NCBI RefSeq assembly: GCF_008087625.1
Contig: NZ_CP042997.1
Location: forward strand, 8,308,001-8,372,000
Direction of reading: 5' to 3'
Length of the DNA stretch: 64,000 bases
DNA from: Aquisphaera giovannonii
Lineage (GTDB): Bacteria > Planctomycetota > Planctomycetia > Isosphaerales > Isosphaeraceae
The notes below the pieces were generated by a model that worked only from the letters and a program-made list of their open reading frames with translations, searched no databases and was not told where the DNA came from. Of this stretch, positions 1 through 64,000 are shown in pieces. Each line of letters starts with the position of its first letter. Positions within the stretch are counted from its first letter, which is position 1. A program made the translations under genes and the position numbers.

Positions 1-404
1 GTGCACGAGAGGGTCATCAGGTTCTCGACCGTGAACCGCCGGTCGGCGAGGTCGGGCAGGCGCTCGCAGAAGGCCGAGGGCGTCAGGTCGGCCAGGAACC
101 CGAGCCGGCCCGCGTTGACGCCCAGCACCGGGGTGGGCCGGTCGTTCATCCTCCGGGCGGTGTGCAGGACCGTGCCGTCGCCCCCGATGACGAGGGCGAC
201 GTCCGCGGGGAGTTCGGACAGGTCGGAGTCGGCGGAGAGGTCGATCCCCGCGAGCTCCACGCCCGGCGCGCAGCCGAGGGATCCGGCGAGGCGCAGGGCG
301 TCGTCGTGCACCTCCGTGCGGTTGCCGTTGCCCAGGATCATCACGCGCAGGGGCGAGAGGGAGTCGGGATGCGGGGAGGGAGACGGCTGGGATGCTGAAT
401 CCAT
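1..404 (-). CDS. nadK: NAD kinase, 3' part cut by window edge
   Basis: Phosphorylates NAD to NADP in the cytoplasm. About 134 N-terminal residues are visible; the reading frame runs off base 1 without a stop. The diagnostic GGDGT motif lies at about residue 72, followed by NDRPTPVLGVNAGRLGFLAD, the usual NAD-kinase continuation with the nucleotide-binding Asn and Gly-rich loop. The start chosen is ATG at 404; a second ATG at 341 (just before ILGNGNR) would remove a Ser/Pro-rich 21-residue leader and is also possible. It follows dxs on the same strand after 147 bases, matching the common ispA-dxs-nadK order. Family assignment is firm; only the start is uncertain. Confidence 0.9.
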   Translation of the reverse strand, partial: MDSASQPSPSPHPDSLSPLRVMILGNGNRTEVHDDALRLAGSLGCAPGVELAGIDLSADSDLSELPADVALVIGGDGTVLHTARRMNDRPTPVLGVNAGRLGFLADLTPSAFCERLPDLADRRFTVENLMTLSC

Positions 405-551
405 GAGGTCGATGGCCCCGGGCCGCGGCGCGATGGCGGCGGCGGCCCGGCGCGCGTCGCATCGCGTCGGGGCCCGCCGCCGCGATACCATCACACACGA
501 AAGCGGCGGCCCTGGCAACCGGGAACGGCGCCGGGGACGCCGCCCGTCGCC

Positions 552-2615
552 TCAGCCCTGGGCGGTGAGCGCCGCGGGGGCCGGCTTCGAGGCGGCCCCG
601 TTGGCATGCCCGTTGGCCCTCTCGGCGGCGCCGTTGGCACCGGACGCCTGGACCGGCGCGTGGCCGTCCAGGTCGGCGTCGTGTTCGGCCTCCGCCTCGG
701 GGTCGAGGTCCGGGACGTGCAGGCCGGCACGCCGGGCCTGGTCGAGCGCCGCGCGGACGATGCCGTCGACGTCCAGGCCCACCTCCGCGAGCTGCTCGTC
801 GCGCTCGGCGTGGAGGACGAAGCGGTCCGGCAGGCCCAGCCGCCGGACGTGGGCCGCGGGGATGCCCGCGTCGCCGGCCGCCTCCAGGACGGCCGAGCCG
901 AAGCCCCCCATCAGGCACCCCTCCTCGACCGTCAGGACGAACGCCGCCTCCTCGATGGCCTTGCAGACGACGTTGCGGTCCAGCGGCTTGACGAACCGGG
1001 CGTTGACCACGCCCACCCGCAGGCCGTACCGCTCGCGGAGCCGATCCGAGGCCCGGACGCAGGCGCCCAGCAGGGCGCCGCAGGCGAGGATCATCCCGTC
1101 GGTCTCCCACTCGAGGACCTCGGCCTGGCCCAGCTCGATCGGCTGCGGCTCGCGGTCCACGGCCTCGAGGCCGGCCCTCGGGTAGCGGATCGAGACCGGG
1201 GAGTCGTGCCCCAGCGCGAACTCGATCATCGGCTCGACGTCGCGCTGGTCGCCCGGCGCCATGACCACCATGTTGGGGAAGACCCGCATGGAGGCGAGGT
1301 CGTAGGTGCCGTGGTGCGTCGGCCCGTCGGCCCCGACGAGCCCGGCGCGGTCCAGGCAGAACACGACGGGCAGGTCCTGGAGCGCGACCTCCTGGAAGAT
1401 CTGGTCGTACGACCGCTGGAGGAACGTGCTGTAGATGTCCACGACCGGCCGCGCCCCGGCCTTCGCCATCCCGGCGGCGAACGCCACGGCGTGGCCCTCG
1501 CAGATGCCGACGTCGAAGAACTGGGACGGGTACTCGTCGCGGATCTTCTGGAGCTTGTTCCCCTCGCACATCGCGGCGGTCACGATGGCCACCTTCGGGT
1601 CGCGCCCGCAGGCCGCGTGCAGCGCCGCGCTCACCGCGTCGGTGTAGGTCCGCGACGAGGAGGCCTTCAGCGGGACGTAGCCGTCCTCCGCCTTCCGGAA
1701 CGGCGCGGGGGCGTGGAACTTGACCGGGTCCTTCACCGCCGGCTCGAAGCCGTGCCCCTTGTTGGTCAGGACGTGCAGGAGGATCGGCCCGTCCATCGCC
1801 TTGACCTTCTCGAGGTAGCTCCGCAGCCCCTTCAGGTCGTGGCCGTCGATCGGGCCCAGGTAGGTGAAGCCCAGCTCCTCGAAGAGCATGCCGTGGTTCA
1901 GGGACGCCTTGATCGCGTCCTTGATCTGCTGGACCCAGCGCTCGGCGTGCTCGCCGACGAGCGGGACGCTGGAGACGAGCGACTTCAGCCGCTTGTTCCA
2001 GTCGTGGTAGGTGGACGACATCCGCGCGCGGTCCAGGTAGTTCGCCACACCGCCGACGGGTGGGCATATCGACATCTTATTATCATTGAGGACCACCAGC
2101 ATCTTGGTCCTCAGGCCGCCGGCGTTGTTCAGCGCCTCGAAGACGATCCCCGAGGGGAAGGCGCCGTCGCCGATCACCGCCACGGAGTGGCGCTCCGGGT
2201 GGCCGGTCAGCTCGTCCCCGACGCGCAGGCCCATGGCGGTGGACGGGGCGCAGCCCGCGTGGCCGGTCATGAACAGGTCGAAGGGGCTCTCCGAGGGGTT
2301 GGGGTAGCCCATCAGGCCCCCCTTGGTGCGGATCGTGTGCAGCTCGGCGGCGCGGCCGGTGATGAGCTTGTGCGGATAGATCTGGTGCCCGGTGTCCCAG
2401 ATCAGGCGGTCCCTCGTGAAGTCGAAGGCCTGGTGCAGGGCCAGGCAGAGCTCGACGACGCCGAGGTTGCTGGCGAAGTGGGCCGACCGCCTGCGGACCA
2501 CGCCGATCAGCTCGCTCCGCATCTCCGCGGCGAGCTGCTCGAGGTCCTCGTCCGTGAGCGCCCTCAGGTCCGCCGGCGACGTGATCCTCGCCAGCAGCGA
2601 ATCCGCATTCGTCAT
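552..2615 (-). CDS. dxs: 1-deoxy-D-xylulose-5-phosphate synthase
   Basis: Thiamine-diphosphate enzyme that condenses pyruvate and glyceraldehyde 3-phosphate, first step of the MEP isoprenoid pathway. It has 687 residues; the family is usually 620-640, the excess being a low-complexity Ala/Gly/Asn/His C-terminal tail of about 55 residues. Visible are the ThDP motif (GDG at about residue 148 to NDNK at about 178), the DxGHQIYPHKLITGR region near residue 75 and the transketolase core with DRAGLVGADGPTHHG. The start is ATG at 2615, preceded by GGAAAGGGACC, and overlaps the stop of the upstream prenyl synthase by one base (TGATG), which suggests translational coupling. Supplies precursors for the product of the upstream gene. 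Confidence 0.95.
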   Translation of the reverse strand: MTNADSLLARITSPADLRALTDEDLEQLAAEMRSELIGVVRRRSAHFASNLGVVELCLALHQAFDFTRDRLIWDTGHQIYPHKLITGRAAELHTIRTKGGLMGYPNPSESPFDLFMTGHAGCAPSTAMGLRVGDELTGHPERHSVAVIGDGAFPSGIVFEALNNAGGLRTKMLVVLNDNKMSICPPVGGVANYLDRARMSSTYHDWNKRLKSLVSSVPLVGEHAERWVQQIKDAIKASLNHGMLFEELGFTYLGPIDGHDLKGLRSYLEKVKAMDGPILLHVLTNKGHGFEPAVKDPVKFHAPAPFRKAEDGYVPLKASSSRTYTDAVSAALHAACGRDPKVAIVTAAMCEGNKLQKIRDEYPSQFFDVGICEGHAVAFAAGMAKAGARPVVDIYSTFLQRSYDQIFQEVALQDLPVVFCLDRAGLVGADGPTHHGTYDLASMRVFPNMVVMAPGDQRDVEPMIEFALGHDSPVSIRYPRAGLEAVDREPQPIELGQAEVLEWETDGMILACGALLGACVRASDRLRERYGLRVGVVNARFVKPLDRNVVCKAIEEAAFVLTVEEGCLMGGFGSAVLEAAGDAGIPAAHVRRLGLPDRFVLHAERDEQLAEVGLDVDGIVRAALDQARRAGLHVPDLDPEAEAEHDADLDGHAPVQASGANGAAERANGHANGAASKPAPAALTAQG

Positions 2616-3556
2616 CAACGGTCCCTTTCCAACAGAGCCATCGCGAGCTCGCGGAGGCGATGGCCGCGAGGTCCCAGCGGGGCGATCGCCGAGACGGCCT
2701 CGTCCGCGAGCTGTCGGGCGCGGCGGCGGCTGCCGTCGACGCCCAGGAACCTCGGGTACGTCCACTTGCCGAGCCCGCAGTCCTTGCCCACGCGCTTGCC
2801 GAGCTTGGACTCGTCCCCCTCCACGTCGAGCAGGTCGTCCACGATCTGGAACGCCAGGCCCACCGCCCGGCCGTATCGCCCGAGCGCCTCCACGTGAGCC
2901 TCCGGCGCCCCGGCGATGATGGCCCCCATCTGCAAGGGGGCCCGCAGCAGCGCCCCGGTCTTGCGCCGATGGATGGCCTCGAGCTCGGCCAGCGAGCCCT
3001 CGTCGCGCGAGTCGAGCGCCCTCTCCTCCGCCTGGAGGTCGGCCATCTGGCCGCCGACCATGCCGGCATGCCCCGCCGACTCCGCCAGCAGGCGGACGCA
3101 TCGCAGGGCCGCGCCCGCCGGCTCGATGCCCCCCGCCACCAGCTCGAACGCCAGCGTCAGCAGGGCGTCGCCCGCCAGGATCGCCGTGGCCTCGTCGAAC
3201 GCCTTATGGCAGGTCGGCCGGCCCCGCCTCAGGTCGTCGTCGTCCATCGCCGGCAGGTCATCGTGGATCAGGGAATACGTGTGGATCAGCTCCAGCGCCG
3301 CGGCGGCCGGCATCGCGCCGTCCGGATCCCCGCCGCAGGCCTCGGCCGCCATCAGGCAGAGGACCGGGCGCAGCCGCTTCCCCCCGGCCAGGGCGCTGTA
3401 CCGCATCGCCGCAGCCAGCCGCGAGGGCGTCGCCTCCCCGTCATCCCCGCCTCCTTCCGGCAGGAACCGGGCCAGCGCCTCATCGACCCGGCGAGCCGCC
3501 TGGTCCAGGTACTCGCGGAGCGAGACGTCTTGCGATGACTGAAGGCAACTCGTCAT
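2615..3556 (-). CDS. ispA: polyprenyl (farnesyl/geranylgeranyl) diphosphate synthase
   Basis: Trans-prenyltransferase of 313 residues that elongates allylic diphosphates with isopentenyl diphosphate. The first Asp-rich motif DDLPAMDDDDLRRGRPT is at about residues 98-115 and the second, DDLLDVEGD, near residue 235; GGKRLRP near residue 55 is the usual diphosphate-binding segment. Product chain length (C15 or C20) cannot be read with certainty. ATG at 3556 was chosen because an upstream in-frame extension to 3634 carries no family similarity. It directly precedes dxs with a TGATG overlap, and xseB/xseA lie further upstream, so this is the conserved xseAB-ispA-dxs cluster; the symbol follows that context. 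Confidence 0.9.
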   Translation of the reverse strand: MTSCLQSSQDVSLREYLDQAARRVDEALARFLPEGGGDDGEATPSRLAAAMRYSALAGGKRLRPVLCLMAAEACGGDPDGAMPAAAALELIHTYSLIHDDLPAMDDDDLRRGRPTCHKAFDEATAILAGDALLTLAFELVAGGIEPAGAALRCVRLLAESAGHAGMVGGQMADLQAEERALDSRDEGSLAELEAIHRRKTGALLRAPLQMGAIIAGAPEAHVEALGRYGRAVGLAFQIVDDLLDVEGDESKLGKRVGKDCGLGKWTYPRFLGVDGSRRRARQLADEAVSAIAPLGPRGHRLRELAMALLERDR

Positions 3557-4028
3557 GGGACCTATCGTTACGCCACTTCCACGGCACCCCGAGACGATCC
3601 TGCGCCCCGCCGCAACGCGCCGGCTGGCCTCCACCCCGACGGTCCGGTGCCACCGCTATTGTTGACACGGGAGCCCCGATTGTCGAGATCCCAGGGTGGA
3701 AAACTTTACGTCACAAAGTTAAGCGCCGCCGCAGACGGCGCCGTCCGGGGGAAATGGAGGGCCTGGGAAAAGATTAACGGCGGACAACGACACACAACTC
3801 CTTGTGTTATCAAGTTTTGTGTCCCGTGGAAAGAGCGGACCGGGCGGACGCCGGGGCGGTTCCTCGGCGTGGGCGGGGTCGGCCGGGCCTAGGGGCCGGC
3901 ATCGCGAGACGGCGACGGGTGTGTCTTTCCCGCCGCCCGGACGCCGCATAGGATCCAGCTGCGATGACTGTCAACGGGCGGCGACCGCCTCCGTGTCGGG
4001 TGCCGGCCACGGGCCGAGGGGTGGATGC
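3557..4028. promoter_or_regulatory. divergent intergenic region ispA/miaE with inverted repeat
   Basis: No gene is supported here. The middle part (about 3675-3830) is A+T-richer than its surroundings, as expected of a divergent promoter region. A perfect inverted repeat ACACAA-CTCC-TTGTGT sits at 3792-3807. I could not fix a convincing -35/-10 pair for either gene. Confidence 0.35.
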
Positions 4029-4667
4029 GTGGGCGATTCCGATTCGATGTCCGATGACTTGCCGCTCCTGAGCCGGACGCCGGATGCGTGGGGCGAGGCG
4101 GCCCTCCGCGACACCCGGGCGCTGCTCAGCGATCACGCCTACCTGGAGAAAAAGGCGGCCTCCAACGCGCTCGAGCTGCTGAACCGATGGCCCGAGCCGA
4201 CGCCCCCGGCCGACTGGACGACGACCCTGGCCGCGATCGCCCATGATGAGGCTTCCCACCTGGCCTCGGTCCTGCGGCTGCTGGCCCGGCGCGGGGGCCG
4301 GCTCGACCGGACGCATCGCAACCCGTACGCGAACGCCCTGAGGGCCCTCGTCCGCAAGGGCTCCGGCAACGAGGAGCTGGCGGATCGGCTGCTCATCTCG
4401 GCCCTGATCGAGGCCCGCTCCTGCGAGCGGTTCGAGGTGCTCGCCCGCGCCTCGGCCGAGGGTGACCGCGAGCTGAGCCGCTTCTTCCGCCGGCTGGGGG
4501 CGTCGGAGATGGGCCATTATCGGGTCTTCCTCCACCTGGCCGGCCATGCCGTCGGCCCCGGCGCCGTCGAGGCCCGATGGGCGGAGATGCTGGAGGCCGA
4601 GGCCCGCATCCTCGCCGCGCAGGCCCCCGGGCCGCGGATCCACAGCGGGGACGGCCCCGCCTCCTGA
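4029..4667 (+). CDS. miaE: tRNA 2-methylthio-N6-isopentenyladenosine hydroxylase
   Basis: Ferritin-like di-iron monooxygenase that hydroxylates the isopentenyl group of ms2i6A37 in tRNA. The 212-residue protein shows the family pattern in order: TPDAWGEAAL near the N-terminus, LLSDHAYLEKKAASNAL with metal-ligand Glu, HDEASHLASVLRLL with the E..H pair, the IEARSCERFEVLA motif and SEMGHYRVFLHLA with the second E..H pair. GTG at 4029 was preferred over ATG at 4047 because GAGGGG lies at good distance upstream. It lies on the opposite strand between ispA and xseB, a split of an otherwise conserved cluster. Its substrate depends on MiaA and MiaB, not in this window. Confidence 0.85.
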   Translation: MGDSDSMSDDLPLLSRTPDAWGEAALRDTRALLSDHAYLEKKAASNALELLNRWPEPTPPADWTTTLAAIAHDEASHLASVLRLLARRGGRLDRTHRNPYANALRALVRKGSGNEELADRLLISALIEARSCERFEVLARASAEGDRELSRFFRRLGASEMGHYRVFLHLAGHAVGPGAVEARWAEMLEAEARILAAQAPGPRIHSGDGPAS

Positions 4668-4700
4668 CCGCGAGGGACGGCGAGGATGGACCGCCCGCCG

Positions 4701-5099
4701 TCAGAAAGGCGGCTCGAGCGGATCGTCCTCGACGTCCGCCGCCGGCTTGGCCCGCCTGGTCCCGGCCGGCTTCTTCTCCGCGGGCGGCTTCTTCTCCGCG
4801 GCCGGCGTCGGGGCTGCGGCCTTGCCGGCCGCCTGCGGCGAGGGGGCCTCGTGCGTCGCCGAGGCGTCGAACGGCGTCGTGATCGGCTTGCCGTCGGCAT
4901 CGACGCCCGCCAGCAGGGCCACCGAGCGCTCGGCCCGCTCCAGGATCGCGTAGCAGCCGCTCAGCAGCCGCACCCCCGTCTCATACTGCTCCAGGGCCGC
5001 GGCCAGCTCGGGCTCGCCCCGCTCCAGCGCCTCGACGATCTCCTCGATGCGGGCGAGTGCGATTTCAAAGGGGATCTCCGCGGCGGCGTCTTCAGTCAT
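4701..5099 (-). CDS. xseB: exodeoxyribonuclease VII small subunit
   Basis: Small helical subunit that assembles with XseA into exonuclease VII, which degrades single-stranded DNA. The family core is at the N-terminus (FEIALARIEEIVEALERGE then LAAALEQYETGVRLL, to about residue 65). The protein is longer than usual (132 against about 80 residues) because of an Ala/Lys/Pro-rich tail with repeated AEKKP blocks, probably disordered. ATG at 5099 has GAGG upstream; an in-frame ATG at 5120 would add seven residues. It starts 27 bases after the xseA stop, so the two are co-transcribed. Confidence 0.9.
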   Translation of the reverse strand: MTEDAAAEIPFEIALARIEEIVEALERGEPELAAALEQYETGVRLLSGCYAILERAERSVALLAGVDADGKPITTPFDASATHEAPSPQAAGKAAAPTPAAEKKPPAEKKPAGTRRAKPAADVEDDPLEPPF

Positions 5100-5126
5100 C
5101 GTGGCCTCGGCTTCACGCATTCGGTG

Positions 5127-6311
5127 TCAGGAGCTCGGGACGCCGCTCGGGCCCTCGACGACCCGGCTGGCGACCTCGCCCGTCCCGAGCCGGGTGAGGA
5201 TCAGGTCCCCCGGGCGGACGTCGCCCGGCGATCGGACCAGGGTCATCCCGTCCTCGCGGAAGGTCAGGCTGTAGCCCCGGGCGAGCACCCCCAGCGGGCT
5301 GAGGGCCTCCAGCGAGGCGGCGGCCCGCTCGAGGTGATGGCGGTGGTCGTCCAGGTTCCGGCGGATGGCCGACTTCGCCCGCGCGGCGATCCCGTCCAGG
5401 ATGGCCCGGGCCTCCTGGATGCGGAGCCGGCTGACCTGATGGATGCGCCCGGCCAGCCGGTCCAGGTGCATGGCGATCTCGCGACCGTCGGGCACGGATA
5501 TCTCCCCGGCCTCGCTGGGGGTGAGGGCCCGCCGATCGGCGGCGAGGTCCGCGAGGGTCACGTCCACCTCGTGCCCCACGGCGGAGACGACCGGCAGGCG
5601 CGAGCCCGCGATCGCCCGCGCGACGACCTCCTCGTTGAACGCCCTCAGGTCCTCCGCCGACCCGCCGCCCCGGGCGACGATGATCAGGTCCGCCGCGGCG
5701 ACCGCGTTGGCCGTCGCGATCGCCGCGGCGATCTCCGCCCCGGCGCCCACGCCCTGCACCCGCGCCGGGGCGATCAGGATCTCCGTCGCCGGCCAGCGCC
5801 GGCCGGTGACCTGGAGCAGGTCGCGCACCGCCGCGCCCGTGGGGCTCGTCACCACCACGATCCGCCGCGGGAACCTCGGCAGGGGCCGCTTCCGCTCGAC
5901 GTCGAACAGCCCCTCCGCCGCCAGCCTGGCGAAGAGCTGCCGGAAGGCCAGCTCCAGCGCCCCGATCCCCTCCGGCTCCAGTTGCCGGACGACCACCTGG
6001 TAGTCGCCGCGGGGCGGATAGACCGTGAGCCGGCCGAGCACCCGAACCGCCAGGCCGTCCTCCAGGTCGAAGGCCAGGCGCTGGGCGTCGCTCTTCCACA
6101 TCACCCCTCGGACCGACGCGCCGGCGTCCCGCAGGCTGAAGTAGATGTGCCCGGACTTCGGCCGCGCCAGGTTCGTCAGCTCCCCGTGCGCCGCCACCTC
6201 GGCGAAATCGGCCTCGAGCGTGTCCTTGATCCGCTCGGTCAGCTCCGAGATCGACTCGTACATCGAGCCGAACGGATCGCCGCCCAGCGGCAGGGGAACC
6301 GGTATGGCCAT
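5127..6311 (-). CDS. xseA: exodeoxyribonuclease VII large subunit
   Basis: Catalytic subunit of exonuclease VII. It has the N-terminal OB fold (about residues 8-105, with EVAAHGELTNLARPKSGHIY and FSLRD) followed by the exonuclease domain with PLPRFPRRIVVVTSPTGAAVRD, RGGGSAEDLRAFNEE and SAVGHEVDVTLADLAADRRA, all conserved XseA blocks. Length (394 residues) is normal to slightly short because the C-terminal coiled coil is compact. ATG at 6311 (GGGCGAGG upstream) was preferred over an in-frame GTG at 6350. First gene of the xseA-xseB pair, then ispA-dxs-nadK beyond miaE. Confidence 0.92.
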   Translation of the reverse strand: MAIPVPLPLGGDPFGSMYESISELTERIKDTLEADFAEVAAHGELTNLARPKSGHIYFSLRDAGASVRGVMWKSDAQRLAFDLEDGLAVRVLGRLTVYPPRGDYQVVVRQLEPEGIGALELAFRQLFARLAAEGLFDVERKRPLPRFPRRIVVVTSPTGAAVRDLLQVTGRRWPATEILIAPARVQGVGAGAEIAAAIATANAVAAADLIIVARGGGSAEDLRAFNEEVVARAIAGSRLPVVSAVGHEVDVTLADLAADRRALTPSEAGEISVPDGREIAMHLDRLAGRIHQVSRLRIQEARAILDGIAARAKSAIRRNLDDHRHHLERAAASLEALSPLGVLARGYSLTFREDGMTLVRSPGDVRPGDLILTRLGTGEVASRVVEGPSGVPSS

Positions 6312-6876
6312 GCCTCGCCCATCCACCCGAACCATTCGATCGCCAGCCACGCCCGCCTACTCTACCGCCCGGCCTCGCCCCCGACCAGCCGTACAGTACC
6401 GGTCGTCCGGCCTTCGGGCCTACCACCCTTCCCTCCGGGATCGGTGGGTTCGCCCGTCACCCGACCAACAAAGCCAATGCGACGTTACGGGATTTCATGA
6501 ACCAACTTACACCGACAACCCCGGGATCTCGGCCGCCCGATTTCTTGATTTTCTGCCCCTGGCGACCCCGGACACCGGCCAGGTGCGTCGTCTTCCGACC
6601 GCCGAATTGAGAATGGCCACACCGGGGAGAAGGCGTCTTCCCTATAGAAGACTGGCGCCATGTCTCGCCGTTTTCGCGGCCTGAGGGGCGTCTTTCACGA
6701 ATTTCACCTCTTTCGAAACACTCGTACTGGACGGAACGGACGAATCCTCCATCCATTACGATCCTGGTTGCTCCGTGCGATCCGGTCGGCTCGCGGATCT
6801 CGGGCGATTTTCATGGACCCGGATCGGCCCTCGGGGGCAGTATCTCGCGGAGAGGCTCGATGGCGGGAGGTGGCCC
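6312..6876. other. intergenic region with short hairpins
   Basis: Divergent region of 565 bases between xseA and the sigma/DUF1559 gene. Two small inverted repeats are visible: GGCC-TTCG-GGCC at 6409-6420 and GTCTTC-CCTATA-GAAGAC at 6635-6652. The segment 6440-6760 is A+T-richer than its neighbours and probably holds promoters for both sides. No gene is supported. Confidence 0.35.
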
Positions 6877-8769
<1,893 letters not shown>

Positions 8770-8906
8770 ATGCATCGGCCGGCCGGCTTCCTACGGCTCG
8801 GCGAGGGCGGGAGGCCGCGGCGTCTCCCGTCCCGATCGCAGCTCCGGCCGGGTGACGTTTCAAGAAGGCCCCCGGTCGTCCTCGTGGGGCCGCGTGCGGA
8901 TGGGCC
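8770..8906. other. convergent intergenic gap
   Basis: Short G+C-rich gap between two convergent genes. I see no convincing terminator hairpin. Confidence 0.3.
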
Positions 8907-9974
8907 TCAATTCAACTCCACCTCGGCCACATAGATGGACGCCCTGCCCTCGTGGGAGGCGTAGTAGCTGATCCAGAGCCGGCCGTCGTGCCAGGCGAGG
9001 CCGGGGTAGGAGGTGTCGCCGCCGCTGGGGAGGGTCAGCTCGGGGGTGAGGCGTTCGGCGGTCATGGTGCCGACGACGGTCTTCGGGCCGTCGGGGAAGT
9101 CGCGGCCGGCGTAGATCATGCGGCCGTCGGGGAGGATCAGGAAGTCCGGGCCCTGGGCGGCGTGGCCGCCGTCTGACCAGGTCCAGGAGGTGAACGGGGG
9201 CCGGCTCGTGCCGATGAAGGCGTGGGCCGGCTTCGGGTCGTTGCGGACGAGGGCGACCATCGAGCCGTCGGGCCGGAACCGGATGGTGCTCTCGTCGGGG
9301 CGGACCCCGGCGGGGAGCTTCGGGTCGGCGACGCGCTCGTAGGCGAGGCCGTCGGTCGTCTTCCAGAGGGTGATGTCGCTCGTCTTCGCGGCCTCGTCCA
9401 CGCGATAGGCGAAGCCGTAGCCCGCGTCGCCGTGCCAGGTCACGCGCCAGAGCCACTGGCCCTCCGGCGAGACGGGGCGCGGGGCCGTCCACGTCCGGCC
9501 GTCGGCGGAGAACGAGGCGCGGGTGCGGGCCCGTTCGAACCGCCGGTTCGGCTCGCCGCTCCTGCCCGCGTAATGGGAGCCGCCCATCAGGATCATCAGG
9601 CGGCCGTCGGGCATGGCGTCGATCTTCGGGTCGCGGAGGTCCACGCCCTCCTCGGCGACGACCGCCGCGGTGACCCAGTCGCGCCCGTCCTCGCTCGTCA
9701 GGACGCGGATCACGCCGTCGGTCCCGGGGATGTGGCCGGTGCTCTCGCGGAAGACGCAGAACCAACGATCGCCGCGGCGGATCAGGCCCGTGAAGGCGTT
9801 GTGCCCGCCTCCGCTCCAGATTCTTCGCACGGAGAGGAGCTTCATCCGCCCCCCCGCCCCGCCATCCTCGGCGGCCGCGAGGCGCGGCGATGCGGCGAGC
9901 CCCAGGCCCATGAGCGCGAGGGCCTGACGGCGAGTCGGGGCGGGCGGCGAGCCGAATCGATGGTCGATTTTCAT
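8907..9974 (-). CDS. secreted sialidase-superfamily (BNR-repeat) glycosidase-like protein
   Basis: The 355-residue protein begins with a twin-arginine-type leader (RRQALALMGLGLAASPRLAAA), so it is probably exported folded. The mature part has repeated SxDGxxW bricks (TSEDGRDW, SADGRTW, TTDGLAY), typical of sialidase/BNR beta-propellers. It lacks enough sialidase active-site pattern to claim sialic acid as substrate; related planctomycete proteins are annotated as exo-alpha-sialidase or simply sialidase family. It is divergent from the GH43 gene 306 bases away, suggesting a shared role in polysaccharide use. Function beyond the fold is inference. Confidence 0.75.
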   Translation of the reverse strand: MKIDHRFGSPPAPTRRQALALMGLGLAASPRLAAAEDGGAGGRMKLLSVRRIWSGGGHNAFTGLIRRGDRWFCVFRESTGHIPGTDGVIRVLTSEDGRDWVTAAVVAEEGVDLRDPKIDAMPDGRLMILMGGSHYAGRSGEPNRRFERARTRASFSADGRTWTAPRPVSPEGQWLWRVTWHGDAGYGFAYRVDEAAKTSDITLWKTTDGLAYERVADPKLPAGVRPDESTIRFRPDGSMVALVRNDPKPAHAFIGTSRPPFTSWTWSDGGHAAQGPDFLILPDGRMIYAGRDFPDGPKTVVGTMTAERLTPELTLPSGGDTSYPGLAWHDGRLWISYYASHEGRASIYVAEVELN

Positions 9975-10280
9975 GGTTCAGTCCAGGTCGAGGCGTCGCG
10001 AGAGGGTCGCCGGCCCGCCCAATCGCGGACGGCGACGCCCCGAGCATGCGCCTCCACCGGGCCGATTGCCAGCCTCCGGCGGCGACGCGACCATCCGCCG
10101 CGGCGGCGGGCGTCCGGGAGCTCGAGCCGGCGATCCGCGGTCACGCCGCGTCGCCGCGCGGGGCCCGCTCGTCCGACGCCGGCCGGGCTTTCCGGGGCGT
10201 GGCCCTCTCGCGTAGGATCACGTCGGCTCGGTCGGGTCGAAGGCGTCCGACGGGGGGGCCGCGGGGGACGAGGGATGACC
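9975..10280. promoter_or_regulatory. divergent promoter region, sialidase-like / GH43
   Basis: 306 bases between two divergently read secreted-enzyme genes. It must contain both promoters, but its high G+C content hides clear sigma-70 boxes. Nothing else recognised. Confidence 0.3.
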
Positions 10281-11786
10281 ATGGCGTCGAGGCGAGCGCA
10301 AGGTTTGTTCGTGCTCCTGCTCCTGCTCGCGTCGGCGACGGGCGTCGCGGCGGCGGGCGAGGTGGGCGACTTCTACAACATCATCGCCCCCGACGGGGCG
10401 GATCCGTGGGTGTACCGGCACGCCGACGGCTGGTATTACGCGACGCACTCGACCGGCGACGGCGTGGTGATCCGCAGGTCGCGCACGATCTCCGGCCTGG
10501 GCGGGGCCGAGTCCCGCGTCGCCTGGCGGCCGAGGCGCGGGACGCCCTACAGCCGGGACGTCTGGGCGCCCGAGATCCACTTCCTGCGCGGCAAGTGGTA
10601 CATCTACGTCGCGGCCGACGACGGCGAGAATGCCCACCACCGGATGGTGGTGCTGGAGAACCCCTCCGCCGACCCGTTCCGGGGCGAGTTCACCCTCAGG
10701 GGCAAGCTCGCGGACGGTTCCACCGACCGCTGGGCCATCGACGCCTCCATCCTGAGGCTGGGGGCCGGGGACGCGGAGCGGCTCTACTTCCTCTGGTCGG
10801 GCTGGGACGGGGACGTGAACGTCGATCAGCGGCTCTACATCGCGCCGATGAGCGACCCGACGACGATCTCCGGGCCGAGGGTCGAGCTGTCCCGGCCGAC
10901 GCTCGACTGGGAGAAGGCCGCGGGGCCGCCGGCGATCAACGAGGGGCCGGTGGCGATCGTCCGCGAGGGCCGCGTCTGCCTGATCTACTCGGCGGCGGGG
11001 AGTTGGAGCGACCATTACTGCCTGGGCCTGCTGACGCTCAAGCCTGGCGCCGACCCGCTGGACCCGGGGGCGTGGACGAAGTCGCCTCGGCCCGTCTTCG
11101 AGGGGACGCGGGACGTCGTCTCCCCGGGACATTGCTGCTTCACGACCTCGGCCGACGGCAAGGAGGACTGGATGGTCTTCCACGCGGCGAAGCGGCCCGG
11201 CTCGGGCTGGTCGCGGTCGATCCGGGCGCAGCCGTTCCGATGGGGGGCCGACGGCCTGCCCGACTTCGGCCGGCCGGCCTCCCCCGACCGGCCCATCCCG
11301 CTCCCCTCCGGCGAGCCCCGCCGGCTCCGCCTGGAGGCCGAGGCCGCACGGCCGGCGGGCGGCGCCCACGCCGAGCCCGAGGCGGCCTGCTCCGGCGGCG
11401 CCCGGGTCGTCGGCCTCCGCGGGGAGGGCGGCCGGCTGACGTTCGAAGCGACGGTGGCGCAGGCCGGGTCCTACGTCGCCGCGGTCCGCTACCGGCTCCC
11501 CGCGCCGGCCCGCCGGTCCGCCCGGCATCGCGTCCTGGTGGACGGCCGCCCCGCGGGCCTGCTCGTCTACCCCGACTCCGGCGGCTCGCGATGGTCCGCC
11601 GCCTTCGCCCGCCTGCCGCTGCGGGCCGGCACGAACCGCGTCTCGCTCGCGGCGGGGGAGCGCGAGGTCGAGGTGGATTGCCTCGACGTGGTCCTCGACC
11701 CCGAGCCGGCCGCGGCCGATCAGCCGAACGCCCAGAACCCGGGCGTGATCAACTCGGCGAGGTTGCCGTCGGGGTCGCGGAAATAG
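10281..11786 (+). CDS. GH43-type glycoside hydrolase with C-terminal carbohydrate-binding domain
   Basis: Secreted five-bladed beta-propeller hydrolase, probably on arabinose- or xylose-containing glycans. A signal peptide covers about residues 1-23. GH43 signatures are DPWVYRHADGWYY (base Asp) near residue 36, RDVWAPEIHF, WAIDASIL (second Asp) and NEGPVAI (acid Glu). Residues about 350-480 look like a CBM6/CBM35-type beta-sandwich (RLRLEAEAARPAGGA, then DCLDVVLDPE). ATG at 10281 has GAGGG six bases upstream; ATG at 10275 is too close. The last 22 codons read over the convergent VOC gene, and family similarity seems to end at DVVLDPE, so the true tail is an unusual overlap of 67 bases. Confidence 0.8.
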   Translation: MASRRAQGLFVLLLLLASATGVAAAGEVGDFYNIIAPDGADPWVYRHADGWYYATHSTGDGVVIRRSRTISGLGGAESRVAWRPRRGTPYSRDVWAPEIHFLRGKWYIYVAADDGENAHHRMVVLENPSADPFRGEFTLRGKLADGSTDRWAIDASILRLGAGDAERLYFLWSGWDGDVNVDQRLYIAPMSDPTTISGPRVELSRPTLDWEKAAGPPAINEGPVAIVREGRVCLIYSAAGSWSDHYCLGLLTLKPGADPLDPGAWTKSPRPVFEGTRDVVSPGHCCFTTSADGKEDWMVFHAAKRPGSGWSRSIRAQPFRWGADGLPDFGRPASPDRPIPLPSGEPRRLRLEAEAARPAGGAHAEPEAACSGGARVVGLRGEGGRLTFEATVAQAGSYVAAVRYRLPAPARRSARHRVLVDGRPAGLLVYPDSGGSRWSAAFARLPLRAGTNRVSLAAGEREVEVDCLDVVLDPEPAAADQPNAQNPGVINSARLPSGSRK

Positions 11787-12130
11787 ACGCTGGTCACGCC
11801 CCTCGCCCATTCCACCACGCTTTCCACCGGGACGCCGTGGGACTCGAAGTGTCGCTTCCAGTCCTCGACCTCCTCGGCGGCGATCGAGAAGGCGAAGTGC
11901 CCCTGACCCGACCCGCCGTGCGGCGGGATGACGCCGCCGGGTACCGCGAACGGCTCGCCCGTGGCGCCCTCGGGGAACAGCAGCAGCACGTCCTTATCCG
12001 CCACGTTGAGGGCGACCAGCCGGTCGCTCTCCAGCAGCGTGCCGAAGCCGAAGAGCCTGCGGTAGAAGTCCGCCGCCCGCTTCACGTCCGAGACATAGAG
12101 CGCGGTCTCGACGATGCCGCCGACCTTCAT
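11720..12130 (-). CDS. VOC (glyoxalase/bleomycin-resistance) family protein
   Basis: Small 136-residue vicinal-oxygen-chelate fold protein with two beta-alpha-beta-beta-beta modules: GIVETALYVSDVKRAADFYRRLFGF at the start and HFAFSIAAEEVEDWKRHFESHGV in the second half, ending in VYFRDPDGNLAEL. Metal-ligand positions (His in GHFAF, Glu in NLAEL) are present. Substrate unknown. Its start overlaps the end of the DUF1398 gene by four bases (ATGA), so it is the last gene of a marR-DUF1398-VOC operon. The 3' end overlaps the convergent GH43 gene. Confidence 0.85.
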   Translation of the reverse strand: MKVGGIVETALYVSDVKRAADFYRRLFGFGTLLESDRLVALNVADKDVLLLFPEGATGEPFAVPGGVIPPHGGSGQGHFAFSIAAEEVEDWKRHFESHGVPVESVVEWARGVTSVYFRDPDGNLAELITPGFWAFG

Positions 12131-12543
12131 GGATTGCCCCCCCGCAGATCGGCCGGCGGCGGGAACGGCTCGACGTGGAAGTCCCCGCAGCGGCCGAAGT
12201 AGATGGCCTTACGCCCGTTCAGGTAGACGCTGTAGGCGGCCGCCCCCGCGGCCATGATCCGGCGCAGGAACTCGGGATACCCGATCTCGCGCCGCTGGAT
12301 CGACGCGATCGCGCCCTTCACGCCCTCCGCCGAGAACTCGGCGGCGACGGCGGGCGCCCGCGGCAGCGGGATCTCCTCGGTATGGGCGCCGCCGTCGGGG
12401 CCGTAGTGGCGCATCTGGAGGAGGGCCAGGTCGGCGTCGTATCGCTCCACGCCGTCCGCGATCATCCGCTCGATGGTCTCCGGGAAGGTCATCGCCCCCG
12501 CGAGGGCACGCGCCAGGCAATCGTTCAAGACCGACGGATTCAT
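12127..12543 (-). CDS. DUF1398 family protein
   Basis: 138-residue protein resembling DUF1398: an N-terminal helical half (ARALAGAMTFPETIERMIADGVERYDADL) and a C-terminal half ending in AYSVYLNGRKAIYFGRCGD, the usual Y-x-V-x-x-x-x-x-x-x-YFG block. No signal peptide. Biochemical role unknown; family members are small soluble proteins often next to regulators. ATG at 12543 lies 8 bases after the MarR stop; the end overlaps the VOC start by four bases. Confidence 0.75.
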   Translation of the reverse strand: MNPSVLNDCLARALAGAMTFPETIERMIADGVERYDADLALLQMRHYGPDGGAHTEEIPLPRAPAVAAEFSAEGVKGAIASIQRREIGYPEFLRRIMAAGAAAYSVYLNGRKAIYFGRCGDFHVEPFPPPADLRGGNP

Positions 12544-12551
12544 AGCGCCTC

Positions 12552-13010
12552 TCAGTCCAGGGCCACGCCGCGCCAACCGTTTCGCTCCAGGATCTCCCGG
12601 GCCGTCGCCACGAGCTTCGCCCGGTCCTCCCCGCTCAGGCCGCCGAAGAAGGCCTCGTTGTTGCGGTCCGCCTCGCGGGCCAGGATGGGCACGAGCGCCC
12701 TGCCGGCCTCGGACAGTCGGAGCCGGACGGCCCGCCTGTCGGCCGGGTCGGCGTCCCGGACGATCAGCCCCTTCTGCGCGAGCCTCTCCATCATCCGGGA
12801 GAGCGCCCCGTTGTCCACGCCGACCGTCGCGGCCAGTTCGTTCAGCGAGACGCCCTCCCCGTCGTACAGGCAGCGGAGCACCACCCACTGAGGGACGCTC
12901 ACCCCGTGCCCCTCCAGCCGGGCCGCGAACCCGCGGCTCACGAGGTTGGAGAGGCACCTCAGCCAGTACCCGGCATGATCTTCGAGCCGGCTGGGCCGCT
13001 TCTTGCTCAT
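12552..13010 (-). CDS. MarR-family transcriptional regulator
   Basis: 152-residue winged-helix repressor. Recognition helix region SLNELAATVGVDNGALSRMMERLAQKGLI and wing DPADRRAVRLRLSEAGRAL are clear MarR features; the flanking helices form the dimer interface. It heads an operon with the DUF1398 and VOC genes. ATG at 13010 was chosen because a consensus promoter places the transcript start at or within one or two bases of this codon and no Shine-Dalgarno sequence precedes it, suggesting a leaderless mRNA. Two CAAT/ATTG palindromes at the promoter are likely its own operators, hence autoregulation. Ligand unknown. Confidence 0.9.
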   Translation of the reverse strand: MSKKRPSRLEDHAGYWLRCLSNLVSRGFAARLEGHGVSVPQWVVLRCLYDGEGVSLNELAATVGVDNGALSRMMERLAQKGLIVRDADPADRRAVRLRLSEAGRALVPILAREADRNNEAFFGGLSGEDRAKLVATAREILERNGWRGVALD

Positions 13011-13016
13011 CACGGC

Positions 13017-13062
13017 AATATAGATGCCCAGGCAATCATTGTCAAGGCAACCAATCGATTGG
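13017..13062 (-). promoter_or_regulatory. sigma-70 promoter and palindromic operators of the marR operon
   Basis: Read on the minus strand: -35 TTGACA (13045-13040), 17-base spacer, -10 TATATT (13022-13017). The expected start point falls at about 13010-13011, the ATG itself. The palindrome CAATCATTG (13033-13041) overlaps the -35 box, and CCAATCGATTGG (13051-13062), a perfect 12-base palindrome, lies just upstream. These are well placed for MarR binding. Confidence 0.75.
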
Positions 13063-13093
13063 CCCGGCCGCCGGGAGGCGTCCGGCGTCGGGC

Positions 13094-14035
13094 TCATTCC
13101 GGAGCCCTGACGACGGTGGTGGCGGACGAGGGGTCGATCCGCGTCAGGCGGTCATACTCCGCGTCCGAGAGGCGGGCGGAGGCGGAGACGAACCGGATCT
13201 CGCGGTCCTCGAGTACGTCGCCCCTGCCGCTCGCCGGGGTGACGATCCGGCGGAAGCGGGCCGACTCGGCGACGGGTGGGGCACCCTCGGGCCGGACGGT
13301 GCCCCTCGAATCGACGAGATAGCGATCGGAGCCGGGCCCGTTCCTGACCGGGATCGTGACGACGGCGTGGCGGACGATCAGGTCGCGATCGAGGACGAGC
13401 GTCACGCGGCTGTCGTCGTGGCCCAGCAGCCTCATCCGGCCCTTGACGGTCCGCATGCCGTACTCCTCCGCCTCGGAGTCGATCGACGTGATCCAGCGGG
13501 CAAACCCGTGGCCGCAGCCCCACCGGATCCGGTGCGCCTCCCAGCGGAGCGAGCCCGCATCCGAGGACGGGCCGTCGATGTGCAGGGTCTTCGTCTCGGG
13601 GCTCCAGACGCGTTCGATGCCGCCGGCCGAGCTCCATCGGCATCCGCGGTTCGGGAGGCTCGAGTAGGCCGGGTGCTTCATCGGCTCGAGGTCGTCCAGC
13701 CGTTCGATCGTGACGGCCGGCTCGCGGACGACCAGGCGTTGCCGCAGGCGGTGCGGCTGGTCGTAGTCCTCCGGGAACGTCTCGGCAATCGGGGTGGATT
13801 GCACCCTGTGGGCGAGGCGGGCATGGAAGCGCCGGGCCGCGTCCTGCATCCTCGGGCTGATCCGCTCCACCCAGCGCTCTTCCACCTCGATCGCCCGTCC
13901 GTCGAATGCGGAGTCCCGATCCCGTAGCTCGCGGAGGAGGCCCGCCGGCCCCTCGGCCCGGGCCGGCCCAGGCGGCGCGGCCGCGGGGAGGCAGGCCAGG
14001 ATGGCAAGGACCGGGATGGTGCGACTCGCGACCAT
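13094..14035 (-). CDS. secreted protein of unknown function
   Basis: 313 residues with a signal peptide (MVASRTIPVLAILACLPAAAP, cut near residue 27). I do not recognise a catalytic family. The mature protein has alternating charged/beta-rich stretches, with cysteines only in RGCRW and WGCGHG, and a segment about how a value is set from a regression-like lipoprotein layout (VERIWSPETKTLHIDG is not diagnostic). ATG at 14035 follows GAGAGGTG. It is separate from the marR operon, whose promoter lies in the 83-base gap downstream of it. Likely lineage-specific. Confidence 0.65.
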   Translation of the reverse strand: MVASRTIPVLAILACLPAAAPPGPARAEGPAGLLRELRDRDSAFDGRAIEVEERWVERISPRMQDAARRFHARLAHRVQSTPIAETFPEDYDQPHRLRQRLVVREPAVTIERLDDLEPMKHPAYSSLPNRGCRWSSAGGIERVWSPETKTLHIDGPSSDAGSLRWEAHRIRWGCGHGFARWITSIDSEAEEYGMRTVKGRMRLLGHDDSRVTLVLDRDLIVRHAVVTIPVRNGPGSDRYLVDSRGTVRPEGAPPVAESARFRRIVTPASGRGDVLEDREIRFVSASARLSDAEYDRLTRIDPSSATTVVRAPE

Positions 14036-14581
14036 GTTTTCACCTCTCCGGTTCGGGCCGGCGCGGGACGGGCACCCCATCCTATCCGATCCGGTCCACG
14101 TCGACGCCCGAGATCCGCGGCCGGCTCGACGATGAGCCTTCGCTTCGGGGGGACGAATCGTCGGTTGATGATGGAAACGCGGCCCCGGCGGACCGCGGCC
14201 ACAGACGCCGCGGCGCCCCGACCATGCGAAGGCCTCCTCGGATGGGTCGACGGTTGCGGTCGATGGTCCTGGTCAGCGAAGCGCAGCTTTTCCCCGGCTC
14301 GCGCGGCTCGGCGAGGAGCCCGGCCCCGAACTTGAGGTTGTCGCCGGCCCCGGAACCTATCCCCCCGCGACACCCCGCCCGGACGTCGGCGTCGGTCGTC
14401 GCCGTGCGCCGCGTCACCGGGCGACAGGAGCCGAGGCGAGGGCCTCGGGGCTCGTCGGCTCGGGCCGCGGAAGGATTTATGGCTCATCCGGCTGAAGCGC
14501 GCGGCGGCCGGGCCGGTGTCACGTCCGATGCCAGGCCCTCGGGCCGCGGCGATCCCGCGGCATCGCCTCCGGCTCTGCCGC
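14036..14581. other. intergenic region, no gene seen
   Basis: 546 bases of high G+C without a supported gene. Overlapping open frames on both strands disagree and none shows a domain. It precedes the tandem repeat and ABC-transporter remnant, so it may be decayed coding sequence. Confidence 0.3.
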
Positions 14582-14880
14582 GGCCACCCGGACATCCGGC
14601 TGATTCCCCGGAGCGACGGCCGCCGATCCTCCTCGGGTGGCTGTGGCGGAAGCGCAGCGACGCCACGGGATCGCCGCGGACGGCGAGAGCGGCGAGGGCT
14701 CGACCGGAGGCCGCGGCGATCCCGTGGCCACCCGGACATCCGGCTGATTCCCCGGAGCGACGGCCGCCGATCCTCCTCGGGTGGCTGTGGCGGAAGCGCA
14801 GCGACGCCACGGGATCGCCGCGGACGGCGAGAGCGGCGAGGGCTCGACCGGAGGCCGCGGCGATCCCGTGGCCACCCGGC
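14582..14880 (+). repeat. 144-bp tandem repeat, two copies plus start of a third
   Basis: The segment beginning CCACCCGGACATCCGGCTGA at 14584 recurs at 14728, and its first bases again at 14872, giving an exact 144-base period (48 codons). The two copies look identical by eye. The array abuts the truncated ABC ATPase remnant. Confidence 0.85.
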
Positions 14881-15350
14881 GGTCGACGAGGACCCGGCGC
14901 CCTTGCCGCTGGGACGGGCGCGGGGCGAGGTGGAGTTCGACCGGGTGGGCTTCGGCTACAGGGAGGGCCGGCCGGTGGTCTGGGATGTTCGCCTGCATAT
15001 CGAGCCCGGCACGAGGGTGGCGCTGGTCGGCCCGACGGGGTGCGGCAAGAGCACGCTCGTGAACCTCCTGCTGCGGTCCGGCCGTCCTGCTGCTCGACGA
15101 CGGCACGAGCGCCTTCGATGCCGAGACCGAGGCCCGCATCCAGGCGGCCCTGGAGGACGCGATCCCAGGCCGGACGCGGCTCATCGTCAGCCACAAGATG
15201 TCGTCCGTCCGCTCGGCCGGCGTCGTCCTCGTCCTGGACGCCGGGCGGGTCGTCGAGTGGGGCACGCACGAGGAACGGCTCGACCTGGGCGGGCTCTACG
15301 CCCGGCCGTTCCAGGCCCAGGCCGGCGGCGTCGCGATCGGCCTCGCCTGA
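14881..15350 (+). pseudogene. remnant of an ABC exporter ATP-binding domain
   Basis: Two fragments of an MsbA-type nucleotide-binding domain in different frames. The first (to about 15080) has the pre-Walker region GEVEFDRVGFGYREGRPV and Walker A GPTGCGKST. The second, from 15084 in another frame, resumes at a Walker-B-like VLLLDDGTSAFD, includes the H-loop IVSHKM and ends at a TGA at 15348. The whole segment between, including the Q loop and LSGGQ signature, is missing, as is the transmembrane domain. This is a deletion plus frameshift, so it cannot work as a transporter. Walker B also has DDGTS where DEATS is usual. Confidence 0.85.
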
Positions 15351-15430
15351 GGATCCTTGCTCGTCCCCGGCCGGCGACCGTAGACTCCGATGTCGGCCCG
15401 AGCCTTGGTCCAAGTCAACGGGGGCGAAGC

Positions 15431-17716
15431 ATGCGGACGCCTTGGGGTCTCGGCGTGTCCCTAATCTTCGTGGCCTGCGCCGGTGCGGCGGCCGACGATT
15501 CGCCCAAGAATCTCGGCTTCGAAGAGGGGAGCGTGGGCCAGGCTCCGCCCGGGTGGGTGGTGACGACGGCCGCCTATCGGGCCGACCTCGTCGAGGGCGG
15601 GGCGAAGGAAGGGAAGCGCTGCGTGCGGTTCCACCCCGCCCAGGCCGCCGAGGAGCCCGGGGTCGGGATCCTGCTCCAGCCCGTGGACGCGAGGTCGTTC
15701 CGCGGCAAGGCCGTCCGCCTCCGCGCGGCGCTGCGGGTCGAGGAGGCGGCGGGAGGGGACGGCCGAGCCCAGCTCTGGATGCGCGTGGACCGGCCCGGGG
15801 AGAAGCCCGGCTTCTTCGACAACATGAGCGACCGGCCCGTCCGCGCCCGGGACTGGACGACGGCCGAGATCCGCGGCGACGTGGCCGGGGACGCGGAGAT
15901 GATTTACGTCGGCCTCCTCGCCTTCGGCGGGGCGGCCGTCCGGATGGACGACGTACGGCTGGACGTCGCGGGCGACGCCGAGCCGATCCGCGCCGGGGGG
16001 CCCCGCCCGCTCACCCCGCGCGGGCTCGACAACCTGGTCGCGTTCACGCGCCTGCTCGGGCTGGTCCGCCACTTCCATCCGAGCGACGAGGCCGCGGCCG
16101 CCGACTGGGAGCGGCTCGCCGTGGCCGGCGTCCTGGAGGTCGAGCCGGCGAAGGACACGGACGAGCTCTGCCGGAAGCTCCGCGCCGTCTTCGCCCCGGT
16201 CGCCCCCACGGCGCGGATTTACCTCACGGGCCAGGCCCCGCCGCCGGTACCCGAGGCCCTGACGAATCCCCCGGCGGGCGGGCGGGTCGTCGCGTGGATC
16301 CACCGGGGCTACGGGGCGAAGCCCTTCCCCGCGGGACTGCTCGGCAACGTCTACTCCAGCCGGCGCGGGAGCCATACGCTCGTCGACGGCAAGTTGCCGC
16401 CGGGGGCGCAGGACCCGGCCGACGCGTTCCCGGCGGACCTCGGCGCTGGGGTGTCCTGCCTCGTGCCGATTGCCCTGTATGCGGACGAGTCGGGCACGCG
16501 GCCGGCGGTGCCGAAGGGTGAAGCCCCGAAGCCGGTTGCCGGCCGCCTCACGGGCGACGACCGCGCCACGAGGCTGGCGGACGTGATCCTGATCTGGAAC
16601 ATCCTCGAGCATTTCTACCCCTACTTCGACGTCGCCCGCGCCGACTGGCCCGCGACCCTCCGCCTCGCCCTCGAATCGGCCGCAACCGACAAGGATGGCC
16701 TCGCATTCCTGGCCACCCTCCGACGGATGGTCGCCTCCCTCCGCGACGGCCACGGGAACGTCGTCTTCGGCGAGCAGCCGCCCGCGGGCCCGCTGCCGAT
16801 CCGCTGGGACTGGGTCGAGGGCAAGCTCGTCGTGACCGAGGTCGCCCCGGAGGCGGGAGGGCCCGACGTCCGCCGCGGCGACGTGGTCCGCGCCATCGAC
16901 GGCCGACCGGCGGCGGAGGTCGTCGAGGACGCCGAGCGGCTGATCTCGGCCGCGACGCCGCAATGGGCGAGGTGGAACGCGCTGCGGGCGATCGCCAACG
17001 GGCCGCCGGGCTCCAGGACGACGCTGGGCCTGGAGCGGGCGGACGGCACCTTCCACCGGGCCTCGCTGATCCATGCCGAGCCGGGCATGCCCCCCTCCGA
17101 GTCCCGGCCGCCGAAGGTCGCCGAGGTCCGCCCGGGGATCTTCTACGTGGACCTCGACCGCGTCTCCGACGCCGACTTCCGCGAGGCGTTGCCGAGGCTC
17201 GAGAAGGCGAGCGGGATCGTCTTCGACTTCCGCGGCTATCCGTCCCGCATCTCGCCGGACACCTTCTTCCCGCACCTGGTCGACCATCCGGTCGCGAGCC
17301 CGCAGTGGCACATCCCGACGATCCTCAAGCCCGGGCGGGGCGGCATGACCTTCGACCGCGGCGGGGAATGGTCGCTGCGGCCCGCGGCCCCGTTCCTGAA
17401 GGCGCGGCGGGCCTTCCTCATCGACGGCCGAGCGATCAGCTACGCGGAGTCGTGCCTGGGGATCGTCGAGCACGAGCACCTCGGCGAGCTGGTCGGCGGC
17501 CCGACCGCGGGGACGAATGGGAACATCAACGTGATCGACCTCCCCGGCGGGTACAAGGTCGTCTTCACGGGGATGAAGGTGCTGAAGCACGACGGCTCGC
17601 GGCACCACGGCGTCGGCATCAGGCCGACCGTGCCGGTCTCGCGGACGATCCGGGGCGTCGCCGAGGGCAAGGACGAGGCGCTGGAGAAAGCGATTGGGAT
17701 CGTCGGCCGGCCGTGA
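15431..17716 (+). CDS. secreted S41 (C-terminal processing) peptidase-like protein
   Basis: 761 residues with a signal peptide to about residue 21. Residues about 28-180 form a beta-rich, carbohydrate-binding-like region; a middle helical region (about 190-330) precedes a short PDZ-like segment (WDWVEGKLVVTEVAPEAGGPDVRRGDVV at about 455-485) and the S41 core (IFYVDLDRVSDADFREAL to the end). The nucleophile block is GRAISYAES. The following GGPTAGTNGN lacks the Lys of the classical CtpA Ser-Lys dyad, as in a subset of S41 relatives, so the catalytic base is unclear. ATG at 15431 is the first Met with a signal peptide. Upstream is the ABC remnant; the downstream gene is convergent. Confidence 0.8.
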   Translation: MRTPWGLGVSLIFVACAGAAADDSPKNLGFEEGSVGQAPPGWVVTTAAYRADLVEGGAKEGKRCVRFHPAQAAEEPGVGILLQPVDARSFRGKAVRLRAALRVEEAAGGDGRAQLWMRVDRPGEKPGFFDNMSDRPVRARDWTTAEIRGDVAGDAEMIYVGLLAFGGAAVRMDDVRLDVAGDAEPIRAGGPRPLTPRGLDNLVAFTRLLGLVRHFHPSDEAAAADWERLAVAGVLEVEPAKDTDELCRKLRAVFAPVAPTARIYLTGQAPPPVPEALTNPPAGGRVVAWIHRGYGAKPFPAGLLGNVYSSRRGSHTLVDGKLPPGAQDPADAFPADLGAGVSCLVPIALYADESGTRPAVPKGEAPKPVAGRLTGDDRATRLADVILIWNILEHFYPYFDVARADWPATLRLALESAATDKDGLAFLATLRRMVASLRDGHGNVVFGEQPPAGPLPIRWDWVEGKLVVTEVAPEAGGPDVRRGDVVRAIDGRPAAEVVEDAERLISAATPQWARWNALRAIANGPPGSRTTLGLERADGTFHRASLIHAEPGMPPSESRPPKVAEVRPGIFYVDLDRVSDADFREALPRLEKASGIVFDFRGYPSRISPDTFFPHLVDHPVASPQWHIPTILKPGRGGMTFDRGGEWSLRPAAPFLKARRAFLIDGRAISYAESCLGIVEHEHLGELVGGPTAGTNGNINVIDLPGGYKVVFTGMKVLKHDGSRHHGVGIRPTVPVSRTIRGVAEGKDEALEKAIGIVGRP

Positions 17717-17735
17717 TCGGACGTCCTCGGCGGCA

Positions 17736-18362
17736 TCATGCCGGGCGTACGTTCGAGGCGCAGCCTGCCGCCGAATCGGCCCTGCCGCGGTCGAGCTGAA
17801 GGGCTACGCCGGCCACGCGTCGGCCCAGGTGACGTGCCGTGGCGAGGTCGGACTCCGGCGGCGCGAGGCTCGGGCCCTGGTCGACATTCGACTGTGCGCC
17901 GGCGCCGAGCCAGAAGCCTAGCCGGTTGAGCTCGTCGGCGGACCCGGTCGAGGAGTTGTTCGCCGGGGGCAGGCCCAGGTTCACCCAGTGCATGCCGTGC
18001 TGGGCCGCGAACAGGGCGATCTGGATCAGGGTGGACAGCTTGTCGCCGGCCAGGGCCCCCGAGTTGGTGAACCCGGCGGCCACCTTGTCCCGCCAGGCGA
18101 AGCCCCGGGCGGACATGACCTGCGAGCTCGCCTCCTGGAAGGCCTTGAACGCGGCGGAGGCGCCGGCCATGTAGGTCGGGGCGCCGAAGATGATGGCCGA
18201 CGCGGCGTCCAGGTCGTCCCATCGCGTGCCGGCCTCCTCGACGCTCAGCAGCAGGGCTTCGGCGCACTCGGCCTCCTCGACGCCGGCACGGACGGCCTCG
18301 GCCACCCGCCGAGTATGGCCGCGGCCGCTGTGGTACACGATGGCGACGCGAATTCGAGACAC
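17736..18362 (-). CDS. flavodoxin-like NAD(P)H-dependent oxidoreductase
   Basis: 208-residue flavodoxin-fold protein related to WrbA/NADPH:FMN reductases. The FMN phosphate loop is YHSGRGHTRRVAEAV at the N-terminus, and the FMN ring loop is FGAPTYMAGASAAFKAF near residue 60; the motif GFTNSGALAGDK follows. Likely reduces quinones or other small electron acceptors. It starts 12 bases after the ECF41-type sigma gene, so the two are in one operon; ECF41 sigma genes typically neighbour oxidoreductases, which supports a regulatory link. The C-terminal 30 residues have no clear counterpart in the fold. Confidence 0.8.
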   Translation of the reverse strand: MSRIRVAIVYHSGRGHTRRVAEAVRAGVEEAECAEALLLSVEEAGTRWDDLDAASAIIFGAPTYMAGASAAFKAFQEASSQVMSARGFAWRDKVAAGFTNSGALAGDKLSTLIQIALFAAQHGMHWVNLGLPPANNSSTGSADELNRLGFWLGAGAQSNVDQGPSLAPPESDLATARHLGRRVAGVALQLDRGRADSAAGCASNVRPA

Positions 18363-18374
18363 TCCTTCACCTCC

Positions 18375-19250
18375 TCACGAAAGATGGCCCGAGAGGTGCC
18401 GCAGCTTCTCGGGGTTGCGCACCACGTAGATCGCCGCGATCCGGTCGCCGACGACGTGGAGCGCCGTGGTCTGGAGCGTGGCCCCTTCCTCGACGGTGAC
18501 GAACCCGGGCAGGCCGTTGATGAAGCCGACGTGGACGAGTCGCGACATGGACCGGTGGAAGAGCCGCGCCAGCGACTCGTGGAGCCGCAGGGCCGCGTCC
18601 ATGCCCTCGATCGGGCGCCCCACCGCCGTGACCTTGCCGCCGCCGTCGGCGTGCACGACCACGTCCTCCGCGAGCAGCGCCCTGAGCTCCTCCATGCGGC
18701 CCTGGCGACTGGCCGCGAAGAACGCCTGGGCGATCTCCAGCCCGCGTTCCGGGGCGACCGGGAAACGCGGCCTCGCCGCGCGGACGTGCGTCCGCGCCCG
18801 GCTCGCGAGCTGGCGGCACGCGGCCGGCCCCCGGCCGATCGTCTCCGCGACCTCGTCGAAGCCGATGCCGAAGACGTCGTGGAGCAGGAACGCGGCCCGC
18901 TCGAGCGGAGACAGCCTCTCCAGGGCGAGCAGGAGCGGCAGCGTGACGTCCTCGACCTCCTCTCCCGGGGCGTCGACGACCGGCTCGGGCAGCCACGGCC
19001 CGACGTAGGCCTCGCGGCGATGCCGGGCGGACTTGAGATGGTCGAGGCAGAGGCGCATCACGACCCGACTCAGGAAGGCGGCCGGCTCCAGGATCTCGCG
19101 CCGATCGGCCTCGAGCCAGCGGAGGAATGCATCCTGCACGACGTCCTCGGCGTCCGCGACCGACCCGAGCATCCGGTAGGCGACGCGGAGCAAGGCCGGC
19201 CGGTGCGGGTCGAACGCGTCGGCGGCGTCGCGGGCGGAATGATCGGCCAT
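18375..19250 (-). CDS. ECF41/SigJ-type sigma factor with SnoaL-like C-terminal domain
   Basis: 291 residues. Region 2 (PHRPALLRVAYRMLGSVADAEDVVQDAFLRW) and region 4 (LSPLERAAFLLHDVFGIGFDEVAETIG) are followed by a SnoaL/NTF2-like domain from about residue 180. The ECF41 hallmarks DGGGK (VVVHADGGGKVTAVGRP) and NGLPG are present; in that group the C-terminal domain both inhibits and assists the sigma core and no separate anti-sigma factor is needed. ATG at 19250 (MADHSARD) was preferred over an upstream in-frame start at 19364. Co-transcribed with the flavodoxin-like gene, probably its target. Confidence 0.88.
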   Translation of the reverse strand: MADHSARDAADAFDPHRPALLRVAYRMLGSVADAEDVVQDAFLRWLEADRREILEPAAFLSRVVMRLCLDHLKSARHRREAYVGPWLPEPVVDAPGEEVEDVTLPLLLALERLSPLERAAFLLHDVFGIGFDEVAETIGRGPAACRQLASRARTHVRAARPRFPVAPERGLEIAQAFFAASRQGRMEELRALLAEDVVVHADGGGKVTAVGRPIEGMDAALRLHESLARLFHRSMSRLVHVGFINGLPGFVTVEEGATLQTTALHVVGDRIAAIYVVRNPEKLRHLSGHLS

Positions 19251-19474
19251 CGTTCTGACCCGGGTCCCTCGTCCGGACGGACCGCCTCGACCCCGGCCGG
19301 ACCGATCCGGCGGGCGTGATCCGGAGAGGTTGACGAGGAGCGGCCGGCCGGTGTGACATGCCACGACGGTGGCGAGCCGCCGACCCTCCGATTATCCTCT
19401 CCGTGGAACACCACCTCGTCCGGGCCTGGGGCTGGGCCGGCGCGACAGGATTTCACACCGGGGAGACCCCACGA

Positions 19475-20485
19475 ATGCAATGCGCGAGGAACTTCGCCAT
19501 CGGAATCGCCCTGCTCGCATGGGCCGGCGGCGGCCGATCCGACGGCCAGACGCCGAAGCCGGCGGCGACCACCCCCAATCCGGACTCGCAATACCGGCTC
19601 GGTCCGGACTCGATGCCGCAGGAGGGCGTGCCGAAGGGGGAGATCCGCGGGCCGTTCACCCTGCCGAGCCAGGTGTATTCCGGCACCCAGCACACCTACT
19701 GGGTCTACGTCCCCGCGCAGTACGATCCGGCGAAGCCCGCCGCGCTGATGGTCTTCCAGGACGGCCAGGCGTTCAAGGACGAGAAGGGCGACATGCGGGC
19801 CCAGAACGTGATGGACAACCTGATCTATCGCCGCGAGATCCCGGTCATGATCGGCGTGTTCATCAACCCCGGCCGGCGCCCCGACCAGCCCGAGCCGACG
19901 CCCCGGAACTGGGGCGACCGCGACACCAACCGCCCGACCGAATACAACTCGCTCGACGACCGCTACGCGCGGGTGGTCACCGAGGAGCTGATGCCCGCCT
20001 TGAAGAAGGACTACGCCATCTCCGACGACCCGGAGATGCACGGCATCGGCGGGTCCAGCTCGGGCGCCATCGCGGCGTTCACCGTGGCGTGGGAGCGGCC
20101 GGACGCATTCCGCAAGGTGCTGAGCAACGTCGGCAGCTTCGTCAACATCCGGGGCGGCCACGCCTACCCGGACAAGATCCTGGCCGCGGAGAAGAAGCCG
20201 ATCCGCGTCTACCTCTGCGACGGCCGGAACGACAACCGGGGCCAGCGCCGGGGCAAGTACGACCCGACCTGGGACTGGTTCTATCAGAACGTCCGGATGA
20301 TGAAGGCCCTGACTCAGAAGGGCTACGACGTCAACTATGCATGGGGCATGAACGGCCACGGCCAGAAGTTCGGCGGGGCCATCCTCCCGGACATGATGCG
20401 ATGGCTCTGGCGTGACGGGCCGGTTTCCACCGACCCCGACGATGCGGCGGAGCGGAGCTTCCGCCCCGCCGCGAGGCGAGGGTGA
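19475..20485 (+). CDS. secreted esterase of the enterochelin-esterase (Fes/esterase D) type
   Basis: 336-residue alpha/beta hydrolase with a signal peptide (about 1-24). [25 protein letters not shown] at about residue 70 is the usual esterase D start of the fold, and [13 protein letters not shown] near residue 190 is the nucleophile elbow (GxSxG); NGHGQKF near the C-terminus gives the catalytic His. Many planctomycete relatives sit beside polysaccharide-active genes and may be carbohydrate esterases; siderophore hydrolysis is only one option. ATG at 19475 follows GGGGAG. Convergent with the PEP-CTERM gene, with a hairpin between. Confidence 0.8.
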
Positions 20486-20503
20486 TCGCGGGGCGGCGGG
20501 GCG
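20462..20503. terminator. hairpin between convergent esterase and PEP-CTERM genes
   Basis: CGCCCCGCCGC (20462-20472) pairs with GCGGCGGGGCG (20493-20503): 11-bp stem, 20-base loop, no U-tract. It overlaps the esterase stop and ends at the stop of the facing gene, so it could act in both directions. Confidence 0.45.
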
Positions 20504-21166
20504 TCAGGCCAGCCGGACGCGCCGGCGGAGGCGGACCAGCCCGGCGCCGATCAGGCCCGTCGCCATCAGGAGCACGGCCGACGGCTCCGGGACCGCCGTC
20601 CCGCCGATCGCGTACCTCAGCTGGGCGATCGCGAAGCCGCCCGCCGCGGTGCTGACGACGACCCTGCTGATCGGCCCGGTCCCGGCGGTGACCGTCCCGG
20701 CGAAGAGCAGGGCGCCGGAGTTCCCGTCGACGTCTCGGGTGATCGAGCCGACCTCGTCCGCCCCGCTGTAGAAGGTCGCCGTGATCCCGAAGGCGCCGAA
20801 GGCGTCGGGCTGGGCTTCAAACCCGAAGGTCGAGAGCCCGGAGCTGAAATTCAGCGTCACCTGGCTCGGCCCCTGGGTCCACAGCACCCTGGGCGTGTCG
20901 CTCTCGGACTGGGGCGGCGACGACCAGGTCGTCCATCCGTCGGGGACGTCCAGGATCTCCATCGCGGTCGAGAACTGGACCGTGAGGGCGCCGTCGGAGA
21001 GCGAGGTGAGGGTGCTGAATTGGTCCCCGGTCACCTCGAGCTTCGTCGTCGAAGCCAGGTAGGCGGCGTCGGGATTCGGGATGGTCAGGAAGTCGGCACG
21101 CGATGCGCCGGGTGCCGCCAGGGCGATCGCAAGGAAGAACAGGGCCGAGCCTCGTCGCTTCATCAT
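20504..21166 (-). CDS. PEP-CTERM sorting-domain protein
   Basis: 220 residues: signal peptide (MMKRRGSALFFLAIALAAP, cut near residue 24), a beta-rich middle with Ser/Thr-rich strands, and a C-terminal PEP-CTERM tripartite tail (VPEPSAVLLMATGLIGAGLV then RLRRRVRLA). Such proteins are exported, anchored briefly and cut by an exosortase; no exosortase is in this window. The middle domain is not recognised. It could be an extracellular matrix or surface protein. Confidence 0.85.
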   Translation of the reverse strand: MMKRRGSALFFLAIALAAPGASRADFLTIPNPDAAYLASTTKLEVTGDQFSTLTSLSDGALTVQFSTAMEILDVPDGWTTWSSPPQSESDTPRVLWTQGPSQVTLNFSSGLSTFGFEAQPDAFGAFGITATFYSGADEVGSITRDVDGNSGALLFAGTVTAGTGPISRVVVSTAAGGFAIAQLRYAIGGTAVPEPSAVLLMATGLIGAGLVRLRRRVRLA

Positions 21167-21257
21167 TCACTCCTCGTGGTGGCCGGGGGCGCGGGATGCG
21201 TAGTTCCCCGGATTGGTCCCTCGGGTGTCGTTCCGCACTGCGCGACGCAGGGCGGTC

Positions 21258-22085
21258 TCAGCGGGGTGGGTCCCCTCGCATCGCCTCGGCGTCGTCGATG
21301 AGTCGACGCGCCAGGGCGGCCCGCTCCTTCGGGCTATCCGGATCATCGCGGACGGCCGCGAGGGAGGCCATCCTGCGCTCGCTCCACTGGTTGTCCGGCG
21401 GCGACGTGTCGACCAGGGCGTGGTCCGCGGCGAACCGCAACTCCAGAGGGGACGAGCGGTCGTCTCGCCACCGGTACAGCCGCTCCCGCGAGGAGCGCCT
21501 CAGCGGCGAGTCGGGGTCGCCGATCTTCGCCAGCCGGTCGACGGCCAGGGCGCGGAGGTAGGGCGGCTCGGACCAGTCGCCGGCGTACCGGCCGAGCTGA
21601 TCGGACCGACGCTCGAGGTCCGCCGTCGCCGAGACCTCGACGAGCCTCCGGACCGCCCCCGGACGGCGGTCCGGGCCGGGCCCGAAGACGAAGAAGGAGG
21701 AGCCATCCGGGGCCAGCGGCAGGTTGCGCCTGGGCGAGGCGAGGCGGCCGTCCCTCCGGGTGCCGACGAAGAGGGCGGTCCGCCCGATCCATCCGTCCGA
21801 AGGGCTCGCCATGAGCCCTCCCAGGCCGGTCGCCAGGTCGACGGTCATCTTCGATCCGGCCCCCCCCCGACCCGCCGCGGGCGTCGGATCCTCGCGGAGG
21901 ACTTGCCCGTCGTCCATGTCGATGGCCCACCGGTTCATGCCGCCTTGGCGCACGGCGGCGATCCTCCCCATGCCGCGGAGCCCGCCCCGGGGCAGGTCCA
22001 CCGGCGAATCCACCATCCTACCCCCCGCCGCCAGCGATGCGATCGCGACCATCATCCCACCCATCGACGGAACAACTGGTCGCAT
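21258..22085 (-). CDS. hypothetical protein, possibly exported
   Basis: 275 residues. ATG at 22085 (GGAGG upstream) gives MRPVVPSMGGMMVAIASLAAGG, a short hydrophobic start that may be a signal peptide. The rest is Arg/Asp-rich with many predicted helices (LVEVSATADLERRSDQLGRY, then SSRERLYRW) and could contain helical repeats. No family recognised. It lies just downstream of a broken surface-protein gene on the same strand. Confidence 0.5.
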   Translation of the reverse strand: MRPVVPSMGGMMVAIASLAAGGRMVDSPVDLPRGGLRGMGRIAAVRQGGMNRWAIDMDDGQVLREDPTPAAGRGGAGSKMTVDLATGLGGLMASPSDGWIGRTALFVGTRRDGRLASPRRNLPLAPDGSSFFVFGPGPDRRPGAVRRLVEVSATADLERRSDQLGRYAGDWSEPPYLRALAVDRLAKIGDPDSPLRRSSRERLYRWRDDRSSPLELRFAADHALVDTSPPDNQWSERRMASLAAVRDDPDSPKERAALARRLIDDAEAMRGDPPR

Positions 22086-22176
22086 GCCCGCTCGCCTCCA
22101 GACGGCATCCCGGTGGTCCGTCCGCATGCCCTGGGCTCGATGGCATCGCGGGGTTCCCCGACACCCGCCGCGGGCG

Positions 22177-22594
22177 TCAGCTGAAGGCGCTGCCGGCGAG
22201 CGCCTGGCTGGCGGTCGTGCCGTTGCGGATAGGGGCGGGCCGTGACGCTGACCGATGAGGAATCCCAATATCCCCCGCCGCCCGCGTCGTTCGCATTGTA
22301 CGAGTCCCCGGTGGAGAGGTCGAACTTGAACGCGATCTCGCAGTGCTCGCTGGCCGGCAACGTCGCGTAGGCCCCGTTTAGGACGGTGGGTTGCTGGTTC
22401 GTCTCGGCCCTGTGGGCGACGCCCATCGTCACCACATTGTCCTTGACGCTCCCCTCCCCGAGCGTGGTCCGGGTGAGCGACGGCACGATCCGGGTCTCGA
22501 GCTCCTCGATCCGGAGTCGGAGGCCCGCGGACCGTCTCCGCGCTCGAAGGATCCTGGGGGCGACGAACGCCTCGCGAAAGGTCGTAACCGGCAT
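22177..22594 (-). pseudogene. broken surface-protein gene with LExRxVPS-type N-terminal motif
   Basis: From ATG 22594 the frame gives an Arg-rich leader with RLRIEELETRIVPSLTRTT, the planctomycete export/anchoring motif usually starting large surface proteins, then DLSTGDSYNANDAGGGGYWD. After SVSVT the frame becomes nonsense-like, while the next frame reads PAPIRNGTTASQALAGSAFS and ends at TGA (22177-22179). The natural reading therefore needs a one-base frameshift near 22230. Either a young pseudogene or a sequencing error; even repaired it is only about 139 residues. Confidence 0.55.
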
Positions 22595-22673
22595 GGGGAT
22601 GCTCCCGCGTGTCGCAGACGAGGTGGGACCGGGGCGTCGCACCAATGACTCAGGGCATGCCCACAACGGAATG

Positions 22674-22740
22674 TGTTGCAGTAGATGGAGCCCGTCGCAA
22701 ATTTGCAACAAGATTCCACAAGGACACCCGACTTTTGTGG
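22674..22740. promoter_or_regulatory. two adjacent inverted repeats in an A+T-richer stretch
   Basis: TGTTGCA (22674-22680) pairs with TGCAACA (22704-22710), and CCACAA (22716-22721) with TTGTGG (22735-22740). The surrounding gap (22595-23018) has no gene. They may be operators for the broken surface-protein gene at 22594 or part of a terminator for the HINT gene. Confidence 0.35.
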
Positions 22741-23018
22741 ATGCTGGTGCAGGCCCCGGCGCGCGGGGTGCTTCCCGTGGCCGGCCGGAACAGGATCAGG
22801 CGTCGCCGGTTCGGGGGCGGCTCGAGGTCCGGCCCCGTCCCGAGTAGGGTACCATCGGCGGCCCGGCCGGACCAATGCGGGCGGCGTATGATGCGTCGAA
22901 TCATCTTTTCGAAGGCGAGATCGCCGACGACGTGCCGGTCCCGAGTCGAACCCGTGCGGGGCGGGACGCCCGTCGGTCGGTGCGACGGCGGGACGCGACG
23001 GGTCATGGCGGCATGGGC

Positions 23019-24884
23019 TCAGGGATTTGTCGCCACACCCGCGGCCGCGGGGACGGCGTCGAAGGGCGTCTCGACGGGCTCGACCATGCCGAAGTCATTC
23101 ACGAGGATGCCGCGGATGCCGACGAAGTAATCGCGGTTCCCCTGGACGTCCAGGTTGTAGATGGTCTGCCGGGCATCCGGCGTGACGGACTCGACGAGGC
23201 CGGAGCGGCCGGCCATCCTCAGCCGGTCGCCGGGCCTGAGGTCCCTCGCCATCGCCCACCCCATCCCGACCTTCCAGAACCTGTGGATGCCAGTCGCGAC
23301 GACGGCCTCGCCCGCGATGACGATCCGCAGCGTGTCCGCCGGGCCGTTGACGTGGATCCCCGTCACCGCGCGATAGCCCAGCGACCCATCCTTCAGGTTC
23401 TGCGAGAGCACGAGGTCGCCGACTCGGAGCGTCTCGATCGCCCGCGGGCCGCCCGCGGTATGGACGGGCGTCCCGGCGGCGAAGCAGCCGTGGTGGAACG
23501 TGGGGACGGTGACCTCGAAGCTCACCCCCGGCATCGTCTCGACGTCCTCATACGTCGGCTTGCTCGAGGGCGCCGACGACGAGACCAAGCCCAGCTCGTT
23601 CGCCCACCAGGAATTCCAGGATTCCGGATTCGGGCCGTCGTCGCGGCCGGTGAGCGTCCGGAGGATCGGCAGGGCGCGGTCGTTGACCGTCCGGATGGCG
23701 GCGTTCGTCTTCTCGAGTTGAGCCGCGTCGTCTTCCATCCTCCGGTCCACGGCCATGGCCCGCCGGATCGTCTCCTGCCTGGCGAGTTGCTCTTCCATCG
23801 CATTCTTCGAAGCCACGAGTCGATCCACCGCGGCCACGTCGAGATTGCGACCGGGCGGGAAGTTGACGGCGTGCGACTCGGGCCGCGGCATGTCCGGGTA
23901 GCGGTAGGTCTTCCGGAGGTCGAACGCCACCCCGTCGACGAGCAACCGGCCCGTCGTCCCCGGGCCGTCGCCCGGGATCACCTTGTACTTGAAGGGACGG
24001 CGGAGGAGGCCGATGAGAGTGCCGATCACCTCGCCCGGATCCCGGAAGAGGAGGGCGGACGAGGCCCGGTCACGGACCGACCGGAATGGGCTGAGAATCG
24101 CCAGCGAGACCAGGGCGTCGGACGCCCTCGGCCCGGAAATCCGTCCCAGGGCCTGGGCCGCCGCCTGCTGGAGCGTCTCCCCGCCCGACGCCAGGACGAG
24201 GAGGATCGACGGCACCGCACGGGGGTCGGTGATCGCCATCAACTCCTTCCGCGCCTTCTCGCGACGATCCGCGTCCCGGTGGGATAGCCCGTCCCGCAGC
24301 CTCTCCAGCCGGGGCCGCCAGGACCTGTCGGCCTTCTTCTGGGCCGCGGCCTCGGCCTTCTCCGCGGCGGCGTCTTCGGGGCGTACCCACCGGCCGCCCT
24401 GCTTCTGATAGCCGAGGTGCCGCCACGCCGATTCCTTCGACGGGTCGAGCTGGATCGCGACTCGGTAATGGGCGCGGGCCTGCTCCTCCAGGCCGTTCTT
24501 CGAGCACCAGTCGGCCAGACGCACCTGCGCGTCGGCCTTCGTCGGCGTGGCCGCCCGTCTCGCCAGGTATTCTCGCTCCCTGGCCTTGCGATCCGGCTCC
24601 ACCCCGGCCGCGGCGCCATCGGGTCGCAGCCATCGGCCGCGGACCTCGACGAGCCCCATCAGGGCCCGGGCCAGGGCATTGCCGGGGTCGATTGCGACGG
24701 CCCGGGCCAGGTGGATCAGCCGCTCGGCCTCCCGGCCCTCGGCCTCGCACCCGAGGGCCTTCCGGACCAGCTCGTCCGTCTCGGACTGGTGCGGCCTGGA
24801 GGCTGATGCAGCGTGGCCCCCGGGGACGTCGCCCGCGAACGCGAGGCACGAGAGCGAGAGCCAAAGCGGAGCAAGCATGGTCAT
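23019..24884 (-). CDS. TPR/HEAT-repeat protein with C-terminal HINT domain
   Basis: 621 residues. A signal peptide (LAPLWLSLSCLAFAGDV) is followed by TPR-like helices (about 30-190: EAERLIHLARAVAIDPGNAL, EQARAHYRVAIQLDPSKESA), HEAT-like repeats (about 200-330: DPRAVPSILLVLASGGET), a linker, and a pretoxin-type HINT domain at about 466-595. That domain begins with GCFAAGTPVHTAGG, the HINT Cys plus GTPV block, includes the VVATGIHRFW block (TxxH motif) and ends with GNRDYFVGIRGILVND. Family members cleave themselves at the Cys or release a C-terminal payload; here only about 26 residues follow, so there is no toxin domain. ATG at 24884 was chosen. Same strand as the dehydratase upstream. Confidence 0.8.
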   Translation of the reverse strand: MTMLAPLWLSLSCLAFAGDVPGGHAASASRPHQSETDELVRKALGCEAEGREAERLIHLARAVAIDPGNALARALMGLVEVRGRWLRPDGAAAGVEPDRKAREREYLARRAATPTKADAQVRLADWCSKNGLEEQARAHYRVAIQLDPSKESAWRHLGYQKQGGRWVRPEDAAAEKAEAAAQKKADRSWRPRLERLRDGLSHRDADRREKARKELMAITDPRAVPSILLVLASGGETLQQAAAQALGRISGPRASDALVSLAILSPFRSVRDRASSALLFRDPGEVIGTLIGLLRRPFKYKVIPGDGPGTTGRLLVDGVAFDLRKTYRYPDMPRPESHAVNFPPGRNLDVAAVDRLVASKNAMEEQLARQETIRRAMAVDRRMEDDAAQLEKTNAAIRTVNDRALPILRTLTGRDDGPNPESWNSWWANELGLVSSSAPSSKPTYEDVETMPGVSFEVTVPTFHHGCFAAGTPVHTAGGPRAIETLRVGDLVLSQNLKDGSLGYRAVTGIHVNGPADTLRIVIAGEAVVATGIHRFWKVGMGWAMARDLRPGDRLRMAGRSGLVESVTPDARQTIYNLDVQGNRDYFVGIRGILVNDFGMVEPVETPFDAVPAAAGVATNP

Positions 24885-25028
24885 TGCCCTCTCGAAGGAC
24901 CTCGCCGCGGCCCTCGCCCGGGGCCCGCGCATCGACGGGAGGCCGGGGGCCATGGGAATTGAACCGCGGCGGCGAGATCTGGTATCGCGGCCGGGCGGGA
25001 TTTGCCGGTCCGCGGACCCCATCTCGGA

Positions 25029-27041
25029 TCACGGCGTGCGTTCATCCCGCGGAGTGCCGGAGCGCCCGAGCGTCGCGATGATCAGCTTCGGGTCGTACAC
25101 GCAGCCGCCCCAGGTCCCGCCGGCGACGTTCTGGAGCGCCGCCCAGAGCCGGGTGTCCTCCGGGAGGCTCGGATCCGGCGAGAGGTCGGGGTGCGGGGAT
25201 CGCGAGGCCAGCACCCGCGCGCCCTCCTCGGGGTCGAAGGCCCGCCCCTCGGCGCCGACGACGTCGATCGAGCCCTCCAGGCGGATCCGATCGACGACGA
25301 TCCGGATGGTGTCGCCGTCGCGGACCTTCCCGAGCGGCCCGCCGGCGAGGGCCTCCGGGCTGACGTGGCCGATGCAGGCGCCCGTGGAGACTCCGGAGAA
25401 CCGCGCGTCGGTCACGACCGCGACGTGCTTGCCGAAGGAGAGGTGCCTCAGGGCGGCCGTGATCTCGTAGATCTCCTCCATCCCGGCCCCCATCGGCCCG
25501 CGGCCCATCAGGACCAGCACGTCGCCGGGCCGGATCGGCCGGGGCCCCTGCCCCTTGATGGCCTCGATCGCCGCGTGCTCGCGCGTGAACACCCGGGCCG
25601 GGCCGATCTTCCGATAGACGCCGTCGGCGTCCGCCAGGGTCGGGTCGATGGCCGTGCTCTTGATCACCGAGCCGAGCGGCGCGAGGTTCCCGCGCGGGAA
25701 CGTCACGGTGCTCGTCAGCCCCTTCTCCCGGGCGCGGGCGGGGCTCATCATCACGTCGTCCGGGTCGACGCCGTCCTCGCGATGCAGCAGGTCGCGGAGC
25801 CGGGCCCGCCGGTCGGACGATTCCCACCAGTCGAGCGTCCGCGCCAGGGGCTCCCCGGTGACCGTGAGTGCGGACTCGTCGAGCAGGCCGAGCGCCCGGA
25901 GGTGGAGCATCACCTCGGGAACGCCCCCGGCGAGGTAGGCGCGGACGGTCGGGTGGTACTGCGGACCGTTGGGCAGCACGCTGACGAGCCGCGGCACCTT
26001 CAGGTTGACCTCGTGCCAGTCCTCGACGACCGGACGCCGGAGCCCCGCGGCGTGGGCGATCGCCGGGATGTGTAGCAGCAGGTTGGTCGAGCCCCCGAAC
26101 GCGGCGTGGACGACCATGGCGTTGCGGATCGAGGCGTCGGAGAGGATATCCCTCGACTTCAAGCCCCGCGCGGCGAGGTTCACGAGCGCCCGGGCCGACC
26201 GCCTCGCCACGTCCTTCCAGATCGGCTGGCCGGAGGGGACCAGCGCGGAGTGGGGCAGCGCCATGCCCAGCGCCTCGACGACGACCTGCGAGGTCGCGGC
26301 GGTCCCCAGGAACTGGCAGCCGCCGCCGGGCGTGGCGCAGGCCCTGCATCCCAGCGAGGCGGCCTCCTCCAGGCTCAGCTCGCCGTGGACGTACCGGGCG
26401 CCGATGGTCTGGATCTTGCCGGCGTCCTCGCCCTCGCGGGGCGGCAGCGTGACGCCGCCGGGGACCATCACCGAGGGCAGGTCGCGGAGGCCGGCGAGCG
26501 CCATCGCCATCGCGGGGACGCCCTTGTCGCAGGTCGCCACGCCGAGCACCCCCTTCCGCCTGGGCAGCGAGCGGGCCAGGCGGCGGAAGACGATCGCCGC
26601 GTCGTTGCGATAGGGCAGGCTGTCCATCATCCCGGCCGTCCCCTGGGTGCGGCCGTCGCACGGGTCCGACACCATGCCCGCGAAGGGGACGACGTCGAGC
26701 GCCTTCAGCTCCTCCGCGGCCTCCTGCACGAGGAGCGAGATCTCCCAGTGCCCGGTGTGGTAGCCGAGCGCGACGGGGGTCCCGTCCGGCGCCCGCAGGC
26801 CCCCCTGTGTGCTCAGGATCAGGTACGGGTCGCGGGCGACGCTCGGCGCGTCCCAGCCCATGCCGGCGTTCTGGCTGAGGGCGAACAGGTCGCCGGACGG
26901 CCAGGTCCGGAGCATCTCGTCGGTCAGCGGCAGCGAGCCGCCGGGCCCGTCCGCCTTCGTCCGCACCGCCTCCAGGACCTCGGCCGGCGTCTCGAGGATC
27001 GATCCCAGGTCTTCCTTCGCCCCGCCCTTCGTCTTCGCCAT
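25029..27041 (-). CDS. IlvD/Edd-superfamily dehydratase, YjhG/YagF type
   Basis: 670-residue iron-sulfur dehydratase, probably acting on a sugar acid (YjhG/YagF are xylonate dehydratases). Cluster-ligand cysteines appear in [19 protein letters not shown] and [33 protein letters not shown] and the C-terminal [20 protein letters not shown] are superfamily blocks. ATG at 27041 (MAKTKGG) has GAGGTCC upstream; the longer in-frame start at 27161 adds only low-similarity sequence. The neighbour downstream is the HINT protein, unrelated by function. Exact substrate is inference. Confidence 0.9.
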
Positions 27042-27205
27042 GGATGGACCTCGACCCTCGAGAGGAAACTCTTCTCGCCCCTTCCCCATCATCTCGGGAT
27101 CGCGGCCGGCGGGCAACGGACAGGCCCGGCGCGTGAGTTGCACGCAGGATCGGGGTTCCACTCGTGAACGGACGCGGAGACGCTCAAACCAGAAGGAGAC
27201 GCATC

Positions 27206-27664
27206 ATGGATCGCAGACAACTCCTGGGACTGGCGGCCGCCGGCTCGACCGCCCTGCTGGCCACCGGCGGCGGGGCCGCGAGGGCCGACGACGACAAGGG
27301 CGAGCACAAGGGGCACCACCACGACGAGCACCTCCGCATCCTGGGCGAGTGCGTCCGGGCCTGCAACGAGGCCTCGCACCATTGCCTGGAGGAGCTCAAG
27401 AAGTCGCAGTCCGAGCACCGCGAGCACCACGCCATGGCGCACGAACTGGCCATGGACTGCCAGGACTTCTGCGTCCTCGCCGCGAAGCTGATGGCCCGGC
27501 ACAGCCCGCTCGCCGCGTACTCGCACCAGGCCTGCGCCGAGGCCTGCCGCTGCTGCGCCGAGGAGTGCGAGAAGGGGACGGACGAGGTCATGAAGACGTG
27601 CGCGGAGAAGTGCCGCGACTGCGAGAAGGTGTGCCGCGAGATGTCCAAGAGGAACACGGCCTGA
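27206..27664 (+). CDS. four-helix-bundle, Csp-like copper-binding protein
   Basis: 152 residues. The leader MDRRQLLGLAAAGSTALLA is a twin-arginine signal, then a His-rich segment (HKGHHHDEH) and a Cys-rich helical bundle with 14 cysteines spaced i/i+3/i+4 (ECVRACNEASHHC, MDCQDFC, QACAEACRCCAEEC, TCAEKCRDCEKVC). This matches the copper-storage protein (Csp1) pattern, where Cys thiolates line the bundle and bind many Cu(I). Tat export implies a periplasmic role. ATG at 27206 follows AGAAGGAGA. A copper-responsive regulator is not visible nearby. Confidence 0.85.
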   Translation: MDRRQLLGLAAAGSTALLATGGGAARADDDKGEHKGHHHDEHLRILGECVRACNEASHHCLEELKKSQSEHREHHAMAHELAMDCQDFCVLAAKLMARHSPLAAYSHQACAEACRCCAEECEKGTDEVMKTCAEKCRDCEKVCREMSKRNTA

Positions 27665-27704
27665 CTCGCCGCCCGCTTCCGCGGTATGCCGGCGCGGCGG
27701 CGAG
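27665..27704 (+). terminator. hairpin after the Csp-like gene
   Basis: CTCGCCGCC (27665-27673) pairs with GGCGGCGAG (27696-27704), 9-bp stem with a 22-base loop starting directly after the stop. No U-tract, so moderate support only. Confidence 0.35.
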
Positions 27705-28142
27705 GGGCCGCCGGCCGGCCGAAGTCTTGGCCCGCCGGCTGCGACCGCACGCGGGGCTTGCGAGTCCGAGCCCCGCAAGAGCTTCCCACCCTCGTCATCC
27801 CATCGAAGTCCTCCCTTCAGGACAGATGGCCTCACCCTAGCATTTGCTCTCCTTCTGAGAGCAACCGAGCCTCGCACTCCATCGACGCGGGCGGGCGTCG
27901 AGTGGAGGCACGCGGCGACAGTCGTGCGGCCCCGATCGATTGTCGGTGTGCCTGCCCGACTCACCCCTTCGCCTCGTCCCGAGACGCCTGGCGCCCACAG
28001 GCCAGCCGACGTTCCATGTCCCTGAAGACTTCGGGGCACGTCTCGCAGTCCTCGATCGTCACACTCTGGCCGACGGCCCGCGGTGGAACGGGGCCGCCGA
28101 GACGGCTCGCCGGGTCGGGGCGACTCCAATCCGTCCTGAATG
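27705..28142. other. intergenic region with perfect hairpin
   Basis: 438 bases without a supported gene. TTGCTCTC-CTTCT-GAGAGCAA (27844-27864) is a perfect 8-bp stem with a 5-base loop, without a T-tract on either side, so an operator or RNA hairpin rather than a classic terminator. Confidence 0.4.
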
Positions 28143-28171
28143 TTGACCTTCATCACCAGGAAACGTAAGAT
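28143..28171 (+). promoter_or_regulatory. sigma-70-like promoter of the cysH operon
   Basis: -35 TTGACC (28143-28148), 17-base spacer, -10 TAAGAT (28166-28171), predicting a transcript start near 28178, about 31 bases before the cysH ATG. The stretch is A+T-richer than its flanks. Confidence 0.6.
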
Positions 28172-28208
28172 TGCCCCTGAAACAGGTCCGGTCTGGGAGC
28201 CGAAAGCC

Positions 28209-28931
28209 ATGCCCGGGGTAGAATCGATGCTGGCCGAGGACGAGCTAACCGAAGTCAACGAACGACTTACGGGAGCGGCGCCGACGGACATCCTGAGGTG
28301 GGCCGTCGGGCGTTTCGGCGACCGCCTGACGATGGCGACGGCGTTCGGCCCCGAGGGGTGTATCCTCATCCACCTGCTCGCCGACATCGGCGCGGATGTC
28401 CGCATCTTCAACCTGGACACGGGCTACCAGTTCCCGGAGACGCTCGCCCTCCGGGACCGGATCGCGGAACGATACGGCATCGAGGTGGAGCTGGTGGGGG
28501 CCGAGACGAGCGTCGCCGAGTACGAGGCGAAGAACGGCGGCCCGCTGTATGTGGCCAACTCCGAGCAGTGCTGCTACGAGCGGAAGATCGTGCCGCTGCG
28601 GCGGGCGCTAGTCGGCTACGAGGCCTGGATCACGGCGATCCGGGCGGACCAGTCGGCACACCGGGCGAAGGCGAAGGTCCTGGGCTGGGATGCGAAATTC
28701 GGGCTGATCAAGGTCAACCCGCTTTTGGCCTGGACGAAGCGGGACGTCTGGGCTTTCATCGTGTCCAACAAGGTCCCTTACAATCCGCTTCACGACCAGG
28801 GATATCCGTCCATCGGCTGCTGGCCCTGCACGAGGCCGGTCGGGGCCGGGGAGGACGAGCGGGCCGGGCGGTGGGCCGGGCAGGCCAAGACGGAGTGCGG
28901 CCTGCACTCCCTGGACAGCAGCCAGCTCTGA
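28209..28931 (+). CDS. cysH: phosphoadenylyl/adenylyl-sulfate reductase
   Basis: Reduces activated sulfate to sulfite in assimilation. The 240-residue protein has the PP-loop-like nucleotide-binding region (ATAFGPEGCILIHL near residue 42), LDTGYQFPET, and a CC pair (EQCCYERK near residue 120) plus CWPC (near residue 203), the four cysteines that bind a 4Fe-4S cluster in the APS-reductase branch. ECGLH at the C-terminus carries the catalytic Cys. The presence of the cluster motif favours APS over PAPS as substrate, though the operon also encodes an APS kinase. ATG 28209 lies after GGGAG. First gene of cysH-rrf2-sat/cysC. Confidence 0.9.
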   Translation: MPGVESMLAEDELTEVNERLTGAAPTDILRWAVGRFGDRLTMATAFGPEGCILIHLLADIGADVRIFNLDTGYQFPETLALRDRIAERYGIEVELVGAETSVAEYEAKNGGPLYVANSEQCCYERKIVPLRRALVGYEAWITAIRADQSAHRAKAKVLGWDAKFGLIKVNPLLAWTKRDVWAFIVSNKVPYNPLHDQGYPSIGCWPCTRPVGAGEDERAGRWAGQAKTECGLHSLDSSQL

Positions 28932-28974
28932 GCCGCCTGTCCCGGGCCGGAGGAGCCGGCGAGACGTCGGAGCC

Positions 28975-29409
28975 ATGAGAATCTCGGCGAAGGCGGAATA
29001 CGCGTGCCTGGCCCTTCTGGCGCTTGCCCAGTCCGACCGGGCCGCGCCCCCGCTCCGGATCCGGGAGATCGCCGGATCCCGCGGCATCCCGGAACGCTAC
29101 CTCGTGCAGATCCTCCTCCAGCTCAAGGGCGCCGGCCTGGTGGCGAGCACCCGGGGCGCCTCCGGCGGGTATCGCCTGGCCCGGCCCGCGGCCGAGATCA
29201 ACCTCCGCCAGGTCCTCAGCGCCATCGACGGACCCGACGTCGCGCCGAGGGACGCCGGCCAGGCCGCCTCGGGCGCGGCGCACGCCGCCTCCGCGCACAT
29301 CCTGGCGGGGGTCTGGGAGGAGGTCCGCCAGGCCGAGAGAAACGTGCTGGAGAGGACGACGCTCGCCCAGCTCGCGGCCCAGGCCGCGCCCCAGGATTGG
29401 ATCATCTGA
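28975..29409 (+). CDS. Rrf2-family transcriptional regulator
   Basis: 144-residue winged-helix protein starting MRISAKAEYACLALLALAQ, with IREIAGSRGIPERYLVQILLQL and the ASGGYRLARPAAEINLRQVL wing/dimer block. It has a single Cys (residue 11) and lacks the three-Cys cluster site of IscR/NsrR, so it is closer to CymR, the cysteine-metabolism repressor, in build. Its position between cysH and sat/cysC, 43 bases after cysH, fits a local sulfur regulator. Its effector and operator are unknown; inference rests on context. Confidence 0.85.
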   Translation: MRISAKAEYACLALLALAQSDRAAPPLRIREIAGSRGIPERYLVQILLQLKGAGLVASTRGASGGYRLARPAAEINLRQVLSAIDGPDVAPRDAGQAASGAAHAASAHILAGVWEEVRQAERNVLERTTLAQLAAQAAPQDWII

Positions 29410-29446
29410 GCCTCCATGGATCCGGCCGACGCGAGGCGTCGCGCCC

Positions 29447-31210
29447 GTGCCGCTGCAAGGAGCCCCGTCCATTTCCCGCACAACCCCGACGGCCCGCGGC
29501 GAATTGAACACCCCCTACGGCGGGGGGCTCGTGGACCTGATCGTCGGCCCCGACCGCGCGGCCGAGATGAAGGCCGAGGCCAAGGACCACCCCAGCCTCA
29601 CGCTGGATGACCGCTCGCTCTGCGACCTGGAGCTCCTCGCCGTCGGCGGCTTCTCGCCCCTGACGGGATTCCTGGGGGAGGCGGACTACGATCGCGTCGT
29701 CGGCGAGCGGCGGCTCGCGGACGGGACGTTCTGGCCGCTGCCGGTGACCCTCCCGCTCACCCCCGGCGAGGGGATCGACGAGGGGAAGACGCTCGCCCTC
29801 CGCGACGTCTACGGCAACCTGCTCGCCTTCCTCCACCTGGAGGAGATCTACCGGCCGGACAAGGGACGCGAGGCGGCCCTGGCCTACGGCACCGTCGACC
29901 GGAAGCCCCCCCCGGTCGAGCACCTGGACCGCACGCCCGGGCACTACGCCGCCGGCCGACTCGAGGTCATCCGAACTCCCCCGCACTACGACTTCGTCGA
30001 CCTCCGCCGCACGCCCGCGGAGCTCCGCGACCGCCTCGCCTCCCTCGGCTGGTCGAAGGTCGTCGCCGCCCACGGCTCCGGGCTCCTCCTCCGCGCCGGC
30101 GAGGAGGCGGCCCGCCTGGCCGCCCGGCGGATCGGCGGGGGCCTCCTGATCAACCCGGTCGTCGGCGTGACCAGGCCCGGCGACGCGGGCCACTACACCC
30201 GGGTCCGCTGCTACCGGGCGCTCGTCGACGGCGATGGCCCCTGCTCGCCCGTCCTCAACCTCCTCCCGCTGGCCGGGCGGATGGCCGGCCCCGGGGAGGC
30301 CCTGCTGCGCGCCATCGTACGCCGCAACTACGGATGCACGCACATGCTCGTCGGCCCCGGCCACGCCGGCCCGGAGGCGGATCCCGCAGGCCAGCCGTCC
30401 TATCCCCCGCACGCCGCCCTCGAGGCGATGGCCGAGCACGCCGACGAGATCGGCGTCCAGGCGGTCGAGTCCGAGCCGATGGTCTACCTGCCCGACGATC
30501 ACCGCTACTGCCCCGCGGGCGAGGTGCCGCGGGGGGCCGCGACCGTCGACATGGCCTCCTCGGGGATGCTCGAGGGACGCCCGGACCTCCGGCGTGAGCT
30601 CCCCGATTGGTCCGTCCGCCCGGCCGTGGCGGAGATCCTCGCCCAGGCGAGCCCGCCGAAGGACCGCCAGGGCCTGACCGTCTGGTTCACCGGGCTCTCC
30701 GGGTCCGGCAAGAGCACCGTCGCCCACGCCCTGGTGGAGCGGCTGGCCGAGCACGGCCGCCGCTGCGCCCTGCTCGACGGCGACGAGATCCGGACGCACC
30801 TCTCCCGGGGCCTCACCTTCAGCAAGGAAGACCGCGACATCAACATCCGCCGCGTCGGCTACGTCGCCGGCCTCGTCTGCCAGGCCGGAGGCACCACGCT
30901 CTGCTCGGTGATCAGCCCGTACAGGGCCATCCGCGACGAGGCGCGCGAGGCATCCCGGGGCAACTTCGTCGAGGTCTACTGCTCCACCCCCATCGAGGTC
31001 TGCGAGCTTCGCGACGTGAAGGGCATGTACGCCAAGGCCCGCGCCGCGGTCGCCGCCAGCAGGCCCCTGGGCTTCACGGGCGTCGACGACCCGTACGAGC
31101 CCCCGGTGGATCCCGAGGTCTCCCTGGACACCAGCAGGCAGTCCGTCGAGGAATGCGTCGAGGCGATCGTCCGGAAGCTCCTCGACCTGGGCTACATCCT
31201 GCCCCACTGA
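29447..31210 (+). CDS. Sat-CysC fusion: degenerate ATP sulfurylase plus APS kinase
   Basis: 587 residues in two parts. The N-terminal part (about 10-395) has the ATP-sulfurylase fold (LAVGGFSPLTGFLGEADYD, INPVVGVTRPGDAGHYTRVRC), but the catalytic QxRNPxHRxHE segment reads AHGSGLLLRAGEE and the GRDHAG segment reads GPGHAG. This half is probably inactive. The C-terminal part (about 405-587) is an intact APS kinase: P-loop GLSGSGKST, DGDEIRTHLSRGLTFSKEDR, INIRRVGYVA, and the DPYEPPVDPEV lid. No ATG precedes the domain in frame; GTG at 29447 was chosen, 37 bases after the rrf2 stop. If APS comes from CysDN elsewhere, this protein would only make PAPS. Confidence 0.85.
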   Translation: MPLQGAPSISRTTPTARGELNTPYGGGLVDLIVGPDRAAEMKAEAKDHPSLTLDDRSLCDLELLAVGGFSPLTGFLGEADYDRVVGERRLADGTFWPLPVTLPLTPGEGIDEGKTLALRDVYGNLLAFLHLEEIYRPDKGREAALAYGTVDRKPPPVEHLDRTPGHYAAGRLEVIRTPPHYDFVDLRRTPAELRDRLASLGWSKVVAAHGSGLLLRAGEEAARLAARRIGGGLLINPVVGVTRPGDAGHYTRVRCYRALVDGDGPCSPVLNLLPLAGRMAGPGEALLRAIVRRNYGCTHMLVGPGHAGPEADPAGQPSYPPHAALEAMAEHADEIGVQAVESEPMVYLPDDHRYCPAGEVPRGAATVDMASSGMLEGRPDLRRELPDWSVRPAVAEILAQASPPKDRQGLTVWFTGLSGSGKSTVAHALVERLAEHGRRCALLDGDEIRTHLSRGLTFSKEDRDINIRRVGYVAGLVCQAGGTTLCSVISPYRAIRDEAREASRGNFVEVYCSTPIEVCELRDVKGMYAKARAAVAASRPLGFTGVDDPYEPPVDPEVSLDTSRQSVEECVEAIVRKLLDLGYILPH

Positions 31211-32199
31211 CGCCCGGCCTGACGCCCGGGCCCCGCCCCCCGGCCCGGCGGCCCGCCCCTCCCCGTGCCCCGGGCGTGCCGGAGCCCTGTCGACCGGGCC
31301 CGTGCGCCCGGCCGCCTGCGGACGCGGCCTCGCCCGCCCGTTTTGAACCAAATTAGGCCACTTACTGTCGCATTAACAGGTGAGCAAGAATTCCGGCCGC
31401 GCAACAATTTTAAACATCAGCAGCCTTCGTTTTCCGCACGAAATGGTCGGCACCCGCGCACGGAAATCTTGACCTCGCGATGCCCCTTCCTCGTCAGGTC
31501 GCCACGCTCGGCCGCCACGCCGTTGCCACCTCCTCGGCGAATTCGCCGCCCGGGTGCGTGCCGTGACGGCCCCGCGCCGCCGGCCCGAAACGGCCTTAAT
31601 CCTGATTTTCCCGCGGAAAACGGGCGGAGTCGTTCACCCCACGCGAGTCCATCGAGGCCGATTCATCTGCAAGGATATGAAGGTAAAGAGAAAATCACGT
31701 CTTACTTTATAAGTGGAATCATGCAATTGCGAATTGATGACCCGTTTCCAAAATGCAACATCGACCGGAGTCCGACCCCCCGATGTCGCGTCGATTCCAG
31801 GTTTTCTCCTGCCGGATCCCGGGAGCAATTTGACAGTCACCATATTAGGCTGATACCTTTCTTCGGCGTGACCCAACCGCCCCGGGGTCGCCTGGATTCG
31901 GGGCCGAAACGGGCCGCTCGCATGCGGCCGCGAGCCTGAAACACGGCCATGCGAGACAGCCTGGAAACCTAGCCGACGCGGAGGCCGGGCCGGACCCTCC
32001 AGCCGGCCCGGCCCGCGACGGCCCTGCCCGCCGCGTGCAACGGCACGGGGCGGCCGGCCCGGGCGTCCGGGCCGATCATCCGCCCCCGGCGAAAGAGACC
32101 TCTCTTGGCGTCACTTGGTCGGCGTCTTCCCCACGCATCCGTCGCGGGCGCGTCGTTCGCGGTCCGCGCCGGGTGCACCCAATTTTCCGGAGACACTGC
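31211..32199. other. long intergenic region, A+T-richer middle
   Basis: About 990 bases without a convincing gene; 31340-31860 is clearly A+T-richer. It contains a perfect palindrome TTTTCC-CGC-GGAAAA at 31606-31620 and isolated TTGACA at 31830 whose -10 partner is weak (TACCTT, 18-base spacer). It may carry promoters for the PEP-CTERM gene or be remnant DNA. Confidence 0.4.
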
Positions 32200-32727
32200 A
32201 TGAAGAAACAGCTTCTGGCCGCGGTCGCCGTCGCGTGCCTCGTCCCGGCCACCGCCCACGCGGGGCTGATCGGGAGCACCGTGACGGGCGACCTGTCCCT
32301 CGGTGGCAGCTCGAACCTCTTCAACCCCTCGACCGCCACGGTCTCGGCCGGCACCGCCGAGTTCGCGTATTTCGTGGCGGGCGGCGCGTTGATCGTCATC
32401 GACTTCGACGACACCAGCCTGACGGTCAACTACACCAACCAGAGCACGACCGACACGCTGGCCGGCTCGACCTTGACGTTCACGGATTCCGCGTTCGCCG
32501 GCCTGCCCTTCGCTTTCGTGAGCAGCAGCATCCCGGGCAACGTGACTGCCACCCTGGCCGGCGACACGCTGACCCTCTCCGTGACGTCCATCGCGCCGCT
32601 CGGTGCCGGCGTGGCGACCTACTCCTTCGGGAACACGGCCGTCCCCGAGCCGCCGTCGGCGGTCCTCTCGGGCGTGGGGGCCATCTTCCTCGCCTTCCTG
32701 TCGCTGCGCCGCAAGCTGGCGGCCTGA
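32200..32727 (+). CDS. PEP-CTERM sorting-domain protein
   Basis: 175 residues: signal peptide (MKKQLLAAVAVACLVPATAHA), a Thr/Ser-rich beta region (SLTVNYTNQSTTDTLAGSTL), and a C-terminal VPEPPSAVLSGVGAIFLAFL helix followed by SLRRKLAA, a PEP-CTERM tail for exosortase processing. Cysteine-free mature part. ATG at 32200 follows GGAG at 8 bases. Function of the middle part unknown; related in architecture, not sequence, to the protein at 20504-21166. Confidence 0.85.
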   Translation: MKKQLLAAVAVACLVPATAHAGLIGSTVTGDLSLGGSSNLFNPSTATVSAGTAEFAYFVAGGALIVIDFDDTSLTVNYTNQSTTDTLAGSTLTFTDSAFAGLPFAFVSSSIPGNVTATLAGDTLTLSVTSIAPLGAGVATYSFGNTAVPEPPSAVLSGVGAIFLAFLSLRRKLAA

Positions 32728-32949
32728 CGACCCCGGAGCAACGGATTGCCCGCGACAGTCCCGCGGCCAGACATGGCCCTATCCGCGGGGGCCGGGCCCC
32801 CTTCAGCCCGGCCCTCACTCCCCCCTGCCATGGCAGGGCAATCCACACCCCGTGTCGCCTCGCGACATGAGGTCCGGGCTCGGCTGGACGAGCGGCATCC
32901 GGGCGGACCGGAGCCTCGAGCCCGGGTGACGCGTCCAGGGAGTCCGTCG

Positions 32950-33339
32950 ATGCGACGTTATGAATTGACCGACACGCAGTGGGCTCGCATCGCCCCGATG
33001 CTCCCGCGGGTCGTCGCGGGCAAGACCGGCCGCCCCCTCTGCGACCACCGCCCCATCGTCAACGGCATCCTCTGGATCCTGCGCACGGGCGCGCCCTGGC
33101 GGGACCTGCCCGAGCGTTACGGGGCCTGGCAGACCGTCTTCGCCCGCTTCAACCGATGGCGAGGCGACGGCACGCTCGATCGCCTCCTCGCGGAGCTCTC
33201 CGACGAGCCGGCCGGCGAGGCCGGCGACGAGACCGCGGGCCACCTCGCCCTCCCCGATCACATCCCCGAAGGACGCCGGCGGGCCGCCCCGCGGACGCAG
33301 GCCGGGCCGGCCCGGGTCGTCGCCGCGCCCCGCGCCTAA
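32950..33339 (+). pseudogene. IS5-family transposase, N-terminal half only
   Basis: 129 residues starting MRRYELTDTQWARIAPMLPR with GRPLCDHRPIVNGILWILRTGAPWRDLPERYG, the DUF4096-type N-terminal domain of IS5/IS427 transposases. After LLAELSDEP the sequence leaves the family and ends. The catalytic DDE half is not found in the following 250 bases in any frame, so this is a remnant rather than the first part of a working orfA/orfB pair. Confidence 0.75.
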
Positions 33340-33586
33340 GCGGATCGAAAGTCCCGCGTCCCGCCGCGGCGGGGCCGTCGCCCGGCCTTCCCCGGGCGTC
33401 GCGGCGACGAGGCCAGGTCCTCCCCTCCGGCGGTCACCGAGGGCGGCGAGGCCGAGGCCCCCATGCGTGCGAAAGCCCCGCTCGCGGCGGCGTCGGGTCG
33501 ATCCCGCGCCCACCCCTTCGTCGCGAGATCGAGGCCCCGGGCGTGGGGCGGGGCTTCCGGTCCCCGCCCACCGCGACTCCGGCCGA

Positions 33587-36517
33587 TCACGACCGGGCCG
33601 TACCCTCGATCGCGGCGGCCGCCTTGCCGTGCCTCAGGGCGATCCGGGGGCGAGCCTTCGCGGCCTGCACGCGCGTCGCCGCCGCGGACGCGAGGGCGTG
33701 CCGCCGGGCGGCCGACGCCGCGTTCGCGGACCGGCCCGGGTGGTACGTCGGGATGGTCGTCGCCGCCCCTCGGGTCCCCGGGGCCACCGGCGAGGCGGTG
33801 CCGACCTGCGTCCGCGGGGCGTAGACCCGGTGATGCTCGGAGTCGAGCTCCGCGACGAAGTCGCCGCCCGGCCGGTTGTTCCCCGAGGGGAACGTGCCGT
33901 AGAACTCGCCGTCGAGCGCATTGCCGGCGATGTCCTGGATGCCCGACGGGAGCGCCGGGATCGCCGACCTGGCCGTGAACAGGAAGTGGCCGCCGCGGAT
34001 GTACTTGCCGTTATTGATCGTGAGCGTCGTCACCTGATCGCCGGTCGTCGTCCCCGGCGTCGTGGAGGCCGCGCTCACCAGGAACCTGGGCAGGTGCTTC
34101 AGCCGGAACGGCGAGTAGGTCTGCTGGAACTGGTAGTTCGCGGCGTCGATCAGGGTCGACTGGCTCAGGCCCACGCCCGCGTTGCCCGGCCCGCCGAAGT
34201 CCGCGGTCGTCAGGGTGATCGTCCCGTGGATCCGATCGAAGTAGACGTTCGTCACCTTGGGCCCGGCGGTGTCGATGACCAGGGCGGGGCTGATCGGCGT
34301 GACGTCGCTGAGCGTGTGGCCGGAGCTGTCGATCGCCTGGGCCGCGATCGCATAGCTGCCGTCGGCCAGGGCCGCCGAGGGCGTGATGATCCAGGCCCCG
34401 GTGCCGTCGGCCGTCGCCTGGCCGATCAGCGCGGGCGTCGACCCGCCCTGGGGCGTGGCGTACAGCGAGACCCTGGCATACGGCTCGCTCGCGGTGCCGG
34501 TGTAGACGGGCTGGACGACGTTGGTGATCCCGTCGCTGTTGGAGGCCCCCGAGTCGCTGGCCGGGTCCAGCCTGCCCGTCAGAGTCAGGGCCTGGTCGGC
34601 GACGTTGGCGGTGTTGCTCAGGGCGATCGCCGAGCCGTAGACGCTCTGGACGTGGACGGTGATCGGGTAGGTGCCGTCCTGCGGGCCCGGGGTGCCCGAC
34701 CCGGCCTTGCCGGCCGGCAGCGAGTCGGCGTAGGTGTGCGCGCCGTTGATCGTATAGGTCACGCCCCCCGTGCCCGTCACGCCGGTCACGTACCCGGCGG
34801 TCTGAGGCGTCCCGTCGCCCCAGTCGATGGTGACGACGAACTGTCCCGCCGTGGAGCTCGGGTCGGCGTCGCGGAACGAGCCGACCACGCCGCTGAAGTA
34901 GGTCTCTTCCGTGGCTGCGATCGGGGAGCTCGCGATCGCCGTCAGGGGCGCGTCGGCGATCGCGGCCGCGGACGAGGCGATCGCGACCGCGCCGGTGTCC
35001 TTGGTGATCGTCGTCACGACCGGGTACGAGCCGACCGTGGCATAGGTGTGCGTCCCGTAGACCTGGAAGACGACGCCGTTCGCCGTGCCCGTCTGGACGA
35101 TCCGGGTCGCCGACGAGGTGCCGCCGTCGCCCCAGTTGATGGACGCGGTGTAGGCCGAGACGGCCCCGATCGTCCCGTTGTCGATGAAGGTCGCGACGAG
35201 GACGTCGCCGTTCGCCGGGGGGGTGGAGACCGTCGGGTAGTTGCCGACCGTCAGCCCGCGATAGCCGCTGACCGGGGCACCCTGCGCCGCGATCGTGGAG
35301 GCGACGACGTCGGCCGTCGACGCGATGGAGCCCGATCCGGCCGCTCGCTGGGCGAGCGTGATGAAGACGCCCCCCACCGTGGCCGAGCTGCTGGTCCCCC
35401 GGTTGGTCACGGTCACGCTGACCGGATAGGTGCCGGGATTGGCGTAGGCGTGATTGCCGAGGACGTCATAGCCGCCGGTGCCGTTGGCGACGACCGTGCC
35501 GCCGGTCGTCGAGGTCCCGTCGCCCCAGTTGATCGTCGCGACGAAGTCGGCCGCCCGGACGTTGGGGTCGCCGTCGGTGAACGTCGCGACCACCTTGTTC
35601 GTGAAGGCCTGCGCCTCCGTGGCGTCGATGGTCACCCCGGTCCCCGCCGGCGCGGCGGCCGGCTCGGTGATGTGGATCGTCTCGATGCTCGTGTAGTCCA
35701 CCGTCGGCGTCGGGGAGCCGGTGATCCGCCCCGGCACCGAATAGTCCAGGCCGCCCACAGAGGAGTCGAAGGCCAGCGTGTCGGTGCCCCCGCCCCCGTC
35801 GATGGTGTAGGTCTGCAGGCTGCCCGAGCCGGGGCCGGTGAGCTGGAAGGAGTCGTCCCCGCTCCCCCCGGTCAGGCTGATCCCCGTGATGCCCGCACCG
35901 ATCGTGATCGGATTCGAAAGCGCCGAGCCGGTCACCTGGGTCGCCGTCACCGCGAACGTCTGGCCGGTCGTCGCCGAGCTGTCGCTGACCACGACCGTCG
36001 CGGAGCCGCCGGTCGCCTGGACGGAAACCGCCGCCTGGACGCCCGCGGGGGAGCCGACGCCGCCGTAGTCGAGCTCGCTCGCGCCGGCCCCAAGCTCGAC
36101 GGCCGTCGGGTCGTCCACCGAGGCGAGGTGCACGGTGCTCGTGCCCGCCCTCGTGATCGAGATCGAGCTGACCGAGGAGTCCGGCCCCGTCACGCTCGTC
36201 GTGCCGCCGCCCGTCCACCCCGCCCCGATCGCGCCCGCCCCGAGCGTGATGTTCTGGAGCGACTCTGTGAACGTGTACTGGCCCGCGGGCCCCGTCGTGG
36301 AGACGGTCAGCAGATTCGGGGAGCCCGGCGACGACGCCTCCACGTAGGTCAGCACGCCCCCGACAATGTCGATCGTCGAGAGCACCGTGCGGTCCTCCAG
36401 GTACTCCAGGAGCCTGGGGCCACGCGTGCCGGCCCGCCTCCGCCCGGGAGCCCTGGACCCGAAGAGGCGAAGGGCACGCCGAGTACGCCGGTCGAGGAAA
36501 GACTCAATCAATGTCAT
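33587..36517 (-). CDS. large PKD/Ig-repeat surface protein with LEDRTVLS export motif
   Basis: 976 residues. The N-terminus is Arg-rich and then reads RLLEYLEDRTVLSTIDI (about 34-50), the planctomycete N-terminal motif seen in giant secreted proteins. Repeats follow: three PKD-like domains with INWGDGTS, INWGDGGT and IDWGDGTP (near residues 332, 464 and 567), then a bacterial-Ig-like domain (ARVSLYATPQGGSTPALIG) and a beta-rich domain. The C-terminal 50 residues are basic and Ala/Arg-rich. Probably extracellular adhesion or matrix. ATG at 36517 follows GGGAG. No catalytic motif seen. Confidence 0.8.
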   Translation of the reverse strand: MTLIESFLDRRTRRALRLFGSRAPGRRRAGTRGPRLLEYLEDRTVLSTIDIVGGVLTYVEASSPGSPNLLTVSTTGPAGQYTFTESLQNITLGAGAIGAGWTGGGTTSVTGPDSSVSSISITRAGTSTVHLASVDDPTAVELGAGASELDYGGVGSPAGVQAAVSVQATGGSATVVVSDSSATTGQTFAVTATQVTGSALSNPITIGAGITGISLTGGSGDDSFQLTGPGSGSLQTYTIDGGGGTDTLAFDSSVGGLDYSVPGRITGSPTPTVDYTSIETIHITEPAAAPAGTGVTIDATEAQAFTNKVVATFTDGDPNVRAADFVATINWGDGTSTTGGTVVANGTGGYDVLGNHAYANPGTYPVSVTVTNRGTSSSATVGGVFITLAQRAAGSGSIASTADVVASTIAAQGAPVSGYRGLTVGNYPTVSTPPANGDVLVATFIDNGTIGAVSAYTASINWGDGGTSSATRIVQTGTANGVVFQVYGTHTYATVGSYPVVTTITKDTGAVAIASSAAAIADAPLTAIASSPIAATEETYFSGVVGSFRDADPSSTAGQFVVTIDWGDGTPQTAGYVTGVTGTGGVTYTINGAHTYADSLPAGKAGSGTPGPQDGTYPITVHVQSVYGSAIALSNTANVADQALTLTGRLDPASDSGASNSDGITNVVQPVYTGTASEPYARVSLYATPQGGSTPALIGQATADGTGAWIITPSAALADGSYAIAAQAIDSSGHTLSDVTPISPALVIDTAGPKVTNVYFDRIHGTITLTTADFGGPGNAGVGLSQSTLIDAANYQFQQTYSPFRLKHLPRFLVSAASTTPGTTTGDQVTTLTINNGKYIRGGHFLFTARSAIPALPSGIQDIAGNALDGEFYGTFPSGNNRPGGDFVAELDSEHHRVYAPRTQVGTASPVAPGTRGAATTIPTYHPGRSANAASAARRHALASAAATRVQAAKARPRIALRHGKAAAAIEGTARS

Positions 36518-37352
36518 GTTGCGATCTCCCAGCCTGGTCGAGACGACGGAGTTGCCGTGGATCCTCTCATCATCGCCGCGCGATCTTCCCGCTCGATGTC
36601 GCGCGGTTTCACAGGTTTCCCATTCCTACATGTTCCCGCATTTCAGCCAGACAATGGGGGCCCTGCAAATTGAGCAGCTTACGCACGAGGAAGTCTGCGG
36701 ATTAAGCGATCCAGGATATCTGGAAAGGATACATCATCAATCCCAGTGCGGATAAATTCGCCGATTCGCCCATTCGATCCAGTTTGCATAAACCAGTCAT
36801 GCACATGCAACCAAGGTATTCGGTAAGCATGACCCATGCGTGCTTGGAAAGCACCCCTGCCCGCAATCCATGCGTGCGTGATTTACCCCAAGCAGGACCC
36901 AACGTCGCCCCTCCGTGTTGAGGTGGGATTGCGACTTCGGTTCTCAGGCGACATGAGCCGCGATCCGATGGATGGGCGCCAGTTGGGTTGACAGGTCCTC
37001 GGAGTCGGGGTTAAATCGGCCCCGACCTCGGGAGGGCGACCACGCGAGAATCGGCGTGGCTGCTCCCCGGGCTCCCCGGGCCACGGCCTCCTCGCCGCGA
37101 GGCCGGGCCATCGACGGATTCGGGACGAGACTCGGGAGTACCAGGCGTACAGGGATGACGCGGCCGCAGCGGGGGATTCGCCGGCTCAAGGATGGGCCGG
37201 TCCCCGCACTCTCCGCCCTCCGGGCGTGACGATCCCCGGCTCATCCGTCGGCCCTGCCGCCTCCATCGCATCCCGCTCACGGCCGGGGTCGGGCTCCCCC
37301 GGCCGTCGAGCTCACGGGGTCGCGATGCCGCTGGACCAGAAGGGGCCGGCCC
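36518..37352. other. intergenic region upstream of the acylation cluster
   Basis: 835 bases, the first 400 A+T-rich, without a supported gene. It includes the promoter listed at 36988-37026 and must also hold the promoter of the PKD protein on the other strand. Related CATGCGTGC words recur at 36836 and 36868 without forming a clear array. Confidence 0.35.
36988..37026 (+). promoter_or_regulatory. sigma-70 promoter with inverted repeat around the -10
   Basis: -35 TTGACA (36988-36993), 17-base spacer, -10 TTAAAT (37011-37016). The -10 is enclosed by GTCGGGG (37004-37010) and CCCCGAC (37020-37026), a 7-bp inverted repeat that could be a repressor site. It would give a leader of about 330 bases before the MBOAT gene at 37353. 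Confidence 0.55.
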
Positions 37353-38771
37353 ATGGGGACAGAAGTGAGACGCGCCGCCTCCGCGAGGCGCCCGCTGCAC
37401 GAGCGGTTCGTCGCCCCGGGGTCGCGGGCCGAGGACGCGGCCTCCGCCGGACGCCGGGGGCTGTACGCCGGCGAGCCCGAGGCCTGCCGCCGACGCCTCC
37501 TGCCGTTCCTCCGGTCGATGGCGCTGCTGGGCCTGCTCCTGTGGCTCTTCCACGCCTATCAGATCGAGGGCCGGGCATTCCTGGCGCTCGTCACGATCGC
37601 CTGCGCGGCCCTGCCGGTCCACTACCTGGCCCCGTTCCGCTGGAAGAAGCCGCTGTTCGCGGCGACCTCCGTCGCCGGGCTGTTCTGGGTGATCGGCGCG
37701 GGGCCGGCTGCGGCCGTCCTGGGCCTCGCCGCCGTCCTGATCGGCACGTGCTACCTGCCGATCCGCTGGTCCGCGAGGGCCGCGATCCTCGCCGCCCTGG
37801 GCGCGGGCATGGGCGTCGCCAAGGCCCAGGGCCTGCTCGCGATCGTCCCGGCCACGGCCTGGCCGATCGCCGGGACCATGCTCATGTTCCGGCTGATCTT
37901 GTACATGTACGAGTTGAAGCATGCGAAGCGGCCGGAGGGGCTCGTCGACACCGTCGGCTACTTCTTCCTCCTGCCCAACTACTGCTTCCTGCACTTCCCG
38001 GTCGTGGACTACCGGACGTTCCAGCGGGGCTTCTTCGCCGCCGACGTGCACGCGATCCAGCTCCGCGGGCTGGCCATGATGTTCAGGGGCCTGCTCCACC
38101 TCATCTGCTATCGGCTCGTCGACCACGAGCTGTTCATCACGCCGGCGGAGGTCGCCGGGCCGTGGAGCCTGATGGGCTATCTCGCGTGCAATTACCTGCT
38201 CTACCTGCGGGTCTCCGGCCAGTTCCACATGGCCTGCGGGATGCTCCACCTCTTCGGCTACCAGCTCCCGGACACGCACCACCATTACCTGCTGGCCTCC
38301 GGATTCACGGACTACTGGCGGAGGGTGAACATCTACTGGAAGGACTTCATGGTCCGCGTCGTCTTCAACCCGGTGGTCTTCCGGCTGAAGCGATGGCCGC
38401 AGCCCGCGGCGCTCGCGGTCGCCACGGTGGTCGTGTTCGTGACCACGTGGGCGTTGCACGCCTACCAGTCCTTCTGGGTGCGGGGGACCTGGGGCTTCTC
38501 CGTGCCGGACGCCCTCTTCTGGGGGATCCTCGGGGTCCTCGTGGTGATCAACGTCCAGCTCGACGCGAGGAGGGCCCCGGCACGCGGCCGCGCCTCGGCC
38601 GCCAGGGCCCGGGCGGGCGACGCCGGCGGCATCCCCTTCGGGCCCCTCGCCGCCCGCGGCCTCAAGACGGCGGGGACGCTCACGACGCTCGCCCTGCTGT
38701 GGTCGCTCTGGTACAGCCCCTCGCTCTCGGCCTGGATGGCGATGATGCGTCGTGGGATCCTCGGCGCCTGA
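37353..38771 (+). CDS. MBOAT-family membrane O-acyltransferase
   Basis: 472-residue polytopic membrane protein related to AlgI/DltB. About ten hydrophobic segments start at residue 50; conserved blocks include LILYMYELKH, YFFLLPNYCFLHFPVVDYRTFQRGFF, GFTDYWRRVNIYWKDFMVRVVFNP and the catalytic-His block TTWALHAYQSFW (His near residue 367). MBOAT proteins pass an acyl group across the membrane to a cell-surface acceptor. The N-terminal 48 residues are Arg/Ala-rich and cytoplasmic. ATG at 37353 follows AAGGGG. First of four packed genes. Confidence 0.88.
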   Translation: MGTEVRRAASARRPLHERFVAPGSRAEDAASAGRRGLYAGEPEACRRRLLPFLRSMALLGLLLWLFHAYQIEGRAFLALVTIACAALPVHYLAPFRWKKPLFAATSVAGLFWVIGAGPAAAVLGLAAVLIGTCYLPIRWSARAAILAALGAGMGVAKAQGLLAIVPATAWPIAGTMLMFRLILYMYELKHAKRPEGLVDTVGYFFLLPNYCFLHFPVVDYRTFQRGFFAADVHAIQLRGLAMMFRGLLHLICYRLVDHELFITPAEVAGPWSLMGYLACNYLLYLRVSGQFHMACGMLHLFGYQLPDTHHHYLLASGFTDYWRRVNIYWKDFMVRVVFNPVVFRLKRWPQPAALAVATVVVFVTTWALHAYQSFWVRGTWGFSVPDALFWGILGVLVVINVQLDARRAPARGRASAARARAGDAGGIPFGPLAARGLKTAGTLTTLALLWSLWYSPSLSAWMAMMRRGILGA

Positions 38772-38786
38772 CAGGGAGCCTTCGCG

Positions 38787-40034
38787 ATGGCGAGCACCAA
38801 GCCCGTCTCGATCTGGACCGTCCGCATGATCTTCCTCCAGGGCGTGGCCCTGCTGGCGATCGCCCTGATCCCGCTGCCGGCGGGCTGGACCCGGCTCCGC
38901 GCGGCCGTGGACTCCGCCCGCTCCCCGGAGCTGAACCGCGCGGAGAGGGAGGCCCACGCCGCCGGCTACTACGAGGGGCTCATCGGCGGGGGCGACTCGT
39001 CGGAGGGGGCCCGCGGCGAGCTCAACCTGCTGCTCATGGGCAAGCCCAGCGGCTGGGTGCGCTTCAGCGACGCCAACGTCTCCCGGTCGCTCCCGGGCGA
39101 CTTCCTCCAGTTCGAGCTCCTGCCGGACGTCCGCCGGGTGCTCTTCGGCCAGCCGTTCGTCACCAATTCGCACGGCATGCACGGCCCGGACGTGGCCGCG
39201 GAGAAGCCCCCCGGCACCTTCCGCATCGCCCTGCTCGGGGCCTCGATGGACATGGGCTGGGGCGTCACCTACCAGGAGACCTACGCCCACCGGCTGGAGC
39301 GATGGCTCAACAACCACGGCACGCGGCGGGGCGACGCGACGGGCCGCCGGTTCGAGGTCCTCAACTTCGCCGTCGCCGCGTACAGCCCGCTCCAGCGCCT
39401 CGATACCCTCAGGCGCAAGGCGCTCGCGTTCCGGCCGGACCTCGTGATCTTCTCGGCGACGATGCTCGACCTGCGGCTGATGGAGATCCACCTCTGCGAC
39501 GCCCTGCGAACCCGCTCCGACCTCACGTACGACTTCGTCCGGGACGTCCTCAGCGAGGCGGGCGTCACGGCGGACGAGATGGCGGTGGAGGGCGACAAGC
39601 TCGTCTACAAGGACGCGATCAAGGAGAAGATCCAGCCCCGCTACTGGGACCTCTACGACCGGACGCTCGGCCGGCTGGCGGCGGAATGCCGGGCCGCCGG
39701 CGTGCCGGCCCTCATGGTCATCGTGCCCCGCGTCGGCAAGGCGGACGCGCCCGCGGCCCGCGCCGAGCCGGTGGCCCGCCTCAAGGCCCTGGCGGCCCAC
39801 AATGCGATGCCCGTCTACGACCTGACCGGCAGCTTCGACCGCTTCGACCCCGCCAGCCTGGAGATCGCGGCCTGGGACGACCACCCCAACGCGCTCGGGC
39901 ACAGGCGGCTCTTCCTGGCGCTGGCCCGCTCGCTGGCCGACGACCCGGAGCGATACCGCCTCCTCTTCCCCGGGGCCGACGCGCCGCCCGCGCCCCAGGG
40001 CCCCGCCGCCACGGATGATTTCATCGACAAATAA
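38787..40034 (+). CDS. SGNH-hydrolase-like membrane-anchored protein
   Basis: 415 residues, with an N-terminal membrane anchor (about 11-32). Block I of the SGNH fold is IALLGASMDMGWGV (nucleophile Ser near residue 152) and the C-terminal block is DDHPNALGHRRLF (Asp/His dyad). Such proteins (AlgX/AlgJ, DltD-like) work with MBOAT partners in transferring or removing acyl groups on polysaccharides. The start is 15 bases after the MBOAT stop with GGGAG upstream, so co-translation is likely. The function is inferred from fold and partner. Confidence 0.85.
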   Translation: MASTKPVSIWTVRMIFLQGVALLAIALIPLPAGWTRLRAAVDSARSPELNRAEREAHAAGYYEGLIGGGDSSEGARGELNLLLMGKPSGWVRFSDANVSRSLPGDFLQFELLPDVRRVLFGQPFVTNSHGMHGPDVAAEKPPGTFRIALLGASMDMGWGVTYQETYAHRLERWLNNHGTRRGDATGRRFEVLNFAVAAYSPLQRLDTLRRKALAFRPDLVIFSATMLDLRLMEIHLCDALRTRSDLTYDFVRDVLSEAGVTADEMAVEGDKLVYKDAIKEKIQPRYWDLYDRTLGRLAAECRAAGVPALMVIVPRVGKADAPAARAEPVARLKALAAHNAMPVYDLTGSFDRFDPASLEIAAWDDHPNALGHRRLFLALARSLADDPERYRLLFPGADAPPAPQGPAATDDFIDK

Positions 40035-40101
40035 TCCCCCCTTTCATCCCGCCCGTCCTCCGCAGACTGGGGCCGAGCCGGACTCGCATGGTGCGAAGAT
40101 C

Positions 40102-41703
40102 ATGAGCCGAACCCACCTCAGCCAGCTCCTGGAGGCCGCCGCATCGGGGCGGCCCGACCACCCCGCCGTCGAGGACGAGCGAGGCGGGATCCTTTCGTAC
40201 GCCGAGCTCCTCCGGGGGTCCGAACGGCTGGCGGCCCGCCTGGCCCGCTGGGGCGTGAGCCGCGGCGACCGCGTCGGCCTCTGGCTCCCCAAGGGCCTGG
40301 AGGCCGTCACGGCGATCCACGGCGTGCTCCGCTCCGGCGCCGCCTACGTGCCCGTCGACCCCACGGGGCCCGCGGCGCGAGCCGCGACGATCTTCGCCTC
40401 GGCCGGGGTGAAGGTCGTGGTCGTCGCGGCCGCCCTGGCCGACGCCCTCCGGGACGCCTGGTCGGCGCCGGGGCCCATGCCCCGCCTGATCCTCGTCGGC
40501 GGAGGCGACGCGCCCGACGGCCCCCACGCCGCGGCCGCCGTCGACGCCCGATGGGCCGACGTCCTGGCCGACGACGCCACCGCCCCCCTGCCCCCGTCGC
40601 GGGACGCCGACGACCTCGCGTACATCCTCTTCACCTCGGGCTCGACCGGGACGCCGAAGGGGGTCATGCTCTCGCACCGCAACGCCTTCACCTTCGTGGA
40701 CTGGTGCCTGGAGGCGCTCGGCCCCTGGGACGACGCCGACCGCTTCTCCTCGCACGCCCCCTTCCATTTCGACCTGTCGATCTTCGACCTCTTCGTCTCG
40801 TGCGCCAACGCCGCCACGCTGGTCCTGATCGGCGAGTCCGAGGCCCGCGAGCCCGCACTGCTCGGCGGCAGGATCGAGGACCGCCGGATCAGCGTCTGGT
40901 ACTCGGCGCCCTCGATCCTCGCGCTCCTGGCCGACCACGGCGGGCTCGACCGGCCCGGGCGCACGGCCCCGCGGCTGGTCCTCTTCGCCGGCGAGGTCTT
41001 CCCGATCGCGCCGCTCCGCAAGCTGCGGGGGCTGTGGCCGGGGTCCAGGCTCTGGAACCTCTACGGCCCGACCGAGACCAACGTCTGCACCGCCCTGCCC
41101 ATCCCGGACGCCATCCCCGACGACCGCACCGAGCCGTTCCCCATCGGCACCGTCTGCCCCCCCCTGCGGGCCAGGGTCGTGGACGGGGAGGGCCGCGACG
41201 TGCCGCCCGGCTCGCTCGGCGAGCTCGTGATCGAGGGCCCCGGCGTGATGCGCGGCTACTTCGGCCAGCCGGAGCTGTCGGCCCGGGCCTTCTTCCTCGA
41301 CGCCGAGGGCGGACGCTGGTACCGCACCGGCGACCTCGTCATCGACGACGGCGGGGGCTGCTTCCGGTTCCACGGCCGTCGCGACCGCATGGTCAAGAAG
41401 CGCGGCTACCGGATCGAGCTCGGCGAGATCGAGTCCGCCCTCTACCGCCACGACGGCGTGGACCGCGCGGCGGTCGTGGCGAAGGCCGACGAGGCGGGGC
41501 TGTCGATCGCCGCCTTCGTCTCGCTCAAGCCGCAGGCGAAGAAGTCGATCATCGCCATGAAGCGTCATTGCACGACCTACCTCCCGCATTACATGGTCCC
41601 GGACTCGATCACCTTCCTAAACGGCCTGCCGGCGACCTCGACCGACAAGGTGGACTACCAGCGCCTCCGGGCCCTCGCCGAGGGGGAAGGGAAGGTCCGT
41701 TGA
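40102..41703 (+). CDS. amino-acid-adenylation-type AMP-forming ligase
   Basis: 533-residue single adenylation domain, resembling DltA or a stand-alone NRPS A domain. Core motifs: A3 YILFTSGSTGTPKGVMLSHR (about residue 175), A5 LYGPTETN (about 322), A7 WYRTGDL (about 410), A8 GRRDRMVKKRGYRIELGEIE, and the catalytic Lys in TSTDKVDYQ near the end. The substrate is not readable with confidence. No thiolation or condensation domain is attached. ATG at 40102 gives a normal N-terminus. It ends on the start of the next gene. Confidence 0.85.
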   Translation: MSRTHLSQLLEAAASGRPDHPAVEDERGGILSYAELLRGSERLAARLARWGVSRGDRVGLWLPKGLEAVTAIHGVLRSGAAYVPVDPTGPAARAATIFASAGVKVVVVAAALADALRDAWSAPGPMPRLILVGGGDAPDGPHAAAAVDARWADVLADDATAPLPPSRDADDLAYILFTSGSTGTPKGVMLSHRNAFTFVDWCLEALGPWDDADRFSSHAPFHFDLSIFDLFVSCANAATLVLIGESEAREPALLGGRIEDRRISVWYSAPSILALLADHGGLDRPGRTAPRLVLFAGEVFPIAPLRKLRGLWPGSRLWNLYGPTETNVCTALPIPDAIPDDRTEPFPIGTVCPPLRARVVDGEGRDVPPGSLGELVIEGPGVMRGYFGQPELSARAFFLDAEGGRWYRTGDLVIDDGGGCFRFHGRRDRMVKKRGYRIELGEIESALYRHDGVDRAAVVAKADEAGLSIAAFVSLKPQAKKSIIAMKRHCTTYLPHYMVPDSITFLNGLPATSTDKVDYQRLRALAEGEGKVR

Positions 41704-42767
41704 GCACGCCGAATCCCCTGCGCGGCCTCTTCCACTGGAAGTTCGCCTTCTACCAGCTCCTCCTGCCGGCCATCCGGGCTCTTGGCCCCGGGCGGGCCGA
41801 CGCGATCCTCTGCGCCCTGGGCAAGGCCCACGCCCGGTCCTGGCCGCCCCGCCGCAGGGCCCTCCACGCGGCGCTGGAGGCGGCCGGCGAGGTCCTCGAC
41901 CTGGGCCCGACCGACGGCCCCGACGGCGGGCCCCCGCCCTCGGCCTGGCCCGACCTGGCCGCCGGCGCCTGCCGCATGCTGGCCCGCGACTACCTGCTGG
42001 ATACCCGGACCGATCGCGAGGCCCTCGGCCGGTTCGAGGTCCGCGGCGAGGGGGCCCTCCGCCGCGCCGGCGAGTCCGACCGCGGGGCGATCCTCGTGGG
42101 CAGCCACTTCGGGGCGCACATCGCGGGCCTGCACTGGCTCTTCCGCTCCGGGCTCCCGGTCCGCGCCCTGGTCCAGCGGCCGCCGCACGTCTCGAGGACG
42201 CTCGGGCGGTACTTCGACGACCTCCAGCCGGCCGGCACCGATGAGGACCTCTTCCTCCGCCGCGGCCTCGCGCCCGACGCCGCCGTCGGCATCCTGCTCC
42301 GCGCCCGCGCCGCGATCCGCCGGGGCCGGATGGTCTACCTCTGCGGCGACATCCCCTGGGAGGGAGCCAACACCCTCAAGGGCCGGCTCCTCGGCCGCGA
42401 GCACCGCCTCCTCTCGATCTGGACCGACCTCGCCGCGCTGCTGGGCGTCCCCGTCTTCCACGTCTTCTGCACGCACCTCCCCGGCGGCCGCTACCGCCTG
42501 GACATCGACGACGTCGGCCGGGTCCGCCACGGCGAGGAACGCGAGGCCCTCGCCGATTACCTGAAGAACCTCGAGGGCCGCATCGCCGCCCGCCCCGACC
42601 AGGCCGCCGCCCACCTCCTCTGGCCCTGCTACCACCCGGCCGAAGGCCCCCCCGCCGCCTCGCCGAATCCCGACCCCACCTCAACCCCAAGGCCCAGCCG
42701 AAGGAAGCCCGCTCGCGGTCCCAGGTCCGGCTCACCGAGCCGGGAGGGCCATATCCGCCGGCCTTGA
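41700..42767 (+). CDS. LpxL-like lysophospholipid/lipid A-type acyltransferase
   Basis: 355 residues. SHFGAHIAGLHWLFRSGLPVRAL is the start of the LpxL/HtrB acyltransferase fold (the usual HFGNWE is altered to HFGAHI, so the HxxxxD/E motif is imperfect), and GRMVYLCGDIPWEGANTLKGRLLG resembles the second LpxL block. The best start is TTG at 41700, with GGGGAAGG upstream, overlapping the previous stop (TTGA). The last 50 residues are Pro/Arg-rich. Final gene of the four-gene cluster. Donor and acceptor are unknown. Confidence 0.75.
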   Translation: MSTPNPLRGLFHWKFAFYQLLLPAIRALGPGRADAILCALGKAHARSWPPRRRALHAALEAAGEVLDLGPTDGPDGGPPPSAWPDLAAGACRMLARDYLLDTRTDREALGRFEVRGEGALRRAGESDRGAILVGSHFGAHIAGLHWLFRSGLPVRALVQRPPHVSRTLGRYFDDLQPAGTDEDLFLRRGLAPDAAVGILLRARAAIRRGRMVYLCGDIPWEGANTLKGRLLGREHRLLSIWTDLAALLGVPVFHVFCTHLPGGRYRLDIDDVGRVRHGEEREALADYLKNLEGRIAARPDQAAAHLLWPCYHPAEGPPAASPNPDPTSTPRPSRRKPARGPRSGSPSREGHIRRP

Positions 42768-43245
42768 TCGCCTCCGTGGCGACAGACAACCCCAGGCCAT
42801 CCATGTCGCCCTTGTGCTCGCTTCGTGGGTTCGGTCGTCGCCCGGACGATCAAACCCAATGCGCCGCTTGTCCTTTACCACCAGGCATTTACACCAAACC
42901 ATCCGGGCTTACCTCGGGGATGCATGCGCTAGATTCGAGCTTGCTGCGCGGTCGTCTCCCTGCCTCATCATCCACCAGCACCCTGCCTGATACCTCGAGC
43001 GAGGGCTGGCCGACGAACAGGAACGGGGAGGCACCACGGCGTCACTTGATCGACTCCGCCCGCGCGTCGGCGTCCATTGCGCCGCGTGGGTCCACTCGTC
43101 CCGCGGATTGTCGCAGCAATAATGACGCTTCTATCAATCCGGAAACGATTTACATTCGATAAAAATTGGCTCCTCCGGCATCGTCCCGAAGGACTTCGTA
43201 GCCATCACGGGGAGGTCGATAGTTGGCACCACCTCGCATGCACGG

Positions 43246-43439
43246 GTGACCACGATCGTCAGATCGTGGTTCGGACGGGCGAAGCCTCCAGCCTCCGGCG
43301 TCAGCCGGATCCGGGGGGCCAGCCTCGGCCCGCGGGAGGAGCCTCGTCCTCGCTTCCATGCCCCGGGGCCCCGGGTCGCACTGACGTGCGAGGCTGGAGG
43401 CTTCGCCCGTCCGAACCACCCGCTCACGCGGGTGGTCAC
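43246..43439. repeat. REPIN-like inverted repeat pair
   Basis: Arms 43266-43295 and 43390-43419 are perfect 30-base inverted copies (GTTCGGACGGGCGAAGCCTC is part of the first). The flanks are also inverted copies, with GTGACCAC (43246-43253) facing GTGGTCAC (43432-43439). Between each flank and arm lies a different 12-base insert that is itself a hairpin: GATC-GTCA-GATC on the left, and on the right CCGC/GCGG around a TCAC loop. The 94-base interior is unique. Two facing REP sequences of this kind form a REPIN. Confidence 0.85.
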
Positions 43440-43943
43440 GTGTCCATGGATTCCCCGGCGAAGTGTGAAGTTGGGGCTCGAGCATTCGGGACGATCCCGC
43501 TCCGCCCCCCCTCGCGAGCGAGGACTGCGGTCCAGCGTGCCCCAACGAGGCATCAACCGATCCCCTTTCCGCACCGACGATCGAATTGTCAAAGAGACCG
43601 TCGGCGCCCTCGCGCCGGATCGACGAGGAGCCCTCGGATACGATCCACGCCGTAGCGTCCCGGGTTTCCGCGGGCGCACGGGGAATTTTCGCGGGGCCGC
43701 GTTCTTCGGGCCGGCAATCCCCAGATCCTCCCGCCGTCGACGATGCCGGCGTGCACTTGCTCTATAAGAGACCAGCGCTAGGTTTACCCGTTTTCGCACA
43801 CGGCCCGGCAGATTTCTCGGATTTCGTCTCGGGTGAAACCGGCGCGAGGTTCGCGATCCGACAGCTCCCCCATGCCTTGCCTCTTGCTTCGACGCGACTC
43901 ATCCCTTCAGCCCTCCAGCCACAAAACCGCAGCCAAACGCCCG

Positions 43944-43967
43944 GCTTCAGCCACGTCTGGCTGAAGC
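43944..43967. repeat. 9-bp stem hairpin
   Basis: GCTTCAGCC (43944-43952) pairs perfectly with GGCTGAAGC (43959-43967) around ACGTCT. Isolated, G+C-rich, no T-tract; looks like a palindromic extragenic unit rather than a terminator. Confidence 0.5.
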
Positions 43968-44835
43968 ATGCGCGAGACGTTGGAGGGGCTCTCGGGGTCG
44001 AGAACGCCGACCCTCCGGATGGCCGCGGCAGAGACACGGGCCATGCCGCGGGATCGCCCCGGCCCCCGTGACATGCCTCGGCCGACGCGCCGACCTGACC
44101 GCGGTATCGGGGAAGGGACCGGCCGGCGTGCTTCATCCGGATGAGCCCGGCTTCATCGGTTGGCAAAGGCGGCGGCTGGCGGATAGGACTGCGTCTTTCG
44201 TCGATCCACTGCCTCCACGACCCCTCCGGCGCCGCCGCGATCGCCACGCGCGAGCGACCGGGCCGGCTCCCCTCCCGCGGGGCGACGTGCCGGGCGTTCA
44301 GCGCCGGGGCTCTCGATGACGCGAACGAGAGGCCGCTCGACGAGGGGCTCGCGACGCTCGGCCGGCCGGCCCCCGTTTCACCACCGAGCTGGGCGGGGTC
44401 CGTTCGCCCGAGGTAGTCAACGTGAAGACTGGCAGCATCCGGTACACCATCCTGGCCACTTGATCCAGCCAGGGGTGGAGTGCCGGACCGCGTGGAGCCG
44501 AGCATCGTCCCGAAGCGGGCGAACCGGGTGCTCGACCGCGTGCGGCCCGATCGGCTGCCGAAGGATGGCGGGCGTCCTGGCGAGCGAGCGGGGGCTCCGG
44601 AGGCGGTCGAAAACATGCCCCGGGGCGAGAGCGGGGGCCGGGTTTCACCGTCGGGAGCGCCGATCGGCATCGCTCCGCCGTCGCAGGTGTCGCGAATCCG
44701 GGGGGAATTGTGTGGAAATCGCCGAGGGGCCTCGCTGGAATGACCGGCGTGGCCGACGTCGGGGCCGTCTTGGGATGCCACTCGTGGCCCGGCCTCGGCT
44801 TCACGCCCCGATCCGGAGGCGAGGGAATGGCACGA

Positions 44836-45528
44836 TCAGGGCATCGCCTTCGGCGGCCGGCCGCGCGGCCTGGGATGCGGGTCGATGCCCAGCCGTGCGG
44901 CCATGCGTTCGCCCCAGGCGGCGTCGCCGTACGGCCGGCCCGATCGCAGCGAGGCCCGGATGGCGTCGAGCTCGTCCTGCTTCTGCGCGGCGCGGACCTT
45001 CGCCGCCCATCGCTTCCGGCGGGCCGACTCAGTGGCGCCCAGGTCGTCCCACTCGGGGAACGGGCTGAGCAGCCCGTCGGGCCGGCCCAGCCCGTGCTGC
45101 AGGAAGCTCGACCAGGGGTAGTCGGCCGGGTCGCTCACCATCCCGGCCCGCAGCGGGTTGGCCTCGATGTACCGCAGCACCGTCAGCAGGTGGTCGCCGT
45201 CCTGCACGACCGGGCCGCGGAATCGCCCCTGCCAGACGTGCCCCGACGAGCGATGCCGCCGGTGGTATCGCCAGGTGTGCGCCACGGTGATCGACTGCAG
45301 GATCCGGCTGATGCTCCGCCCCGGCTCGGGCTTCAGCAGGAGGTGGAAGTGGTTGGTCATCAGGCAGTAGCCGAGGAGCCGGAACGGGTACCTCTCGCGG
45401 GTCTTGGCCAGCGCGTCGAGGAAGGCCCGGCGGTCGTCGTCGTCATCGAAGACGTCCGCCCTGTTGTTCCCGCGATTGATCGCGTGGTAGACCAGATCGT
45501 CATCGATCGGACGTGGAGGTCGTCCCAT
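44836..45528 (-). CDS. REP-associated tyrosine transposase (RAYT)
   Basis: 230-residue Y1/HUH nuclease of the IS200-like RAYT group. Motifs: MGRPPRPIDDDLVYHAINRG start, NHFHLLL (HUH) near residue 60, VLRYIEANPLRAG with the catalytic Tyr near residue 118, and a basic Arg-rich C-terminus ending in RGRPPKAMP. RAYTs nick and move REP/REPIN elements in single-stranded form. ATG at 45528. Its flank (45543-45580) carries CCCCGAG and CTGACACC words that resemble the repeats near 49.5 kb. Confidence 0.88.
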   Translation of the reverse strand: MGRPPRPIDDDLVYHAINRGNNRADVFDDDDDRRAFLDALAKTRERYPFRLLGYCLMTNHFHLLLKPEPGRSISRILQSITVAHTWRYHRRHRSSGHVWQGRFRGPVVQDGDHLLTVLRYIEANPLRAGMVSDPADYPWSSFLQHGLGRPDGLLSPFPEWDDLGATESARRKRWAAKVRAAQKQDELDAIRASLRSGRPYGDAAWGERMAARLGIDPHPRPRGRPPKAMP

Positions 45529-45698
45529 GATGGCAGCCTACGAAAACCGTCCCCGAGGGGCAAGAAAAATGAACTGACACCGATTTCTCCCAGTTTCGAG
45601 CATGAGACATGCGGAAGTGAACGGCCCTGGGAGTAGAGAGGGATAGTCAACCAAACGCTTTTCGATTTGATGCTCTCTGTCTACATAGGAGGATTGCA

Positions 45699-46286
45699 AT
45701 GCCGCCTGCGCTTTTCTCGGATTTATCAAGCGATGAGGCTCGGATTAAGCCGATTAGATACGCGGTCTCCGGTCGCCCAAGCTTATGTGCAGCGACCCTC
45801 ACGCTTCTCACCGCTCCAGCATTTCTTTGTGTTCTTGTCGTGTGCGTCAGAGGGAGCGAAGAGCCAAAGGCGAGCAAACCAAACGATCTACAATCGTTTC
45901 AGGGGAGGTGGAAGATTGAATCGCTCAGTGCCAATGGGAAGCGACTGCCACTAGGGTTAGCGGGAATTGATCTGTCGAAGTTTGATTTAGTGATCAAAGG
46001 TGATAGCTGGCTCAGTATATCTGATGATGAAAATCATCCGAAAAAGTTGTATTCTATCGAGCTGTTTGCAGATCGTAATCCCAAGGAGATGAATCTCGTT
46101 GACCATGCCAGCGGAGAAACCCTGCGGGGTATTTATGAGGTAAAGAAGCAGACGCTAAAAATCTGCCTTTGCGCAGACCGCTCTCTTGGCGTACGGCCCA
46201 GATCATTTTCAAGTAGTCAAAATGAACCATATATGCTAATGGAATATTCAAGGAGGGTCGATGAAAAGAGCCAAGGTGGACGATAA
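45699..46286 (+). CDS. TIGR03067-domain protein, low G+C
   Basis: 195 residues with a membrane/signal segment (LTLLTAPAFLCVLVVCV) after a 30-residue N-terminal region. DLQSFQGRWKIESLSANGKRLP is the start of TIGR03067, a planctomycete-abundant lipocalin-like domain of unknown role, and LRGIYEVKKQTLKICL is its later block. The gene is far less G+C-rich than the rest of the window, with unusual codon use, so it is probably acquired. A perfect AGGAGG lies six bases before ATG 45699. It sits between two RAYT genes. Confidence 0.8.
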   Translation: MPPALFSDLSSDEARIKPIRYAVSGRPSLCAATLTLLTAPAFLCVLVVCVRGSEEPKASKPNDLQSFQGRWKIESLSANGKRLPLGLAGIDLSKFDLVIKGDSWLSISDDENHPKKLYSIELFADRNPKEMNLVDHASGETLRGIYEVKKQTLKICLCADRSLGVRPRSFSSSQNEPYMLMEYSRRVDEKSQGGR

Positions 46287-46315
46287 ATCTGGAGGGGCGG
46301 ATAAAGTCAGGAAAG

Positions 46316-46486
46316 CAGAGAAAGGGTGTCAACAGAGAAAGGACAGAGAAAGGGTGGACAGAGAAAGGGTGGACAGAGAAAGGGTGTCAGACAGAGAAAG
46401 GGTGGACAGAGAAAGGGTGTCAGGAGAAAGGGTGTCAGGAACCGATATCTTGGACAGAGAAAGGGTGTCAGGAACCGATATCTTGA
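46316..46486 (+). repeat. minisatellite of AGAGAAAGGGTG-type units
   Basis: About eight units of 15-18 bases built on ACAGAGAAAGGGT, with variants GGACAGAGAAAGGGT, GTCAGACAGAGAAAGGGT and GTCAGGAGAAAGGGT. It merges into the REP-like words GGGTGTCAGGAACCGATATC, present at 46426-46452 and 46459-46485, so the array is likely an expansion of the RAYT left end. Confidence 0.75.
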
Positions 46487-46517
46487 CGGGGCGGGTCGAT
46501 GCCGGTAGCCTGGGGGT

Positions 46518-46667
46518 ATGGGACGACCGCATCGCGCCGCCGAGGGCGGCATCATCTATCACGCCCTGAACCGCGCCAACGGCCGATTTGGCATCTTCGA
46601 GGACGCCGGCGACTACGACGCCTTCCTCAAGGCGGGCAAGAAAGGGTGTCAGGAACCGATATCTTGA
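46518..46667 (+). pseudogene. truncated duplicate of the RAYT 5' end
   Basis: Bases 46452-46640 repeat the left end and first 38 codons of the intact gene at 46699 with few differences (offset 181 bases). The copy begins MGRPHRAAEGGIIYHALNRA and diverges after DAFLK, running into the next repeat head and stopping at 46667 (49 residues). It is a partial tandem duplication. Confidence 0.85.
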
Positions 46668-47388
46668 CGGGGCGGTTCGATGCCGCTAGGCTGCGGATAT
46701 GGGACGACCGCATCGCGCCGCGGAGGGCGGCATCATCTATCATGCCCTGAACCGCGCCAACGGCCGCCTGGGCATCTTCGAGGACGCGGGCGATTACGAC
46801 GCCTTCCTCAAGGTGCTCTCCGAGGCCGTCGATCGTCACCGCATGCGGCTGCTGGCCTACTGCGTGATGCCCAACCACTTCCACCTGATGCTCTGGCCGC
46901 GGGAGGACGGCGAGCTGTCGCGGTTCATGCGCTGGCTGACGCTCACCCACACCCAGCGGTGGCATGCCCACCGTCGTTCGGCCGGCTCCGGGCACGTGTA
47001 CCAGGGGCGGTTCAAGTCGTTCCCCGTCTCCGGCGACGAGCACCTGCTGGCGGCCTGCCGTTACGTGGAGCGCAACGCCCTGCGGGCGAACCTGGTGGCG
47101 CGGGCGGAGCACTGGCGGTGGGGGAGCCTAGCGCGGCGCGTCGAGCCGGCGGGGGCGGGCCCGCTGCTGAGCGACTGGCCGATCGAGCGGCCGGCCGACT
47201 GGGTGGAGCGGGTCAACGCGGCGCTGAGCCCTGCGGAGGAGGAGGCGATGCAGAGGAGCCTGCGCCGGGGCTGCCCCTATGGCCCCCCGGGATGGCGGGA
47301 GGAGATGGTGGAGCGACTGGGCCTGGGATCGACGGTGCGGCCGACAGGGCGCCCCAAAAAACCGAAAATCGGTTCCTGACACCCTTTC
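46640..47388 (+). mobile_element. RAYT unit bounded by 21-base inverted repeats
   Basis: The word GGGTGTCAGGAACCGAT and four bases before it (46640-46660) is found inverted at 47368-47388, the last bases of which include the RAYT stop region. The unit is 749 bases, holds one RAYT gene, and its right end abuts the broken end of an IS5-type transposase gene at about 47393. Confidence 0.75.
46699..47379 (+). CDS. REP-associated tyrosine transposase (RAYT), second copy
   Basis: 226 residues, Y1/HUH nuclease. Motifs: MGRPHRAAEGGIIYHALNRA, MPNHFHLML near residue 57, ACRYVERNALRANLV with the active Tyr near residue 117, and a C-terminal GRPKKPKIGS. It differs clearly from the RAYT at 44836-45528, so it is another subfamily rather than a recent copy. 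The stop codon lies inside the right inverted repeat, so repeat and gene end are linked. An N-terminal fragment of the same gene lies directly upstream. Confidence 0.9.
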   Translation: MGRPHRAAEGGIIYHALNRANGRLGIFEDAGDYDAFLKVLSEAVDRHRMRLLAYCVMPNHFHLMLWPREDGELSRFMRWLTLTHTQRWHAHRRSAGSGHVYQGRFKSFPVSGDEHLLAACRYVERNALRANLVARAEHWRWGSLARRVEPAGAGPLLSDWPIERPADWVERVNAALSPAEEEAMQRSLRRGCPYGPPGWREEMVERLGLGSTVRPTGRPKKPKIGS

Positions 47389-47392
47389 CTGG

Positions 47393-47814
47393 CTCGAGGT
47401 AGTTGATGTCGCTCTTCTCATACCTCACCAGCAGGCCGCGACACTTCGAGAGCCAGGCGAAGGTGCGCTCCACGACCCAGCGCCGCGGCTTGTGGCCCTT
47501 CGAGGTGTCGACGGCCTTCTCCTCCTCGCCGATGCGGCGGATGTGCGGCGCGTATCCGGCGGCGGTCGCCGCCTCCTCCGAGCGGGGATCGTCATATCCC
47601 TTGTCAAGGCAGAGGTTCTGCGGCTCGTCGGCCGACGGCTCGGGCCTCTCGACGACGATCGCCTCGAGGGTCTCGGCCAGGAGTCTCTGCTCCACGACGT
47701 TGGCCCCGGCGATCACCACCCCCAGCGGCCCGCCATCGGCGTCGGTCAGCAGGCCCTTCTTGGTGCCCTCCTTGCCGCGGTCGGTGGGGTTCCTGCCCGT
47801 CTTTCCCCCCCCCC
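47393..47814 (-). pseudogene. IS5-family transposase, orfB, C-terminus missing
   Basis: Second part in the -1 frame: KTGRNPTDRGKEGTKKGLLT, then LCLDKGYDD (second Asp) and RRWVVERTFAWLSKCR (catalytic Glu). The family normally continues about 15 residues after RYEKSDINYL; here the frame enters the neighbouring RAYT unit after NYLEPG. The C-terminal loss is small, so activity is not excluded, but the IS end itself is gone. Confidence 0.8.
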
Positions 47815-48177
47815 GGACCGGGCCTTGCCCAGCATCGCGTCGGCGCTCTGCCACCTCCAATCCCCCCCGCCGAGCTCGTCGCATTCGGCGAGGATGACCG
47901 CCCAGATCTCCTCCAGGACGCCCCCCTCGGCCCATCGCCGGAACCAGCCGTGGACGGTGCTCTTGGGCCCGAACCGCTCCGGGAGCTGACCCCACTGGCA
48001 GCCGCTGCGCATCCGGAAGATGATGCCTTCGAGCATCCTCCGCCACTCGGCCGGCGGTCGCCCCGTCGCCTTGGCGGGCCAGAACTCCAGGAGGGTCGGC
48101 TCGATCCTGGCCCACAGCTCATCGGGGATCTCCCGGATCGTCTCCAGCGGCGGGACTTGCGTCTTCCGGCGAGCCAT
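47746..48177 (-). CDS. IS5-family transposase, orfA
   Basis: First part of the transposase: MARRKTQVPPLETIREIPDE, then the DUF4096-type domain RPPAEWRRMLEGIIFRMRSG, GQLPERFGPKSTVHGWFRRW and the first catalytic Asp in WQSADAMLGK near residue 117. In its own frame it ends shortly after a run of G; the continuing DDE domain is in the -1 frame, so the full enzyme needs frameshifting at the G run (47805-47814). ATG 48177. Confidence 0.85.
   Translation of the reverse strand: MARRKTQVPPLETIREIPDELWARIEPTLLEFWPAKATGRPPAEWRRMLEGIIFRMRSGCQWGQLPERFGPKSTVHGWFRRWAEGGVLEEIWAVILAECDELGGGDWRWQSADAMLGKARSGGGERRAGTPPTAARRAPRRAC
47802..47814 (-). promoter_or_regulatory. G10-AAA slippery sequence, probable -1 frameshift site
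   Basis: On the minus strand ten G followed by AAAG marks the exact point where orfA and orfB change frame (-1). Homopolymer slippage by ribosome or polymerase is the established mechanism in several IS families. Confidence 0.65.
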
Positions 48178-48291
48178 CTCCGGACCTCCTGGAACGGCCA
48201 CCTCCCTAGCGATGCGATCCCACGACACAAATCGATCAGGCAAAGGGCATTCCGGATCCCAGGGTTCTCGGATGGTTTCTTAACCAGCCCC

Positions 48292-48504
48292 GAGTGAGTC
48301 AGGATCGTACTCACAAATTACCATGTTCACAATATAATATTACTCCGAAGTTTCTCAACTTTGAAATGGTTAGTCGGCCTTTACCTTTAGATGTTGGATC
48401 TTACTTAAAACAATTCGCGAGCTTTCAAGGTCAAACAACGATAGATAGCATGCGATTTTGTTGTGCAAATACTACTCCCTTACTTTGGATGAGGTGTACC
48501 TTCG
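48292..48504. other. A+T-rich intergenic segment
   Basis: About 213 bases of much lower G+C than the window average, immediately before the low-G+C gene and after the IS left end. Probably its promoter region; several TTGAAA/TTAAAA words exist but no single pair stands out. Confidence 0.4.
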
Positions 48505-49317
48505 ATGCGATGTGATCGACTGCGGCGCCAGCGGAACTGGCAAGTGCTGTTGTTTTTCTGGTTTGCGTCCTGGCCTTTGGTGGGGCCTGTAGGGTTTGGG
48601 TATCTGTGCCAGTCGAGGGCCTTGGAACCCGCAGCGAAGACGCTCGCTTGCGAGCGTCTAAATATTGTCGGTCCCGACGGAAAAACAAAGGCGAGTATTC
48701 ATGGCACGAATGAGGGTTCTGTATTTACACTGGCGGACTCGTTGGGCAGGCCTCAATTGACTGCCCAAACAGGCGGCAAGGGCGGGCCTAGCATCATTCT
48801 TTGGGACAAAACGTCGCGACAGCGGCTTACTCTTTTTGTGACTGACGAAGGAGAGCCGAGTATCGAGTTGTTTGGCCCACAAGGGGTTGCCCAGACCCGC
48901 TTGTCGCTATATCGAAATGGAAAGCAGGCCATCACCATGCTAGACGATGCAGGGAGAGAAAGAATTTCTTTTGCAGTCAATGAGGATCGTAATGCCGAGG
49001 TGAAAATTAGCGATCGCAACTCAAAAAAGTCACTACAATTATCCGTTACTGAAGAGGTTAAATCGAATCCTGCATTGAATATAACAGACTCGCAGGGAAG
49101 ACTGCGATTCCAAGTGGGATTGCAGGAGAACAACCCAAACCTGTACTTATTGGATGAGGCGCACGTGCGCAGCTCCTATGGGATTATAGGTCCGGACGGG
49201 AGGCCACTCGTGACACTAAACGACAAGGACGGCGATATTATATATGCGTTTGGAATTGATGGTCGAGGTGCACCGTTTTCCGGGGAGGTTCCAAAGAAAG
49301 AACGGAAGATTCACTGA
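48505..49317 (+). CDS. hypothetical exported protein with repeated beta motifs, low G+C
   Basis: 270 residues. A hydrophobic N-terminal segment (WQVLLFFWFASWPLVGPVGF) acts as signal or anchor. The rest consists of short related units of about 20-25 residues ending in Asp/Gly turns (IVGPDGKTKASIHG, LTLFVTDEGEPSIELFG, ITMLDDAGRERISFAV, IIGPDGRPLVTLND), suggesting a beta-solenoid or beta-roll. No known family. Codon use and G+C are foreign to the window. A transferred accessory gene. Confidence 0.65.
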   Translation: MRCDRLRRQRNWQVLLFFWFASWPLVGPVGFGYLCQSRALEPAAKTLACERLNIVGPDGKTKASIHGTNEGSVFTLADSLGRPQLTAQTGGKGGPSIILWDKTSRQRLTLFVTDEGEPSIELFGPQGVAQTRLSLYRNGKQAITMLDDAGRERISFAVNEDRNAEVKISDRNSKKSLQLSVTEEVKSNPALNITDSQGRLRFQVGLQENNPNLYLLDEAHVRSSYGIIGPDGRPLVTLNDKDGDIIYAFGIDGRGAPFSGEVPKKERKIH

Positions 49318-49440
49318 CCGACACCAGCCGCAATCACGGGCCTGCGAGGTCATCGGGCCTGCGGTCCAAGGCGGGGGGCCAAAGGGGACATTCTGATAGG
49401 GGGGGCCAAAGGGAAGCAGCCTCGGGGCAGAAGCAGCCTC

Positions 49441-49592
49441 GGTCAACCCTCGGGTCAACCCTCGGGGTCAGGGTCAACCCTCGGGGTCAGGTCATGTTTT
49501 TGGTTTTTTCGGGGACTGGCACAGGGTCAACCCTCGGGGTCAGGTCAACCCTCGGGGTCAGGTCATGTTTTTGGTTTTTTCGGGGACTGGCA
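49441..49592 (+). repeat. 50-bp direct repeats with REP-like words
   Basis: A 50-base unit starting GGTCAACCCTCGGGGTCAGG occurs at 49472-49521 and 49543-49592 (71-base spacing), with shorter partial copies at 49441, 49454 and 49524. The unit contains TCATGTTTTTGG and ends GGGGACTGGCA. Reverse complement words CCCCGA, CTGACCCC resemble the flank of the RAYT at 44836-45528. Confidence 0.85.
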
Positions 49593-49614
49593 AGGTAACG
49601 GACATGGACTTCTG

Positions 49615-52600
49615 ATGTCGTCACATTCTGCAGTCTCCTCCCGACTCCTGGCCATCACCCTCGACGAATTCCGCGCTCGGTTCGGCGTCCCTGATCTAGG
49701 CGGGGCGCTGTGCGGCTACACCCGCGAGGCCGACACGGCCGCCGTCCTGACGCTTCTCTGCCACGCCCGGCCGGCGCGAATCCTCGAGGTCGGCACGGCG
49801 CTGGGGCACATGACCGCGAACCTCACGCGGTGGTCGCCCGAGGACGCGCAGGTCTTCACCATCGACCTGGTCCGCGGGATGCCGCGGGCCGCCGCGGGGG
49901 CGGCGGAGCAGCTCGCCGAGGTGCCGGCGCTCGCCGAGCGGGGGCGGTTCGCCGACCACTTCGGCGCCGTGCACAAGGCGTTCTTCATCACGGCCGACTC
50001 GCTGGGCTACGACTTCGGCCGGCTGGCGCCGCTGGATTTCGCCTTCATCGACGGCGGCCATGACTTCGCCCACGCGACGGCCGACAGCCGCAAGGCCTAC
50101 GACGCCCTGGCCCCCGGCGGCTGGCTCGTCTGGCACGACTTCGGCAGCCCCGTCCCCTGGGTCGAGGTCCGTCAGGCGGTGGAGGCGATCGGCTTCGACG
50201 AGCCCGTGATCCACATCGAGGGCACCGAGGTCGCCTTCCTCCGCAAGCAGGCCGCCGGGGGCGTGACCGGCCCCGCCCCCGTCCACGAGGGCCCGGTGCG
50301 TGTGGCCTGGGACGGCGAGTTCCGCGGGCTGCACTCGCTGGGCCTGGTCAACCGGGCGATCTGCTCCGAGCTGCTGGCCCGCGGCCATGACCTGAGCCTG
50401 GCCGACGACGGGCCGCCGACAGCAGAAGAGGGCACGTCCGCGCCGCTGCATCCCGGGCTCGCCGAGCGATTGGGACACGAGCCGTCGGGCGGCCCGGCGC
50501 AGGTGCACGTCATGCACCGCTGGCCGCCGAGGTCCGACTTCGAGCCGCAGGCCCGGCGGGTGCTGATGCAGCCGTGGGAGTACGGCAGCCTGCCGCGAGC
50601 CTGGCTGCCCTTGCTCGCGGCCGCGGACGAGGTCTGGGCGTACAGCCGCTCGGTCCGCGACGCCTACCTCCGCGCCGGGATGCCGCACGGCCGCGTCCAC
50701 GTCATCCCGCTGGGCGTGGACCCGGAGGCGTTCCGCCCCGGCGTCGAGCCGCTGCCGCTGCCGCCGGGCCCGCGGTTCCGCTTCCTCTTCGTCGGCGGGA
50801 CGATCTTCCGCAAGGGGATCGACGTGCTCCTGGACGCCTTCCCGCGGGCCTTCGGGCCGGAGGACGGCGTCGGGCTGGTGATCAAGGACATGGGGGTGGG
50901 CACCTTCTACCGCGGCCAGACCGCCGGGGACAAGGTCGCCGCGCTCCGCGAGCGGGGCTACCCGGTCGAGTACCTCACCCGCGACCTGGCCGGGCCGGAG
51001 CTGGCGGGCCTGTACGCCGCCTGCGACTGCCTGGTGCACCCGTTCCGCGGCGAGGGCTTCGCCCTGCCGGTCGCCGAGGCGATGGCCTGCGGCCTGCCGG
51101 TCATCGCCACCGCCGCCGGCCCGGTGACCGACTACGCCGACGACGCGACCGCGTACCTGATCCCGGCCCGACGGTGCGAATTCTCCGAGAACCGAGTCGG
51201 CGAATTCGAGACGATCGCCCGCCCGTGGCTGCACGAGCCCGACCGCGACGCCCTGGTGGACCTGCTCCGCCGGGTCGCCGCCGACCCCCAGGCCGCCCGC
51301 CGCAAGGGCGCCGCGGCCTCGGAGCGGATCCGCGGCCGGTTCACCTGGTCCCACACCGCGGAGGCCGTCGAGCGCCGGCTGCGGGCCCTGGCGAGCCTGG
51401 AGCCACGGACGGGAAGGCGATTTAAGCCACGGATGAACACAGATAAACACAGATGGGGGGAGGGATTCCGGGACGGGGGGACGGGAGGGGGATGGCAGGT
51501 TGGGCGTGCGGGAGGGCCAGGGGCGGCACCGGGTGGAAGGCAGGCCGGTGGGGTTTCGGGCTCGCCCAACCCAGTCTCGGTATCTTATCCGTGTGAATCT
51601 GTGTCCATCTGTGGCTCAAAATCCCCGGGTCCCATCCGTGGCGCCGCGAAGGCGAAGGTCAGCCTGACGATGATCGTCCGGGACGAGGAGGAGAACCTGC
51701 CGCGGTGCCTGGGGTCGGTGGCGGGGCTGTTCGACGAGGTGATCGTGGTGGACACCGGGTCGAGGGACCGAACGGTCGAGATCGCGCGGGGGTTCGGGGC
51801 GCGGGTGTTCGACTTCGCCTGGGTGGACGACTTCGCCGCCGCCCGTAACGCGGCGCTGGCCCGGGCGCGGGGGGACTATGCGTTCTGGCTGGACGCCGAC
51901 GACGTGGTCGAGCCGGACGAGCGGGCGAAGCTGGAGCGGCTGCTGGCGTCGCTGCCGGCGGAGGAGTCGGAGCAGGCGGCGTACGTCGTGCGGTGCGCCT
52001 GCGACCCGGAGCCGGACGGCCGCGGCGGGAACACGGTGGTGGACCACATCCGGCTGTTCCCCGCCCGCGAGGGCGTGCGGTGGACCTACGCCGTGCACGA
52101 GCAGATCCTCCCGGCGCTGCGGCGGGCCGTCGTGCCGGTGCGGTGGAGCGACGTGACGGTCCGGCACACCGGCTACTCCGACCCGGCCCTGCGCGGCCGC
52201 AAGCTGGAGCGGGACGCGCGGATCCTGGAGGCGGAGCTGGCCGAGCGGCCGGGCGACCCGTTCGTGCTGTTCAACCTGGGCTCGATCGCCGTCGAGCGGC
52301 AGGACTGGCCGCGGGCGCTGGAGCTGTTGCAGCGGAGTTTGTCCGGCTCGGCGCCGTCGGACTCGATCACGCGGAAGCTGTTCGCGCTGATCGCGCGGTG
52401 CCGGCAGATGCTGGGGGACCTGCCGCGGGCGATCGCGGCGTGCGACGAGGGGCTGTCGTTCTTCCCCGACGACGCCGAGCTGCTGTTCCGCAAGGCGGTC
52501 GCCCACCGCGGCTCCGGCGACCCGAGGGCGGCGGAGGCGTCGTGGCGTCGGATCCTGGGCCTGCGTCGCCCGGAAGAGTTCGCGAGCGTGGACCAGGGCA

Positions 52601-52761
52601 TCTACGGCCACCTCACCCGCCGCAACCTCGCCGCCCTGGCCGAGGAGCGCGGGGACCTCGCCGGGGCGATGGAGCACTGGCAGGCCGTCCTGGAAGAGTG
52701 CCCGGGGGACGCGGAGGCGATGGTACGCGTCGGAGGGCTGGTGGAGGCCGGCGGGCCCTGA
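49615..52761 (+). CDS. methyltransferase-GT4-GT2-TPR fusion protein
   Basis: 1048 residues. (i) About 40-215: class I SAM methyltransferase (ILEVGTALGHMTANL; DFAFIDGGHDFAHA; APGGWLVWHDF). (ii) About 225-590: GT4 glycosyltransferase (FLFVGGTIFRKGIDVLLDAF; EGFALPVAEAMACGLPVIAT, the E-x7-E motif). (iii) About 600-680: low-complexity linker encoded by an inverted repeat element. (iv) About 682-880: GT2 glycosyltransferase (SLTMIVRDEEENLPRCL; VDTGSRDRT; WLDADD). (v) TPR-like helices to the end. Likely builds or modifies a surface glycan in the cytoplasm. ATG 49615. No transmembrane segment seen. Confidence 0.85.
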   Translation: MSSHSAVSSRLLAITLDEFRARFGVPDLGGALCGYTREADTAAVLTLLCHARPARILEVGTALGHMTANLTRWSPEDAQVFTIDLVRGMPRAAAGAAEQLAEVPALAERGRFADHFGAVHKAFFITADSLGYDFGRLAPLDFAFIDGGHDFAHATADSRKAYDALAPGGWLVWHDFGSPVPWVEVRQAVEAIGFDEPVIHIEGTEVAFLRKQAAGGVTGPAPVHEGPVRVAWDGEFRGLHSLGLVNRAICSELLARGHDLSLADDGPPTAEEGTSAPLHPGLAERLGHEPSGGPAQVHVMHRWPPRSDFEPQARRVLMQPWEYGSLPRAWLPLLAAADEVWAYSRSVRDAYLRAGMPHGRVHVIPLGVDPEAFRPGVEPLPLPPGPRFRFLFVGGTIFRKGIDVLLDAFPRAFGPEDGVGLVIKDMGVGTFYRGQTAGDKVAALRERGYPVEYLTRDLAGPELAGLYAACDCLVHPFRGEGFALPVAEAMACGLPVIATAAGPVTDYADDATAYLIPARRCEFSENRVGEFETIARPWLHEPDRDALVDLLRRVAADPQAARRKGAAASERIRGRFTWSHTAEAVERRLRALASLEPRTGRRFKPRMNTDKHRWGEGFRDGGTGGGWQVGRAGGPGAAPGGRQAGGVSGSPNPVSVSYPCESVSICGSKSPGPIRGAAKAKVSLTMIVRDEEENLPRCLGSVAGLFDEVIVVDTGSRDRTVEIARGFGARVFDFAWVDDFAAARNAALARARGDYAFWLDADDVVEPDERAKLERLLASLPAEESEQAAYVVRCACDPEPDGRGGNTVVDHIRLFPAREGVRWTYAVHEQILPALRRAVVPVRWSDVTVRHTGYSDPALRGRKLERDARILEAELAERPGDPFVLFNLGSIAVERQDWPRALELLQRSLSGSAPSDSITRKLFALIARCRQMLGDLPRAIAACDEGLSFFPDDAELLFRKAVAHRGSGDPRAAEASWRRILGLRRPEEFASVDQGIYGHLTRRNLAALAEERGDLAGAMEHWQAVLEECPGDAEAMVRVGGLVEAGGP
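51424..51618. repeat. inverted repeat element inside the glycosyltransferase gene
   Basis: AGCCACGGATGAACACAGAT begins at 51425, and a near-inverted copy is at 51570-51616 (ATCCGTGTGAATCTGTGTCC, ATCTGTGGCT). Words of this kind form a widespread bacterial intergenic repeat. Here the roughly 195-base element is in frame with the flanking protein domains. Confidence 0.75.
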
Positions 52762-52789
52762 GCGGGCTGGTTCCGCCCGCCGGCCGGGG

Positions 52790-53050
52790 CTCACCCGGTC
52801 GCCGGGCGGAGCCGGCTCCCACGGGGCCGGCCGCACTTCCGCGGCGGGGCCTTCAGGTCGGGGCTTGACCGGGTCGCCGGGCGGAGCCGGCTCCCACGGG
52901 GCCGGCCGCACTTCCGCGGCGGGGCCTTCAGGTCGGGGCTTGACCGGGTCGCCGGGCGGAGGCGGCTCCCACGGGGCCGGCCGCGCTTCCGCGGCAGGGC
53001 CTTCAGGTCGGGGCTTGACCGGGTCGCCGGGCGGAGGTGGCTGCCGAGGG
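52790..53050 (+). repeat. 75-bp tandem repeat with CGCCGGGCGGAGCCGG core
   Basis: GTCGCCGGGCGGAG starts at 52798, 52873, 52948 and 53023, an exact 75-base period (25 codons on either strand). Three full copies and a fourth start are present, nearly identical, right after the glycosyltransferase stop. The core is shared with the array at 54.85 kb. Confidence 0.9.
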
Positions 53051-53296
53051 GGGGATGGGGCGTGGCGTCCGAGCGGAGGGCGCGGAGCCGGGCCCGCGTC
53101 CGTCGTCCGCGTCGGCCGACGAGGCAACGCGACGACCCGGAGTGCCGGGAGATTGCGGCGAGGGGGCCGATCGTCGAGGATGAACCGGCCGGGCGCAGGT
53201 CGGGCGCCGGGACGGGAGACCTGGATCGGGCCCTCCTCCGGGCCTCGCGGGACGAGGCCGGGGGTGCGAGGCGGCCCGCGCAAGCGGAGGCGAATG

Positions 53297-54787
53297 ATGG
53301 GTCGGACGTGGAGAGTCCTCGCGTGGACGCTGGCGGCGTTCGGGATGACGGGCGCCGGGCTGAGGGCGGCCGACGGGCCGAAGTACGAGGCGAAGTGGGA
53401 GTCGCTCGACCGGCGGCCCACGCCGCAGTGGTTCCTGGACGCCAAGTTCGGGATCTTCATCCACTGGGGCGTCTACTCGGTGCCCGCCTGGGGCGCCCCG
53501 AAGCAGTACTCCGAGTGGTACTGGAACAACATGGCCAACAAGAAGCCGGACAACGTCTGGTGGCAGTTCCACAAGAAGAACTACGGCGAGTCGTTCGAGT
53601 ACAAGGACTTCGCGCCCCTCTTCAAGGCCGAGCTGTACGACGCCGACCAGTGGGCCGAGCTCTTCCACCGCTCCGGGGCGAAGTACGTCGTGCCGACGTC
53701 GAAGCACCACGACGGCTACGCCATCTGGCCGAGCGCCGAGGCCAGCCGCGCGTGGGGCCGGCCCTGGAACAGCGTGGAGGTCGGGCCGCATCGGGACCTG
53801 CTCGGCGAGCTCGTGGAGGCGGTCCGCAAGAAGGAGGGGATGCGGATCGGCTTCTACTACTCGCTCTACGAGTGGTTCAACCCGCTCTGGCTGGGCGACC
53901 GCAAGACATTCGTCGCCGAGCACATGCATCCCCAGTTCAAGGACGTCGTCAGCCGCTACAGGCCGTCGATCATCTTCTCCGACGGCGAGTGGGAGATGCC
54001 GAGCGCCGACTGGAAGAGCGAGGAGCTGCTCGCCTGGCTGTTCAACGAGTCGCCGTGCAAGGACGAGGTCGTCGTGAATGACCGCTGGGGCAAGGAGACC
54101 CGCCACCACCACGGGAGCTACTACACGACCGAGTACGGCGCCGGGATGGCGAACGACGATCACCCGTGGGAGGAGAACCGCGGGATGGGCTACTCGTACG
54201 GCTACAACCGGGCGGAGAACATCGACGACTACCAGACGCCCCGCGAGCTGGTCCTCATGCTCTGCGACCTGGTGAGCCGCGGCGGCAACCTGCTGCTGGA
54301 CATCGGCCCCACGTCGGACGGCCGGATCCCGGTCGTCATGCAGGACCGGCTCGTCGAGATGGGCAAGTGGCTGAAGGTCAACGGCGAGGCGATCTACGGG
54401 ACGCGGTTCGCCGGGCGCCCCTGCCAGTGGTCCGAGGGGGAGCGGCCGAAGCAGGGCTACAAGGAGTATCAGCAGGAATACAACCTGATGGCCCAGGTGG
54501 GCCAGGCCCCCAGGGACGGCAAGGCCGTGAAGCAGGTGTTCTTCACGAAGAAGCCGGATGCGCTGTACGCGATCACCGCGGGCTGGCCGGGCTCGAAGCT
54601 CCTGCTGAGGAACGTCGCAGTCCCGGCCGACGGCCGCGTCACGCTGCTGGGCGTCCCCGGGGAGCTGAAGCACGAGGTGAAGGGCAAGGACCTCGCGATC
54701 GAGGTCCCCGACCTCAACGGCGACCAGCTCCCGTGCTCGCACGCGTATGTCTTCAAGATTACGGGCGCGACGCTGCCGCCGGAGTGA
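53297..54787 (+). CDS. secreted GH29 alpha-L-fucosidase
   Basis: 496 residues. Signal peptide to about residue 27. GH29 core: WFLDAKFGIFIHWGVYSVPAW, KYVVPTSKHHDGYAIWPS, then RPSIIFSDGEWEM whose Asp (near residue 228) is the nucleophile, and SRGGNLLLDIGPTSDG. The C-terminal 90 residues form the usual beta-sandwich. The acid/base residue is not fixed in this family. Removes fucose from extracellular glycans. ATG 53297 (GGAGG at 6 bases) or the preceding ATG 53294. Flanked on both sides by related repeat arrays. Confidence 0.92.
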   Translation: MGRTWRVLAWTLAAFGMTGAGLRAADGPKYEAKWESLDRRPTPQWFLDAKFGIFIHWGVYSVPAWGAPKQYSEWYWNNMANKKPDNVWWQFHKKNYGESFEYKDFAPLFKAELYDADQWAELFHRSGAKYVVPTSKHHDGYAIWPSAEASRAWGRPWNSVEVGPHRDLLGELVEAVRKKEGMRIGFYYSLYEWFNPLWLGDRKTFVAEHMHPQFKDVVSRYRPSIIFSDGEWEMPSADWKSEELLAWLFNESPCKDEVVVNDRWGKETRHHHGSYYTTEYGAGMANDDHPWEENRGMGYSYGYNRAENIDDYQTPRELVLMLCDLVSRGGNLLLDIGPTSDGRIPVVMQDRLVEMGKWLKVNGEAIYGTRFAGRPCQWSEGERPKQGYKEYQQEYNLMAQVGQAPRDGKAVKQVFFTKKPDALYAITAGWPGSKLLLRNVAVPADGRVTLLGVPGELKHEVKGKDLAIEVPDLNGDQLPCSHAYVFKITGATLPPE

Positions 54788-54849
54788 GCCGCGAGAGGAG
54801 CACCGAAGCGAGGCGCACGGCCGTGGTCGGAGCCCGACTCTCACCGGGG

Positions 54850-55318
54850 CTCACCCGGTCGCCGGACGGAGGCGGCTGCTGCGGGATGCGCGCCGGCCGG
54901 GGCTCGCCCGGTCGCCGGACGGAGCCGGCTCCCACGGGATGCGCGCCGGCCGGGGCTCACCCGGTCGCCGGACGGAGCCGGCTCCCACGGGGATGGGCAC
55001 CCGGTCGCCGGACGGAGGCGGTTGCTGCGGGATGCGCGCTGGTTGGGGCTCACCCGGTCGCCGGACGGAGCCGGCTCCCACGGGGATGGGCACTCGGTCG
55101 CCGGACGGAGGCGGTTGCTACGGGATGCGCGCCGGCCGGGGCTCACCCGGTCGCCGGACGGAGCCGGCTCCCACGGGGATGGGCGCCCGGTCGCCGGACG
55201 GAGGCGGCTGCTGCGGGATGCGCGCCGGCCGGGGCTCACCCGGTCGCCGGACGGAGCCGGCTCCCACGGGGATGGGCACTCAGTCGCCGGACGGAGCCGG
55301 CTCCCACGGGGAGGGCTC
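54850..55318 (+). repeat. higher-order array of alternating 53- and 40-bp units
   Basis: The core GTCGCCGGACGG starts at 54858, 54911, 54964, 55004, 55057, 55097, 55150, 55190 and 55243; a variant start (AGTCGCC) is at 55283. Spacings are 53, 53, 40, 53, 40, 53, 40, 53, 40. The alternation gives a 93-base super-unit. Most 40-base units contain GGAGCCGGCTCC, a perfect 12-base palindrome; the 53-base units mostly read GGAGGCGG at that place. Located directly after the fucosidase. Confidence 0.9.
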
Positions 55319-55337
55319 CTCGTGCGCCGCGCACGCC

Positions 55338-55910
55338 TCAGCCGCCCGGCCGCGTGCCTCGTTCGAGCCCTTCGCCCCAGGCCTGGAGGTCGTCGGCGTC
55401 GCCGGCCTTGCCGCCCTTGCGGAGAGCCTTGATGAGGCCGTCGAGCGCGTCGAAGAACGGGCGGTTGGCGGGCCGGTCGCGGGGGATGCGGCCGCCGAAG
55501 GTCGGGGGGAGGCTCTTCTTGACCAGGTCCACGGCGTAGCCGAAGTGGCCGCGGGCCAGGTCCGGGTCGCCGAAGGCCTCCAGCGCGATCCGGCCGAGGG
55601 CGACGTGGACCCAGAGGTTGTCGTGGCAGGCCTGGAGCGCGAAGCGGAGGGCGTCGCGGGCCTCCTCGGGCTCGCCGGCCTTCCAGAGCTCGAGCCCCTC
55701 CGCGTAGTCGAGCTCGGCCTCCTCCACGCATCGGGGGTGAATCAGCTCGAAGGCGTCGCGACCGCCGCCGATGGCCCTCAAGCCGATCGGCCCGGTCCGC
55801 GCCGGTCGCGGGCGCGGCCCCGGCGGGCCGGGCCGGCTCCCCGCCGGCCTCCGGTTTGCATCGCCCTTCCGGGGCGGTCTGGGACGCCCATCCCCGTTCG
55901 TGTTGGCCAT
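55338..55910 (-). CDS. conserved TPR-like hypothetical protein
   Basis: 190 residues. After a Pro/Arg-rich N-terminal 50, a helical core (CVEEAELDYAEGLELWKAGE, EEARDALRFALQACHDNLWVHVALG, DLARGHFGYAVDLVKKSLPP) is TPR-like. No signal peptide. Function not recognised; short TPR proteins usually mediate protein contacts. ATG 55910. It is convergent with the repeat array. Confidence 0.65.
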   Translation of the reverse strand: MANTNGDGRPRPPRKGDANRRPAGSRPGPPGPRPRPARTGPIGLRAIGGGRDAFELIHPRCVEEAELDYAEGLELWKAGEPEEARDALRFALQACHDNLWVHVALGRIALEAFGDPDLARGHFGYAVDLVKKSLPPTFGGRIPRDRPANRPFFDALDGLIKALRKGGKAGDADDLQAWGEGLERGTRPGG

Positions 55911-56149
55911 GGAACAGAGCCCCCGGCTCGCAGGTTCGCCTCAGCAAGCGGAGCCGCCACCCGGTGGGGCTCCGTCGGCCGGGCTGCCCGGCTCACCTTG
56001 AGGTTAGCGGCGATCCGCCCCGGCGGCAACCGGCGGGAAGCATGCATGCGTCGACGAAATCGAGAATGGAGCTTTTTTCGATTTCCCCGGCGGATCCTAC
56101 CGTTATCCTGAGCCCATCCATCTCCCCCCACCAGCCAAGGAGGCACGAC
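55911..56149. other. divergent gap before the LRR gene
   Basis: 239 bases between divergent genes, with an A+T-richer part (56060-56110) likely to hold promoters. No clear boxes. Confidence 0.3.
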
Positions 56150-57328
56150 ATGCAGCGGCGACTCGTGCGCGGGATGTCCTTTGCGATACTGCCCATCGCG
56201 ATCGCGGGGAGCTCGCTCGGATATTATGGGCGGGACCTGAGGGTGCGGCTGTTCGGCACGGCGAAGGAGCGGGCCATCGCCGAGATCCTCGCGAAGGCGG
56301 GCTCGTACCGGGTCGACGAGGCCCAGGCCGGGCGCCCGGTCGTCAAGGTGGACCTGTCGTTCACCGAGGTCGATCGGTCGGGCATCGAGCTCGTCGGCCG
56401 GCTGCCGGGCGTCCGCGCGCTCAACCTCCTGAATACGGAGCTGGACGACTCGGACATCTCGGGCCTGGAGTCGCTGACCGAGGTCCGGTCCCTCAACCTG
56501 ATGGCCACGCACGTGCGCGGGACGTCCCTCAGCCGGTTCAAGGGCATGGCCCGGCTCCAGACGCTGAACCTCCAGGGGACGGACGTCCGCGACGGGTGCC
56601 TGGCCGGGCTGGCGAACTTCCCCGACCTCAGGCTGCTCAACCTGAGCTACACGGCGATCACGGATGACGGGCTCACCCCGCTGGACGCACGGGCGGCGGG
56701 CGACGGGGCGGGGGGCACGGGCCGGGAGGGGGCGTTGCGGTCGGTCGACCTCGGCGGGACCTTCGTCCACGGGCAGGGCCTGCGCCATCTGGAGGGTCAT
56801 CCGCACCTGCGGGGCCTCTTCCTCGCCCAGAGCCGGGTGGACGACTCGGGGCTCGTGGGGCTGGATCGGCTCTCCAGCCTCCAGGTCCTCGACCTCCACG
56901 GGACGGCGGTCGGCGACGAGGGCCTGGGCCACCTGCGCGGCCTGACGGGCCTGCGGTCGCTGAACCTGGGCTACACGGCGGTCGGCGATGGCCTCCCCGC
57001 GCTGGAGGCCCTCAAGGACCTCGAGAGCCTCAACCTGGAGAGCTGCAAGCTCGGGGACCGATCGTTCCTCGCCCTCGGCCGCCTTCCCAGGCTGCACAGC
57101 CTGAACCTGAGCCGCTGCGGGCTCTCGGACGGGGCGATGGAGCGGATCTCGGAGCTGAAGGGCCTGGACGAGCTCTCCCTGAGCTCCAACGCCATCACGG
57201 ACGCGGGCCTGGAGGCCCTCGGCCGCATGCCGAACCTGAAGGCCGTCGCGCTCGGCCACAACCGTTGCACGCCCCGGGGCCTGAAGCACCTCCGCGAGTC
57301 GTCCCCCCGGCTTCGCATCCTCCTCTGA
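56150..57328 (+). CDS. leucine-rich-repeat protein
   Basis: 392 residues. An N-terminal membrane segment (GMSFAILPIAIAGSSLGYYG) anchors or exports it. From about residue 85 there are about ten LRRs of 23-26 residues with the pattern LxxLxxLxLxxTxVxDxxL (LTEVRSLNLMATHVRGTSL, LQVLDLHGTAVGDEGLGHL). LRRs of this planctomycete type mediate protein binding; no enzymatic domain. ATG 56150 has AAGGAGG upstream. Confidence 0.85.
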   Translation: MQRRLVRGMSFAILPIAIAGSSLGYYGRDLRVRLFGTAKERAIAEILAKAGSYRVDEAQAGRPVVKVDLSFTEVDRSGIELVGRLPGVRALNLLNTELDDSDISGLESLTEVRSLNLMATHVRGTSLSRFKGMARLQTLNLQGTDVRDGCLAGLANFPDLRLLNLSYTAITDDGLTPLDARAAGDGAGGTGREGALRSVDLGGTFVHGQGLRHLEGHPHLRGLFLAQSRVDDSGLVGLDRLSSLQVLDLHGTAVGDEGLGHLRGLTGLRSLNLGYTAVGDGLPALEALKDLESLNLESCKLGDRSFLALGRLPRLHSLNLSRCGLSDGAMERISELKGLDELSLSSNAITDAGLEALGRMPNLKAVALGHNRCTPRGLKHLRESSPRLRILL

Positions 57329-57491
57329 GCCAGCAGGGCCGGGCCGGCGGTCGGACGTCGCCGCGCCGACCCTGCCCTGCGAATCCGCGCGAAATCGCCG
57401 CCGCGATCCTCAGGAATGGGCGCCAGCCGCGTCTAAGGGTTCGGAGGGTGCGGTTTCCCCTCGCCTGTGTCCACCAGAGGGAGGACGTGAG

Positions 57492-59861
57492 ATGCGAGCG
57501 CGGCAGGTCCTGCGGCGGAGCGGATGGGGCACGGTCGCCCTGATCGTCGGCCTCTCGTGTGCCCCGGGCGTCCTGGCCCAGGGCTTCATCGTCGATCGGC
57601 GGCCCGGCATCCCGATCGCCAGGTCGTACGAGATCCGCGAGGTCGCGATCGACGCGAGGGTCCGCGACCAGGTCGCGGAGGTCCAGGTCTCCCAGACCTT
57701 CCACAACCCCGGCTCCGTCCAGATCGAGTCCGAATTCCTCTTCCCGCTCCCCGAGGATGGCGCGGTGCAGAACTTCGTCCTGATGGTGGACGGCAGGGAG
57801 CTGCCGGGCCGCCTGATGACGAAGGAGGAGGCGAGGCGGATCTACGAGGAGATCGTCCGGTCCAAGCGCGACCCGGCCCTGCTGGAGTACATGGGGCGGG
57901 GGCTCTACCGCACGAGCGTCTTCCCGATCCCGCCGGGCGCCGAGCGCAAGGTCACGATGCGGTACACCCAGCTCTGCAAGCGGGACCGCGACCTCGTGGA
58001 GTTCTCCTATCCGCTGAGCACCCAGAAATTCACGACGAAGCCGATCCAGCGCCTGGGCGTCCGGATCGCGATCTCCAGCAAGTCGGCCATCAAGTCGATC
58101 TACTCGCCGAGCGACGACGCGCGGATCGACCGTTCGGGGGACCACGAGGCGAGGGTGAGCCTCGAGCGCCGGGACGTCGTGCCGTCGGCGGACTTCCGCC
58201 TGGTCTACTCGCTCGGCGACGGCGCGATCGGGGCCTCGGTCCTGAGCTACCGGCCGAGCGCCGGCGAGGACGGATATTTCCTGCTCCTGGCCAGCCCGGA
58301 GGTCAAGGCGGCGGACAGCCGGCCGCTCCCCAAGACGGTGGTCTTCGTCCTGGACCGCTCCGGCTCGATGGCGGGCAAGAAGATCGAGCAGGCGCGGAAG
58401 GCCCTGAAGTCGGTCCTGAACAACCTGCGCGAGGATGACCTGTTCAACATCGTGGTCTACGACGACCGCTCCGAGAGCTTCCGGCCGGAGCTCCAGCGGT
58501 ACACGTCGCGGACGAGGGAGGAGGCCGAGCGCTTCGTGGAGAACATCCGCGAGGGGGGCTCCACCAACATCGACGCGGCGCTCAAGGATGCGCTGGCGAT
58601 GATCCGGGACGACTCGCGGCCCAGCTACGTGCTCTTCCTCACCGACGGCCTGCCGACGGCCGGCGAGACCCAGGAGCTGAAGATCGCCGAGAACTGCCGC
58701 CGGGACAACCTGCGCCGGGCCAAGATCTTCTCCTTCGGCGTCGGCTACGACGTCAACGCCCGGCTCCTCGACCGCCTGAGCGGCGGCAACGGCGGGACGA
58801 GCGAATACGTCAAGCCCGACGAGGACATCGAGGCCCACGTCGGCCGCTTCTACGCCAAGCTGACGAGCCCTGTCCTCGTCGACACCCGCATCGAGCTCTC
58901 CGGGACCGACGTCAACCGGACCTACCCCCGCGACGTGCCCGACCTCTTCGACGGCGGCCAGATCGTGTGGGTGGGCCGCTACCGGCAGTCGGGGCCGACG
59001 ACGGTGCGGATCGGCGGCAAGGTCGGCGGCGAGCGCCGGTCGTTCGAGTTCCCCGCCGAGCTGGCCGAGGCGGGCCGCGGCGGCGGCCACGACTTCGTGG
59101 AGCGGATCTGGGCCACGCGACGCGTCGGCTATCTGATCGATCAGATCGACATGTCCGGGCAGAATCGCGAGCTGATCGACGAGCTCGTGGGCCTGAGCAC
59201 GAAGTACGGGATCATGACGCCGTACACCTCGTTCCTGGCCGACGAGCGCGTGCCGCTGGCCGCGGCGACGGCGAACGCCATGAGGGCCGGGGAGTCGGCC
59301 CAGGCGCTCGGCTCGGTGAGCGGCGAATTCGGGGTCTCCCAGCGCGGGCTGAAGCAGGGCTACATGCAGGCCGACCGGGCCGCCGCGGCCGGGGCCTTCG
59401 CCGAGTCGGAACGGTTCGCGCATCACGCGATGAGGGACATGGGCGGGTACGGGCCCGTTCCCGGCATGGGGGGCGCGGGCATGGGGGGCATGATGGGCGG
59501 CCGGGCCGGCGGCGCGCCGGCCCGCCCCCAGGCCTCCGCCAAGGCGGCCAGCTCCGCGCCGGAGGGCTTCGGCCGGCGGGCCGATGGCAAGGATGAATCC
59601 AGGCTGGCCGAGGGCCGGGCGACGGTCCGCCAGCTCGGCGCCAAGACCTTCTATTACAAGGACAATCGCTGGATCGACTCGACCGTCAAGCCGGACGAGG
59701 ACGCGAAGGCCCGGCGGATCCGCCAGTTCAGCGACGAGTTCTTCGCCCTGGCCAGGTCCCAGTCCGCCGAGGTCAACCAGTACCTGACCTTCGGCGAGCC
59801 GGTGACCGTCAATCTGGACGGCACGGTCTACCGCATCGATCCCGACGAGGCGCGGCCCTGA
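57492..59861 (+). CDS. VIT and von Willebrand factor A domain protein
   Basis: 789 residues. Signal peptide to about residue 29. VIT domain (about 45-165: FLFPLPEDGAVQNFVLMVDG, MTKEEARRIYEEIVR) then VWA (about 285-460) with the complete MIDAS DRSGSM, plus TNIDAAL and TDGLPTAGE. A VIT-associated region follows; the tail (from about 640) is Gly/Met-rich (GMGGAGMGGMMGG) then a helical end. Extracellular metal-dependent adhesion is likely, and VIT/VWA genes are abundant in planctomycetes. ATG 57492 behind GGGAGG. No repeat partner nearby. Confidence 0.9.
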   Translation: MRARQVLRRSGWGTVALIVGLSCAPGVLAQGFIVDRRPGIPIARSYEIREVAIDARVRDQVAEVQVSQTFHNPGSVQIESEFLFPLPEDGAVQNFVLMVDGRELPGRLMTKEEARRIYEEIVRSKRDPALLEYMGRGLYRTSVFPIPPGAERKVTMRYTQLCKRDRDLVEFSYPLSTQKFTTKPIQRLGVRIAISSKSAIKSIYSPSDDARIDRSGDHEARVSLERRDVVPSADFRLVYSLGDGAIGASVLSYRPSAGEDGYFLLLASPEVKAADSRPLPKTVVFVLDRSGSMAGKKIEQARKALKSVLNNLREDDLFNIVVYDDRSESFRPELQRYTSRTREEAERFVENIREGGSTNIDAALKDALAMIRDDSRPSYVLFLTDGLPTAGETQELKIAENCRRDNLRRAKIFSFGVGYDVNARLLDRLSGGNGGTSEYVKPDEDIEAHVGRFYAKLTSPVLVDTRIELSGTDVNRTYPRDVPDLFDGGQIVWVGRYRQSGPTTVRIGGKVGGERRSFEFPAELAEAGRGGGHDFVERIWATRRVGYLIDQIDMSGQNRELIDELVGLSTKYGIMTPYTSFLADERVPLAAATANAMRAGESAQALGSVSGEFGVSQRGLKQGYMQADRAAAAGAFAESERFAHHAMRDMGGYGPVPGMGGAGMGGMMGGRAGGAPARPQASAKAASSAPEGFGRRADGKDESRLAEGRATVRQLGAKTFYYKDNRWIDSTVKPDEDAKARRIRQFSDEFFALARSQSAEVNQYLTFGEPVTVNLDGTVYRIDPDEARP

Positions 59862-59880
59862 GCCGGCCGGACCGGTCGCC

Positions 59881-59920
59881 CGCGAGGCCGCCCGGGGCGA
59901 TCCCCCCGGGCGGCCTCGCG
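59881..59920. terminator. strong hairpin terminator between convergent genes
   Basis: CGCGAGGCCGCCCGGGG (59881-59897) pairs perfectly with CCCCGGGCGGCCTCGCG (59904-59920): a 17-bp stem, 6-base loop. It lies between the VIT/VWA stop and the grpE stop and can serve both. Confidence 0.75.
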
Positions 59921-59933
59921 CCGGCGGGTCGGG

Positions 59934-60695
59934 TCACTTGCGGAGCATGTACACCGAGACGATCTCGGGGCGGATGACCTTGTCGCCGGCCTGGAATCCC
60001 GGGCGATGGCGGACGGCGACGGTGCGGGTCTGCTCGGGCAGGTCGGTGGGGACGGTCGTCACGGCCCGCTGGCGCCGGGGGTCGAACTCCTCGGCCTCGT
60101 TGCGGTAGGGCTCCACGCCCTGGCGGTAGAGGATGTCCTCGATCGCCGTGCGGATCGACTCGAACGCGCCCCGCACCGCGGCGGAGCGGGCCTCGTCCTC
60201 GGCCGGCTGGGCGTCGGCCATCTTGCCGATGTCGTCGTGGAGCTGGATCAGGTCGATGAAGATCGGCCGCTGGACCTTCAGGAGCAGGTCCTGCTTGTAC
60301 TCCTGGAGCTCGGCGTGGAGCCGATCGACGACGCGTTCCCGGGCGGTCTCGGCGCGGACCTCGCGGTCGAAGATCGCCTGCAGCGTCGAGAACTTCTGCT
60401 CCAGGGCGATCCCCAGCTGGCTGATCGCCGCGGCGATCCTCGCCGTGGAGTCGACGGCCGGCGGCTCCGGATGCGGCCGGAGCATGTGCGGGATCATCAC
60501 CTCCTCCGTCTCCTCCTCCTCTTCTTCGACGTCCAGGGGCACGGGGACTTCGCTCAACCTGGGGCCCTCCGCGGGCTCGGGGCCCTCGGCGAGAGGGGCG
60601 CCGGCGGGGACCTGCGGCCATTCCCCGGTGTCCCCGGGCCCCGGCCCCTCGGCCCCCTTCGAGGGCCCCTCGTCCGATCGTTCGTTCTCGGGCAT
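59934..60695 (-). CDS. grpE: GrpE nucleotide-exchange factor
   Basis: Exchanges ADP for ATP on DnaK in the heat-shock chaperone cycle. The 253-residue protein has a long acidic N-terminal extension (with EEEEEETEEV) where the usual coiled coil begins, then the GrpE core (ERVVDRLHAELQEYKQDLLL, FIDLIQLHDDI) and the C-terminal beta part (VIRPEIVSVYML). Recognition of the late motif is weaker than for most GrpE. ATG 60695 has GGAG upstream; a longer start at 60746 is possible. No dnaK or dnaJ in this window. Confidence 0.7.
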   Translation of the reverse strand: MPENERSDEGPSKGAEGPGPGDTGEWPQVPAGAPLAEGPEPAEGPRLSEVPVPLDVEEEEEETEEVMIPHMLRPHPEPPAVDSTARIAAAISQLGIALEQKFSTLQAIFDREVRAETARERVVDRLHAELQEYKQDLLLKVQRPIFIDLIQLHDDIGKMADAQPAEDEARSAAVRGAFESIRTAIEDILYRQGVEPYRNEAEEFDPRRQRAVTTVPTDLPEQTRTVAVRHRPGFQAGDKVIRPEIVSVYMLRK

Positions 60696-60878
60696 CGTCT
60701 CCGCTCCAGGCCGGGACGCGGGGGCGGGCCCGCGCGATCCGGCCATCGAGGTCCCCGGCGGCAGCGTCCTTGTGCTGGGCCCCGGCCAGGTTACACTGGC
60801 GGACGCATTCCGTCGTGCGAGTCATCTATGGCGATCCGCCCCCGCCCCGCACGGCGGGGCGACGAGGAGTCACCGACA
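60696..60878. other. divergent gap grpE / DUF1080 gene
   Basis: 183 bases between divergent genes. It contains the sequence before the DUF1080 start with GAGGAG; no clear promoter was fixed. Confidence 0.3.
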
Positions 60879-61565
60879 ATGAGGAAAAGCCTGCTCTCCT
60901 TCGCGCTCTTGCTGACCGCCGCCGCGCCCGGCCGCGCCGCCGAGGACGGCGAAGGCCCGCCGGCCACCGCGTGCGGCGCGAAGCCCCCCGCGGGCGCCGT
61001 GGTCCTGCTCGGCCAGGGCAAGCCCGAGGGCTGGGTCGGCTCCGACGGCAGGGCGCCGATCGACTGGCCCTTCGCCGATGGAATTCTCACGGTCGGGCAC
61101 GGCGATATCAAGACCGAGAAGACCTTCGGGGACTTCGAGTTGCACCTCGAGTTCAACGTCCCCTACATGCCGCAGGCCCGCGGGCAGGCCCGCGGCAACA
61201 GCGGCGTCTACCTCGCCGGCAACCATGAGCTCCAGGTCCTCGATTCCTACGGCCTGCCCACGGAGAGCCACGAGTGCGGCGCGATCTATTCGCAGGTCGC
61301 CCCCTCCGTGAATGCCTGCAAGCCGCCGCTCCAGTGGCAGGCCTACAGCGTGATCTTCCGCAAGGCCCGGGTGGAGGGCGGCAAGGTCGCGAAGAAGGCG
61401 CGCGTGACCGTCTTCCAGAACGGCACGAAGATCATCGACGACGCGGAGGTCGTGCCGACGCCCGGCGGCCTCGGGAATCCCGAGGGCTCCGACGGCCCGC
61501 TGCTCCTCCAGGACCATGGCAACAAGGTCCAGTACCGGAACATCTGGATCAGGCCGCTGGGCTGA
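60879..61565 (+). CDS. DUF1080 (3-keto-disaccharide hydrolase-type) protein
   Basis: 228 residues with a signal peptide (MRKSLLSFALLLTAAAPGRA). DUF1080 is a concanavalin-like beta sandwich; FELHLEFNVPYMPQARGQAR, GNSGVYLAGNHELQVLDSYG and WQAYSVIF are its typical blocks. Family members in Bacteroidetes hydrolyse 3-keto-glucosides, and planctomycetes have many copies. ATG 60879 lies behind GAGGAG. Periplasmic or extracellular. Specificity unknown. Confidence 0.85.
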   Translation: MRKSLLSFALLLTAAAPGRAAEDGEGPPATACGAKPPAGAVVLLGQGKPEGWVGSDGRAPIDWPFADGILTVGHGDIKTEKTFGDFELHLEFNVPYMPQARGQARGNSGVYLAGNHELQVLDSYGLPTESHECGAIYSQVAPSVNACKPPLQWQAYSVIFRKARVEGGKVAKKARVTVFQNGTKIIDDAEVVPTPGGLGNPEGSDGPLLLQDHGNKVQYRNIWIRPLG

Positions 61566-61579
61566 GCCCCGGGCGCCCA

Positions 61580-61618
61580 CGGCCCCGGGCCCCGCGTCAT
61601 CGCCGGGGCCCGGGGCCG
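61580..61618. terminator. strong hairpin terminator between convergent genes
   Basis: CGGCCCCGGGCCCCG (61580-61594) pairs perfectly with CGGGGCCCGGGGCCG (61604-61618), 15-bp stem, 9-base loop, between the DUF1080 and tpx stops. Confidence 0.7.
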
Positions 61619-61655
61619 CGAAGGGCCGCGGCGGGGCGCGACGCGTCCGGCCCGG

Positions 61656-62186
61656 TCAGGCGCCCGCCGCGGATCGCAGGGCCGCGAGGGCGGGCTCGTA
61701 GTCCGGCTCGGACCCGATCTCCGGGACGTACTCCGCATAGGTGACCTTGTTGGACGGGTCGACGACGAACACCGCCCGCGCCAGCAGGGGGATGGGCAGC
61801 CCCTGGATCAGCACGCCGTAGTGCTGGCCGAAGCTGTGGTCGTGGACGTCGGACAGGTTGGAGAGGTTCTCGATGCTGGCCTCGGTGCAGAACCGTGCCT
61901 GGGCGAACGGCAGGTCCAGGCTCACCGTGTAGGCCGCGACCTTGTCGGCGAGGGCCTTGAGCTCCTCGGCGAACCGCTTCGTCTGCTTGTTGCAGACCGG
62001 GGTGTCCAGCGACGGGACGACGTTGAACAGTCGGGCCTTGCCCGCGGTGTCCGCCAGCTTCACGACGGCGAGCCCGGCCCCCACGCACTCGAAGTCCGGG
62101 GCCGCGTCGCCCGGCTTCAGCCTCGGGCCGACCAGCTCGATCGGGTTCCCCTTGAAGGTCACTTCGCCCTTGCGCGTCTCTGCCAT
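61656..62186 (-). CDS. tpx: thiol peroxidase
   Basis: 176-residue atypical 2-Cys peroxiredoxin that reduces peroxides in the periplasm or cytoplasm. The peroxidatic Cys is in SLDTPVCNKQT and the resolving Cys in ARFCTEASIENLSNL, as in Tpx. The usual N-terminal GNPIELVGPRLKPGDAAPDF is present. ATG 62186 (MAETRKG) was chosen; ATG 62195 is three codons longer. Convergent with the DUF1080 gene. Confidence 0.93.
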   Translation of the reverse strand: MAETRKGEVTFKGNPIELVGPRLKPGDAAPDFECVGAGLAVVKLADTAGKARLFNVVPSLDTPVCNKQTKRFAEELKALADKVAAYTVSLDLPFAQARFCTEASIENLSNLSDVHDHSFGQHYGVLIQGLPIPLLARAVFVVDPSNKVTYAEYVPEIGSEPDYEPALAALRSAAGA

Positions 62187-62376
62187 GGCTCTCATTCCTG
62201 CTCGGGTGAGGATTCGCCGGCGGCCCCGGCGGGGCCCACGAGCCGTTAGGGTAGCCTCGCCGTTGGTGCAGACGCAAGCGGTCCGCATCGCCTAGAATGG
62301 GCCGATCAGGCGTGCCCGGCCCGTCGCCGGCCGCGCCGTCTCGAGGCGGAGGCGCGGGCGCAAGGGCCCGATCACG

Positions 62377-64000
62377 ATGGCATCGAACCGCACGCCCTAT
62401 ACGTATGACGTGATCGTGGTGGGCGCCGGCCACGCCGGGATCGAGGCCGCGCTGGCGGCCGCGCGCACCGGCTCGCGCACGGCCTTGCTGACGATGAACT
62501 GCGACACGGTCGGGCAGATGAGCTGCAACCCGGCCATCGGCGGCGTGGCCAAGGGGCAGATCGTCCGGGAGATCGACGCCCTGGGCGGCGCGATGGGGCT
62601 GCTCACGGACGCCTCGGCCATCCAGTTCCGGCTCCTCAACCGGGGCAAGGGGCCGGCGATGCACAGCCCGCGCGCCCAGTGCGACAAGAAGGCCTATCAG
62701 CGCCTGGCCAAGCTCCTGGTCGAGCGTCAGCCCGGCCTCTCCCTCCGCCAGGAGATGGTCGAGGCCGTCGAGGTGGATGGTTCCGGCCGGGTGGCCGGGA
62801 TCCGCTGCCGGGGCGACGTCACCTACCGGGCCCGGGCGGTCGTCCTCACCACGGGCACCTTCCTCCAGGCCCTGATGCACACCGGCGAGGTGAAGACCCC
62901 AGGCGGCCGGGGGGGGGACGCGGCCGCAATCGGCCTGTCGGGCAGCCTCCGGGAGCTCGGCTTCGAGCTCCGGCGGTTCAAGACCGGGACGCCGCCCCGG
63001 CTCAACGGCAGGACCATCGACCTCGCCCGGCTGGAGCCGCAGCCCGGCGACGCCGACCCGGTGCCCTTCTCGTTCCTGACCGGCTCTATCGCGGCGGGTC
63101 AGCTCGACTGCCACATCACCTACACCAACCCCGAGGTCCACGAGATCATCCGCGCCAACCTCCACCGGGCGCCGATGTACTCGGGGCAGATCCGGTCCAC
63201 GGGCCCTCGCTACTGCCCGTCGATCGAGGACAAGGTCGTCCGCTTCTCGGATCGGGACGCCCACCAGATCTTCCTCGAGCCGGAAGGCCGCGACACGCTG
63301 GAGTACTACTGCAACGGCATCTCCACCAGCCTGCCGCGGGACGTCCAGGATGAGGTGATCGCCCGGATCCCCGGCCTGGAGCACGCCGAGGTCCTGCGAT
63401 ACGGCTACGCCGTGGAGTACGACTACGCCCCCCCGGAACAGCTCACCCCCAGCCTCGAAACCAAGTCGATCCCGGGACTCTACTTCGCCGGCCAGATCAA
63501 CGGCACGACCGGATACGAGGAGGCCGCCGCCCAGGGGCTCATGGCGGGACTGAACGCCTCGCACTCCGCCAAGGGGGAGACGCCGGTCGTCATCGATCGC
63601 TCGAAGGCGTACATCGGCGTCCTGATCGACGACCTGGTCACCCGAGGCGTGGACGAGCCGTACCGCATGTTCACGAGTCGCGCCGAATATCGGCTGCTGC
63701 TCCGCCACGACAACGCGGACCTCAGGCTCACCGAGATCGGCCGCGAGGCCGGGCTCGTGGACGACGCCCGCTGGGCCGCCTTCCAGTCGCGCCGGGATGC
63801 GATCCGCGGCCTCCGCGAGCGGCTGGCGACCACGAGGCGGGGCGGGACGACCCTCTTCCAGGTCCTGCGACGGCCGGAGACCACCTGGGAAGACCTGTGC
63901 GAGCTCGACGGCTCGCTCCGGGAGAGTCCCCTTGCCGCCGACGTAATCGCCCAGGTCGCGACCGAGGCGAAGTACGACGGCTATATTGGGCGACAAACGG
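62377..64000 (+). CDS. mnmG: tRNA uridine 5-carboxymethylaminomethyl synthase subunit MnmG, cut by window end
   Basis: FAD enzyme that, with MnmE, modifies U34 of several tRNAs. About 541 N-terminal residues are visible; the gene continues beyond 64000. Dinucleotide-binding [20 protein letters not shown] near residue 16, [50 protein letters not shown] and [21 protein letters not shown] all match MnmG. ATG 62377; the Shine-Dalgarno is weak. The rest of the C-terminal domain ([20 protein letters not shown] present) is lost at the edge. Family length is about 620. Confidence 0.95.

Follow-up and report, generated by a model that had tools for sequence, protein, structure and literature searches.

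The sat-cysC fusion gene of Aquisphaera giovannonii most likely encodes an APS kinase with a dead ATP-sulfurylase half. APS would be supplied by a second enzyme of the same genome, CysD-CysNC*, in which it is the APS-kinase half of the CysNC fusion that is degenerate. The two fusions appear to be complementary, and in this family of planctomycetes decay of the Sat active site seems to follow the presence of CysD-CysNC*. Loss of activity, flow through the pathway and the scaffold role proposed for the dead domain are all read from sequence.

The fusion gene (sat*-cysC, 587 aa) lies at 29447..31210 on the plus strand of the window, the 64,000-nucleotide stretch of genome that was analysed; it was delimited by ORF and domain calls, with the GTG start as given and the true start uncertain. 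A PUA-like N-terminal domain of the sulfurylase half (residues 21-178, 29507..29980, PF14306) is followed by the ATP-sulfurylase catalytic domain (residues 179-402, 29981..30652, PF01747) and the APS-kinase half (residues 403-587, 30653..31207, PF01583), all on the plus strand; the domain search itself gave spans of 22-176 for PUA_2, 185-400 for ATP-sulfurylase and 408-561 for APS_kinase. The bifunctional ATP sulfurylase/APS kinase profile NF004040/PRK05537 aligns over positions 6-570 of 572, consistent with a full-length two-domain architecture, and its score (649.3 bits) falls under the curated cut-off of 669. The sulfurylase profile TIGR00339 (sopT) is likewise below its cut-off (279 bits vs. 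323), whereas the APS kinase profile TIGR00455 is well over its own (201 bits vs. 138.7). Two genes precede sat*-cysC on this strand: cysH (28140..28931, NF002537 over cut-off), encoding an APS/PAPS reductase with CC...CxxC cluster cysteines, and, between cysH and sat*-cysC, a gene for an Rrf2-family regulator (28975..29409, TIGR00738/PF02082). The sequence-only reading had taken these two neighbours as a pointer to an outside source of APS. They are not diagnostic: cysH beside sat-cysC is conserved in relatives, including genomes with an intact Sat, and the neighbourhood was therefore rejected as a sign of Sat inactivity.

Further genes lie on either side. At 23019-25022 (minus strand) is a TPR/HEAT-repeat protein with a pretoxin-type HINT domain (PF07591) at its end, and at 27164-27664 (plus) a small protein rich in Cys and His that has a Tat-like signal; its DUF326 match is weak and below the cut-off, and it may be a four-helix protein for metal storage. 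Past the sat-cysC region come an IS4/5-type transposase (DUF4096, 32746-33339, plus) and a surface-type protein of 976 aa that contains a bacterial Ig-like domain (Big_13, 33587-36517, minus).

Loss of the sulfurylase site was assessed by aligning the window protein with the enzymes of Aquifex (2gks), the fungus Penicillium (1i2d) and yeast (1j70) and with 128 homologous ORF hits. Where the intact enzymes have QTRNPxHRAHEE, residues 209-220 read HGSGLLLRAGEE (the whole lost QxRNP/HxxH site, residues 208-222, 30068..30112, plus strand, reads AHGSGLLLRAGEEAA). The GRDHAG position reads GPGHAG (residues 303-308), and the lost GRDHAGPG site as a whole (residues 303-310, 30353..30376, plus) reads GPGHAGPE. 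All six ligand residues are thereby replaced (Q209H, R211S, N212G, H215L, H218G and R304P). A third motif, SGTxxR (residues 370-375, 30554..30571, plus), recognized from its conserved columns and the description in PMC3779200, is also gone through S370A, T372S and R375L. When columns at least 97% conserved in the intact homologs are considered, 26 of 72 are changed in the ATP-sulfurylase domain, namely the six ligand residues and 20 others, as against 1 of 22 in the N-terminal domain and 2 of 48 in the kinase half; this excess is far beyond chance. The kinase half keeps every catalytic motif (GLSGSGKST, LLDGDEIR, EDRDINIRR, ISPYR, RDVKGMYAKAR and FTGVDDPYE). The degeneracy of both sulfurylase motifs and the completeness of the kinase half, as first read from the DNA, are thus borne out by the alignment, and the sulfurylase half is again predicted to be inactive. 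The claim that the fold-defining blocks are intact holds only in part: the INPVVG block has lost the conserved histidine of (I/L)HPVVG (H236N).

It is extremely improbable that the sulfurylase is still active by means of displaced residues. R216 and H306 do remain in the domain, and as a general caution activity is not readable from sequence. Nevertheless, no relocated QxRNP, HxxH or GRD motif occurs anywhere in the window protein, nor in the other frames of the first-motif stretch, and the ligand loops RNP, GRD and SGTxxR are all changed, although PMC3779200 describes the RNP and GRD loops as strictly conserved in ATP sulfurylases with differing metabolic roles. A frameshift was rejected as the origin of the altered motifs, the DNA being in register with that of an intact relative and the other two frames lacking the motif. 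Sequencing error was rejected as well, since the sister genome and other lineages are decayed too.

The genome (10.5 Mb, 99.9% complete) contains a single PF01747 match, the window gene itself. No second, intact sat was found in the 10.5 Mb with this profile. CysD (520 bits, cut-off 397) and CysN (669 bits, cut-off 336) are encoded together at C1:8922323-8925176, about 0.58 Mb from sat*-cysC; the earlier suggestion that APS comes from another enzyme, perhaps CysDN, is thus supported by the genome search. CysN is fused to an APS-kinase domain (CysNC, PRK05506, 972 bits vs. a cut-off of 715). This gene is on the minus strand outside the window (G000:C1:8922323-8924257; L206:3324-5258), and its kinase half is degenerate: it reads VLYGQ for LDGD, FVAP for FISP and RDTSG for RDxKG. 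Consequently LDGD (now YGQ), the lysine of RDxKG and the serine of ISP are lost, while the P-loop (GLTGSGKS) and the APS-binding arginines are kept, and some residual kinase activity is possible. In CysC of Mycobacterium tuberculosis, the Asp pair of LDGD and Lys562 correspond to the Mg-water ligand, the proposed base and the transition-state lysine (PMC4373884). Judging by the spacing of R418, K421 and F435 in EhAPSK (PMC13213808), Lys562 is probably the lysine of RDxKG. Compared with the M. tuberculosis type of CysN/CysC, the CysNC of the window genome therefore lacks the catalytic Asp and Lys of the kinase.

The second Asp and the lysine are lost in all 14 related CysNC proteins of the family and in relatives of 55-91% identity from other families of the class, and the altered motif set recurs in most of the CysNC checked in the class. 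The kinase is intact in another CysNC lineage (47-51% identity), to which the protein of genome G004 belongs. Class-wide, a further APS kinase is present in 146 of 149 genomes with a dead-kinase CysNC vs. 3 of 17 with the other lineage (Fisher, 6e-15, uncorrected for relatedness; CysNC type was assigned by identity or E-value in rows without a motif check, and the motif-checked subset gives 45/46 vs. 1/6). The dead kinase half is 79-88% identical in the three family pairs compared. This good conservation, unlike the decaying Sat domain, suggests that the kinase half of CysNC* serves some function. Between family pairs rpoB identity ranges from 78 to 97%, yet CysNC identity hardly varies with it (84-91%; loci L206-L221), and relatives from other families are as close as those from within the family. 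Both observations hint that cysD-cysNC has spread horizontally among planctomycetes.

Within the Isosphaeraceae-like family, the query has matches in all 45 genomes and the Sat domain is found in 43. Most relatives of about 70% identity keep an intact Sat site, and the enzymes of other bacterial phyla (about 42-50% identity) are nearly all intact, a few having single-position differences. In 16 family genomes the site is decayed, with at least one ligand residue changed, and the replacements differ: the first motif reads PTSTPLHRAD in Aquisphaera insulae and HADEPVHRAQ in Paludisphaera soli, two near relatives of the window genome, and QTSAYMFRPH in G036, whereas in G028, G031, G032 and G033 there are loop deletions at the GRD motif. 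On the rpoB tree, parsimony requires eight state changes for the dead Sat, which puts the separate decays of the site at about eight or more, no two of them alike. The damage is graded. G027 has a change at a single ligand residue, and in G037 one ligand residue and a neighbouring one are altered; their Sat may still be active. Three other copies stand apart. In genome G014 an in-frame TAG interrupts the kinase half of a Sat-CysC whose Sat half is intact (L041/L050); either the sequence is in error or this is decay of the opposite kind. G002 carries, beside an intact gene, a second, partial Sat-CysC (L136, contig C51) in which H218P is the sole HxxH change. A contig labelled Candidatus Kuenenia stuttgartiensis (CAMBEP010000046.1, L052) bears the same decayed Sat-CysC as G033 and is probably a misnamed bin.

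The decay is closely associated with the second sulfurylase. CysD is over its cut-off in 15 family genomes (in G036, CysNC lies at a contig edge). Among the 43 genomes with Sat-CysC, CysD/CysNC is present in 14 of the 16 with a decayed site vs. 1 of the 27 with an intact one, leaving 2 decayed without CysD and 26 intact without it (Fisher, 2e-8). Taking the phylogeny into account, a model of irreversible decay with a CysD-dependent rate is preferred (LRT 23.9, p = 1e-6), a Pagel-type test of decay against CysD gives p = 1e-5, and the dependence holds when at least two lost residues are required (p = 5e-4). Independent pairs on the rpoB tree are borderline, with five of six in the same direction and none opposite (p about 0.06). 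Both decayed genomes without a detected CysD are incomplete (G033, 94%; G043, 81%), and the sister lineage of G033 has CysD. G038, where CysD occurs together with an intact Sat-CysC, is an exception to the pattern. In G004, CysD-CysNC is present without Sat, and the kinase of its CysNC is intact.

Kinases with a dead sulfurylase-like domain have been described before. Tbd_0210 of Thiobacillus denitrificans (PDB 3CR8) is a hexamer that likewise has an inactive N-terminal sulfurylase-like domain and an active C-terminal APS kinase in the same order, the dead domain being proposed to hold the hexamer together (PMC13213808). EhAPSK of Entamoeba histolytica (PDB 23VK) also combines a dead sulfurylase-like domain with a working APS kinase, and there the dead domain was shown to raise kinase activity through interdomain contacts (PMC13213808). 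By its sequence the window protein matches this type, with catalytic residues gone and kinase motifs intact. Its inactivation is nevertheless an independent event, distinct from the Thiobacillus and Entamoeba cases, because most relatives of about 70% identity are intact. Shared descent of the inactivation with that of Tbd_0210 was rejected on the same ground and because 3cr8 is a weaker match than the active 2gks (366 vs. 486 bits); in addition, repeated decay tied to CysD-CysNC* is a feature of the window family. EhAPSK differs in being eukaryotic, with a very divergent sulfurylase-like domain, a missing loop and a shortened linker, and represents an unrelated event. The best sequence match, the Sat-APS kinase of Aquifex aeolicus (PDB 2GKS), has the same architecture and keeps QTRNPMHRVHEE and GRDHA, both of which the window protein has lost. 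The ATP sulfurylase of filamentous fungi (PDB 1I2D, 1M8P) is likewise a two-function fusion of which one half is dead, in that case an APS-kinase-like regulatory one. The sequence-only reading had called the window protein a mirror image of the fungal enzyme. The polarity is right, but the arrangement is not unprecedented, being known already from T. denitrificans and E. histolytica. CysNC*, with its dead kinase half, has the fungal-like polarity, although it contains a GTPase-type sulfurylase subunit rather than Sat.

Constraint on the decayed Sat domain is relaxed but not absent. The dN/dS of the Sat catalytic domain is 0.02-0.12 in intact pairs vs. 0.22-0.51 in decayed pairs, where it exceeds both other regions in nearly every pair (kinase, 0.10-0.30). 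Twenty-three scaffold columns are unchanged in 16 of 16 decayed copies (D182, F183, R187, R194, A207, R216, E220, A225, L233, L234, V239, G240, P244, G245, D246, R254, L272, L273, P274, R278, N294, G296 and G336), and in all complete copies the frame is open and the protein full length. An AlphaFold model of the window protein as a monomer (mean pLDDT 84.7), which leans on an alignment of mostly intact homologs, keeps the folds of both halves: the sulfurylase half matches yeast 1r6x with Z 49.5 (1.9 A over 377 residues), and the kinase half matches 1m7g with Z 22.0. It is probably as a scaffold or regulator of the kinase that the dead Sat domain is retained, as was shown experimentally for EhAPSK and is proposed for T. 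denitrificans. The original suggestion of a regulatory or structural domain is compatible with the invariant columns, the open frame and a dN/dS that is raised but below 1.

The several-fold higher dN/dS of the Sat domain in dead than in intact pairs could also reflect slow decay with no retained role, in which the sulfurylase half is redundant and selection acts on the kinase half alone. The loop deletions at the GRD motif are in keeping with such decay, which is judged rather unlikely: the complete copies are all open and full length, the N-terminal domain is nearly unchanged, the 23 columns are constant with dN/dS below 1, and the two precedents offer roles for a dead domain, proposed in T. 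denitrificans and shown in E. histolytica. Less likely still is a gain of function, in which the altered site would serve a new ligand or reaction, such as the sensing of APS, PAPS or some other nucleotide. The fold and the groove walls are kept, and in fungi the dead half did become an allosteric nucleotide sensor (PMC4220642), but the replacements differ per lineage, which points to lost constraint rather than to one shared new site.

The proposed scheme is as follows. CysD and CysN, the latter fused to the dead kinase half, would make APS, which would in part be reduced by CysH, whose CC...CxxC cysteines are those of APS reductases, and in part be converted to PAPS by the kinase half of Sat*-CysC. 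Each fusion would then lack the half that the other supplies. The presence of CysD-CysNC* in a lineage would relax selection on the Sat active site, which then decays, while the sulfurylase fold would persist as a scaffold that serves the kinase in oligomerisation or regulation. The dead-kinase CysNC likely came first and the repeated Sat decay later, because this CysNC is common to all and coexists with an intact Sat-CysC in G038. A further-reaching version of this reciprocal half-inactivation, to which slightly less than even confidence is given, is that CysD-CysN(C*) supplies APS alone and (Sat*)CysC PAPS alone, that strong selection maintains the kinase half of CysNC* as a regulatory domain sensing APS or PAPS, and that the arrival of CysD-CysNC* repeatedly triggers Sat decay, the APS and PAPS branches having thus been split many times in parallel.

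Kinases with a dead sulfurylase domain are already known, and the window protein is an independent new case. In the open-access literature searched, with incomplete coverage, no report was found of repeated Sat decay tied to a second sulfurylase or of two fusions in the same genome that are half-inactivated reciprocally, and nothing on point concerned this sulfate-activation system in planctomycetes. Dead halves of sulfate-activating fusions were previously known as isolated cases in fungi, Thiobacillus and Entamoeba. Here, one bacterial family offers a natural series from fully intact enzymes through single-residue changes to complete loss of the Sat site. The series comes with what appears to be a genome-level cause, a second sulfurylase bearing a dead kinase half, and it makes the role of dead domains directly testable. 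The pair would show cleanly how two multifunctional enzymes can divide their labour reciprocally, and the standard annotation of such genes as bifunctional is probably wrong in many planctomycetes.

Follow-up and report, generated by a model that had tools for sequence, protein, structure and literature searches.

A widespread REPIN-like element nested in a MITE-like unit of Aquisphaera giovannonii, with an IS200-like gene-bearing relative in Aquisphaera insulae

Elements of the IS200/IS605 family, as described, have no long terminal inverted repeats and insert beside a fixed tetranucleotide without target duplication; their gene-less derivatives with IS200/IS605-type ends are known as PATEs. 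REPINs, in turn, are inverted doublets of REP sequences tied to RAYT proteins, are described as typically having GT[AG]G feet, and commonly show compensatory changes (PMC6006769; PMC3116915; PMC3733652). The authors who defined REPINs report such changes and name the palindromes of an IS200-like element as one possible origin (PMC3116915). In the outline given by the TnpA_Y1 classification, subclass 1.2 generally lacks terminal structures, has no REP tabulated and is found mostly in Cyanobacteria and Bacteroidetes, and class 3 stands between IS and REPtron, counts Planctomycetes among its hosts and is associated with atypical high-copy structures (PMC6006769). A further group, the TIRYTs, is mentioned as Y1 genes with long terminal inverted repeats on either side (PMC3733652).

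We analyzed a 64,000-nt stretch of the A. giovannonii genome (contig NZ_CP042997.1, positions 8,308,001 to 8,372,000), hereafter the window, in which positions 43246-43439 consist, in this order, of GTGA, a hairpin, a 25-nt core, a hairpin, 68 nt, a hairpin, the core again, a hairpin and TCAC (Table 1). The letters of 43266-43295 and 43390-43419 agree with the two perfect 30-nt inverted arms reported in an earlier note on this DNA, and the 12-base insert which it described as differing between the sides, with each side a perfect hairpin, indeed pairs on both as an 8-bp stem with a 4-nt loop. The inner hairpin within each arm, the larger repeat unit and the inversion of the middle go beyond that description. 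A repeat search delimited inverted arms of 80 nt that are 79% complementary. Folded as single-stranded DNA, the segment reaches -83 kcal/mol versus -46.6 +/- 3.75 in 200 dinucleotide shuffles (z -9.7), 0 of which reach it, and the 25-nt core has 2 matches within the window versus 0 in each of 100 shuffles.

Table 1. Coordinates of the nested elements and of neighboring Y1 genes in the window.
Feature	Positions	Strand	Basis or remark
Left target-site duplication GCTCCTCC	43169-43176	.	7/8 bases equal to right flank
322-nt TIR unit (MITE-like) enclosing the hairpin element	43177-43498	.	24-copy conservation borders, TIRs
Left terminal inverted repeat GGCATCGTCCCGAAGG, 16 nt	43177-43192	+	
Left-arm foot GTGA, outer limit of hairpin element	43246-43249	+	sequence just beyond varies with outer unit
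Left outer hairpin CCACGATC-GTCA-GATCGTGG, 8-bp stem, 4-nt loop, perfect	43250-43269	+	right-end type stem
Constant 25-nt core TTCGGACGGGCGAAGCCTCCAGCCT	43270-43294	+	
Inner hairpin CCGGC-GTCA-GCCGG, left-end type, side swapped through inverted middle	43295-43308	+	
Inverted middle of the window copy	43295-43390	.	identity to consensus, both orientations
Inner hairpin CGCAC-GTCA-GTGCG, right-end type	43377-43390	-	
Constant core, second copy	43391-43415	-	
Right outer hairpin CCACCCGC-GTGA-GCGGGTGG, 8-bp stem, 4-nt loop, perfect	43416-43435	-	left-end type stem
Right-arm foot GTGA (TCAC on +)	43436-43439	-	
Right terminal inverted repeat GGGATCGTCCCGAATG on -, 16 nt	43483-43498	-	
Right target-site duplication GCTCCGCC	43499-43506	.	
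RAYT-type Y1 gene	44836-45528	-	NF047646; window
RAYT-type Y1 gene	46699-47379	+	NF047646; window

When up to 3 mismatches are allowed, a 22-nt part of the core is matched 102 times in the 10.5-Mb A. giovannonii genome, compared with 2 for the reversed pattern, and these matches occur mostly as inverted pairs; a chance palindrome is therefore ruled out, as it is by the shuffles and the fold energy. We built a covariance model of the arm (R1) on alignment A1, which comprises 84 of the 87 distinct arms of A. giovannonii and Aquisphaera insulae JC669, one frame-shifted arm, one arm without the inner hairpin and one false match being omitted. R1 recognizes 118 arms in A. giovannonii, 30 in A. insulae, 66 in an Isosphaeraceae genome of another genus (G006), 13 in G046 and 3 in G047, and at E<=0.001 any match is found in 12 of 45 family genomes, several of the 12 having a single weak match. 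The earlier note had proposed this genome-wide search, and would have given way had neither the genome nor related strains contained further copies; both contain them. Arms that appeared alone in the core search mostly proved to be paired with an arm differing slightly in length, a few single arms being left (L161, L163), and a search for solo hairpins in the fetched loci returned almost exclusively arms with an altered third base. The counts of end types and of terminal inverted repeats (TIRs) given below for A. giovannonii refer to 57 delineated elements, which do not cover all 118 arms. Two copies without a recognizable TIR unit, at 2622454 and 9328318 of contig C1, have a left flank in common, owing either to duplication or to insertion into a further repeat.

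The two ends of the element differ. Of the 93 elements delineated in three genomes, 92 combine a single left-type inner hairpin with a single right-type one (56/57 in A. giovannonii, 9/9 in A. insulae and 27/27 in G006), CGCAC marking the right end and CCGGC or CGGGC the left. In the sole exception, 6199120 of A. giovannonii, a further insertion interrupts the right arm. Because elements carry one hairpin of each type, the GATC/CCGC stem difference of the window copy is one of end identity and not of compensation within the copy. We also observed a small different element, with the start GAGTCTGT[CT]CC and a near-inverse end, inserted into the loop of the right-end inner hairpin at the identical spot in two genera (L055, A. 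giovannonii ~6199120-6199508; L300, contig C421 of G006, 301-693); some G006 units are bounded on the outside by similar GAGTCTGTTCC ends.

Compared with the consensus of the other 19 copies of exactly equal spacing, the 96-nt middle of the window copy shows 46% identity as read and 93% as reverse complement; those 19 copies show 90-98% as read. The flanks of the window copy keep the usual orientation, and element 8846856 has similarly mixed arms. Exchange between the identical inverted cores would account for this pattern, the middle having flipped later, and candidate agents are host recombination, replication template switching or a transposase.

The stems vary in sequence and retain pairing. 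Standard pairs fill 96.0% of the pair cells of A1 versus 80.3% after shuffling, with 0 of 500 shuffles as high, and pairing drops to 30-40% when the partners are offset by 1-3 columns. Both-sided changes cluster at three outer-stem and three inner-stem pairs; their counts overstate the number of events, as the stem spellings in A. giovannonii are only a handful. For G006 we counted 61 of 63 arms, omitting two truncated ones: 38 of the 61 outer stems are perfect when G-T is allowed, these 38 showing 13 spellings, and 0.898 of positions are paired, against at most 0.775 when 5' and 3' halves are swapped 1000 times; counts on the model-fitted alignment A3 agree. This covariation, which the earlier note had suggested looking for, upholds its claim that structure is kept while sequence changes as far as comparison across copies goes; between the two sides of the window copy, where the claim was originally made, the difference belongs to the heterotypic ends. 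Since many copies have decayed stems, selection would be best placed on the copies that move rather than on each resident copy. A candidate third helix within the core, in which TTCG would pair with CGAA (columns 25-28 and 35-38), was not accepted although 91% paired; one of its four pairs is broken in 14 of the 84 A1 rows.

The hairpin element of the window lies within a larger unit. In 24 copies with near-equal core spacing, conservation reaches about 97 nt beyond the first core on the left and 88 nt beyond the second on the right and falls sharply to background past both borders; the unit ends are inverted repeats near GGNATCGTCCCRAATG. The 8-bp direct-repeat score has a mean of 5.9 in 32 copies versus 1.2 when flanks are mismatched (at most 2.35 in 200 shuffles) and is >=8 in 16 of them, these 32 being the core-paired elements, out of 40, with both TIRs recognizable, and not all independent, as several have one target repeat GCTTCGCCGG and 4874425 and 6229580 share flanks. 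By a fixed criterion, both TIRs are present in 31 of the 57 delineated A. giovannonii elements; mean identity is 0.902 among the TIR-bearing copies versus 0.825 among the others, several of which retain decayed unit flanks. Several A. insulae copies lie inside the same kind of TIR unit as the window copy.

A search of A. giovannonii for an autonomous TIR parent found none, nearly all matches to the TIR pattern being the 322-nt units themselves; three extra matches (568508, 719273, 4813882) are ascribed to chance by a rough estimate. In A. insulae, a 1516-nt element carries an IS4-family transposase (NF033592, 185.1 bits, cut-off 115) between similar 16-nt TIRs, with no target duplication visible at this copy, and represents a candidate parent of the 322-nt unit. 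Several 322-nt units of A. giovannonii (1447004, 6540699, 7557909, 8480998, 5520063, 6514565 and 1039601) occupy a common position within another repeat, near CTCGGTTTTCGAACGGCTTCGCCGG, which is either a preferred target of the outer element or a repeat copied jointly with it. In the window itself, overlapping open reading frames in different frames at 47213-48243 (-) resemble, by eye, pieces of a broken DDE transposase.

The exact TIR of the 322-nt unit is absent from G006. There, the left flank contains GAGTCTGTTCCGG (<=3 mismatches) in 7 of 27 elements versus 9 of 1382 random slices, and GAGA[CG]T[CT]C[TG]CGG (<=2) in 12 of the other 20 versus 28 of 1382, both patterns having been picked after the flanks were seen and the right-hand ends being less clear. 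At least 19 of the 27 G006 pairs are located inside larger repeated units, and one and the same inner element, as these flanks indicate, is found in at least three different outer units. Because it sits in at least three frames, entry by its own movement is favored, though not proven.

Six sites were queried between the two Aquisphaera species. At all 4 that were comparable (16722, 5202647, 4556807 and the L088 site) the flanks are present in the other species but the arms are missing, intergenic divergence at the junctions being too great for base-exact placement, and at the two remaining sites the flanks lie at different places. Synteny of the window with A. insulae ends near 42712, and thus the window's own site is not comparable. 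At L251 of A. giovannonii (~825-870; contig C1 near 5907825-5907870), which matches the site of the A. insulae Y1 element described below, we noted a lone decayed hairpin, GTGGCC...GTGGTTAC, surrounded by letters resembling the unit, perhaps a collapsed copy.

We surveyed 29 Y1-transposase neighborhoods in A. giovannonii, A. insulae, G006 and G047, G046 having no match. R1 arms were detected at one of the 29, locus L170 of A. insulae, some flanks in the survey being cut by contig ends. This 826-nt element consists of an arm at 2041-2103(-), a Y1 open reading frame at 1378-1938(-) and an arm at 1278-1342(+); the arms are inverted, 63-65 nt long and include one end of each type, and a complete gene-less copy adjoins it. 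The encoded protein scores 101.8 bits with the IS200/IS605 model NF033573 (cut-off 55) and 30.4 bits with the RAYT model NF047646 (cut-off 80), and bears the motifs DHVH (HUH) and YIGKQDDHH. Its solved relatives are the IS200/IS605 transposases 2ec2, 2fyx, 2xm3 and ISHp608 2a6m, designed repeat proteins with weak single matching stretches having been set aside. In a 14-row tree, from which 9 of 23 candidate loci without an intact motif pair in one frame were omitted, it groups with ordinary IS200-type proteins with weak support (80/72), apart from the two RAYTs of the window, which pair at 100/99. No homolog of this gene was detected in A. giovannonii at E<=1e-5, and the matching site there (L251) holds the lone decayed hairpin rather than a clean empty site. 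No arms were found beside the Y1 genes of G006 and G047, where some flanks are likewise cut by contig ends.

These observations are best explained, with a probability of about 70%, by two nested mobile elements, a Y1-type inner element within a MITE. The best reading of the inner element is that of a non-autonomous derivative of an IS200/IS605-type Y1 element with REPIN-like architecture. Each of its arms is built of GTGA, an 8-bp hairpin, the 25-nt core and a 5-bp hairpin, with the two ends inverted and the stems marking left and right. On single strands, these hairpins would be recognized by a Y1 transposase like that of A. insulae, which would cut close to the GTGA feet. The outer MITE, with its 16-nt TIRs and 8-bp duplications, would be moved by a DDE transposase, perhaps IS4-like, carrying the inner element along and so acting as the source of most closely related copies. 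Copy number, pairing, heterotypic ends, borders, duplications, the inversion and the presence of one Y1 gene between ends are read from the letters; movement of the inner part by a Y1 protein is suggested by this anatomy and by the single gene-bearing copy, and which element entered which, and how the middle flipped, we infer. Weighing against this explanation is the fact that one gene-bearing copy only was found, in one genome, next to a complete gene-less one. Further points against it are the missing homolog in A. giovannonii, the Y1 genes of G006 and G047 without arms beside them (some flanks being cut by contig ends), the diverged junctions at the comparable sites, the IS4-type copy of A. 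insulae with no visible target duplication, and the long inverted ends, which IS200/IS605 elements as described lack. A further step, which we put forward tentatively and consider possible rather than probable, would make the family an intermediate between IS200/IS605 and REPINs: the ends of an IS200-type transposase would have turned into an inverted pair of double-hairpin arms, and its gene-less derivatives, their stems variable yet paired, would have colonized several genera of the Isosphaeraceae and outlived the gene inside unrelated TIR units, one kind in Aquisphaera and at least two others in the second genus.

The earlier note had taken the element for a RAYT substrate, and a true REPIN mobilized by the products of the two RAYT-type genes that lie 1.4 and 3.3 kb away in the window would indeed be in line with an inverted hairpin pair with a 5' foot and with more than 100 arms, mostly in doublets. 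The two nearby genes score 87.6 and 68.7 bits with NF047646 and share 44% identity over the compared part, and the RAYT model is the best match of all six Y1 genes of A. giovannonii (two above the cut-off, four scored on the domain only). Yet no arms were found in the 1.5-kb flanks of any of the six, the foot is GTGA and not GT[AG]G, the ends are heterotypic, and the only arm-flanked Y1 gene is of IS200 type. RAYT ownership of the arms was rejected over these six genes and 23 in relatives, no cognate RAYT flanked by matching arms being found among the 29 neighborhoods (some cut by contig ends), and we regard such a REPIN as quite improbable. Upstream of the RAYT gene at 46699-47379 we observed several GAGAAAGGGTGTCAGGAACCGATATCTTGACGGGGCGG-like copies and a partial duplicate of the gene start (46280-46760); these copies are perhaps the RAYTs' own REP-like substrate.

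Somewhat less improbable, and still unlikely in our view, is that only the outer DDE-type units are mobile, with the double-hairpin pair as their structural core that never served as a Y1 substrate and that the lone Y1 gene entered. The TIR-bearing copies are the more alike set, decayed unit flanks persist on several of the remaining ones, most G006 pairs likewise lie within larger repeated units, and the junctions are too diverged for an insertion of the inner part to be placed base by base, all of which fits this explanation. Against it, the inner element recurs in at least three outer units and in copies without a recognizable unit, the Y1 gene lies between a left and a right end, the arrangement of the gene-less copies, and hairpins of this kind are expected to have a Y1 gene as their partner. 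The strong fold and covariation could also be expected if the sequence were not a mobile element and the host retained it as a structured RNA gene or a regulatory RNA. We give this very little credence: a known RNA family was sought and Rfam returned no match up to E 1, target duplications are present, the element is missing from all four comparable sites in the sister species, and the stems are decayed in many copies.

The element is thus real, widespread and nested, REPIN-like in form and IS200-like by its only gene-bearing relative. Among the PMC papers searched, none was found to describe such elements in Aquisphaera or Isosphaeraceae. With an enzyme of IS200 type, inverted ends like those of REPINs, and copies both with and without the gene, the family makes it possible to test the idea that REPINs derive from an IS200-like element. 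The stem variants, with 13 spellings in one genome, represent a natural library of what the enzyme reads, and being carried inside TIR units may be how such repeats last beyond the loss of their own transposase.

Compared with REPINs and BIMEs, the element shares an inverted hairpin pair in many copies and mostly as doublets, a 5' tetranucleotide foot, a length of ~145-200 nt and variable paired stems, and to this extent its description as REPIN-like stands. It departs from them in having two hairpins per arm and two different ends instead of two like REPs, in its foot (GTGA in most A1 rows and in 48 of 61 G006 arms, with no GT[AG]G in the other 13), in a partner of IS200/IS605 rather than RAYT type, and in its nesting in TIR units, here one of 322 nt with 8-bp duplications. 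The A. insulae protein, with its HUH (DHVH) and Y---Q motifs and hairpins at both ends, resembles IS200/IS605 elements, i.e., TnpA_Y1 class 1 as outlined in PMC6006769. An IS200-type Y1 HUH transposase between the ends is found at L170 only, and subterminal hairpins are present at both ends; unlike in that family, the ends are long, inverted and contain two hairpins each, and one gene copy stands against tens of gene-less derivatives. With subclass 1.2, as characterized in the same source, the protein shares low copy number and YIGKQDDHH, which fits Y---Q--HH, whereas its W motif is WG and not WQ, terminal structures are present and the tree places it, weakly (80/72), nearer to ordinary IS200 proteins; we do not assign it to this subclass. 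Class 3 is described there with Y----Q and a CnGA foot, in contrast to Y---Q and GTGA here (PMC6006769). The TIRYTs are a close lead and could lower the novelty of these findings (PMC3733652). Gene-less copies and IS200/IS605-type ends recall PATEs, from which the element differs by its long inverted arms. The outer unit, finally, has the TIRs and the fixed 8-bp direct target repeats of DDE-type MITEs, perhaps of the IS4 family, given the IS4-family gene between similar TIRs in A. insulae, and differs from them in carrying a second, Y1-type element inside.
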